A stretch of 35,748 nucleotides of DNA from Acidimicrobiia bacterium (GTDB lineage: Bacteria > Actinomycetota > Acidimicrobiia > Acidimicrobiales > Aldehydirespiratoraceae), in NCBI GenBank assembly GCA_024421085.1, contig JAHQYN010000025.1, positions 1 to 35,748 on the forward strand, given 5' to 3'. The notes beneath the pieces are model-generated. The model had not been told where the DNA came from, searched no databases, and saw nothing but the letters and a program-made list of their open reading frames with translations. Position 1 is the first letter of the stretch. Each line of letters starts with the position of its first letter. Below are positions 1 to 35,748 of the stretch, piece after piece. Both the position numbers and the translations under genes were made by a program.

Positions 1-271
1 CAAAATAACGCTAGCCCCAGTTCGGGGATGCGCTCATCGGTTTACCGGAACGACCCAAACGATGCCTCTGCGATAACTGGATCGTCCTCCGTTAGCATCA
101 ACGACCTCCTAAGGAATGAAAGGAATGAAAAGCGATGAACACCAAGATGTATCAAATCAGAACAGCCGTATTCGTCCGTGATCTGCATGAGTTCTATCAC
201 TGAGTTGACAAGGGTCGGAGAGGAAAGCCCGAGCAAAGAAAAAGAACATAATCTAGGAGTGGAGGAATGCT
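1..271. other. Left-edge region without a recognised gene
   Basis: I see no protein family here in any frame. It holds a short CCCC-AGTTC-GGGG inverted repeat (15-27) and a tandem 9-bp duplication AGGAATGAA (112-129). A GGAGG ribosome-binding site at 261-265 belongs to the gene starting at 272. A TTGACA hexamer lies at 205-210, but no good -10 sits 16-18 bases downstream, so I do not call a promoter. Confidence 0.4.
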
Positions 272-799
272 GTGGGGTCTACAGAACGAGTCAGTCGAAG
301 CAATGGAGGACGAGCGTGGAAGTCCAGAGCTTGGGGAATATTGATATGCATGGGATTGCTGGTGGTGCTGTCGCCTGCCGCTGGAGCGGCGGTGCGGGGC
401 AGTCCACAAGAGTCGCACTGTGTTGTCGACGTGAGCGGTGGCACCGCGACAGAGGCAGGATGTTTCGAGTCTCTTCGGGCGGCTCGCACCAGTGTTTGAC
501 AGAGCACTGCCAGGGGCGTGTCGGGCGCCCGGTCGTCGAGTGTGCTCGGGGTTCATTTCAAGGGTCAGAACTTCACCGGATCTTCGATCACGATCACCGG
601 GTCGGGATGCTCGGGCCTGGTCTGGAGGCCGTCTGGGTCGTGGAACAACAACATCGAGTCGAGCTATCACTACTGTGGAGAGTCGCCGACCAAGTTCTAC
701 GACTCGTCGTCTTGTTCCGGGCCGAACAAACCGATCTCTGGTTCGGTGCCGACCCTTGGGTGGATCAACAACCGCGCCTCCTGTGTCCGCTACGGCTGA
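272..799 (+). pseudogene. Secreted beta/gamma-crystallin-like (peptidase inhibitor I36-like) protein, interrupted by in-frame TGA
   Basis: The GTG at 272 follows GGAGG by 6 bases. The frame encodes a basic n-region, a hydrophobic stretch (about residues 25-42, ending in PAAGAA) typical of a signal peptide, then a short Cys-containing segment. A TGA at 497-499 interrupts it. The same frame continues to 799 with a Gly/Ser/Asn/aromatic-rich domain holding motifs such as SVLGVHFKGQNFTGSS, SWNNNIESS, KFYD and NNRASCVRYG. These resemble small secreted actinobacterial proteins of the I36/crystallin type. I infer one original gene of about 175 codons carrying a nonsense mutation. The downstream half could start at GTG 518 but would lack a signal peptide. 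The ECF sigma gene begins 32 bases later. Confidence 0.5.
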
Positions 800-831
800 C
801 GGCCGAGTTCGAATCATGCCAAACTGAGCTG

Positions 832-1362
832 GTGAGCGACTCGGCGGATCACCGCCTCGGTGACCCGACGGTGTTCGACGCGTTCTATCGGAGTAATGCG
901 GAGAGCCTTCTGCGATACTTCTATCGACGTACCGACGACCCCGACGTGGCCGCGGACCTCTGTGCGGAGACGTTCGCTGCGGCCCTCACCAACAGTGGTC
1001 AGTTCGATGTCCGACGGGGCAGCGCAGAGGCATGGCTCTACGGGATCGCCAAACGCCAGCTCGCGATGTACTGGCGCCGGCGCAAGGTCGCTGACCGTGC
1101 CAGAACACGGCTGGGCATTCCCCGAGAGCCGATCGATGAAGAATCAGTTGAGGCGCTGCGCCGAACCGAGGACATTCTTGACGGGGCCGCCGCGTTGGAC
1201 GCGCTCGATAAGCTCCCCGTGAAACTTCGCAAGGCGGTGCGGCTTCGAGTCATCGACCAACTCAAATACTCTGAAATCGCCCGCCAACTGAACTGCAGTC
1301 CAGGTGCCGCCCGGACCCGTGTGAGCCGCGGCCTCCACCTCCTCAACGAGATACTGAAATGA
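832..1362 (+). CDS. RNA polymerase sigma-70 factor, ECF subfamily
   Basis: 176 aa from GTG 832; the frame is open far upstream, but homology begins here. Region 2 is about residues 14-50 (FDAFYRSN, LLRYFYRRT, DVAADLCAETF), followed by a region resembling the -10-binding surface (AWLYGIAKRQLAMYWRRR). Region 4 is about residues 120-174 (LDALDKLPVKLRKAVRLR, then the HTH KYSEIARQLNCSPGAARTRVSRG). The size and two-domain layout are typical of ECF factors that redirect RNA polymerase to a small regulon. The gene overlaps the next by ATGA (1359-1362), so the two are co-translated. The secreted-protein gene just upstream is a plausible target or operon partner, but that is inference. Confidence 0.85.
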   Translation: MSDSADHRLGDPTVFDAFYRSNAESLLRYFYRRTDDPDVAADLCAETFAAALTNSGQFDVRRGSAEAWLYGIAKRQLAMYWRRRKVADRARTRLGIPREPIDEESVEALRRTEDILDGAAALDALDKLPVKLRKAVRLRVIDQLKYSEIARQLNCSPGAARTRVSRGLHLLNEILK

Positions 1363-2102
1363 CTGGCGGCAACACCTCCGAATTCCCGTTTCTTGACCGG
1401 TTGGGACAACACCTCCACGACGCGGCGACTGAGCGCGCCGCCGTGCCCCAGCGCCAGCGACAGCGGCACCGTTCGCCGGCTCTCGCAATGTCGTTGACCG
1501 GAGTGCTGGCGGTGATCGCTGCCACCCTCGTGATTCTATGGCCCCGGGCCGAGCCCGCCCAGGCCTTCACCATCACCCGAACCGACGGAACAATCAGGGT
1601 CGAAGTATCCAACCTAGTCACAGACCCCGACGCAGCAGCGGCCCAACTCCTCAATGCCGGATTGAACACGAGGCTGCGAGCCGTTCCGGTTCCAGACGGA
1701 CTGGTGGGTCACGTAGTCTCACTTGAGGTCCACGGCGACTTCGAGGTGGAGACGACACGCGACGCCGAGGGTGTCACGGCCTTCGAAGTCGAGGGGACCG
1801 GTTTCTTCGTCATCAACTACGGACGCCCCGCTGCGGATGGAGAAACCTACATTGCCACAGAGTCCAGCCTTCACTGCGCGGCCTGGCGGGGTCTACGCGT
1901 CGGAGACATCCGCTCTGAGATCGAGAACTCCCTCGAAACGATCCGCTGGCAAATGTTCAACACATCTGACTACCTGCTCACAGAAGTGCCACAACCCGAT
2001 ACGAACGCCTTTGTACTAGACGTGGTCCCACTCAGCACCCAAGAATCGATCATAATCGTGTCCGACCAAGAAAACAGCCTCCCGACCAGCGGGGCATGCT
2101 AG
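1359..2102 (+). CDS. Single-pass membrane protein coupled to ECF sigma factor (possible anti-sigma or regulatory partner)
   Basis: 247 aa. The ATG lies inside the sigma gene stop (ATGA overlap), a strong sign of functional linkage. Residues 1-42 are hydrophilic and Arg/Gln rich, residues about 43-62 form one transmembrane helix, and residues 65-247 are predicted extracytoplasmic with no family I recognise. I see no HxxxCxxC zinc anti-sigma motif in the N-terminal part, so a classical ZAS-type anti-sigma is not supported. Position and topology still fit a membrane regulator of the sigma factor. Two Cys (about residue 168 and the C-terminal residue) could form a disulfide outside the cell. Confidence 0.6.
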   Translation: MTGGNTSEFPFLDRLGQHLHDAATERAAVPQRQRQRHRSPALAMSLTGVLAVIAATLVILWPRAEPAQAFTITRTDGTIRVEVSNLVTDPDAAAAQLLNAGLNTRLRAVPVPDGLVGHVVSLEVHGDFEVETTRDAEGVTAFEVEGTGFFVINYGRPAADGETYIATESSLHCAAWRGLRVGDIRSEIENSLETIRWQMFNTSDYLLTEVPQPDTNAFVLDVVPLSTQESIIIVSDQENSLPTSGAC

Positions 2103-2141
2103 GCCGACACACACTCCCCCCAATGTGCCCCACAGCACAGC

Positions 2142-2172
2142 CAGAAAGGACCCCCACCCCGGGTCCTCTCTG
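2142..2172. terminator. Bidirectional stem-loop between convergent genes
   Basis: CAGA-A-AGGACCC (2142-2153) pairs with GGGTCCT-C-TCTG (2161-2172) across a 7-base loop: an 11-bp stem with one mismatch. It sits between the end of the sigma-partner gene and the end of ispE, which converge. There is no clear U-tract on either strand, so termination efficiency is uncertain. Confidence 0.5.
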
Positions 2173-2188
2173 TGCATGTGAAGGGCCT

Positions 2189-2911
2189 CTAATGCGGTTG
2201 ATGAGCGGCGGGGACGGTGCGGGCGATCAGTCGGTCTTCGCCGGGATGCTCGCCGTTGACCCACCAGGTGCTCCCGCTGCCAGCGAGCCGCGGGCGCTGA
2301 CCCGAAGCGTCGCCGAGTAGGTCGCGCCAGCGTCGCAACTCGGGAGCGACGGCCAGCGCGGCTGCTTCGAGATCGTTGCCGTTGTCGCCGACCGGCCCGC
2401 CGAGTCGGTCCCACTGCGCATAGACCTCGCTGGTCGAGCAATGCACCGGCGGGATCAACAGGGTCACTGTGCGCGCAACGAACGGCAGGGGTTCGACTGT
2501 CTCTCCGATGCCGGTGACCCGGGCCCGTCCGCCGCGGAGGCAGAAGGGCACGTCCGCGCCGATTCCTGCCGCCTTGTGGAGGTTGGTGCAACCGGCCCAG
2601 CGCAGGACCGCTGCGGCATCGGCAGAAGCGCCGCCGAGGCCCGCGCCCGGGGGGATGTGCTTGTGGAGCCGGACCGCCGCGGTGCGACCGCACAACTCGA
2701 GAGCCCGCCACACGAGATTGTCCCGTTCATCGCCGAGGTCCGCAGTACCGTGGGGTCCGACGACCTCAAGGGAGTCACCGTCGGACAACTCGACCACGTC
2801 ACACAGGTCGAGGCTCACCATCTCGGCGTCGATCAGGTGGTAGCCGTCCTCACGGACTCCCGTGATGCTCAGCGACACCGTCAACTTTGCAGGTGCATGA
2901 ATCGCAACCAC
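2189..2911 (-). CDS. ispE: 4-diphosphocytidyl-2-C-methyl-D-erythritol kinase
   Basis: 240 aa, slightly short for the family (about 280-300). GHMP kinase that phosphorylates CDP-methylerythritol with ATP in the non-mevalonate isoprenoid pathway; cytoplasmic. The N-terminal substrate motif is APAKLTVSLSITGVREDGYH, with Lys in the usual APAK position. The ATP-binding glycine-rich loop is PPGAGLGGASADAAAVLR (about residues 86-104), and the C-terminal GHMP motif is RLAGSGSTWW. The start is a GTG at 2911 with weak ribosome-binding sequence. In many actinobacteria ispE directly follows rsmA. Here a plus-strand gene and 252 bp of intergenic DNA separate them. Confidence 0.92.
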   Translation of the reverse strand: MVAIHAPAKLTVSLSITGVREDGYHLIDAEMVSLDLCDVVELSDGDSLEVVGPHGTADLGDERDNLVWRALELCGRTAAVRLHKHIPPGAGLGGASADAAAVLRWAGCTNLHKAAGIGADVPFCLRGGRARVTGIGETVEPLPFVARTVTLLIPPVHCSTSEVYAQWDRLGGPVGDNGNDLEAAALAVAPELRRWRDLLGDASGQRPRLAGSGSTWWVNGEHPGEDRLIARTVPAAHQPH

Positions 2912-2963
2912 CCCGACAGGCTACGCCGCCGACCCGAGAGGCGGGGCTGCCGCGGGCCAAACA

Positions 2964-3069
2964 GTGCGAGGCTGCCGTGGTAAAAGCCTCGCGTCGCGTG
3001 CAGTTGGCGCAACGAACATCACCATTCAGGCGGCTCGTGCGAAACTGCCGTGGCAATAACCTCGCGTCG
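2964..3069. repeat. Imperfect 33-bp direct repeat pair in a divergent intergenic region
   Basis: The copies are at 2964-2996 and 3037-3069 (start-to-start 73 bp) and match at 28 of 33 positions. The first copy contains a perfect 7-bp inverted repeat, GCGAGGC (2966-2972) with GCCTCGC (2986-2992), which the second copy has partly lost. The pair occupies the 252-bp gap between the divergent ispE and nitroreductase-fusion genes, so it could hold operators or RNA hairpins. No protein-coding potential is convincing here. Confidence 0.55.
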
Positions 3070-3163
3070 TATGGGCCGCGTTGTCCCACCTATGCGCTCG
3101 GCCTCCAACTGCTGAATCGGCGGCCGGCGGACGGCTCTGCTGCTCCACGACTAGGCTCCCGCC

Positions 3164-4318
3164 ATGCAGATTGACACAGCAGCGGTCGACCTGGCGCTAA
3201 CCACCACCCGTGCGGTCCGGCGAAGGTTGGACTTGGAACGGCCGGTCGACAGTCAGATCATCCTCGACTGCATCGACGTCGCAGAACAGGCACCGACTGG
3301 AGGCAACCAGTCGAGCCGACGCTGGATCGTGGTGCGCGACCCCGACTTGAAAGCAGAGCTGGCCCGGCTCTACCGCGAGGCCGCCGGCGACTTCATGATC
3401 GCTGCGCGCGACCGAATGGAGGGCACCGACCATCCGAGTGCTGAGGCAATGCGTTCGGCGGCGCACCTGGCGGAGAACCTCGAAAGGGTGCCGGTGATCG
3501 TGATACCGACGATCGTGGGCCGCCACGACGGCAGCGGCGCTCCCGGACTGTTCGATTCGGTGATCCAGAGCGCCTGGAGCTTCTGCGTGGCCCTGCGGGC
3601 CCGCGGACTGGGCAGCGCCTGGACCACCGCAGTGCTCGCCAAGTCTCCAGAGCTCAAGGAACTACTGGGGATTCCCGCGGAGATCACCGAGATCGCCATG
3701 TTGCCGGTCGCTTGGACCAAGGGCACCGATTTCCGTGCCGTCCCTCGACCCCCGGCACGCCAGATCACCTTCTTCGACCGTTACGGAATCACCTGTGGAG
3801 CGGGTCCCAGCGCTGCGCTGAGGATGGCTGACGGCCCCGGTGTGGTCGTGGAGACCGACATAGCCGCTCCGATCGGCGAGGTGTGGGCTGCGGCAACCGA
3901 CATCAACCTTCCTGCCAGCTTCTCCACCGAGTTCATCTCTGCGGCCTGGGACGACGGCCACGACGGCCCCGCGTTGGGGGCATCGTTCGTCGGGCGGAAC
4001 TACCTCGAAGTACTCGGCGACTGGGAGGTTCGGTGCTATGTCGACGTCTGCGACGAGCCCAACGCCTTCGGTTGGTGCACCTCAGACCGAGACAGTCCCG
4101 GTGCTCGCTGGCGCTTCGAGCTCCAAGACCTCATCGGCGGTGGTACCCGTCTGCTGTTTCGGCTGCTGCTGGGGCCCGGCCGGTCCGGGCTCGACGCGTT
4201 CATCGAGCAGGCACCCGACAAGGAGCACCGCCTGATCGCCAACCGCCTCCGCGCCCATCAGTCCAACATGACGCGCGTGCTACAGGGCATCAAGGCTCGC
4301 CTCGAAGCTTCGACCTGA
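3164..4318 (+). CDS. Nitroreductase-SRPBCC (polyketide cyclase/START-like) fusion protein
   Basis: 384 aa. Residues 1 to about 205 are a nitroreductase-family flavoprotein domain. It has TTRAVRRRLDLERPV, the flavin-contacting APTGGNQSSRRWIVVRD, and a C-terminal part with GLGSAWTT, AEITEIAMLPVAW and a PRPPARQITFFDRYG tail. After a short linker, residues about 225-380 (VVVETDIAAPIGEVWAAATDINLP onward) match the SRPBCC hydrophobic-ligand-binding fold. The first domain would use FMN and NAD(P)H; the second may hold a lipophilic substrate. The reaction is unknown. It is encoded against the surrounding minus-strand block, between rsmA and ispE, suggesting insertion. Confidence 0.82.
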   Translation: MQIDTAAVDLALTTTRAVRRRLDLERPVDSQIILDCIDVAEQAPTGGNQSSRRWIVVRDPDLKAELARLYREAAGDFMIAARDRMEGTDHPSAEAMRSAAHLAENLERVPVIVIPTIVGRHDGSGAPGLFDSVIQSAWSFCVALRARGLGSAWTTAVLAKSPELKELLGIPAEITEIAMLPVAWTKGTDFRAVPRPPARQITFFDRYGITCGAGPSAALRMADGPGVVVETDIAAPIGEVWAAATDINLPASFSTEFISAAWDDGHDGPALGASFVGRNYLEVLGDWEVRCYVDVCDEPNAFGWCTSDRDSPGARWRFELQDLIGGGTRLLFRLLLGPGRSGLDAFIEQAPDKEHRLIANRLRAHQSNMTRVLQGIKARLEAST

Positions 4319-4374
4319 AGACCCGCGCGGGCAGGTGAGGGTTTGTCGTGTGGCAGCGATGCATTCCCGTTCTA

Positions 4375-4490
4375 GTTCGCGGCACCGAAATCGGCTACTG
4401 CATGGCCGCGGGGCCGAAATCGGCTACTGCGTGGCCGCGGGGCCGAAATCGGCTACTGCGTGGCCGCGGGGCCGAAATCGGCTGCTGCGG
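4375..4490. repeat. 29-bp tandem repeat, 4 copies, overlapping the rsmA 3' end
   Basis: The units are at 4375-4403 (diverged), 4404-4432, 4433-4461 and 4462-4490. The core GGCCGCGGGGCCGAAATCGG contains the palindrome GCCGAAATCGGC. Since 29 is not a multiple of 3, each copy is read in a different frame. The minus-strand rsmA frame ends at a TAG supplied by copy 2 (4453-4455). The array lies between the convergent nitroreductase-fusion and rsmA genes. Confidence 0.9.
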
Positions 4491-5286
4491 CCAGTCGGGA
4501 CCAATCGCGAAGCGACAGCGTCTCAGGCCGTGCCCGGTTGTCGACTCCCGCTTCCTCGAAGCCCGCAGGATCGACATAGGCCCCCAGAGACCGTCGCAGC
4601 ATCTTGCGACGCTGACCAAAACCGGCGCGCAGCAGAGTACCGATCAGTTCCAGCGGCTCCTCGACCGGCGGGACGGGGTGTCGATCAATCTGCACGAGCA
4701 CGGACTCGACCTTGGGCCTCGGGTGAAACACCGTCGCCGGGACACGACCGACCAGTCTCGCGGTGCCGTGGTAGGCGACGAGCAATGACGGGATCCCAAC
4801 CGCCTTGTCGCCGGCTTCCGCTGCCAGACGCTCCCCCACCTCGCGTTGCACCATCACCAGCATCGACTTCAGTGCCGCCACGTTGCCCAGAAGGTCGACG
4901 ACCAGCGATGCGGCAATGTTGTAGGGCAGGTTGGCGACGAGCCGCCAGTCGTTGCGACCCGCCAGCAGTGCCGCCCAATCGAGGGTCCGCGCGTCGTCGA
5001 CGACCACCCGCACATCGTGGTCGGCGACGATGTCTCGAAGCGCCCGGGCCAGACCGCTGTCGACCTCGACGGCAGTGACCTCCGCGCCAGTCTCCGCCAA
5101 CGCCAGGGTGAGCGATCCCAGACCGGCACCGATCTCAACGACCGCCTCCCCGGCACCCGCTCCGGACAGCTTGGCGATACGGCGCACAGTGTTGGGATCG
5201 ACCACGAAGTTCTGACCCAGCCCGCGGCGCGGCTCCAGACAATGGGAGTCAAGTATCGCGAGCAGTTGCTGAGGAGAGTGCGTCAC
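4453..5286 (-). CDS. rsmA: 16S rRNA (adenine1518/1519-N6)-dimethyltransferase
   Basis: 277 aa from GTG 5286. Dimethylates two adjacent adenines near the 3' end of 16S rRNA during 30S maturation, using S-adenosylmethionine. Visible motifs are RRGLGQNFVVDP at the N-terminus, the SAM site VEIGAGLGSLT, the acidic motif VEVDSGL, the catalytic NLPYN, and FHPRPKVES before the C-terminal helical domain. An ATG at 5364 would add 26 residues and overlap the upstream rpf gene by about 60 bases; GTG 5286 leaves 17 bases between them and gives a normal start. The final residues (LAAAADFGPAATQ) are encoded by the 29-bp tandem repeat, so the native C-terminus has been rewritten. Confidence 0.93.
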   Translation of the reverse strand: MTHSPQQLLAILDSHCLEPRRGLGQNFVVDPNTVRRIAKLSGAGAGEAVVEIGAGLGSLTLALAETGAEVTAVEVDSGLARALRDIVADHDVRVVVDDARTLDWAALLAGRNDWRLVANLPYNIAASLVVDLLGNVAALKSMLVMVQREVGERLAAEAGDKAVGIPSLLVAYHGTARLVGRVPATVFHPRPKVESVLVQIDRHPVPPVEEPLELIGTLLRAGFGQRRKMLRRSLGAYVDPAGFEEAGVDNRARPETLSLRDWSRLAAAADFGPAATQ

Positions 5287-5303
5287 TGTCTCGGCTGCAC
5301 ACC

Positions 5304-6428
5304 CTACAGGTACCCGAGTTTTCGTGAACAAGAGGGCCAGGGCCGCCAACCGTTGATGTCCCATAGCTCCTGCGCCATGCGGTCCTGATCCGCCGCTGAC
5401 GCCTCGGCGGGATCGACCCCGACAAGTTGGTCAGCTCCGATCCGGCGCGCCACCCAGTCCCACGTCGAGCGGGAGAACTGGTAGGCGCCCCGATAGCGGC
5501 CTCCGGGACTGACGGCCCGGTAGTTACCGTGGGACTCGCACTGTCGCAGTGCTTCCCATTGCTCTGGTGTCGGAACCGCGGCGTCGGCTGCGGCTTGGGG
5601 GTCAACGGTGGTGTTCGCCGCTGCACCGGTTGCGGTCGCAACCGTGGTCGTCGGTGGCGTGGGCGCGTCCAGAACCTCCGCGTCGGTGGATGCGCTGGTC
5701 GCAGACGCATCAGCGGACCCCCCGACTGCCGGAACCGTCGTAGCCGTCGACGACTCAACAGTCGGCGGCACCGTAGCGGACGACGCATCACCTGCCGGAA
5801 CCGTCGTAGTAGCCGACGACTCAGCGGCCGCAACCGACGCAGTAGCCGACGACTCACCTGCCGGAACCGTCGTAGCCGTCGACGACTCAGCGGCCGCAAC
5901 CGACGCAGTAGCCGACAACTCACCCGCCGGAACCGTCGTAGCCGTCGACGACTCAGCGGCCGGAGCCGACGCAGTAGCCGTCGACGACTCAGCGGCCGGA
6001 GCCGACGCAGTAGCCGACGACTCAGCGGCCGGAACCGTCGTAGTAGCCGACGACTCAGCTGCCGCAACCGACGCAGTAGCCGACGACTCCACAGTAGACA
6101 GCACCGCAGTCGACAGCAGCGCAGTTGTCGGCGCTGGCACCGTCGTCGAAGTCGCCCGGGCTTGAGACTCCGCGGCGGCGCGGGCCTCCGCGGCCAACGA
6201 CAATGCCCGGGCGCGGACCGCGTCGCGGTGTTGTCGATGCGTCTTGGTCCACGTTGCGGCGCGGTCAAAGAACGCCTCGACGTCGACCGACACCAAGGGA
6301 TCCAAGCTGCTACTCGCAGGCTGCTCAGAAGCTGACACCGCGATTGTGGAAAGGTACAGACCCAGCAAGATTGAAACCGCTAGCGAGGCACCAATGAGCT
6401 TGCGTCGTCCGTTCGTGATGGCATCCAG
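5304..6428 (-). CDS. Resuscitation-promoting-factor-like secreted transglycosylase
   Basis: About 374 aa if started at CTG 6428, or 354 aa from TTG 6368. The CTG gives a full signal peptide (basic NGRRK, then a hydrophobic stretch ending in AVSA) and has GGAAAGGA upstream. The TTG would remove the charged n-region. After an Arg/Ala-rich segment comes a low-complexity linker of about 180 residues (Ala/Ser/Thr/Val/Pro, units like AAESSATTTVPAG). The last 75 residues are the catalytic domain, with WEALRQCESHGNY carrying the expected catalytic Glu, then YRGAYQFSRSTWDWV. It should cleave peptidoglycan at exit from dormancy. The gene sits at the rpfB position between tatD and rsmA. Confidence 0.85.
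   Translation of the reverse strand: MDAITNGRRKLIGASLAVSILLGLYLSTIAVSASEQPASSSLDPLVSVDVEAFFDRAATWTKTHRQHRDAVRARALSLAAEARAAAESQARATSTTVPAPTTALLSTAVLSTVESSATASVAAAESSATTTVPAAESSATASAPAAESSTATASAPAAESSTATTVPAGELSATASVAAAESSTATTVPAGESSATASVAAAESSATTTVPAGDASSATVPPTVESSTATTVPAVGGSADASATSASTDAEVLDAPTPPTTTVATATGAAANTTVDPQAAADAAVPTPEQWEALRQCESHGNYRAVSPGGRYRGAYQFSRSTWDWVARRIGADQLVGVDPAEASAADQDRMAQELWDINGWRPWPSCSRKLGYL
5690..6110. repeat. Degenerate in-frame repeats encoding the Rpf linker
   Basis: Blocks such as GTCGACGACTCAGCGGCC and GGAACCGTCGTAGCC recur many times with small changes. On the minus strand they encode ESSAT, ASVAA and TTVPAG peptides. No stop occurs in frame, consistent with selection for a flexible wall-spanning linker. 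Confidence 0.75.
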
Positions 6429-6490
6429 AGCAGTTGTCCTTTCCCTCTGACCAAGCCCTCAACACGGCTACTAACCTGACAGGGGCATCA

Positions 6491-6520
6491 ACCATAGCGG
6501 ATTTTGTAACACAACTGCAA
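6491..6520 (-). promoter_or_regulatory. Candidate promoter for the rpf gene
   Basis: On the minus strand TTGCAG (6520-6515) and TATGGT (6496-6491) are 18 bases apart in the 150-bp gap between tatD and rpf. A start near 6484 would give a leader of about 55 bases. The region is AT-richer than its surroundings. I see no match to a ydaO/c-di-AMP riboswitch, although such elements precede rpf genes in other actinobacteria. Confidence 0.3.
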
Positions 6521-6580
6521 AACTCTGGCGGCAACAACAAGAGCGACGAGAGGAGCCACGGGCGCAGGCCGCTCGCTCTC

Positions 6581-7333
6581 TCAAGCCTCGCCGAGACCAT
6601 ACATGACCGAAGACGTCTTCCAAACCGCGGCTTCCACTTCATGCACGGGCACACCCTTGACCGTCGCTACAGCCGCTCCGACCAGGGGAACCAACGCCGG
6701 ACGGTTGGGTTTTCCACGATGCGGCACCGGTGCCAAGTAGGGGCTGTCGGTCTCGACGAGCAGGCAGTCGAGCGGGCATGCCGCCACCGCGGCACGCAAC
6801 TCATCAGCACGCGCGAAGGTGATGATCCCCGAGAACGAGACCAGCGCGCCCCGCGCCAGGCACTGTTCGAGCTCGGCTGTGCCGCCGCTGAAACAGTGGA
6901 ACACGAGCCGCTCGGGGACGCCCTCCCGATCAAGGACCTCGAAGGTCTCCGGCCAGGCGCTGCGGGAGTGGATCATCAACGGGAGATCGTGGCGATGGGC
7001 CAGGCCGATCTGTCGGGCGAACATGTCGACTTGGGTGCGGCGCGGCGAATGGTCGTAGTGGAAGTCGAGCCCGCACTCCCCGACCGCCACGACTCCAGGC
7101 GACGACAACAGCTCCTCAAGCCCGTCGATTCCATCCTTGGCATCGTGGGGGTGAACTCCCGCGGTCGCCCACACTCCTTCGATCTCGCCGGCCAGAGCGA
7201 TCATCTCGCGCGACCCCTCGATCCCGGTGCCGACTGTGATCAGACGCTCAACGCCTGCCGCGCGTGCTTCTTCTGCCAGTTGGCGGCCCTCCGCACCGGC
7301 TGGGAGGTGGCAGTGCTGGTCTATCCAGGCCAT
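6581..7333 (-). CDS. tatD: TatD family metal-dependent hydrolase (DNase)
   Basis: 250 aa from ATG 7333, which lies 5 bases after the metG stop. TIM-barrel amidohydrolase-type nuclease. Metal-binding motifs are visible: DQHCHLP near the N-terminus (the usual DxHxH, here with Q at the second place), AVGECGLDFHY, MIHSR, FHCFSGG and VETDSPYLAP. Members remove nucleotides from DNA 3' ends or act in quality control. The frame is open upstream into metG, but homology begins at MAWIDQHCH. The metG-tatD-rpf-rsmA order matches mycobacteria. Confidence 0.92.
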   Translation of the reverse strand: MAWIDQHCHLPAGAEGRQLAEEARAAGVERLITVGTGIEGSREMIALAGEIEGVWATAGVHPHDAKDGIDGLEELLSSPGVVAVGECGLDFHYDHSPRRTQVDMFARQIGLAHRHDLPLMIHSRSAWPETFEVLDREGVPERLVFHCFSGGTAELEQCLARGALVSFSGIITFARADELRAAVAACPLDCLLVETDSPYLAPVPHRGKPNRPALVPLVGAAVATVKGVPVHEVEAAVWKTSSVMYGLGEA

Positions 7334-7338
7334 ACCGC

Positions 7339-8967
7339 TCAGCCCAGGATCGCGTCGACGTCCACCTTCGCGAAGAGTGGGGTCGGCTTGGGTATCTCGG
7401 TGCCGGGCGGCACCGTTTTGCGGGCCCAACCGTCGAGTGGTCCCAGAATCTCGTCGAGCCGGGCCGACGAGAACGGCAGGAACGGAGCCAGACCGACACG
7501 GATCCCGTTGATCGCATCGAGAGCGGTGGCGAGCACCGTGGCGCTCCTCGCGGAATCGGTCTTGGCCAGCTTCCACGGCTCGGTCGCGTTGAGATAGGCG
7601 TTGATCGCCTGAGCGCCGCTCATGGCCAGGCGCAGCGCGGCGCGCAACTCCACCCGCTCGAATTGCTGACCGCAGGCCGCCAGGGTCTCATCGACGGCAG
7701 CAAGCAGTGCCCGGTCCTCGGCGCTGCGGTCGACCGACGCGGGCTGAACGCCGTGGTTGTTGTGCAGCATCGACAGCACCCGGTTGACGAGGTTGCCCCA
7801 GTTGGCAACCAGCTCCTCGTTGATCCGCCGGGCGATCGACTCGATCGACACCTCGGTGTCGGCCTGCTCGGGGAAATTGGCGGCCAGGGCGTAACGCAGC
7901 CCGTCGGGTTCGAACAGTGCCAGGCCCTCGTCGATGGTCAACCCGACACCGCGGCTAGCAGACGCCTTCCCGCCCTTGAAGGTGACGTACTGGTTGGCGG
8001 GCACATCGTCGGGCAGATGGAGGTTTCCCGCGCCGATGAGCTGAGCAGGCCAGAACAGGCAGTGGAACGGGATGTTGTCCTTGCCGATGAAATAGACGTG
8101 GCGACTCTGGTCGTTCTCCCACCAGCGTCGCCACGCATCTTCGTCTCCTTGCCGGGCTGACCATTCCTTGGAGGCCGACAGGTAGCCGATCACCGCGTCG
8201 TACCAGACGTAGATGCGCTTGCCCGGGCCGAGGTCGTCGACAGGCAGTTCAATCCCCCACTCGATATCGCGGGTGATGGCCCGATCGAGCAGTCCCTCCT
8301 TGAGGTAGCCGCGCACGAAGTTGAGGACGTGCGGGCGCCAATACGCTTTGTCCTCGTAGATCTCAGCGAGCCGCTCGGTGAAATCGGAGTATCGGAAATA
8401 GAAGTGCTCGGTCTCCCGCCGCTGTGGAGTCGCGCCGCTGATCTTCGAGCGGGGATTGCCGAGTTCTAAGGCGTCGAGCGTCCGCCCGCAGTCGTCGCAC
8501 TGGTCGCCACGGGCCTCGGCATAGCCGCAGTGCGGACATGTGCCTTCGATATAGCGGTCGGGCAGGAATCGGTCGGCCTCGGGGTCGTAGTACTGCTCGG
8601 AGACTCTGCGGTCGATGTGGCCGTTGTGCAGTTGCGCCAAGAACATCTCCTGGGTGACTCGGGCATGGTTCTCGGTGCCGGTGGTCGTGAACAGGTCCCA
8701 GGAGAATCCCAGTTCGTCCCATTGCCGCACGAACTCGGAGTGGTAGCGGTCGACGATCACGCTGGGAGTCACGCCCTCGCTGTCGGCTCGCACCGTGATC
8801 GGCGTGCCATGGACATCGGAACCACTGACCATCAGCACCTCGTTGCCGACGATCCGCTGATGGCGGGCGAACACATCGGCCGGCAGATAGGCCCCTGAGA
8901 GATGGCCGAGGTGACGCGAACCCGAGGCATACGGCCAGGCAACGGCAACGAGAACTGGAACAGACAT
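7339..8967 (-). CDS. metG: Methionyl-tRNA synthetase
   Basis: 542 aa from ATG 8967; upstream codons of the frame are non-homologous. Class I synthetase charging tRNA-Met. It shows the HIGH-type motif in ASGSRHLGHLSGAYLPADV, the substrate loop SGSDVHGTP, a four-Cys zinc knuckle (CPHCGYAEARGDQCDDCG), the FIGKDNIPFH segment, and the catalytic-loop position GGKASASRG where KMSKS is expected. That loop keeps the first Lys but has Ala in place of Met and of the second Lys. The C-terminal tRNA-binding (EMAP-like) extension of some MetRS is absent. Confidence 0.95.
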   Translation of the reverse strand: MSVPVLVAVAWPYASGSRHLGHLSGAYLPADVFARHQRIVGNEVLMVSGSDVHGTPITVRADSEGVTPSVIVDRYHSEFVRQWDELGFSWDLFTTTGTENHARVTQEMFLAQLHNGHIDRRVSEQYYDPEADRFLPDRYIEGTCPHCGYAEARGDQCDDCGRTLDALELGNPRSKISGATPQRRETEHFYFRYSDFTERLAEIYEDKAYWRPHVLNFVRGYLKEGLLDRAITRDIEWGIELPVDDLGPGKRIYVWYDAVIGYLSASKEWSARQGDEDAWRRWWENDQSRHVYFIGKDNIPFHCLFWPAQLIGAGNLHLPDDVPANQYVTFKGGKASASRGVGLTIDEGLALFEPDGLRYALAANFPEQADTEVSIESIARRINEELVANWGNLVNRVLSMLHNNHGVQPASVDRSAEDRALLAAVDETLAACGQQFERVELRAALRLAMSGAQAINAYLNATEPWKLAKTDSARSATVLATALDAINGIRVGLAPFLPFSSARLDEILGPLDGWARKTVPPGTEIPKPTPLFAKVDVDAILG

Positions 8968-9154
8968 CAGCCTGAGGCTACCCGAGCATCTGAGCGCCCA
9001 CGGGTCGATTAGAGGCCGAGCGGATTGATCCCGCACACGGCCGCGACCGAACGAGGCCGTGGCCCGAGCGGCCCGTGAGCCCAGCGAACAAGAGCGGGAT
9101 ACAACAGGTCTCGGCGCACCTACGCTGTTCAATCCGCGCACGTTCTTTGCAAGG

Positions 9155-9181
9155 GGGGTGTGCCAACCGCGGGGACACCCC
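9155..9181. terminator. Stem-loop downstream of rsmI
   Basis: GGGGTGT (9155-9161) pairs with ACACCCC (9175-9181) around a 13-base loop in the 239-bp gap between the rsmI stop and the metG start (both minus strand). There is no U-tract. It may end the DUF192-rsmI transcript or lie in the metG leader. I see no other gene in 8968-9206. Confidence 0.3.
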
Positions 9182-9206
9182 GTCGGGAGCAGGCCGTTTC
9201 CGACTC

Positions 9207-10031
9207 TCAGCGGTGGTGCACCAAGTCGTAGGCCCGGCGCTTCGACACCCCCAGGTCCGCCGCTACCGACGCTGCCGCGTCCCTCGAGCCCAAGCCCTGC
9301 GCCAGGGCCAGATCAAGCGCGGCGACGATCGTCTCGTCGTCAGGCTCGGGAGGCTCAGGCGCTCCCTCGAGCACCAGCACAATCTCACCCTTGGGCTCAG
9401 CAGCAGACCACTCAAGCAACTCATGAAGCGAGCCGCGCACGAACTCCTCGTGCAGCTTCGTCAGCTCCCGCGCCACGACCGCTTGTCGCTCACCACCACA
9501 GCAGACGACGAGATCGGCCAGGGTCGCGGCAATCCGCTTGGGCGACTCATACAACACGCAGGTGCGCTGCTCGGCCGCCAACTGCTCCAGACGACTCGCC
9601 CGCTCGCGGCCGCGCCGCGGCAGGAAACCCTCGAAACAGAAACGGTCGATGGCGAAACCGCTGCCCACCAGAGCCGCGATCGCTGCGGTCGGTCCGGGCA
9701 CGACCACCACCTCACAACCGGCCTGCGCGACTGCCGCTACCAGGTGCCGGCCCGGATCGCTGACTCCCGGAGTGCCGGAGTCAGACACCAGCACGACCCT
9801 GCGCCCTGCCGCGATCAATTCAAGCACCGCCGCCGAAGCTGCGCCTTCTGTGTGAGCGTCGACCCGCCGCAGCGCTCTCGCTTGCACACCGGCGCGGCTC
9901 AGCAGGCGCCCAGTGCGACGGGTGTCCTCACAGCACACCAGCGCTGCCGCGGCCAGTTCCTCGACCGCACGGGGCGACAGGTCGCCCATATTGCCGATCG
10001 GCGTCGCCACAATCACCAGCGCCGGCGTCAC
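9207..10031 (-). CDS. rsmI: 16S rRNA (cytidine1402-2'-O)-methyltransferase
   Basis: 274 aa. The start is GTG 10031, overlapping the upstream DUF192 stop by 4 bases (GTGA), which implies translational coupling. Tetrapyrrole-methylase-fold enzyme that 2'-O-methylates C1402 in the decoding centre using SAM. Motifs: VIVATPIGNMGDLSPRAVE at the N-terminus, CCEDTRRTGRLLSR, VVLVSDSGTPGVSDPG, VVVPGPTAAIAALVGSG, FCFEGFLPRRG, YESPKRIAATL and ARELTKLHEEFVRG. The C-terminal segment (about residues 230-274, GSRDAAASVAADLGVSKRR) is helix-turn-helix-like, as in many family members. Confidence 0.94.
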   Translation of the reverse strand: MTPALVIVATPIGNMGDLSPRAVEELAAAALVCCEDTRRTGRLLSRAGVQARALRRVDAHTEGAASAAVLELIAAGRRVVLVSDSGTPGVSDPGRHLVAAVAQAGCEVVVVPGPTAAIAALVGSGFAIDRFCFEGFLPRRGRERASRLEQLAAEQRTCVLYESPKRIAATLADLVVCCGGERQAVVARELTKLHEEFVRGSLHELLEWSAAEPKGEIVLVLEGAPEPPEPDDETIVAALDLALAQGLGSRDAAASVAADLGVSKRRAYDLVHHR

Positions 10032-10360
10032 GGTCTGACCTCGATCTGTACCCCGGGGCTGACACCGAGACGGCGCAACGATCCCGCCTCCGTTTCCAGA
10101 ACGTGTCGAGCCCGCCACACCAAGCGGCCGAACCGACCGGGTCTCATAGTCGTCACCGACAGCACACGCATCTCGGAATCAAGATGCGCAACGTCGATCA
10201 CAAACCGCATCCCGACGGTGTGTACTGACCGGGCCGGCGACAACAGCATCGCACCGTCGATTCCCTGGCGGCCCAGCAAGCCCCTGCGCCGGGCGCTGCG
10301 AGTCGCGGCGACCTCAACCGGGGCGACCACCCGATCGTCAACCACCAGCCACGCCATCAC
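10028..10360 (-). CDS. DUF192 family protein
   Basis: 110 aa. DUF192 beta-barrel features are recognisable: RRRGLLGRQGIDGAMLL, then VHTVGMRFVIDVAHLDSEMRVLSVTTMRP, and the C-terminal LETEAGSLRRLGVSPGVQI. Biochemical function is unknown. No signal peptide is seen, unlike secreted DUF192 proteins. A second ATG is the next codon. The stop overlaps the rsmI start by 4 bases, so the two genes form an operon. A 14-bp minisatellite lies just upstream. Confidence 0.78.
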   Translation of the reverse strand: MMAWLVVDDRVVAPVEVAATRSARRRGLLGRQGIDGAMLLSPARSVHTVGMRFVIDVAHLDSEMRVLSVTTMRPGRFGRLVWRARHVLETEAGSLRRLGVSPGVQIEVRP

Positions 10361-10408
10361 TGCAACCTAATGGTGTGTCACCGGTTTGCCTGTTCGGCAC
10401 TACAACCG

Positions 10409-10534
10409 ACACAACCGCGCCAACACAACCGCGCCAACACAACCGCGCCAACACAACCGCGCCAACACAACCGCGCCAACACAACCGCGCCAACACAACC
10501 GCGCCAACACAACCGCGCCAACACAACCGCGCCG
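10409..10534. repeat. 14-bp tandem repeat, 9 copies
   Basis: Nine back-to-back copies of ACACAACCGCGCCA; the last has one change. It lies in the 218-bp gap between the desaturase 3' end (10579) and the DUF192 start (10360), in the likely promoter region of DUF192-rsmI. The unit is not a multiple of 3 and codes for nothing recognisable. Near-identity of the copies implies recent expansion. Confidence 0.95.
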
Positions 10535-10578
10535 ACACCCGAATCCACCAGGCCGCCCGCTGCGGTGCTCAGCGGTGA

Positions 10579-11517
10579 TCAGACCCCGACGGGCTGGCGC
10601 TGCGACGCAGCAGCCAAGCGTTCCTCGCGACGCGCAGCGACGCGACGGCCGACCTTGCCGACCCGGCCGATATAGCGGATCAAGCGCTCACGCGCCTGCT
10701 CGGCTTCGGCGCTGAGCCCCTCCAGATCGGCGACTCCCCATTCGCGCATGACCACCGGCTGCAGGATCTGATCGTGGTGGATCGCCAGGTCGTAGATGCC
10801 CGCGTCGGCGATGGCCTTGGCGTGTGCGTTGAATTCCGGGATGCCCACACCCGGCATGGCGAAGCTGGTTGCCTGCTTCTCGGTTGCTATCACCGCGGCG
10901 GAGGGATCCAACTCGAACACTGCACTCATTGCGTCGCGGTAGAAGAGGAAGTGAAGGTTCTCATCGGCGGCGACCCGGCGCATCACCGCACGGCCCGCAG
11001 GGTCGTCGATCCTAGAACCCGTGTTGAAGTGCGAGATCCGTGTGGCCAACTCTTGAAGCGCAACGTAGGCGAGGCCCTCGGCCGCGTTGGGGGGCTCGGG
11101 GACGACACCGGCTTGAACCTGGGCCATTCGCGCCCGTTCCAGCCATACCGGGTCGACTGAGCGGGTCGCCAACAGGTAGGCGTTGATCACGAATCCGTGG
11201 CGGCCCTCTTCGGCGGTCCAGCGGCGGACCCATTCGCCCCAGGCACCGTCGCGGCCGAACATCCGCTCAATGTCGCGGAAATAGTAGGGCAGGTTGTCCT
11301 CGGTCAACACGTTGACGAACAGGGCGCTGCGCACGGCCGGGTCGAGGTTTGCCTCCGCGGGCGACCATTCGTAGTGGTCCTCGAACTCTGCGGCGCGGCC
11401 CCAAGGAACCAGGGTATGCGGAAACCACTCCTTGGTTGTCGACAAGTGACGATCGAGTAACCGTTCCGCGGTTGATTCAAGTGCTTCCAGCACCGGTTTG
11501 TCAGCAGCGATGACCAT
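10579..11517 (-). CDS. Acyl-ACP desaturase (class IV, DesA-like)
   Basis: 312 aa. Soluble diiron enzyme introducing a double bond into acyl chains carried on ACP (or CoA), using O2 and ferredoxin. Metal-ligand helices: NVLTEDNLPYYFRDIE, WTAEEGRHG (the EExxH-type pair) and the second pair ADENLHFLFYRD; AYVALQELATRISHFN is the intermediate helix. The length fits mycobacterial DesA1/DesA2-type proteins. The start is ATG 11517, 8 bases after a perfect palindrome (11526-11551). The upstream gene ychF is on the same strand with a 42-bp gap, so co-transcription depends on whether that palindrome terminates. Confidence 0.9.
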   Translation of the reverse strand: MVIAADKPVLEALESTAERLLDRHLSTTKEWFPHTLVPWGRAAEFEDHYEWSPAEANLDPAVRSALFVNVLTEDNLPYYFRDIERMFGRDGAWGEWVRRWTAEEGRHGFVINAYLLATRSVDPVWLERARMAQVQAGVVPEPPNAAEGLAYVALQELATRISHFNTGSRIDDPAGRAVMRRVAADENLHFLFYRDAMSAVFELDPSAAVIATEKQATSFAMPGVGIPEFNAHAKAIADAGIYDLAIHHDQILQPVVMREWGVADLEGLSAEAEQARERLIRYIGRVGKVGRRVAARREERLAAASQRQPVGV

Positions 11518-11525
11518 GATCGGCG

Positions 11526-11551
11526 CAGCCTACCTGACAGTAGGTAGGCTG
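11526..11551. promoter_or_regulatory. Perfect 9-bp inverted repeat between ychF and desaturase gene
   Basis: CAGCCTACC (11526-11534) and GGTAGGCTG (11543-11551) are separated by 8 bases. It could be a hairpin terminator for ychF or, being symmetric and just upstream of the desaturase start, an operator for a TetR- or GntR-type lipid regulator. No U-tract follows, which slightly favours the operator reading. Confidence 0.5.
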
Positions 11552-11559
11552 GCACCCGA

Positions 11560-12633
11560 CTACACAGAAAAACGGAACTCCATGACGTCGCCGTCGCTCG
11601 GGAGGTAGTCCTTGCCCTCCGCGCGGACCTTGCCCCTCTCTCGCGCAGCCGACCACGACCCGGCACGCAGGAGCTCGTCGCAGGCGATCGTCTCGGCCCG
11701 GATGAAGCCCCGCTGGAAGTCGCTGTGGATCACACCGGCGCATTCGGGGGCAGTTGCTCCGGCTCGGAAGGTCCAGGCACGGCTCTCCTTGTCCCCCGTG
11801 GTCAGGAACGTTCGCAGCCCGAGCAGGTGGTAGGCACTGGTCAGGAACTGGGGCACCGCACCGGCGCCGAGACCGAGCGCCTCGAGCATCTCGGCACGGT
11901 CCTCGCTGTCCAGTTGTGCTGCTTCTGCCTCCAGTTGGACGCACAGGGCGATGACCTCCGCGCCCTGGAGCTCTGCCACGACCGGTGCCGCGATCGCATC
12001 CTGTTGTCCGAGTTGGTCCTCGCCGATGTTGAGCACGGCGAGCACCGGTTTGTTGGTCAAGAAGAAGAACTCCTTGAGTTGCCGTCGGGCGTCTGCTCCA
12101 AGGTCTGCGCGATACAGCGGCACGCCCTCGCTCAGGCAGTCCACACAGCGCTCGAGCAGTTCCACGACCCCCCGAAGGGAACTGTCGCCCTTGAGCATTC
12201 GAGCGTGGCGGTCGAGCGCCTTTTCTGCGCTGGCCAGATCGGCGAGCGCCAATTCAATCTCGACAGTTCGCAGATGGTCGAGGGGATCGGCGGTGCCGGG
12301 CACATCGCTGTCGGGAAAGGCCCGCAGCACGAAGACGATCGCATCGACCTCGCGGATGTGCGACAGGAAGGCATTGCCGAGTCCCTCCCCGTGACTGGCG
12401 CCCTCGACCAGACCGCCGATGTCGGTGAACTGCACGGCGGCCGGCACGACCCGGCGGCTGCTGCTCATCGCGGCGAGTCTGTCGAGCCGGGGGTCCGGCA
12501 CCTTGGCCACGCCGACGTTTGGATCGGTCGTCGCGAATGCATACGGGGCTGCGTGCGCGCCCCCGCCGGCGAGTGCGTTGTACAGCGAACTCTTCCCGGC
12601 GTTGGGCAGCCCCACAAATCCGAATCGCTCCAC
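11560..12633 (-). CDS. ychF: Ribosome-binding ATPase YchF (Obg family)
   Basis: 357 aa, standard length. Walker A/G1 is GFVGLPNAGKSSLYNAL at the N-terminus, G3 is FTDIGGLVEGASHGEGLG, and a G4-position motif lies in KPVLAVLNIGED. The N-terminal and coiled-coil domains are followed by a C-terminal TGS domain from about residue 270 (TTGDKESRAWTFRAGATAPECAGVIHSDFQRGFIRAE). This family prefers ATP over GTP and binds the ribosome; it is linked to stress responses. The gene is divergent from the small membrane protein gene at 12676, sharing a 42-bp intergenic region. Confidence 0.95.
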   Translation of the reverse strand: MERFGFVGLPNAGKSSLYNALAGGGAHAAPYAFATTDPNVGVAKVPDPRLDRLAAMSSSRRVVPAAVQFTDIGGLVEGASHGEGLGNAFLSHIREVDAIVFVLRAFPDSDVPGTADPLDHLRTVEIELALADLASAEKALDRHARMLKGDSSLRGVVELLERCVDCLSEGVPLYRADLGADARRQLKEFFFLTNKPVLAVLNIGEDQLGQQDAIAAPVVAELQGAEVIALCVQLEAEAAQLDSEDRAEMLEALGLGAGAVPQFLTSAYHLLGLRTFLTTGDKESRAWTFRAGATAPECAGVIHSDFQRGFIRAETIACDELLRAGSWSAARERGKVRAEGKDYLPSDGDVMEFRFSV

Positions 12634-12675
12634 TCCGCAACGCTATCGGTTGCCTTGTCGGGTACCGTCAAGGCA

Positions 12676-13008
12676 ATGACGAATGCAACTTCGCCGCCCC
12701 GCCTCAAGGCAAGCGCCGACGCCGGCTCGGCCGAACGCGCATTCTCTCGGTCGGTCCTCATCTCTGGAGTGCGCTGCAGCCTCACCTATGTGCTGATTCC
12801 GTTCGTTTTCCCGCTGGTCGGCTTCGGTGCCGGGGTCGGTCCCGTGATCGGTATTCCGGTGGGTCTGGCGGCGATCTTCGCCAACATTGTGAGCATCGGG
12901 CGGTTCCATCGTGCAGACCACCGTTGGAAGCGGCCGATGATCTCGATCAACGCGGCGATCATCGTGTTGCTGGTGATTCTCGTGACGGTCGACTTCACCC
13001 GTCTGTAA
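12676..13008 (+). CDS. Small integral membrane protein, unknown function
   Basis: 110 aa from ATG 12676 with AAGG a few bases upstream. About 30 polar residues precede three hydrophobic segments: about residues 37-52 (CSLTYVLIPFVFPLVGFG), 54-72 (VGPVIGIPVGLAAIFANIV) and 91-107 (INAAIIVLLVILVTVDF), with a basic HRADHRWKRP loop. I do not recognise a named family. The long frame running upstream through ychF on this strand is a shadow. Divergent from ychF; followed by a stem-loop. Confidence 0.72.
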   Translation: MTNATSPPRLKASADAGSAERAFSRSVLISGVRCSLTYVLIPFVFPLVGFGAGVGPVIGIPVGLAAIFANIVSIGRFHRADHRWKRPMISINAAIIVLLVILVTVDFTRL

Positions 13009-13029
13009 GCGGAACGCTCCCAGTTCCGC
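13009..13029. terminator. Stem-loop after the small membrane protein gene
   Basis: GCGGAAC (13009-13015) pairs with GTTCCGC (13023-13029) over a 7-base loop, starting immediately after the TAA stop. There is no U-run, so this is a candidate only. Confidence 0.4.
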
Positions 13030-13109
13030 GCAGGCTCAACAGTTCGAACCGCAAGCAGCGTCGGAGGTGCGGGTGACACTGAATCCCTGGTCGCTGAGCG
13101 GTCGCTGAG

Positions 13110-13219
13110 GCCGCGGATCACCTGTGAACGGCAGCGCTTCCGGGGCGAGATGGGCGAGATTAGCCGCACCGATTACATGGGAGCCGCGGATCACCTGTGA
13201 ACGGCGACGCTTCCGGGGC
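13110..13219. repeat. 37-bp direct repeat pair
   Basis: The copies at 13110-13146 and 13183-13219 match at 35 of 37 positions and are separated by 36 bp (start-to-start 73 bp). The core GGATCACCTGTGAACGGC contains the palindrome TCACCTGTGA. The second copy is embedded in the 3' part of the truncated hipA frame, where it encodes PEASPFTGDPR. Confidence 0.85.
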
Positions 13220-13390
13220 TTGTGGGATGGAAGGGGCACCGCTGTGTCGTGAGCCTTCGGCGACATGTTCCGCGGTAGCCGGGCAATGGTGCTTGGCAGA
13301 GGACCACTCGTCACGCGGAGTTGTCGGCCGCGAGCGGGCTGTGACTTCGCCGGCGAATTCTCCGTCGATGGACACCTGCAGGTCAGCCAT
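13160..13390 (-). pseudogene. hipA: Truncated hipA (toxin kinase) remnant
   Basis: The ATG at 13390 overlaps the hipB stop by 8 bases, the normal hipBA arrangement. MADLQVSIDGEFAGEVTARSR matches the N-terminal beta-strand region of HipA proteins, which are Ser/Thr kinases of about 400-440 aa that phosphorylate glutamyl-tRNA synthetase or other targets. Homology stops after about 20 residues. The rest of the 76-codon frame reads into intergenic DNA and the 37-bp repeat. No kinase motifs remain, so this is a deletion remnant and not an active toxin. Confidence 0.6.
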
Positions 13391-13652
13391 GCCGATCACG
13401 TTCTGACGACTCAGGGATCGGCATCGAGCGCGGCCAGAAGACCAACTCCATGCCCAGTGCCCTCAACACTGACACCAGCGTCTCCGCGCGCGTCCCCTGC
13501 TTGCCGCTCTCGAGCCGCGCGACGGCTTCCCGTGAGATGCCGGCAGCTATGGCGACATCGGCTTGCGCCATTCCCCGGCGCTGCCGCGCGTCGCGCAATG
13601 CCCTGCCGATGCGCTGCGGGGAACGCATTCCGTAGTAGGGGATCGCTTCCAT
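13383..13652 (-). CDS. hipB: HipB-like XRE-family antitoxin / transcriptional regulator
   Basis: 89 aa. A single HTH_3 domain occupies about residues 12-66: IGRALRDARQRRGMAQADVA, then ISREAVARLESGKQGTRAETLVSVLRALG, followed by a short strand MELVFWPR as in HipB proteins that dimerise through a C-terminal beta-strand. It would repress its own promoter through the palindrome just upstream and neutralise HipA, but its hipA partner is reduced to a fragment, so it is an orphan antitoxin. The ATG at 13652 lies only 6 bases after a TATACT -10 element, suggesting a leaderless mRNA. Confidence 0.85.
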   Translation of the reverse strand: MEAIPYYGMRSPQRIGRALRDARQRRGMAQADVAIAAGISREAVARLESGKQGTRAETLVSVLRALGMELVFWPRSMPIPESSERDRHG

Positions 13653-13658
13653 TCCACG

Positions 13659-13688
13659 AGTATATCAGATGTGATTGTTTCATCACAT
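13659..13688 (-). promoter_or_regulatory. hipB promoter with palindromic operator
   Basis: On the minus strand the -10 hexamer TATACT spans 13664-13659. A perfect inverted repeat ATGTGAT (13669-13675) / ATCACAT (13682-13688) with a 6-base centre covers the -35 position. This is the expected arrangement for HipB autoregulation. Transcription would begin at about the A of the start codon at 13652. The region is much more AT-rich than its surroundings. Confidence 0.6.
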
Positions 13689-14033
13689 TGAGGTACGTGT
13701 ATCGAAAAGAGCACATCATGGTAGAGGTGATGTATTGGTCACATGACCCCTCCGCTTATGTCGGAAGGGGATCTTGGACAGACACCTCGGCTCCTTCAGA
13801 GTCAGGTCAGGTTCAGCGGGGAACCGTGTTGCTCCCGCCCGGGCAGGGGGGTCATGGAGCCGGTTAGGGCGCGGCGGCAGGCGATTGACTTCCTTGACCG
13901 GGAGATGGCGCCACCCCGACGGTCGGGGAGCCGTGGCGCTGGCACTGGCCAACCTCCTCGACACCCTCACTCCACGCCAAAACGGGAAGAGACGGTTTGG
14001 CTTCGACCTCGAACACAGGGAAAGCTCTGCGCC
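13689..14033. other. 345-bp region with no recognised gene
   Basis: This lies between the divergent hipB and acyl-CoA dehydrogenase genes. Open frames cross it on both strands (one extends into the dehydrogenase in frame, another runs on the minus strand), but none carries a recognisable domain. An AGGGA near 14018 serves the dehydrogenase start. It may contain decayed sequence, but I could not identify an ancestor. Confidence 0.4.
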
Positions 14034-15308
14034 ATGACCGCCGCAAACCACAAGACCACCGAGTCCGCCGAGTCCGCCGAGTCCGCCGAACGGGCCAAGA
14101 CCGACGAGTCTGCCGAACGGGCCGAGTTCCGAGCGGGAGTCAAGGCCTGGTACGACGCCAACGCGACGCCCAAACGAGACGATTCGCCGTGGGAGACCAA
14201 CGTTCACGTTGACCCCGCGGAGGCCCAGCGGCACTTCCTCACGTCCAAGGTCTGGCAGGGCCGACTGCATGAGGCTGGTCTCGCTGGGATCGCCTGGCCC
14301 GAGGAGTATGGCGGGGGCGGAGGCAAGCCGTGGATGACCCGCATCGAGCGGGAGGTCTCGCTCGGTTACGAGGAATGGGTCGGGTTCGTGGGAGCCACCA
14401 TCGCCATGCTCGGTCCGACACTGCTGCGCCACGGGACCGAGGAGCAGAAACGGGAGTACCTCCCCAAGCTGCTGTCAGCGGAACTGTCGTTCTGTCAGCT
14501 CTTCAGCGAACCCGGTGCCGGAAGCGACCTCGCCGCACTCGCCACCCGTGCCGAGCGTGACGGCGACGAGTTCATCCTCAACGGCCAGAAGGTGTGGAAC
14601 AGTTCGGCCCAGTACTGCGACTGGGGGTTCGTGTTGGTCCGCACCGACCCCGACGCTCCCAAGCACAAGGGCATCACGTTCCTGCTGGTCGACATGTCCA
14701 CGCCGGGAATCGAGGTTCGGCCTCTGGTGCAGATCAACCGGTCGGCGCACTTCAACGAGGTCTTCCTGTCTGATGTGCGGGTGCCTGTGGCCAACGTCGT
14801 CGGCGAGATCAACCAGGGCTGGACGCCGGCGCGCACGGTGCTGTCGAACGAGTCGGCGTTCATTGCGGGAGCGCGGATCCCGACCCGCTCGAAGCTGATC
14901 GAACTGGCCGGCGACAAGGGACTGCTCGGTGATCTCGTGGTGCGCCAGGAGCTCGCCGACTATTACAGCCGGGAGCTGATCTCGGGCTGGATGGGCGAGC
15001 GGTTCCAATACGCCGTCCGAAGCGGCGAATCACCGCCGATGGACCCTGGGCTCATCAAGTTGATGGCATCGCAGAACCGGCGACTCTCGGGAGACCTCGC
15101 CTGTCGAATCCTGGGCATGGAATCGGATGCGGGCGGCGGCGAGAAGGTGCATTGGGCGCAGATGGAGTTGCTGGGACGATATTCAATCTCGATTGGTGGC
15201 GGGACCGACGAGGTTCTGAAGAACAACATCGGTGAGCGCTCGCTGCGATTGCCCCGTGAACCCGGTTACGACAAGAATCAGCCGTGGCGCGAGATACCGC
15301 GCTCCTGA
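14034..15308 (+). CDS. Acyl-CoA dehydrogenase family protein
   Basis: 424 aa from ATG 14034. FAD enzyme oxidising an acyl-CoA at the alpha-beta position, passing electrons to ETF. N-terminal helical domain with AGLAGIAWPEEYGGGGG, then the flavin/substrate motif CQLFSEPGAGSDLAALATRA, NGQKVWNSSAQYCDWGFVLVRT and FNEVFLSDVRVP. The C-terminal helical domain has GRYSISIGGGTDEVLKNNIGER, the usual FAD-binding end motif. The start choice excludes a non-homologous in-frame extension. The first 25 residues contain a small 9-bp repeat (ESA three times, 14061-14087). The substrate (fatty acyl, bile-acid/steroid side chain or other) cannot be told. Confidence 0.92.
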   Translation: MTAANHKTTESAESAESAERAKTDESAERAEFRAGVKAWYDANATPKRDDSPWETNVHVDPAEAQRHFLTSKVWQGRLHEAGLAGIAWPEEYGGGGGKPWMTRIEREVSLGYEEWVGFVGATIAMLGPTLLRHGTEEQKREYLPKLLSAELSFCQLFSEPGAGSDLAALATRAERDGDEFILNGQKVWNSSAQYCDWGFVLVRTDPDAPKHKGITFLLVDMSTPGIEVRPLVQINRSAHFNEVFLSDVRVPVANVVGEINQGWTPARTVLSNESAFIAGARIPTRSKLIELAGDKGLLGDLVVRQELADYYSRELISGWMGERFQYAVRSGESPPMDPGLIKLMASQNRRLSGDLACRILGMESDAGGGEKVHWAQMELLGRYSISIGGGTDEVLKNNIGERSLRLPREPGYDKNQPWREIPRS

Positions 15309-15311
15309 GTT

Positions 15312-15343
15312 GCGATGTCGCCGCTGATATGCGATGTCGCCGC
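15312..15343. repeat. 13-bp direct repeat in the gap before the helicase gene
   Basis: GCGATGTCGCCGC occurs at 15312-15324 and 15331-15343, within the 156-bp gap after the acyl-CoA dehydrogenase. It is short, and no function is evident. Confidence 0.5.
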
Positions 15344-15464
15344 GGCGAGGGTACTTGCGATGGTCCGACCGCAACTGTGCAGCGTGCAGATAGCCTGTTG
15401 AAGCACCGGACAATGTGGACGACGCGGACGTCGCACACCATCCCCGCTGCCGGAGTGTCCCCCG

Positions 15465-17150
15465 ATGAGTCCCACCTTCGCCGATCTCGGCGTACCCGAA
15501 CCAATTGTCGCGGTTCTGCGCCGGGGTGGCGTTACCTCCCCCTTTGAGATCCAGACCGCCACAATTCCCGACCTGCTCAGGGGCCACGACGTCGTGGGCC
15601 GCGCCCCTACCGGCTCCGGCAAGACTCTTGCGTTCGGGATTCCGGTGCTGACGCGGGTGCCCCGGGCCGAGCCGGGCCTCCCGAGCGCATTGGTCCTCGC
15701 TCCCACTCGTGAACTCGCCGAGCAGATCGCCACCGAACTCGGCCCGCCGGCCGAGGCGGTTAGTCGTCGTATCTCGGCGGTCTACGGCGGTGTCGGCATA
15801 GAGCCTCAGATCAAGAGGATGCGGCGCGGGGTCGATGTGCTCGTGGCAACGCCGGGGCGTCTCGAGGATCTCATTGAACGCCGGGTCGTTGACCTGCGCA
15901 GGGCCGCGACGGTGGTGATCGACGAGGCCGATCGCATGGCCGACATGGGCTTCATGCCCGCTGTGCGACGCATCCTCGACGGCACTGCGAACAAGCGGCA
16001 CACGATCCTGTTCTCGGCCACCCTCGCAGGCGATGTCGGCAAGCTGATCGATCAGTACCAGTCCGACCCCGTACACCACGGCGTGGGATCGCCGACACCG
16101 GACCTGACGGCTGCCCAGCATCATTTCTGGGAAATTCCCCGGCCCGACCGGATCAGCCTGTGTGCCTCGGTCATCGCCACCCTCGGCTCGACGATCGTCT
16201 TCACCCGCACCCGCCACGGTGCTGACCGTGCCGCCCGCCAACTCAATCGAGTGGGGATCCCTGCGGCCGCCATCCACGGCAACCGCTCGCAGGCACAGCG
16301 TTCCCGGGCTCTTCGTGATTTTGCCTCGGGCAAGGCCCTCACCCTGGTCGCCACCGATGTGGCAGCCCGTGGTATTCATGTCGACGGTGTCGAGTGCGTG
16401 GTGCATTACGACCCCGTCGATGAGGACTCTGCCTACATTCACCGTTCGGGTCGAACGGCACGAGCCGGCGCAGAGGGTCAGGTGGTCTCGTTCGTGGACC
16501 CGTCCCAGGTCCGGGTGGTCAGAGCGATGCAACGGAGATTGAACCTCTCGCCGGAGATTACGGCACCACCCCCTATGGACGGCCCGGCCGTGACTGTCCC
16601 CGATGACCACTCCAACCCGAGGCAACACTCCAAACCCGAACCTTCCGGACGCCACGCGTCCGACGGTGCCGGCACACGGCGCAAGAGCACTGCCCGTCGC
16701 GGCCAACAACAGAGTCGCGGCCAACGCCAAGACCAAGACCGAAACCAAGACCGCGGAAAACGCCAAGACCGCGGAAAACGCCAAGACCAACAGCAAAGTC
16801 GCGGCCAACGTCAACAACAAGACCAAAGTCAAGGACGCAGCCAGAGTCAAGGGCGCGGCCCGAGTCGAGACCAAAACCAAGGCCAGGGCCAGGGCCAAGG
16901 CCAGGGCCAAAGCCAGAGTCGCGGACGAGGACAAGGCCAAAGTCAAAGTCGCGGACGAGGACAAGGGCAAGGCCAAAGTCAAAGTCGCGGACAAGGCCAA
17001 GGTCAAAGTCGCGGACGAGGGCAAGGCCAAGGGCGCGGCCGGTATCAAGGCCAAAGTCAAGGCCGCGGCCAGCGTCAAGGCCAAGCGCAACGACGGGGCC
17101 AAGGTCAAAGTCGCGGCCAACGGCAAGGCCAAGGGCAGCGACGCCGCTAG
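15465..17150 (+). CDS. DEAD-box ATP-dependent RNA helicase with Arg/Gly/Gln-rich tail
   Basis: 561 aa. Helicase core about residues 1-370: Q-motif (FEIQTATIPDLL), motif I APTGSGKT, Ia PTRELAEQ, Ib TPGRLEDL, II DEADRMADMGF, III SATLAGDV, IV TIVFTRTRHGADR, V VATDVAARGIHV, VI HRSGRTARAG. It unwinds short RNA duplexes during ribosome assembly or decay. From about residue 400 the tail is almost entirely R, G, Q, S with some K/D, built from short DNA repeats (about 16690-17145). Such RGG-like tails bind RNA and can drive condensate formation. The same DNA is also open in another plus frame and on the minus strand, a by-product of the repeats. Confidence 0.92.
   Translation: MSPTFADLGVPEPIVAVLRRGGVTSPFEIQTATIPDLLRGHDVVGRAPTGSGKTLAFGIPVLTRVPRAEPGLPSALVLAPTRELAEQIATELGPPAEAVSRRISAVYGGVGIEPQIKRMRRGVDVLVATPGRLEDLIERRVVDLRRAATVVIDEADRMADMGFMPAVRRILDGTANKRHTILFSATLAGDVGKLIDQYQSDPVHHGVGSPTPDLTAAQHHFWEIPRPDRISLCASVIATLGSTIVFTRTRHGADRAARQLNRVGIPAAAIHGNRSQAQRSRALRDFASGKALTLVATDVAARGIHVDGVECVVHYDPVDEDSAYIHRSGRTARAGAEGQVVSFVDPSQVRVVRAMQRRLNLSPEITAPPPMDGPAVTVPDDHSNPRQHSKPEPSGRHASDGAGTRRKSTARRGQQQSRGQRQDQDRNQDRGKRQDRGKRQDQQQSRGQRQQQDQSQGRSQSQGRGPSRDQNQGQGQGQGQGQSQSRGRGQGQSQSRGRGQGQGQSQSRGQGQGQSRGRGQGQGRGRYQGQSQGRGQRQGQAQRRGQGQSRGQRQGQGQRRR
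16690..17145. repeat. Degenerate short tandem repeats encoding the helicase RGQ tail
   Basis: Recurrent words include GGCCAAAGTCAAAGTCGCGG and GGCCAAGG, with a hexamer-based periodicity. All units keep the helicase frame open. Imperfect copies suggest older or selected expansion. Confidence 0.8.
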
Positions 17151-17239
17151 GCGGTCACGAGAATCTGAACGGGCAGGTTCGGGACTTCTCCGTGGAACTC
17201 GTAGTACATGGTCAAGCCGTTGACTTCGATGAACGGCAT
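17147..17239 (-). pseudogene. N-terminal fragment of an alpha/beta hydrolase
   Basis: An ATG at 17239 opens a 30-codon frame, MPFIEVNGLTMYYEFHGE followed by VPNLPVQILVTA and a TAG. The first 18 residues are the familiar start of alpha/beta-hydrolase-fold enzymes; the HGG oxyanion region that should follow is missing. I read this as debris of a lost gene between the convergent helicase and cinA genes. The rest of the gap to 17443 shows no recognisable gene. Confidence 0.4.
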
Positions 17240-17443
17240 CTCTGTTCCGGCTCGCCCTTCCAGATCGGTTCTCGGTCAGATTCTCACTTCGAAGCAGCGG
17301 TTCAGAGGATCAACCTCTGCCGAAGCCCGCGGCGGAGGTCATCTCCTCGAACACCTTGACGGGTGTGTCCCAGGGTTCCCAGTCCGGCACCATTGGGCTG
17401 GACATGGCCGAAGACATGCAGTACCGGATCGGCATGAAGTACA

Positions 17444-18808
17444 TCAGCGGTCCAGCAGTCGCGTGCGGAGCATGTTGAGCGCCATGATGCAGGTGAACTG
17501 CCGGATGCGGTCGCGGTCGAAGGGCAACTTGATGGTGGTGGCCTCTGAATGGCCGTTCGTCTCATCGGTAGTGTCGGCCCCGGCGATGTGCAGTCCGATA
17601 CACACGACTCCGGGTTCGACTCCCTCGTGAGGTTCGGGCCCGGCGACTCCCGAGACAGCAAGACCAACATCGGCAGCGAGGACACGGCACGCACCTTGTG
17701 CCATCTCAACCACCATCTCCTCGCTCACCGATCGGACGGCGCCCGCGTGCAGCAGCGACTGCTTCAGGTCTCGGTGGTACGCCACGATCCCTCCCCGAAA
17801 CACTTCGCTGCAGCCCGTGTGGTTGACCAACCGGCTGGAGATGAGGCCTCCCGTGAGCGATTCGGCCAAAGCAAGGGTCAGGCCGCGGTCGCGCAGCAGG
17901 TCGAGGACGACGGACTCCATCGTGTCGTCGTCGGTTCCGAAGACGATGTCGCCGACCAGGTCCCGCAAGCGACTCTCCTCGGCGTCGAGGATCGAGACGG
18001 CTTCGGCCTCACTTCCGGCTTTTGCGGTGATCCGCACCTTCAAGCCCTCCAGGCCGCTCGCGAGAAACGCGATCGTCGCTGTCCCGGTCTCATCGAGACG
18101 CCGTATCTCTTCGTCGAGCTGTTCGGCGAGGCCGGACTCGGACTGGCCCCAGGTGCGCAGCATGCGACTGCGGATGACCGCGCTGATCCCAGCCCGCTCA
18201 GCGAGGTCGGGGAGCACCCCCTCGAGCACCATCTGGCGCATCTCCCAGGGAACTCCCGGGACCGCGTAAATCACCTTGCCCTCGTGTGCACCGCCCTCGT
18301 ATGCACCGCCCTCGTATGCACCGCCCTCGTATGCACCGCCCTCGTATGCACCGCCCTCGTATGCACCGCCCTGGTGTGATCGGCTCAGCGGGCAGATCAG
18401 TCCCGCAGCGGTGCCGGGCATAGCGGGATTGACTCGGGCACCTGCGGGCACGTCTGCCTGACGTTTGTTGTTCTCGGACATGGTGCGGCCACGGCCACCG
18501 AACATGGCTTCGATCTTGGCGATGATGCGTTCGTCGCGGACCAGCTCCACACCCATGACCGCGGCGATGGCCTCACGGGTGATGTCATCTGGGGTCGGCC
18601 CCAAGCCACCGCAGACGATCACTGCATCACTGCGATCGAGGGCCTGGCCCAGCACCGAGACCATCCGGTCGAGATTGTCGCCGACCTTCGTCTGGTGATG
18701 GCTGTCGATGCCTGCGAGCGCCAGCTGCTCCCCGATCCAGGACGAATTGGTGTCGACGATCTGCCCCAGCAGCAGTTCGGTTCCGACTGCCACCACTTCA
18801 CAGTTCAT
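17444..18808 (-). CDS. cinA: CinA family protein (MocF/MoaB-like domain plus nicotinamide-nucleotide amidase domain)
   Basis: 454 aa from ATG 18808, preceded by GGGAG; a GTG at 18826 would overlap the pgsA stop by 4 bases and add 6 residues. N-terminal competence-damage domain: VVAVGTELLLGQIVDTNS, VCGGLGPTPDDITREAIA, VIYAVPGVPWEM. C-terminal PncC-type deamidase: LALAESLTGGLISSRLV, FRGGIVAYHRDLK, AVSGVAGPEP, GVVCIGL. It salvages NMN or hydrolyses ADP-ribose. Between GTAAGL and KVIYAV an array encodes GGAYE five times plus GGAHE, a loop absent from ordinary CinA. It is the last gene of the minus-strand series and follows pgsA as in other actinobacteria. Confidence 0.93.
   Translation of the reverse strand: MNCEVVAVGTELLLGQIVDTNSSWIGEQLALAGIDSHHQTKVGDNLDRMVSVLGQALDRSDAVIVCGGLGPTPDDITREAIAAVMGVELVRDERIIAKIEAMFGGRGRTMSENNKRQADVPAGARVNPAMPGTAAGLICPLSRSHQGGAYEGGAYEGGAYEGGAYEGGAYEGGAHEGKVIYAVPGVPWEMRQMVLEGVLPDLAERAGISAVIRSRMLRTWGQSESGLAEQLDEEIRRLDETGTATIAFLASGLEGLKVRITAKAGSEAEAVSILDAEESRLRDLVGDIVFGTDDDTMESVVLDLLRDRGLTLALAESLTGGLISSRLVNHTGCSEVFRGGIVAYHRDLKQSLLHAGAVRSVSEEMVVEMAQGACRVLAADVGLAVSGVAGPEPHEGVEPGVVCIGLHIAGADTTDETNGHSEATTIKLPFDRDRIRQFTCIMALNMLRTRLLDR
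18278..18367. repeat. 15-bp in-frame minisatellite inside cinA, 6 copies
   Basis: The unit is GCCCTCGTATGCACC; the first copy differs by one base and a decayed seventh copy follows at 18368. Copies 2-6 are identical at DNA level, so the expansion is recent. It encodes GGAYE/GGAHE on the minus strand. Confidence 0.95.
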
Positions 18809-18822
18809 TGAGTCTCCCGAGG

Positions 18823-19401
18823 TCACTCACCTGTCGAGCTCAATGCACTCTGGCCGTCGAGCAGGTACTGGATCCCTGACCCGAGAGTCCAGACGACCGC
18901 GATCCACAGCGCCGCGTCGATCAGGGTGTTGTGATCTTGAAGCGTCGGCATCACCGCCATTGCCAACGCGACTCCCTGCACGAAGGTCTTGTACTTGGCT
19001 GAACGGCGGGCGGGCAGGGCCAGTCCGTGGCGTGCCCAACGGCTCCGCCAGGCGGTGATACCGAGCTCTCGCAGGGCCATGAGCGTCACCGGCAGCCACC
19101 AGTACCGCTGGACTGCGACGAGGCAGAATGCCGAACCGAGGATCACCACCTTATCTGCCAGCGGATCGAGGAACGCACCGCTGCGACTGACCACGTTGGC
19201 CCGACGGGCGACCCTTCCGTCGAAGAAGTCGGTGCTCGCCAGGGCGACGCCGAGCCCGAACGCCGCCCAGGACACGCCTCGTGTGTCCTCTGCTGCGAGC
19301 ACCAGCCAGAACAACAGGGGCGCGAACAGCAGGCGCATGATCGTCAGCAGGTTCGCCGGGTGGGTTATCCCAGCGCTGCGCGGCACGGCCAGATCGTTCA
19401 C
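18823..19401 (-). CDS. pgsA: CDP-diacylglycerol-glycerol-3-phosphate 3-phosphatidyltransferase
   Basis: 192 aa integral membrane enzyme making phosphatidylglycerophosphate. The CDP-alcohol phosphotransferase signature D-G-x2-A-R-x8-G-x3-D-x3-D is present in DFFDGRVARRANVV through GAFLDPLADK (about residues 58-84). NLLTIMRLLFAPLLFWLVL is the first membrane segment; further helices lie around residues 88-110 and 145-180. The ATG overlaps the rimO stop by 4 bases and the stop lies near the cinA start, so the three genes are co-translated. Confidence 0.93.
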   Translation of the reverse strand: MNDLAVPRSAGITHPANLLTIMRLLFAPLLFWLVLAAEDTRGVSWAAFGLGVALASTDFFDGRVARRANVVSRSGAFLDPLADKVVILGSAFCLVAVQRYWWLPVTLMALRELGITAWRSRWARHGLALPARRSAKYKTFVQGVALAMAVMPTLQDHNTLIDAALWIAVVWTLGSGIQYLLDGQSALSSTGE

Positions 19402-20774
19402 CGCGCCTCCAGGTCTGGACCCATGGCCTCGGTGACGGTCAGAGTCTGGATGGTTCCCACCTCCAGAGTTTGGGGCACAGAAATGACCCCGTCGATTTCG
19501 GGCGCTTCCCGATAGCTGCGTCCGATCCCAGGTTCATCCACAAGTACTTCGACTTCGCTGCCCACCAGTTCGTCACGTTTTGTTGCGGTGATCGTGTCTT
19601 GCAACTCGGAGAGCTCCCCGAGCCGGTCCGCGACGAGCGCGGTATCGACTTTGCCTCGCAGCGACTCCGCGTAGGTTCCGACCTCTTCGGAATAGGCGAA
19701 GAACCCGCACCAGTCGAGCCTCGCCTCCTCGATGAAGTCCAACAGCTGGTCATGGTCCTGTTCGGTCTCGCCGGGGTAGCCGACGATGAAGTTGGAGCGG
19801 AAGGCCGCGGCCGGTTCGCGGCGGCGGATGGATCCGATGCTGGCTGCGAACTTGCTGCCATTGCCCCAGCGGCGCATGCTCCGCAGCAGTCGGGGCGAGA
19901 CATGCTGAAGCGACAGGTCGAAGTACGGCACACCGGTCTCGCAGACTGTGTCGATCAGCGCAGCGGAGAGGTCCGAAGGGTACAGATACAACAGTCTGAC
20001 CCTTTCGACTTCGGCCGCAACGGCTCTCACCAACGGCACGATCGCACGTTGACCGACGCCTTGATCCCTCCCGTATGCCGCCAGATCCTGGGCGACCAGG
20101 ACTATCTCCTTGGCTGCCAGCTGTTCGACTTCGGCCAATATCGCTTCGATGGTGCGGCTGCGTTGCGGGCCTCTGAACGAGGGGATCGCACAGAAACCGC
20201 AGGCTCGGTCGCAACCTTCGGCGATCTTGACATATGCCCAGGGTCGTTGCGCGGCAGGTCGTGGCAGGTTCAGCAGGTCGAAGTCCGGGGTCGGGCCAGC
20301 GTGCACATTGGTCGACCGGCCAGTCGGTCCGCCAGTCGGTCCGCGAGTCGGCCCGCGAGTCGGTCCGCCAGTCGGCCCGAGCGTGACCGGCACCGCTGAG
20401 TATTCAACCTCACGGCTCGGCGAGGCGTCGCCAGGACCTGAAAGGACCGGCACCAGCGACATTCCGAACGGTGCCAGATGGTCGATCTCAGGCAACTCGG
20501 CGGCCAGTTCATCGCCATAGCGCTCTGCCATGCAGCCCGTCACGACCAGCCTGGAACCTTCACGGCGCTGCTCGGCGACCGCGAGGATCGTGTCCACCGA
20601 TTCCTGCCGGGCCTGGTGAATGAACGAGCAGGTGTTGACCACGACCACATCGGCGCTCTCAACGTCGTCGGAAGCCACCATGCCGGTGCCGGTCAGTGTT
20701 CCCGCCAGCTTGTCGGAGTCGACCTGATTCTTGGGACACCCGAGGGTCACAATCGCATATGACTGAGTTGACAT
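19398..20774 (-). CDS. rimO: Ribosomal protein S12 methylthiotransferase
   Basis: 458 aa. Radical-SAM enzyme adding a methylthio group to an Asp of ribosomal protein S12. The N-terminal MTTase domain has VTLGCPKNQVDSD, VNTCSFIHQA and VVTGCMAERYG with the three cluster cysteines. The radical-SAM motif is CDRACGFCAIPSFRG, followed by RSNFIVGYPGETEQDHDQL and a C-terminal TRAM domain (VGSEVEVLVDEPGIGRSYRE). A repeat encoding GPT-G/R units (20311-20382) is inserted just before the radical-SAM domain, at about residues 131-154. It lies 19 bp downstream of the exchanger gene and overlaps pgsA. Confidence 0.94.
   Translation of the reverse strand: MSTQSYAIVTLGCPKNQVDSDKLAGTLTGTGMVASDDVESADVVVVNTCSFIHQARQESVDTILAVAEQRREGSRLVVTGCMAERYGDELAAELPEIDHLAPFGMSLVPVLSGPGDASPSREVEYSAVPVTLGPTGGPTRGPTRGPTGGPTGRSTNVHAGPTPDFDLLNLPRPAAQRPWAYVKIAEGCDRACGFCAIPSFRGPQRSRTIEAILAEVEQLAAKEIVLVAQDLAAYGRDQGVGQRAIVPLVRAVAAEVERVRLLYLYPSDLSAALIDTVCETGVPYFDLSLQHVSPRLLRSMRRWGNGSKFAASIGSIRRREPAAAFRSNFIVGYPGETEQDHDQLLDFIEEARLDWCGFFAYSEEVGTYAESLRGKVDTALVADRLGELSELQDTITATKRDELVGSEVEVLVDEPGIGRSYREAPEIDGVISVPQTLEVGTIQTLTVTEAMGPDLEAR
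20311..20382. repeat. 12-bp in-frame minisatellite inside rimO, 6 units
   Basis: The unit is GTCGGTCCGCCA with 1-3 base variants. It encodes GPTG/GPTR on the minus strand, in the interdomain linker between the MTTase and radical-SAM domains. Confidence 0.92.
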
Positions 20775-20793
20775 GGTGATTGGACCCTAACCG

Positions 20794-21903
20794 TCAAGCG
20801 GTGGCCCCGAGGACCAGCACGCAACCGGCCCACATGGCCAGCAGGACGATACCTTCGGCGCGGCTGACTCTCCTGTCGGTGAACATCATGGCCGCGCTGA
20901 TGACCACCACCGCGACCATCATGATCGACCCGCCCACGGCCAGGCCCGAGTCGAGCACCGGCCCCGGCCCGACAAGCGCGATCACTCCGCCGACACCGAG
21001 GCTGTTGAACATGTTCGAGCCGAGCAGGTTTCCGATCAGGAGCTCGATCTCGCCGCGGCGCGAGGCGGCGACCGCCGTGAACAGTTCCGGTGCCGAGGTT
21101 CCGATCGCCACCAACGTGAAGCCGATGAAACCTCCGGTCAAGTTCAGCTCCACGGCAATCCGTTCAGCCCCGGCAACAACGAACCAAGCCGATCCTGCCA
21201 CGAGAACCAGCCCGACGAATGTGCGGAACGTCTCGATGAGCGCTGAGGGCGCAGTCCCACCCACGAGTTCACCGACTCCCCGAGGCAGTGCCGCGAATTC
21301 CCCCTGCGACCCGCTCGTCGCCGCCGCTGGTCCGCCGTTCCCGCCAGTCGCCGCCGCTGGTCCGCCATTCCCGCCAGTCCCGAGAGGCCCGCGAACCCCG
21401 CTGGTCTGGGGGGTCTCGGGGGTGGGCGGATCGGCCGAATCGGGCGGATCGGCCAGGTAGCGGGGGGAGGTGTGCAGGAGGAACCACAGTGCAGCTACCA
21501 GCGCCAGCACCAGCACCGTTCCCTCCAACCGGGTGATCTGTCCTTGTAGCAGCAGCGCGAAGACCACTACCGACCCCACCGATATCGGCACCTCGCGGCG
21601 CAGTATCGCGGGCTGAACCGGCACCGCAGCGATCAGCGTTGCGCAGCCGAGAACCAGAGAGATGTTGGCGACGTTGGAGCCCACGACATTGCCGACACCG
21701 ATGTCGAGATTGCCGTCGACAGCAGCGATTCCCGACACGACCATCTCAGGGGCACTGGTACCGAAACCGACGATCACCGATCCGACGATCACCGGCGCGA
21801 TGCGCATGACGACCGCCAAGCGGACCGCCCCGGTGACGAACTGGTCCGAAGCTACGGCGAGCACTGCCAACCCGCCGATCGCGTAGAGGATGCCGGTAGT
21901 CAT
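20794..21903 (-). CDS. Calcium/sodium exchanger (CaCA family, YrbG-like)
   Basis: 369 aa polytopic membrane protein. The two inverted alpha-repeats are clear: GFGTSAPEMVVSGIAA with GNVVGSNVANISLVLG in the first half, and AIGTSAPELFTAVAAS with GNLLGSNMFNSLGVGG in the second. These carry the acidic ion-binding residues. It exchanges Ca2+ (or another cation) for Na+ or H+. The central loop (about residues 150-205) is lengthened by a Gly/Asn/Pro/Ala repeat (30-bp unit twice). It lies 12 bp after ftsK and 19 bp before rimO, an operon interior position unusual for this family. Confidence 0.92.
   Translation of the reverse strand: MTTGILYAIGGLAVLAVASDQFVTGAVRLAVVMRIAPVIVGSVIVGFGTSAPEMVVSGIAAVDGNLDIGVGNVVGSNVANISLVLGCATLIAAVPVQPAILRREVPISVGSVVVFALLLQGQITRLEGTVLVLALVAALWFLLHTSPRYLADPPDSADPPTPETPQTSGVRGPLGTGGNGGPAAATGGNGGPAAATSGSQGEFAALPRGVGELVGGTAPSALIETFRTFVGLVLVAGSAWFVVAGAERIAVELNLTGGFIGFTLVAIGTSAPELFTAVAASRRGEIELLIGNLLGSNMFNSLGVGGVIALVGPGPVLDSGLAVGGSIMMVAVVVISAAMMFTDRRVSRAEGIVLLAMWAGCVLVLGATA
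21317..21376. repeat. 30-bp tandem duplication in the exchanger loop
   Basis: The units at 21317-21346 and 21347-21376 differ by one base. They encode GGNGGPAAAT twice in the cytoplasmic loop between the two halves. Confidence 0.9.
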
Positions 21904-21915
21904 CTGGCTCCAAAG

Positions 21916-24492
21916 CTAACGATCAAAGTCGGCATCAGGGTCCTCGGCGGTTCCCCCGGTGCCACGACGCGCCTCATACTCTTCTTGGGTCAGCAGCACT
22001 TCTCGAGCCTTGGAGCCGGTGGACGGGCCCACCACGCCCTGCTGTTCGAGCAGGTCCATGATCCTCCCGGCGCGCGCGAAGCCGACCCGGAGCTTGCGCT
22101 GCAGCATCGAGGTCGAGCCGAGTTGGGTCTGCACCACCAGTTCCATCGCCGCGCCGAGGAGTTCATCACCGTCATCAGCGGGTTCTGCGGGCGCGGCGAT
22201 GACCGAGTCGAATGCCTCTGTGCAGGGTGCCGGTTCCCCGGTGATCGCGCTGTCAACGTCGAGCGGGGTAGCGGAGACGACAGACCCGGCGCCGGCTGCG
22301 ACTTGAGACGACTGCTCGGGGTCCTGCTTCAACTTCTCGGCCTGTTCACGCCAGTGGCCTACAATGGCGCGCACTTCGGACTCCTCGACCCAGCAACCCT
22401 GGATCCGGTTCAGCGCCGAGGAGGAGGTGCCCAGCATCAGCAGGTCACCGCCACCCACCAGGCGTTCTGCACCCGCCTGGTCCAAGATGACCCGCGAATC
22501 GGTCAGGCTCGACACCGCGAAGGCCCAGCGGCTCGGGATGTTGGCCTTGATGACACCGGTGATGACGTTCACCGAGGGGCGCTGCGTGGCGATCACCAAG
22601 TGTATCCCCACGGCGCGGGCCATCTGGGCGATGCGCGCTATCGACTCCTCCACGTCGCGGGCGGCCACCATCATCAGGTCGGCTAGCTCGTCGACCACCA
22701 CCAGCACGAACGGCAGGCGGTTGTAGGTGAGACGCTCGCCGTGCTCGTCGAGCACTCCGAGGGGAGCCTTCAAGGTGTCGTTGTCGACGGCGGTGTTGTA
22801 GCCGGTTATGTCGCGCACGCCGACGTCTGCGAGCAGGTCGTAACGGCGTTCCATCTCACGCACGGCCCAGGCGAGGGCGTTGGCGGCCTTGCGGGGGTCG
22901 GTGACGGGCGCGGTGAGCAGATGGGGGATCTTGTCGTACTGTCCCATCTCTACCCGTTTGGGGTCGACGAGGATCATTCGCACCTGATCGGGGTTCGAGC
23001 GCATGAGGATCGACGACAGCAGGGAGTTGAGACACGACGACTTTCCCGAACCCGTGGCCCCGGCAATGAGCACGTGGGGCATCTCGGCGACGTTCACCAT
23101 CACGTTGTTGCCGTTGATGTCACGGCCGATGGCGACCTCGAGGGGGTGGGAGGCCTGTCTCGCCTCACCTGACGCCAGGATGTCGCCGATGGTCACGATC
23201 TCCCGCTTGTTGTTGGGGACCTCGACCCCGATGGCGCGCCGTCCCGGGATCGGCGCGATGATGCGCACGTCGGGCGAGGCCATGGCGTAGGCCATGTCCT
23301 TGCGCAGACTCTCGAACTTGGTGACCTTGACCCCCTCGCCGAGGGTCAGCACATAGCGGGTGACGGTCGGGCCGACGATCGGCTCAAGCAGGCTGGTCTC
23401 CACGCCGAACTGGGCGAGCGTGTCCTGCAGCCGCTTGCCGCGCTCGACCACGTCGACCGTGTCGATCTCGTGCTTGTTGCTGCGGGCCAGCACTGACAGC
23501 GGAGGCAGCGTCCAGGGACTCATTTCCAGGGGCAGTTTCTGCTCGGTGACCAACCCCGGCTCGAGTTTCGGTCTGGGGGTGCGCGGCGTTCGGGGCTTTG
23601 GGGCGGGTTGCTCAGGGGCGGGTTGCTCAGGGGCGGGTTGCTCAGGGGCGGCGCGGCTCCCCGCGGGGGGAGACTCTTCGCGACTGTCGACCGCAGCGAC
23701 CGCAGCGACCGCACCGTCGACGACGGCACCGAAATCGCCGCCTTCAGAGACGTTGACGATGGTTGGGGACGGCTCCGGCACCTCGGACGCATCCGAAGAT
23801 TCAGCAGACCCTGACCTCGACAGATCGCTGAACAGCAGTTGCACTTGTGCTTTCAGCCAGCCCAGCGGCGGTGCCACGATGACCACCAGACCCCGGCCCA
23901 TCGCCCCTGCAGAACTACCCGTGAGCACGATCACCCCGACGATGCCCAACAGACCGAGAACCAGCACAGCACCGGTGACCGCGGCACCAGCGTGCAGCGC
24001 ACCGCCGAGTCCGATCCCCAACAAACCTCCCGCGGCACCCCATTCATCGACGCTGTCGTTGATGCCGGGTCGGCCTCGCAGGACATGCAGGAGCCCGCTC
24101 AACGACATCAACAGCAAGATCCCGCCCACCGTGAGACGCGTCGGCCACTCGGACTCGCCGCCAGCACCGCCGCGGATCAGCGACACTCCCAAAGCGACGA
24201 GGCCCGGGGGCACAACGAAGCGAATCAGACCGACCCCCGCGGCCAGCCCGTCGTCGACCACGACTCCGACCGCGCCGGCTGCACCGAACCACAGGCTGAC
24301 GGCGGTCAAGAGCCCCAGCAGGATCGTGCCGAGGCCCAACAGATCGCCTCGGTGGCCCGACAGCACACTGCCCACCGAGCGGCGAGAGACACGCGACTTC
24401 TTGGAGCCGCGCCCCTTCTTCGGGCCGCTCTTGGAGTTCGGTCCGCTCTTGGGGCCGCTCCTGGAATTCGGGGAGTCTGCTTTGGAAGCCAC
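21916..24492 (-). CDS. ftsK: DNA translocase FtsK/SpoIIIE
   Basis: 858 aa from GTG 24492; upstream in-frame codons run through low-complexity DNA. After a Ser/Lys/Gly-rich start come four or five membrane helices (about residues 50-215), then a Pro/Glu/Ala linker including PAPEQ three times. The motor has RIIAPIPGRRAIGVEVPN, Walker A GATGSGKSSCLN (about residue 480), MILVDPKRVEMGQY, Walker B LVVVDELADLMM and ATQRPSVNVITGVIKANIPSR. The C-terminal winged-helix gamma domain (about residues 770-840, TSMLQRKLRVGFARAGRIMDLLEQQGVVG) reads polar DNA sequences. It pumps chromosome termini through the division septum and activates dimer resolution. Confidence 0.95.
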   Translation of the reverse strand: MASKADSPNSRSGPKSGPNSKSGPKKGRGSKKSRVSRRSVGSVLSGHRGDLLGLGTILLGLLTAVSLWFGAAGAVGVVVDDGLAAGVGLIRFVVPPGLVALGVSLIRGGAGGESEWPTRLTVGGILLLMSLSGLLHVLRGRPGINDSVDEWGAAGGLLGIGLGGALHAGAAVTGAVLVLGLLGIVGVIVLTGSSAGAMGRGLVVIVAPPLGWLKAQVQLLFSDLSRSGSAESSDASEVPEPSPTIVNVSEGGDFGAVVDGAVAAVAAVDSREESPPAGSRAAPEQPAPEQPAPEQPAPKPRTPRTPRPKLEPGLVTEQKLPLEMSPWTLPPLSVLARSNKHEIDTVDVVERGKRLQDTLAQFGVETSLLEPIVGPTVTRYVLTLGEGVKVTKFESLRKDMAYAMASPDVRIIAPIPGRRAIGVEVPNNKREIVTIGDILASGEARQASHPLEVAIGRDINGNNVMVNVAEMPHVLIAGATGSGKSSCLNSLLSSILMRSNPDQVRMILVDPKRVEMGQYDKIPHLLTAPVTDPRKAANALAWAVREMERRYDLLADVGVRDITGYNTAVDNDTLKAPLGVLDEHGERLTYNRLPFVLVVVDELADLMMVAARDVEESIARIAQMARAVGIHLVIATQRPSVNVITGVIKANIPSRWAFAVSSLTDSRVILDQAGAERLVGGGDLLMLGTSSSALNRIQGCWVEESEVRAIVGHWREQAEKLKQDPEQSSQVAAGAGSVVSATPLDVDSAITGEPAPCTEAFDSVIAAPAEPADDGDELLGAAMELVVQTQLGSTSMLQRKLRVGFARAGRIMDLLEQQGVVGPSTGSKAREVLLTQEEYEARRGTGGTAEDPDADFDR
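23601..23645. repeat. 15-bp in-frame minisatellite inside ftsK, 3 copies
   Basis: Three identical copies of GGGCGGGTTGCTCAG encode PAPEQ units in the linker before the motor. Confidence 0.9.
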
Positions 24493-24728
24493 GATACCGA
24501 ACGCTACCAGCGCCCTGCGACAGCGGTATGTACCTCCAGGTGCAGCGGGTTCAGGCGCACGACCTCCAGCGCGCCGTCGGCTGCGCCGGTGCCGCCAGCC
24601 CTCCAACTGGCCATTCGGCTGGCTGACTGTCTGTCCGACTGGCCATTCGTCCGTCCGGCCCTCCAACGGGCCGACTGTCTGTCCGACTGGCCGTTCGGCT
24701 GGCTGGCCGGGTCGGGGCGGCCGGGCGC
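24493..24728. repeat. Intergenic region with duplicated blocks between rnj and ftsK
   Basis: CGACTGTCTGTCCGACTGGCC-type blocks recur near 24623 and 24671, and CCCTCCAAC at 24599 and 24659, giving an imperfect duplication of about 48-60 bp (24597-24712). No convincing gene is present. The ftsK frame runs through it without a recognised domain. Confidence 0.6.
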
Positions 24729-26390
24729 TCAGCCCTCGCGGACTATCGGCACGATCATGGGGCGGCGGCGGGTCCGTTCCGCGACGATGCCGCCCGCAGA
24801 TCGGCGCACGATCTGCGACAGACGGGCCAGGTCAGCAACCCTGTCGTCCAACGCCTTCATGACCGCTGCCTCGACCGTGTCGACCACAGCGGTCTCGTGC
24901 GCGCCTAGCGCAGGGTGCTCGACCCAGCCGCGTGACACCACGTCAGGCCCGGCCAACAACTCGCACCGTTCAGTGTCGACATGCACGATCACCGCGACAA
25001 AGCCGTCGGCGCCGAGGACCCGGCGGTCGCCGAGCACCTCGTTGCCGAGGTCGCCGACCGTGCCGTCGACATACAGGTGGTCCCCGCCGACCGATCCGAG
25101 GTGCTCCAGACCCGTGTCTGACAGTTCCAGCTGGTCCCCGTCCTCGGCCACAACCACATGATCACGGTCCATCCCCATCTCCAGAGCCAGATCGCGATGC
25201 GCCACAAGATGGGCGTACTCTCCATGCACCGGCACGAAGAACTCGGGGACCGCGACCGAATGGAGAGTCCCGAGTTCCTGCTGCTTGCCGTGCCCGCTGG
25301 TGTGCACATCGACGATCCCGCTGTGGACCACCCGCGCTCCGAGGCGGGCGAGACCGTTGCGGACCGCCGCCACCGCGGTCTCGTTTCCGGGGATCGGGTG
25401 TGAGGAGAAGACGACCGTGTCGTTGTCGCCGAGCTTCAGCCAACGGCTCTCGCCGCGGGCCATCTGGGTGAGCGCCGCTCGGGGCTCTCCCTGGGATCCT
25501 GTGCAGACGATGCACAGGCGTCGGGGGTCGATGTCGCCGACCTCCTCGACGTCTCTGAGTGCGTGGTCCGGGATGCGCAGAATCCCCACCTTCCGGGCGA
25601 GCTTGATGTTGCGCCGCATGGAGAGACCGACGGGCACGACGATCCTGTCGGTCATCAGCGCAGCGTCGGCCACCTGCTGCAGCCGGTGGATGTGGCTGGC
25701 GAACGAAGCGACTATCACGCGACGCTGATCGTTGGCGCGCAGCAGCGCAGTGAGGACACCGCCGATCTCCTTCTCTGAGCGGGACGCGCCGGGGCTGTCG
25801 GCGTTGGTCGAGTCCGCGAGCATCAGTCGGATGCCCGGATCATGGGCCAGCGCGCCGATCCTCGACAGGTCGGTGCGGCGGCCGTCGATGGGCGTCAGGT
25901 CCAACTTGAAGTCGCTTGAGTGAAGAATCACGCCCTGGTCGGTGTGGAACGCGGTGATGTTGCCCGATGGGATCGAGTGGGTGACGGGCAGGAACTCGCA
26001 GTCGAAGGGGCCGATCTTGCGGCGGTCACCGTCGCTGATCGGGTGCAGCACGGCCCTCCCGTTCAAGCCTGCCTCGCGCAGCTTGTGCTCGATCATGCCG
26101 AGGGTGAAGACCGACCCGTAGACGGGCAGCGACATGTGCCGCAGGAGGTAAGGGAGCGCGCCTATGTGGTCTTCGTGGGCGTGGGTGGCGATCACCGCCT
26201 CGACCCGGTCGGCGTTGTGGATCAGCCAGTCGAGGTCGGGCAGGACCGCGTCCACTCCGGGCAGGTCGTCGCCGGCGAACATCTGGCCGCAGTCGAGCAC
26301 CACGACCCGGCCCTTCGTCTCGATGGCCGCGCAGTTGCGACCGATCTCGCCCAGGCCACCGAGGAAGGTGATGATTACCGGTTCTGGCAT
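24729..26390 (-). CDS. rnj: Ribonuclease J
   Basis: 553 aa, normal length. Metallo-beta-lactamase/beta-CASP nuclease with endo- and 5'-3' exonuclease activity in RNA decay and maturation. N-terminal FLGGLGEIGRNC; metal motif ATHAHEDHIGALPYLL; THSIPSG; HSSDFKLDLTP; beta-CASP part VIVASFASHIHRLQQV; CTGSQGEPRAALTQMA; HTSGHGKQQEL and FFVPVHGEYAHLVAH. The C-terminal domain follows from about residue 450. The ATG overlaps the end of the repeat ORF by 16 bases and shares the nonamer CTTGACATG with the dapA stop region. Confidence 0.96.
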   Translation of the reverse strand: MPEPVIITFLGGLGEIGRNCAAIETKGRVVVLDCGQMFAGDDLPGVDAVLPDLDWLIHNADRVEAVIATHAHEDHIGALPYLLRHMSLPVYGSVFTLGMIEHKLREAGLNGRAVLHPISDGDRRKIGPFDCEFLPVTHSIPSGNITAFHTDQGVILHSSDFKLDLTPIDGRRTDLSRIGALAHDPGIRLMLADSTNADSPGASRSEKEIGGVLTALLRANDQRRVIVASFASHIHRLQQVADAALMTDRIVVPVGLSMRRNIKLARKVGILRIPDHALRDVEEVGDIDPRRLCIVCTGSQGEPRAALTQMARGESRWLKLGDNDTVVFSSHPIPGNETAVAAVRNGLARLGARVVHSGIVDVHTSGHGKQQELGTLHSVAVPEFFVPVHGEYAHLVAHRDLALEMGMDRDHVVVAEDGDQLELSDTGLEHLGSVGGDHLYVDGTVGDLGNEVLGDRRVLGADGFVAVIVHVDTERCELLAGPDVVSRGWVEHPALGAHETAVVDTVEAAVMKALDDRVADLARLSQIVRRSAGGIVAERTRRRPMIVPIVREG

Positions 26391-26974
26391 GTCAAGTCCA
26401 GGGTGAGGCCGGGTCGCGCCGCAGTGACACCGGATCGGGCCGCAGTGACACCGGATCGCGCCGCGGTCAAACCGGATCGGGCCGCAGTGACACCGGATCG
26501 CGCCGCGGTCAAACCGAGTCCCGCGTCCGTGAGAACGGGGCTAGCCGCAGTGACACCGGATCGCGCCGCGGCCAAACCGAGTCCCGCGTCCGTGAGAACG
26601 GGGCCAGCCGCAGTGACACCGGATCGCGCCGCAGCCAAACCGAGTCCCGCGTCCGTGAGAACGGGGCCAGCCGCAGTGACACCGGACCGCGCCCCAGGGA
26701 CCCCGCACCCGGCCGCAGTCACCCCGGATCGCGCCGCGGCCAAACCGAGTCCCGCGTCCGTGAGAACGGGGCCAGCCGCAGTGACACCGGATCGCGCCGC
26801 AGTGACACCGGATCCGGACGCAGTGACACCGGATCGGGCCGCGGCCAAACCGAGTCCCGCGTCCGTGAGAACGGGGCCAGCCGCAGTGACACCGGATCGC
26901 GCCGCGGTCAAACCGAGTCGCGCCGCGGTGAGACCGGGTCCGGCCGGGGTGAGAACGGGTCGGGTCGGGTCCAT
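26375..26974 (-). CDS. Candidate heptapeptide-repeat protein between dapA and rnj
   Basis: 199 codons. ATG 26974 comes one base after the dapA TGA, and the stop falls 16 bases inside rnj. Almost the whole product is a seven-residue repeat (SGVTAAR, with LGLAAAR, PVLTDAG variants), encoded by 27 DNA units of 21 bp. There is no Cys-rich, membrane or catalytic motif and no homology I recognise. Coupled positions at both ends and the absence of stops would allow translation. Against a real gene: the repeat unit itself has no stop in several frames, and the flanking 9-bp duplication suggests inserted or expanded non-genic DNA. Confidence 0.35.
   Translation of the reverse strand: MDPTRPVLTPAGPGLTAARLGLTAARSGVTAAGPVLTDAGLGLAAARSGVTASGSGVTAARSGVTAAGPVLTDAGLGLAAARSGVTAAGCGVPGARSGVTAAGPVLTDAGLGLAAARSGVTAAGPVLTDAGLGLAAARSGVTAASPVLTDAGLGLTAARSGVTAARSGLTAARSGVTAARSGVTAARPGLTLDLTCQNR
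26403..26969. repeat. 21-bp minisatellite, 27 contiguous units, with a 63-bp higher-order repeat
   Basis: Basic unit GTGACACCGGATCGCGCCGC plus A or G. Units 6-7, 9-10, 12-13, 17-18 and 22-23 are a diverged pair beginning with G(T/C)CAAACCGAG and GTGAGAACGGGG. With a basic unit they make a 63-bp higher-order unit, present five times. Every unit is exactly 21 bp. The array is bounded by the direct repeat CATGTCAAG at 26388-26396 and 26972-26980. Confidence 0.97.
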
Positions 26975-26975
26975 G

Positions 26976-27866
26976 TCAAGACCGACCGAGCGCAGCCAGG
27001 ACCGCTTCGGCGGACTGTTGGAGGCCCTCGGGCTCGGGGCCCATCGGCGGACGGGTCGGGCCTGCTGGCAGGCCCATGACGCGCAGCATCGCCTTGGCCG
27101 GCACGGGGTTGGGGGACTCATCGCCCGTCTCGAACTCATAGGACGGGATCAGGCGACGGTTGATCTCAGCCGCCGCCTGCACGTCGCCCGCAAAGAACGC
27201 CTCGAGCATCTGCGACGTCTCGACGCCGACCCAGTGGGTGGCCACGCCGATGGTGCCGACCGCGCCGACCGCCAGCAACGGCAGGGTGAGCCCGTCGTCG
27301 CCGCTGTAGACCTCCGTGCCTGGCGGCGACAGTGTCAGCAGCCTTGCCGTCTCCGCGGGGTTGGCGGCGGCATCCTTCACGCCGATGATATTGGGCACCG
27401 TGTTGAACAGTTCCGCCATCGTCTCCGTAGCGATCTTGCGACCGGTGCGAGCGGGAATGTCATACAGCAGGATCGGCAGGTCGGTGGCTTGGGCGCAGGC
27501 ACGGAAGTGTTCGCTCAATCCTGTTTGACTGGGACGGTTGTAGTACCCCGCCACATGCAGCAGCCCTGCGGCGCCGGCCTCGGTGGCGCGTCGGCTCAAC
27601 TCCACCGCGGCGTCGGTGTCGTTGCTTCCCGCGCCGGCAACGACAGGCTTGTCGACAGCCTCCACCACCGCCGCTGTCAGATCGATCTGCTCGTCGTGGG
27701 TGAGCGTCGGGCTCTCTCCGGTGGTGCCAGCGATGACCAGACCGTCGCTGCCGCCCTCGGTGGTCAGGTGGCGGGCCAGCTTCTGTGCGCCTTCAAGATC
27801 GAGCGATCCGTCGGAACCGAACGGCGTGACCATGGCGGTCAGTACCCTGCCAAAGCGTGCTTGCAT
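26976..27866 (-). CDS. dapA: 4-hydroxy-tetrahydrodipicolinate synthase
   Basis: 296 aa from ATG 27866 (MQARFGRVLTAMVTPF); the longer frame adds 20 unrelated residues. Class I aldolase condensing pyruvate with aspartate semialdehyde, the first committed step to diaminopimelate and lysine. Motifs: VIAGTTGESPTLTHDEQ, the proton-relay YYNRPSQTG, the substrate Arg in LLYDIPARTG, the Schiff-base Lys in IIGVKDAA, and YSGDDGLTLPLLAVG. The TGA at 26978-26976 is followed by C and the ATG of the repeat ORF. Ancestrally it may have been joined directly to rnj in the same way. Confidence 0.95.
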   Translation of the reverse strand: MQARFGRVLTAMVTPFGSDGSLDLEGAQKLARHLTTEGGSDGLVIAGTTGESPTLTHDEQIDLTAAVVEAVDKPVVAGAGSNDTDAAVELSRRATEAGAAGLLHVAGYYNRPSQTGLSEHFRACAQATDLPILLYDIPARTGRKIATETMAELFNTVPNIIGVKDAAANPAETARLLTLSPPGTEVYSGDDGLTLPLLAVGAVGTIGVATHWVGVETSQMLEAFFAGDVQAAAEINRRLIPSYEFETGDESPNPVPAKAMLRVMGLPAGPTRPPMGPEPEGLQQSAEAVLAALGRS

Positions 27867-27939
27867 CCTGTTATCGTGCCACGCCGGAGCGTCAAGCGGT
27901 GCCCATTTGTGATCTTTCGGTTGCAAACTCCGCTACGGT

Positions 27940-27983
27940 CATGGTTCAGCCATGGTTCAGACATGGTTCAGACATGGTTCAGC
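27940..27983. repeat. 11-bp tandem repeat, 4 copies, at the surf1 3' end
   Basis: Four units of CATGGTTCAG plus A or C lie between the dapA start and the end of surf1; the surf1 stop (27981-27979) is within the last unit. Confidence 0.92.
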
Positions 27984-29211
27984 GGGTCTCGGGCCGGGGC
28001 TCTGGCCGCGACTCGCGACGGCGCCTTCTGAGGATCAAGCCGTAGACGACAACGGCCCCGGCCGAGAAGAAGAACCACTGGAACGCATATGACAGGTGCG
28101 GTCCGTCGTCGAGGCTCACTCGGGGCACCGGGACCGGCAGCGAAGTGCCCGCAGAGGTACTCCCAGCAGTGATCGCAGAGGTACTCCCAGCAGTGATCGC
28201 AGAGGTACTCCCAGCAGTGATCGCAGCGGTGTTCGCAGAGGTACTCGCAGCAGTGTTCGCAGCAGTGTTCGCAGAGGCATTCGCAGAGGCACTCGCAGAG
28301 GCACTCGCAGAGGCACTCGCAGCGGTGTTCGCATGTTGTGGCGGGTGCTGCTGCGCCAGTTGCACCCAGAGGTCCGCAACCTCGAGGCCGGTCAGTTCAG
28401 CGACCCGGGCGAGGTCGAGTCGATTCAATTCAGTCAGCACCGCGATCTCGTTGGTGGCGATACTTCCGCCGCCGACGCTGCTGAAGACCCTGCCGGTGAC
28501 TGTCACCTCACCGGCGGGCGCGCTGAGATCGTCGCTTTGCACCCCCGCCGCCCAGAGCCTGGGAACCCAGCCGCGACTGACCACAACGACAGTGCCGTCC
28601 GCCAGTTCAAGGGGCGTGACGAGCCAGTTGCCCGGCTCGGTCTCATAGGTGCGGTTGGCGACCAGGAACGAATGCTCTTCAAGGTACGTGCCGGTTGCGG
28701 CGGTTGAGGTGTGGTCCAGAGGTGTGGTCGGCGACGCCAGCAGCGTTGCGATCTCCTGCGGCTCCGCCTCGAGCGCAGCCCTGATCTCGCTGTTCTGATC
28801 CCGCCGTTCCTCGAGGCGTCGCAGCTGCCAGAACCCCAGGTTGACCATGACTACGACCATCGTCAGCACGAACAGGTGCGACAGTATCCAGCGAAACGAC
28901 AACATCGGGCGCGCCGACGACACCGCCGTCTCGATCAGCTCGACAGGCTCCGTTGGCACAGGGGGCTCCGTCGACACAGGGGGCTCCGTCAACACAGGGG
29001 GCTCCCTCGGCACAGGGGGCTCCGTCGGCACAGGGGGCACCGTCGGCACAGGGGGCTCCGTCGGCACAGGGGGCTCCGTCGGCACAGGGGGCACCGTTGA
29101 CAGCGACGGCTCCGTTGGCACAGGGGGCACCGTCGGCACAGGGGGCACCGTCGGCACAGGGGGCTCCGTTGACAGCGACGGCTCCGTCGGCTCAGAGTTC
29201 GAGGATGGCAT
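27979..29211 (-). CDS. SURF1 family protein with two tandem-repeat expansions
   Basis: Up to 410 aa. The SURF1 domain starts around residue 105: membrane helix (FVLTMVVVMVNLGFWQLRRLEERR), GTYLEEHSFLVANR, PGNWLVTPLELADGTVVVVSRGWVP, a C-terminal HLSYAFQWFFFSAGAVVVYGLIL helix and an Arg-rich tail. SURF1 assists cytochrome c oxidase assembly. The first 90 residues are PPVPTE-type repeats (18-bp DNA unit). A second repeat (12-bp unit) puts about 60 residues of S/A/T/N between VQLAQQHPPQH and the last helix, on the extracytoplasmic side. ATG 29211 overlaps dapB by 20 bases; an internal ATG at 28905 would skip the first array. Confidence 0.85.
   Translation of the reverse strand: MPSSNSEPTEPSLSTEPPVPTVPPVPTVPPVPTEPSLSTVPPVPTEPPVPTEPPVPTVPPVPTEPPVPREPPVLTEPPVSTEPPVPTEPVELIETAVSSARPMLSFRWILSHLFVLTMVVVMVNLGFWQLRRLEERRDQNSEIRAALEAEPQEIATLLASPTTPLDHTSTAATGTYLEEHSFLVANRTYETEPGNWLVTPLELADGTVVVVSRGWVPRLWAAGVQSDDLSAPAGEVTVTGRVFSSVGGGSIATNEIAVLTELNRLDLARVAELTGLEVADLWVQLAQQHPPQHANTAASASASASASASANASANTAANTAASTSANTAAITAGSTSAITAGSTSAITAGSTSAGTSLPVPVPRVSLDDGPHLSYAFQWFFFSAGAVVVYGLILRRRRRESRPEPRPETR
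28151..28330. repeat. 12/24-bp in-frame minisatellite inside surf1, 15 units of 12 bp
   Basis: Three identical 24-bp copies (28151-28222), then nine 12-bp variants such as GCAGAGGCACTC and GCAGCAGTGTTC. They encode AITAGSTS, ANTA and ASAS peptides in the periplasmic-side domain. Confidence 0.93.
28952..29185. repeat. 18-bp in-frame minisatellite at the surf1 5' end, 13 units
   Basis: The unit is GTCGGCACAGGGGGCTCC with variants, including two GTTGACAGCGACGGCTCC units. On the minus strand it encodes EPPVPT, VPPVPT and EPSLST. The array starts 6 bases beyond the dapB stop. Confidence 0.93.
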
Positions 29212-29926
29212 CTAGGCCGAGGGTCAACCCCTCGAAGTCGGCAATCCGCTTGCAGCCGAGCAAGACCCCAGGCATGAACGAGGTGCGGTCTATGGTGTCG
29301 TGGCGGATCGACAGGGTCTGGCCGGTCGTGCCCAACAGCACTTCCTGATTGGCAACGACGCCCTGCATCCGCACCGAATGAACCCTGACGTCGGCTGCTC
29401 CCCGACCACCGCGGGCACCGGGAAGCACTTCGTGACGGGTCGGGTCGTCAGCCCAGTCGGCCGAGGCCGCGGCGATCCGCTCTGCGGTATGGACCGCCGT
29501 GCCCGACGGCGCGTCCACCTTGGCGTCGTGGTGGTACTCGATCACCTCGGCTGTTGAGAAGTGCGGTGCCGCCAACTCGGCGAAACGCATCATCAGCACC
29601 GCCCCCACAGCGAAGTTCGGTGCTATCAGGCAGTTGCTGTCGGTGAACACGTCAGCGAACCTCGACAAGTCCTGCTCGGAGAATCCGCTGGTTCCGACCA
29701 CGGCATGGATTCCGTTGGCTGCGAGAAACTCGAGCGTTCGGCGGGCTGCCGAGGCGACCGTGAAATCAACGGCCACATCGCATTCCGACTCGACGAGCAC
29801 CTCGAGTGAATCTTCGATGTCTATGGCCGCGGCCAGCTCAAGCTGCGGATCAGCCTCGACCGCGCTGCACACGGCTCGGCCCATGCGCCCCGCTGCGCCG
29901 ACCACACCGACTCGGATCATGGGCAT
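29192..29926 (-). CDS. dapB: 4-hydroxy-tetrahydrodipicolinate reductase
   Basis: 244 aa from ATG 29926; an ATG at 29920 and a TTG at 29938 (overlapping the rhomboid-like stop by 4 bases) are alternatives. NAD(P)H-dependent second step of the DAP pathway. Motifs: the nucleotide loop VGVVGAAGRMGRAV, DFTVASAA, GTSGFSEQDL, NFAVGAVLMM and the catalytic EYHHDAKVDAPSGTA with His and Lys in place. The C-terminal LLGTTGQTLSIRHDTIDRTS is also family-typical. It is followed directly by surf1 and, one gene later, dapA. Confidence 0.95.
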   Translation of the reverse strand: MPMIRVGVVGAAGRMGRAVCSAVEADPQLELAAAIDIEDSLEVLVESECDVAVDFTVASAARRTLEFLAANGIHAVVGTSGFSEQDLSRFADVFTDSNCLIAPNFAVGAVLMMRFAELAAPHFSTAEVIEYHHDAKVDAPSGTAVHTAERIAAASADWADDPTRHEVLPGARGGRGAADVRVHSVRMQGVVANQEVLLGTTGQTLSIRHDTIDRTSFMPGVLLGCKRIADFEGLTLGLDAILEL

Positions 29927-29934
29927 GGGCGAAC

Positions 29935-30888
29935 TCAACTTCGGTCCCGCCTGTCGCGCAGCCGCTTGGAGAGGTCTTCGAGCGTGCGGCGCTCAGCTTC
30001 GGTCAGACTCTCCAAGCCATGCTCACCCATCTTGTCGAGCAGTGCATCGATCTTCGCCTGCGCCTCAACTTCGGCCGCGGGAGGCGGTGGAGGCGGTGGG
30101 ACCGATGAGAGGTGGCTGCTTCGGGGTTGGGGCCGCCTGTGTTGAGGGGCTCCGCGTTGGGGGCTTCCGCGTTGGCGACGCGGCGGACGGCGCTGTGGAC
30201 CGCCGGCGCTTCTGGCGGGCAACGGAAACTTGGGGAGCCATACGTGTTGTTCGGCGTGGCCGAGGGCCCGCAGCATCAGCGGCGCGAGGAGGGCCATGGT
30301 CGCGGTGAGGACCAGTTCGTAACGTCTCTGGTTGCTGATGGCTTGCAGCATTGCCATCCCGACGACTACCCCGGCGAGGATCCAGGCTGGGATTCCTGGC
30401 CAGAAGCGGACACTGGAGTAGTGGGTTGCGAACGCGATCAACACGCCGAGTTCCACATAGAGGAGGCCGTAGACGCGGCGGCCGGAGACGACCCCGAAGG
30501 TGTCGGTGAACTCGAGCGCGGTCATGACCAGCGCAGGCACGATGGTCAGAACGAGCAGGAAGAACGTGAAGCGCTTCCGACCCATGAGTGCCTCGAGCTG
30601 GGAGCCCAGCATCCAGAACACTGCGACCAGCAGCAGCGTCCCCAGCGACGGCTCGGTCGGGATCGGCCAGGTCACCAGTCTCCAGATCTGACCTTCGCCC
30701 ACGCTCCCCAACGATGTCCCTGGGTTGAGCAGGAGTTTCGTGGTTATCGGTCGGTTGAAGCCCTCGAAGGCCCAGACGAACATGTAGGCCACGCTCATCG
30801 CCGAAACGATGGCGGTGGTGGTTACGGCGAATTGACCGACCCGGAACCACGGATCGTCGCTCTCTCCGAAATTGCGGAACGGCTGCAT
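29935..30888 (-). CDS. Rhomboid-like membrane protein, probably lacking protease activity
   Basis: 317 aa. About six membrane helices lie within residues 20-210, with rhomboid-like features: IWRLVTWPIPTEPSLGTLLLVAVFWMLGSQLE (loop/TM2 region) and VSGRRVYGLLYVELGVLIAF where the catalytic GxSG helix is expected. The GxSG spacing is broken and I find no clear catalytic His in the later helix, so I suspect a pseudoprotease. Residues 215-265 are Arg/Pro rich. The last 45 residues (KIDALLDKMGEHGLESLTEAERRTLEDLSKRLR) match a C-terminal module seen on other rhomboid-family proteins. The gene lies 64 bp after pnp and overlaps the TTG of dapB. Confidence 0.7.
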   Translation of the reverse strand: MQPFRNFGESDDPWFRVGQFAVTTTAIVSAMSVAYMFVWAFEGFNRPITTKLLLNPGTSLGSVGEGQIWRLVTWPIPTEPSLGTLLLVAVFWMLGSQLEALMGRKRFTFFLLVLTIVPALVMTALEFTDTFGVVSGRRVYGLLYVELGVLIAFATHYSSVRFWPGIPAWILAGVVVGMAMLQAISNQRRYELVLTATMALLAPLMLRALGHAEQHVWLPKFPLPARSAGGPQRRPPRRQRGSPQRGAPQHRRPQPRSSHLSSVPPPPPPPAAEVEAQAKIDALLDKMGEHGLESLTEAERRTLEDLSKRLRDRRDRS

Positions 30889-30952
30889 ACCTCACCAACG
30901 GTACAGCTCTCGAACGGCACAGTCGCCGGGACCCGAGGGGTACACCAGGATT

Positions 30953-33496
30953 CTAGCGACGACCGCGTCCGCCCGAGCTGTGGCCCCGCCCGCGGGCGGG
31001 AGCGGTTGGACCAAGATTGTCGAACTCCTGGGCCAGCTCCGCGTCGAAGGCGTCCTCGAACGAGACTGCTTGGCGGTCGGCCTGACGATCGGCCTGACGG
31101 TCGGCCTGACGGTCACCTTGGCGATCCGCCTGACGGTCACCTTGACGCTCACCGTCTCGGGGCGTTCGGGGGCCGCGGTCGGAGCGGCCGTTGCGGTCGC
31201 GATCACGTTCGCCGCCACGTCCATGTCCGCGGTCACGATCATCGCCGCGGTCACGGCCGCCACGGTCACGGTCACGGTCACGGTCACGGCCGCCACGGTC
31301 ACGGCCGCCGCGGTCACGGTCGGAGTCCTCAGCTCCCTCGGGCTTGAGCGAGATCTTGCCGTTGGGGTCGACGTCTTCAACTACGACTGTGACTTCGTCT
31401 CCCAACGAGAGCACGTCCTCAACCCGGTCGATGCGTCTGCCGCCTCCGATCTTGGAGATGTGGAGCAGGCCGTCGCGTCCGGGAAGGATGTTGACGAAGG
31501 CGCCGAACTTGGTGATGTTCACGACTCGGCCCGGGTAGGTGGCGCCGACCTCGGCCGTCGGCGGGTCGAGGATCAGCTTGATCTGGCGCTCGGCCTCGAC
31601 CACCTTGGCGTTGTCGACTGATGCGATCGAGACGACCCCGACCATGCCGTCGTCGTCGACTGAGATGTCGGCGCCGGTCTCGGCCTGGATCGCATTGATG
31701 ACCTTGCCCTTGGGGCCGATGATCTCACCGATCTTGTCGACCGGTATCTCGAAGGTGGTGATCTTCGGTGCGGTGTCGCGCACATCTTCACGGGGTTCTG
31801 CGATGGCCTCGGCCATCACATCGAGAATGTCGAGTCGCGCCTCTCTGGCCTGTGCCAGCGCATTCGCCAGAACATTGGCCGGGATGCCTGCGATCTTGGT
31901 GTCGAGCTGCAGGGCAGTGACGAAGTCGGTGGTGCCTGCGACCTTGAAGTCCATATCGCCGAAGGCGTCTTCCGCGCCGAGGATGTCGGTGAGCGTGACG
32001 TATTCGCCCTCTGCGTGGACCAGTCCCATGGCGATGCCAGCGACTGGCGCCTTGATCGGGACGCCGGCGTCCATCAGCGAGAGCGTTGAACCGCACACTG
32101 AACCCATGGAACTCGACCCGTTGGAGGCCATGACCTCAGACACCGTCCGCACGGTGTAGGGCCATTCCTCAAAGGAGGGAATGACTGGGAACACCGCACG
32201 CTCGGCCAGGGCGCCGTGGCCGATCTCACGCCGTTTGGGGCCTCGCATGAATCCGGTCTCGCCAGTGGAGAACGGCGGGAAGTTGTAGTGGTGGAAGTAC
32301 CGCTTCTTGTCTGTCGGCGAGATGTCGTCGATCATCATGTCGCTGCGGCCCATGCCGAGGGTGGTGAAGTTGAGCACCTGGGTCTCGCCGCGTTGGAAGA
32401 GGCCTGAGCCGTGTGCTGTGGGGATCACCTCGACTTCGCTGGTGACCTTGCGGAGCTCGTCGGTCTTGCGTCCGTCGATGCGGATGCCCTCTTCGACGAT
32501 CCGCTTGCGGACCACCTTCTTGGTGATCGCCCGGATGGCGTTCTTGATCTGTCTGGCTGCGTTGGGGTCTTCTGCGGTGAACTCGGTCAGTTCGGCCACG
32601 ACGGCCTCCCTGAGTTCTGCTTCTGCGGCCTGTCGCTGGGTCTTGTCGGCGATCTGTTGGGTGTGGGCGATGCGGTCAGCTGCCGCAGCCTGCACTGCGG
32701 CGAGGATCTCGTCGCTGTAGTCGACGCTGAGCGGGGGTTCCATCTTGGTGATGTGGCCGGCGGCGTCGATCGCCTGCTGCTGCAACTCGATCATCTCGCG
32801 AATCCAGGTCTTGCTCGCCTCGAGGCCTCCGGCGAGCACGTCCTCGTCGACTTTGGGGGTGCCCGACTCGTACAGAGTCCAGGAGTTTCCGGTACCGCCG
32901 GCCTCGACCATCATCACCGCGACGTCGTTGTCGCTCTGGCGTCCGGCGACCACCATCTCGAAGGCCGATTCGGCGGACTCCTGGTAGGTGGGGAAGGGAA
33001 TCCATTCGCCTTCTGGCGACCAGCTCATGCGGACTGCTCCGATGGGGCCGTCGAACGGGATCGGCGAGAGGCACAGTGCCAGCGAGGCGGCGTTGAGAGC
33101 CAAGACATCGTAGGGGTTCTTCTGGTCGGCGCCGAGGACGGTGCCCACGACATGGACCTCGTTGCGGTAGCCGTCGGGGAAGGCGGGGCGGAGCGGCCTG
33201 TCAATGAGGCGACAGGTGAGGATTGCCTGCTCTCCTGCTCGGGCTTCACGACGGAAGAAGGAGCCGGGAATCTTACCGGCGGCATACATCCGCTCCTCGA
33301 TGTCGACGGTCAGCGGAAAGAAGTCCGCATGCTCGCGGGGCATGGCCGCCCCGGTTGCTGTGACCAGCACGACGGTGTCGCCGATGCTTGCGGTGACGGA
33401 GCCACCGGCGAGGGGGGCGAACTTGCCGACCTCGAATGTGGCGTCTTTGCCCTCACCGCGCGCGAATGAGCCTGTGAAGGATTGGGGATTAGTCAT
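30953..33496 (-). CDS. pnp: Polyribonucleotide nucleotidyltransferase (PNPase)
   Basis: 847 aa from ATG 33496, with AGGAG 10 bases upstream. Phosphorolytic 3'-5' exoribonuclease. Two RNase PH domains (first: TVVLVTATGA, FFPLTVDIEERMYAAGKIPGSFFRRE; second: RGETQVLNFTTLG, HHYNFPPFSTGETGF, GSVCGSTLSLMDAGVP, MDFKVAGT), then KH (VDKIGEIIGPKGKVINAIQ) and S1 (GATYPGRVVNITKFGAFVNI). The tail from about residue 700 is an Arg/Asp/Gly repeat with a DRQA/GDRQ array, ending with an acidic-aromatic segment (VSFEDAFDAELAQEFDNL) and an RG-rich end. This order downstream of rpsO is widely conserved. Confidence 0.96.
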   Translation of the reverse strand: MTNPQSFTGSFARGEGKDATFEVGKFAPLAGGSVTASIGDTVVLVTATGAAMPREHADFFPLTVDIEERMYAAGKIPGSFFRREARAGEQAILTCRLIDRPLRPAFPDGYRNEVHVVGTVLGADQKNPYDVLALNAASLALCLSPIPFDGPIGAVRMSWSPEGEWIPFPTYQESAESAFEMVVAGRQSDNDVAVMMVEAGGTGNSWTLYESGTPKVDEDVLAGGLEASKTWIREMIELQQQAIDAAGHITKMEPPLSVDYSDEILAAVQAAAADRIAHTQQIADKTQRQAAEAELREAVVAELTEFTAEDPNAARQIKNAIRAITKKVVRKRIVEEGIRIDGRKTDELRKVTSEVEVIPTAHGSGLFQRGETQVLNFTTLGMGRSDMMIDDISPTDKKRYFHHYNFPPFSTGETGFMRGPKRREIGHGALAERAVFPVIPSFEEWPYTVRTVSEVMASNGSSSMGSVCGSTLSLMDAGVPIKAPVAGIAMGLVHAEGEYVTLTDILGAEDAFGDMDFKVAGTTDFVTALQLDTKIAGIPANVLANALAQAREARLDILDVMAEAIAEPREDVRDTAPKITTFEIPVDKIGEIIGPKGKVINAIQAETGADISVDDDGMVGVVSIASVDNAKVVEAERQIKLILDPPTAEVGATYPGRVVNITKFGAFVNILPGRDGLLHISKIGGGRRIDRVEDVLSLGDEVTVVVEDVDPNGKISLKPEGAEDSDRDRGGRDRGGRDRDRDRDRGGRDRGDDRDRGHGRGGERDRDRNGRSDRGPRTPRDGERQGDRQADRQGDRQADRQADRQADRQAVSFEDAFDAELAQEFDNLGPTAPARGRGHSSGGRGRR
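31066..31330. repeat. In-frame repeats encoding the PNPase tail
   Basis: 12-bp units like CGGTCGGCCTGA (about 31074-31160) encode DRQA/DRQG. GGTCAC hexamer-type repeats (about 31225-31320) encode RDRD and RGGRD. Copies are imperfect. Confidence 0.8.
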
Positions 33497-33545
33497 GTTG
33501 TTGTTTCTCCTGAACACATGACTGCCAGTTCCCAGTCGGAAATCG

Positions 33546-33580
33546 CTGATCTTGGTCGTGCCTCTTCGGAGGCTGATCAG
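33546..33580 (-). promoter_or_regulatory. Stem-loop in the pnp leader
   Basis: CTGATC (33546-33551) pairs with GATCAG (33575-33580), enclosing a second stem GCCTC (33560-33564) / GAGGC (33569-33573) with a four-base loop. It sits 50-85 bases upstream of the pnp start in a 240-bp gap after rpsO. PNPase controls its own mRNA via a leader stem in enterobacteria; by analogy this may be the autoregulatory site here. Confidence 0.4.
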
Positions 33581-33699
33581 TTTCAGAGATTTTCGACTAG
33601 CACCAACGGTCCTGTGTTCTCTTTTTGCTGGACGTTCCAGCTACTGGGATTCGTCGGGTTGGTTCCGGGTGTCGACCCTGATCCAACCGGTTGGGAGCA

Positions 33700-33722
33700 G
33701 CCCGGTAGGGTTGCTCTTTGAT
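33700..33722 (-). terminator. Stem-loop downstream of rpsO
   Basis: On the minus strand GAGCAACCC and GGGCTGCTC form a 9-bp stem with one mismatch around TACC, shortly after the rpsO stop. It may attenuate or process the rpsO-pnp transcript, as expected where S15 is made in excess of PNPase. Confidence 0.4.
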
Positions 33723-33736
33723 CTGTTCTGGGGGTT

Positions 33737-34018
33737 CTAGCGACGCAGCCCGAGGTGGGTGATCACTGCTCTGTAGCGCTCGACGTCGTTGTCCTTGACG
33801 TAGTCGAGGAGACGGCGGCGGCGGCCTACCAGCATCTGCAGGCCTCTGCGGGTGTGATGGTCCTTCTTGTGTACCTTCATGTGCTCGGTGAGGTGTGCGA
33901 TCCGTGCCGAGAGCAGAGCGATCTGTACTTCCGGCGAGCCGGTGTCGTTCTCGGCCAGGTCGAAAGCCTTCGCCATATCGGCGATGGTCTCAGACTTGGG
34001 GCGCAGGCTGGTTGCCAT
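33737..34018 (-). CDS. rpsO: 30S ribosomal protein S15
   Basis: 93 aa from ATG 34018 ([19 protein letters not shown]); upstream frame codons are leader sequence. Binds the central domain of 16S rRNA early in 30S assembly. Family motifs: [51 protein letters not shown] and [13 protein letters not shown]. Slightly longer than the common 89 aa because of a few extra N-terminal residues. Normally preceded by truB/ribF; here the next upstream gene is a DUF222/HNH gene, so the upstream part of the locus is rearranged. Confidence 0.97.
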
Positions 34019-34044
34019 GAGTTGCTTGTTCCTGTGTGTTGTGT

Positions 34045-34080
34045 CGGGTCTCTTACCCGGCTGCACACCCCGCAGTGCGC
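34045..34080 (-). promoter_or_regulatory. Two hairpins in the rpsO leader (possible S15 autoregulatory site)
   Basis: Hairpin 1: CGGGT (34045-34049) with ACCCG (34055-34059), 5-base loop. Hairpin 2: GCACAC (34063-34068) with GTGCGC (34075-34080), including a G-U pair on the minus-strand RNA, 6-base loop. They end about 27 bases before the start codon, adjacent to the AGGA ribosome-binding site. S15 mRNAs of several phyla fold into paired hairpins or pseudoknots bound by S15 itself. Confidence 0.4.
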
Positions 34081-34154
34081 GGGCGGCAGCCACCATTCGG
34101 TTCCGGTGAGGATACCAAGGTCCAGAGCTTATCGGCGCGGGCGAAATTCGACGG

Positions 34155-34244
34155 CCACCGGGCCAGGAACCACCGGGCCAGGAACCACCGGGCCAGGGAC
34201 CACCGGGCCAGGGACCACCGGGCCAGGGACCACCGGGCCAGGGA
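34155..34244. repeat. 15-bp tandem repeat, 6 copies, upstream of rpsO
   Basis: The unit is CCACCGGGCCAGGGA (first two copies end in GAA). On the minus strand it encodes VVPGP repeats in a 77-codon open frame (34129-34362) that I do not accept as a gene. The rest of the 34081-34432 gap shows nothing recognisable. Confidence 0.93.
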
Positions 34245-34432
34245 CCACCGTCGGCTGGCCGTCCCGAGACCCGACTCGGACCTGCTGTGACCCGCCAGCG
34301 GCTAGGAGACTCCCAACTGGATAGACCTTTCCCGGTACGTCCGGGTCTTGGCTGTTGTGCATCGCCTGTGTTCTGGTTCCGGTACCGATCCGGTCTCCTC
34401 TCGAGCCGTCATTCTCCGATGGTTCGATCCCT

Positions 34433-35748
34433 TCATCGGCGGTTGCGCCTCAGGTCATCGGTGTTGTCGCTGGCCAGCGTTGCCCCGTTCGGTTGCTCGG
34501 CTCTGCTTCGGGTTGCCCGGTCGGGATCGAGCGGTTTGGCTGCGCCTGTCGGGCTCTCTTTCGATTGTCCGGCCCCAGCAACCCCATCACCACCGCACTC
34601 GCCCGCGCCACCACTCCGACCACCCGAACCACCCTCAGACCGGCCCGACCCAACAACCCCATCACCACCGCGCTCGCCCGCGCCACCACTCCGACCACCC
34701 GAACCACCCTCAGACCGGCCCGACCCAACAACCCCATCACCACCGCGCTCGCCCGCGCCACCACTCCGACCACCATCGCCGGACTCGCCCGCGCCACCAC
34801 TCCGACCACCGCCGGAATCGCCTGCTGCACGATTCCGGTCACCCGAACCGCTCTCGGGGTGCCTTGACCCAACATGCCGGTCAGGGTCATCTGAGTCGAC
34901 AACCCCGACCCCACGTTGGCTTCCCGATTCACTTTCAGATTGCCGGGTCGAAGTTCTGGGGCTTGACCGCGTTTGTTGTTTCGTCTTGTCGCGGGAAGAC
35001 CGGTTGTGGGTCGCGCGGCTTGGCTTGGGGTGTTGTGTCAGTCGGGTTGGGTCCGCTGGGTCGTCTGTGTTTGGGGGTTTGAGATAGTATTTTCCGGTTT
35101 TGGGGTGTTTGTGGACTTCCCAGCCGTGGTCGTGGATTTTGTGGTGGCAGTCGTCGCAGACCAGTGCGAGGTTGTCGAGGTCGGTGGGTCCGTTCTTGGA
35201 CCACCACACAATGTGGTGTGCTCGGCACCACAGCGGGTTGGCGGCACAGCCGATGCAGTGCTGGTCTCTGGCGATCAAGGCGATCCGTTGAGCCTCAGAC
35301 GCGGTGCGTAACCGCCGCCCGAGCCACATGTCTTGAGCCGTGGTGTCAAAGATCGAAGGCAACAGGTTGGCTTCCAACGCTAGGCGGTGCAGTTCAACGA
35401 TCGGTATCGGTGACCCGTCGGCCAACCGCGGGTTACCCAGACTTTGTTTGAGCACATCAAAGTCAGCGATCACCAACAGGTCAGTACCCGCAGACCGGCC
35501 GTCGGCGGCGGGTTGACAGATCAACTCTGCCAACGCGTCGGCCATCCGCTGCTGCGGCGTGGCCCGATCGTTGGGGTCCTCGCGATGCCACAGTTGCCGT
35601 TCCTTGGCGGTCAACGCCGTGGCGATACGCGCGCCGGTGATCTGATCGAACTCACCGGACAGCACAAACATCCCAGAATCTGCCGACTCGAAAATCCTCG
35701 CTTTGCGTTTGGTGCGTTGACGGTCCAACAGGGCTTGCCCGTCATCGT
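34433..35748 (-). CDS. DUF222/HNH endonuclease, 5' end beyond the window
   Basis: The frame is open to the right edge (DDGQALLDRQRTKRKARIF), so a TTG at 35728 is not the true start and the N-terminal part is missing. The visible DUF222 part includes GMFVLSGEFDQITGARIATAL. The HNH nuclease has CIGCAANPLWCRAHHIVWWSKNG, then NLALVCDDCHHKIHDHGW with the zinc Cys pairs and the HH catalytic centre. DUF222/HNH genes are highly amplified in actinobacteria; their role is unclear (mobile or defence-related nucleases are suggested). The C-terminal 200 residues are a Ser/Arg then Gly-rich tail built from 75-bp DNA repeats. Confidence 0.88.
   Translation of the reverse strand, partial: DDGQALLDRQRTKRKARIFESADSGMFVLSGEFDQITGARIATALTAKERQLWHREDPNDRATPQQRMADALAELICQPAADGRSAGTDLLVIADFDVLKQSLGNPRLADGSPIPIVELHRLALEANLLPSIFDTTAQDMWLGRRLRTASEAQRIALIARDQHCIGCAANPLWCRAHHIVWWSKNGPTDLDNLALVCDDCHHKIHDHGWEVHKHPKTGKYYLKPPNTDDPADPTRLTQHPKPSRATHNRSSRDKTKQQTRSSPRTSTRQSESESGSQRGVGVVDSDDPDRHVGSRHPESGSGDRNRAAGDSGGGRSGGAGESGDGGRSGGAGERGGDGVVGSGRSEGGSGGRSGGAGERGGDGVVGSGRSEGGSGGRSGGAGECGGDGVAGAGQSKESPTGAAKPLDPDRATRSRAEQPNGATLASDNTDDLRRNRR
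34580..34774. repeat. 75-bp tandem repeat in the HNH gene tail, 2.6 copies
   Basis: The copies at 34580-34654, 34655-34729 and 34730-34774 (partial) differ by about one base. Each full unit encodes 25 residues including GGRSGGAGERGGDGVVGSGR. The repeat keeps the frame. Confidence 0.93.

Follow-up and report, generated by a model that had tools for sequence, protein, structure and literature searches.

A 21-bp minisatellite inside a duplicated stop-start junction between dapA and rnj in an uncultured member of the Acidimicrobiales, and stop-start ladders in its family

In bacterial termination-reinitiation the travel of ribosomes after a stop codon, their recycling and the efficiency per hand-over are matters of dispute. 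For native gene pairs of Escherichia coli and Haloferax, gaps of ~20 nt nearly abolish termination-reinitiation, and 15 nt of the upstream gene are enough for it (PMC10666635). Repeats that sit at such junctions are known from mycobacteria, where the MIRU elements carry a small ORF, are apparently mobile and insert at start codons (Supply et al. 1997, summarised in PMC12548453). According to this summary the MIRU ORF and the gene that follows are coupled via a 4-nt overlap, the copy number is variable and the elements were proposed to be tolerated since they hardly disturb the expression of the following gene (PMC12548453). In the account of PMC2734929 they form one family of 40–100 bp scattered over 41 sites. 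The same source presents the rnc-fpg VNTR of Mycobacterium tuberculosis (ETR-F, VNTR3239), a junction of a few base pairs which grew to about 280–360 bp of repeats in one clade (PMC2734929).

The locus described here belongs to a stretch of 35,748 nucleotides, called the window in the following, from an uncultured marine bacterium. This stretch corresponds to contig 52 of the draft genome G000 (3.55 Mb), the one genome of its species that was examined and, by RNase J identity, one of the Acidimicrobiales MAGs. The genus, a group of uncultured Acidimicrobiales, is apparently mostly sponge-associated; three genus-mates have bin names (SB0670_bin_1, RHO3_bin_4 and COS4_bin_1) that presumably point to sponge metagenomes. 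Between dapA and rnj, two genes whose assignment was borne out by Pfam (DHDPS and RNase J), a tandem array is located (Table 1), which the first-pass annotation of this DNA had described as 27 units of 21 bp bounded on both sides by CTTGACATG. Both the coordinates and the unit count were confirmed: 575 bp, i.e. 27 x 21 + 8 with zero indels, separate the two copies of CTTGACATG, the distance between the copies is 584 bp, and Tandem Repeats Finder (TRF) detects the array independently. The nonamers indeed hold the dapA stop plus an ATG at one end and the rnj ATG at the other, and translation reproduces the proposed frame of 199 codons (ORF199). Its ATG lies one base after the dapA stop, as dapA ends at 26976 with TGA-C-ATG, and its 3′ end overlaps rnj (ATG at 26390) by 16 nt.

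Table 1 Features of the dapA-rnj junction in the window
Feature	Position	Strand	Evidence
dapA (dihydrodipicolinate synthase), upstream gene	26976..27866	(-)	Pfam DHDPS 2.8e-78
First CTTGACATG: dapA stop TGA, C, ATG of ORF199	26972..26980	(-)	sequence
Tandem array, 27 x 21 bp + 8, 63-bp higher-order repeats	26397..26971	(-)	TRF, lag identities, unit list
ORF199, open frame of heptapeptide repeats	26375..26974	(-)	translation
Second CTTGACATG: holds rnj ATG; TGA out of frame with ORF199	26388..26396	(-)	sequence
rnj (ribonuclease J), downstream gene	24729..26390	(-)	Pfam RNase_J_b_CASP 1.7e-44 + RNase_J_C

Among the 27 units 18 distinct types are found, and the units degenerate toward the dapA end. 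The self-identity of the array is higher at lag 63 (0.762) than at lag 21 (0.675), with 0.23–0.34 at the other lags from 15 to 29, so that the array has a 63-bp higher-order repeat (SGVTAAGPVLTDAGLGLAAAR). Array copy numbers in this study come mostly from draft genomes, in which short-read assembly may misjudge arrays; since the 27 units are divergent, a collapse of the dapA-rnj array in the assembly is unlikely. The heptapeptide SGVTAAR, given earlier as the repeat of the encoded protein, is present but is just one among several heptads, which also comprise TAARSGV, TAAGPVL and TDAGLGL (example peptides are SGVTAAR and GPVLTDAGLGLAAAR). Three of the six frames of the array (73% GC) are without stop, and the openness of ORF199 is therefore unsurprising and weak evidence.

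The comparison of the junction in close relatives, which had been proposed as a check, was done with five genus-mates (G001 to G005) and further family members and shows a tight dapA-rnj junction throughout. No array is present at any other dapA-rnj junction read, the five genus-mates included, and the array is therefore lineage-specific. In all other genomes read the two genes are separated by no more than about 35 bp, often by 1–5 bp, and the same upper limit holds for a second collection of 27 loci with both genes, some of them from the same genomes. In the nearest relative, G005 (93% RNase J identity), the array-free junction (TCTTGACATGGACTTGGCTCGAACCTGACATGCC) contains TGACATG twice, 22 bp apart, in the layout TGA-C-ATG GACTTGGCTCGAACC TGA-C-ATG. 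TGACATG also occurs twice in G004, 16 bp apart and with one 16-bp copy, three times in G001 with two 16-bp copies, and in G003 twice plus a broken one, with one 16-bp copy plus a broken copy. A single junction without duplicate is found in G002 and in all other genera. The duplication in the genus-mates thus consists of TGA-N-ATG with mostly a 16-bp step, a step by which every mini-ORF ends at the following stop; the enclosed mini-ORFs read MGRS* and MDLART*, and the start of ORF199 (ATG-GAC) is the same start as that of MDLART* in G005.

Because array-free genus-mates already hold these TGA-N-ATG duplicates, 16–22 bp apart, the nonamers are not a footprint of the arrival of the array, and the earlier reconstruction, in which a single TGA-C-ATG junction was split and duplicated at this event, is not supported. 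Judged from the junction sequences, the order is a stop-start duplication in an ancestor common to most members of the genus, followed by growth of the 21-bp array in one lineage. A search for the seed of the array in the spacer of the relatives gave local alignments no better than those with random genome segments. Furthermore, the array DNA has no match elsewhere in its own genome or in 20 relatives, and 19-mers of the array, searched at 3 mismatches, gave scattered matches near the control count.

TRF arrays cover 4.6% of 351 kb sampled from the window genome (in total, 0.89 Mb were sampled from G000, 0.62 Mb from G005 and smaller amounts from the others). Those of the window lie between genes and in frame inside genes, such as an FtsK-like gene and, at both ends, a SURF1-like gene (names by inspection). 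Several of the arrays that were placeable in G005 are long in the window and short or missing in the counterpart, with lengths of 95 versus 20, 184 versus 4, 250 versus 61 and 96 versus 0 bp; a few arrays are longer in G005 than in the window genome. Lineage-specific growth of this kind is seen in many arrays, that between dapA and rnj among them. Like bacterial minisatellites and VNTRs, the dapA-rnj array has higher-order units and a species-specific length and belongs to a genome-wide set of in-frame genic and intergenic arrays, and it shows the difference in unit number or presence among related genomes by which such loci are recognised (575 bp here, none in the genus-mates). Unlike bacterial minisatellites in general, it lies within a stop-start signal that was duplicated beforehand, and an uninterrupted open path still leads from gene to gene.

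The periods of arrays inside genes are multiples of 3 in 156 of 161 cases, as expected under selection on reading frames. A similar mod-3 rule for arrays between codirectional genes was considered and rejected, as a seemingly strong excess (57, 5 and 31) shrank to 37, 13 and 24 once every intergenic region contributed a single count. On the same counting, the period mod 3 differs weakly between codirectional arrays and convergent plus divergent ones (pooled p = 0.056), and a general rule is therefore not claimed. Repeats that span a stop codon were found at 11 of 202 codirectional ends in G000 versus 1.2% inside genes; this enrichment at codirectional ends is absent in G005 (1 of 253), and stop-spanning duplications occur there at 6 of 118 convergent ends.

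Several further arrays of the window genome may be mentioned. The SURF1-like gene carries its arrays at 28150-28333 and 28946-29195 (24-bp and 18-bp units), arrays which the nearest relative has in a much shorter form or hardly at all. An intergenic array at 10409-10538 consists of 9.3 nearly perfect 14-bp units (ACACAACCGCGCCA), and 6.4 nearly perfect 15-bp units at 34155-34250 are missing in the nearest relative. Outside the window, several intergenic arrays share a 61-bp period (L091, L095, L147, L181, L184 and L185); a common family behind them was ruled out, as they have no sequence similarity.

Several codirectional junctions carry repeats whose unit is formed by the overlapping stop and start. 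These stop-start ladders have an exact step of 17 bp, and each unit is a 6-codon mini-ORF with a 4-nt overlap (RTGA) with the next. The pattern of four RTGA at an exact 17-bp step gave 64 matches, compared with 8 matches of the reversed pattern (Fisher p 0.004 on matches and 0.03 on loci); the 64 matches fall on 33 distinct loci, which belong to 17 of the 51 genomes of the family. RTGA at a 16-bp step yielded 2 matches versus 4 reversed, and at a 23-bp step 9 matches versus about the same number in the control; since there is no enrichment at 23 bp, the effect is confined to the 17-bp step and does not reflect a general mod-3 rule. The flanking ORFs were analysed for the 18 of the 33 loci that have flanking DNA, loci which were chosen by the pattern, against a background of random positions and not of other intergenic repeats. 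An ORF of at least 120 codons ends in or next to 14 of these 18 distinct ladders (background 12%, p 2e-10), and in 9 of 18 such an upstream ORF is combined with a downstream ORF of this size starting in the ladder (background 6%, p 3e-7). The flanking stops are often situated in the first RTGA and the starts often on the last RTG.

A ladder between the genes of an ABC permease and its ATPase in the window genome (contig 15, L088:2541-2606) is composed of four 17-bp units (GTGATCTGGGCGACACT); every unit forms a 6-codon ORF, the TGA of which overlaps with the GTG of the following unit. In the corresponding chain G005 and G004 have five small ORFs each, G001 has two, G003 a single one and G002 none, so that the number of mini-ORFs in this ladder ranges from 0 to 5 across the six species compared in the genus, and all hand-overs on the way from the permease to the ATPase are overlaps of 4 nt. 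At the junction of an LLM-type oxidoreductase and a phosphotransferase, five small ORFs are found in G000, three in G005 and none in G001 and G004, and a locus on contig 5 has three 6-codon units in G000 and two in G005; both chains are unbroken in the window genome and in G005, not in every relative. The mini-ORF chains at these other junctions differ in copy number among species and are nearly all linked by 4-nt overlaps. Besides the permease-ATPase ladder, 17-bp-step ladders of the ATGA and GTGA type lie between codirectional genes of the window genome at L157:14836-14963 and L078:2660-2761 and are shorter or absent in relatives, and RTGA x4 at exact 17-bp spacing was also noted in other genera of the family (L223-L242), at many sites exactly between two long ORFs.

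The junction repeats of this family and the MIRUs, as the latter are portrayed in the sources cited above, are alike in their placement at stop-start junctions, in the small-ORF layout and in the supposed tolerance. Unlike the MIRUs, each junction here has its own 16–22 bp unit, made from its own stop-start sequence where traceable; as far as such tracing goes, ladders and MIRUs are alike in layout and differ in origin, the former being locally derived. The dapA-rnj array shares with the MIRU type the codirectional genes at a stop-start junction and an ORF that overlaps or abuts the flanking genes (ORF199, and the mini-ORFs MGRS* and MDLART* in relatives), but not the dispersal of one sequence family over many loci, since its 21-bp unit occurs nowhere else in the genome. 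The rnc-fpg VNTR resembles it in having repeats between neighbouring genes whose junction is short in many relatives; it differs in that the repeats begin 40 bp after the upstream stop, and a stop-free coupled frame does not figure in what PMC2734929 says of the locus. Nor is the array itself a ladder, whose unit holds the overlapping stop and start: the 21-bp unit is without stop-start, and only the older 16–22 bp TGA-N-ATG duplication around the array has both. In literature on stop-start tandem repeats, bacterial minisatellites and repeats of sponge Acidimicrobiales no description of such ladders was found, which is weak evidence as subscription papers were mostly outside the scope of the search. 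It is conceivable, though somewhat doubtful, that the family uses or at least tolerates ladders of 4–6-codon cistrons, at which a ribosome would terminate and restart serially before it reaches the next gene, that the number of rungs could set the expression ratio of the genes, and that the dapA-rnj junction is ladder-like with one rung grown to 199 codons.

A newborn repeat protein, functional in its own right and one of two ideas of the first-pass annotation, would agree with an indel-free frame of 199 codons starting one base after dapA. However, ORF199 does not look gene-like and is probably not a new gene. Its per-codon log-odds, based on the codon usage of the window genome, is -0.047 and lies outside the range of the called genes (2nd percentile +0.071, median 0.193), which come from a home-made simple codon-usage caller with uncertain start sites. 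The changes between units comprise 16 synonymous and 29 non-synonymous ones in the ORF199 frame and 22 and 23, respectively, in another minus-strand frame; the other frame being more synonymous, no frame-specific constraint is visible. The gene-like codon usage and the synonymous bias of a protein-coding gene are thus both lacking. In addition, no Pfam family was found at the cut-off (the best match, Clp_N, is just below), the structure prediction that had been suggested gave no fold (AlphaFold pLDDT 40.7), and no relative read has a homologous gene at the junction, so that a new protein is very improbable. The identical nonamers at both ends of the array also invite the idea of a mobile insertion with a 9-bp target-site duplication. 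Such a duplication is made by the insertion, whereas TGACATG is duplicated here already in relatives without the array; together with the absence of any other array copy in the genome and of a recognisable gene within it, this leaves an insertion barely credible. The same holds for a structured RNA or regulatory leader of rnj: the transcript is predicted to be very stable (-321 kcal/mol), yet its z value versus dinucleotide shuffles is only -0.75, no Rfam family is found at the array, and the array is absent from relatives.

A plain neutral minisatellite, tolerated without any coupling role while rnj starts independently, is an explanation that we regard as unlikely. In its favour, arrays abound in this genome and also occur within genes and between convergent ones, the units are without frame constraint, and the stop-spanning duplications at convergent ends in G005 show that such repeats are not confined to codirectional junctions. 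On the other hand, the short dapA-rnj distance in all other genomes read, the spacer, in which no promoter-like or terminator-like site was found, and the RTGA ladders elsewhere, which are placed precisely between gene ends and starts, argue against it. The probable explanation, in our opinion, is growth of a minisatellite inside a translated spacer which possibly still passes ribosomes to rnj; the translation of ORF199 and the coupling are what we infer from this arrangement. Of the two ideas of the first-pass annotation, the translated spacer is the better one.

According to this translated-spacer model, the ancestral state would have been a tandemly duplicated stop-start spacer with one or two mini-ORFs of 4–6 codons between dapA and rnj. 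In a mini-ORF of the window lineage the 21-bp minisatellite would then have expanded to 27 copies via slippage or unequal recombination, as for the arrays across the genome. Since 21 is divisible by 3 and no stop occurs in this frame of the unit, the mini-ORF would have been lengthened to 199 codons and not closed. Ribosomes leaving dapA could restart at the ATG one base later, translate the array and terminate 13 nt beyond the rnj start, with the possibility of another restart there; a path from dapA via ORF199 to rnj thus exists on paper. As 584 mod 3 is 2, the second TGA is out of frame, so that rnj has lost its original TGA-C-ATG hand-over, which is replaced by an overlap of 16 nt. Because gaps of ~20 nt nearly abolish reinitiation in the gene pairs mentioned above, an untranslated gap of 585 bp would be expected to uncouple rnj, while a translated one need not do so.

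The dapA-rnj array points to a wider habit of the family, namely chains of tiny frames between neighbouring genes along which ribosomes may keep passing on. Ladders and array show one way in which repeats grow inside operons with a continuous open path kept, and orthologous junctions of related species, with their natural chains of nearly identical mini-cistrons (0 to 5 in number), offer a ready series in which the loss per hand-over could be measured.

Two other features of the window were noted. At 11141-11208, on the opposite strand of the gene at 10579-11517, the Rfam family ASdes, a mycobacterial antisense sRNA family, was matched with 45.6 bits, a match which may merely reflect conserved coding sequence. 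A lysine-rich repeat gene is located at 16666-17223, and the matching stretch is ~1 kb longer in the nearest relative.
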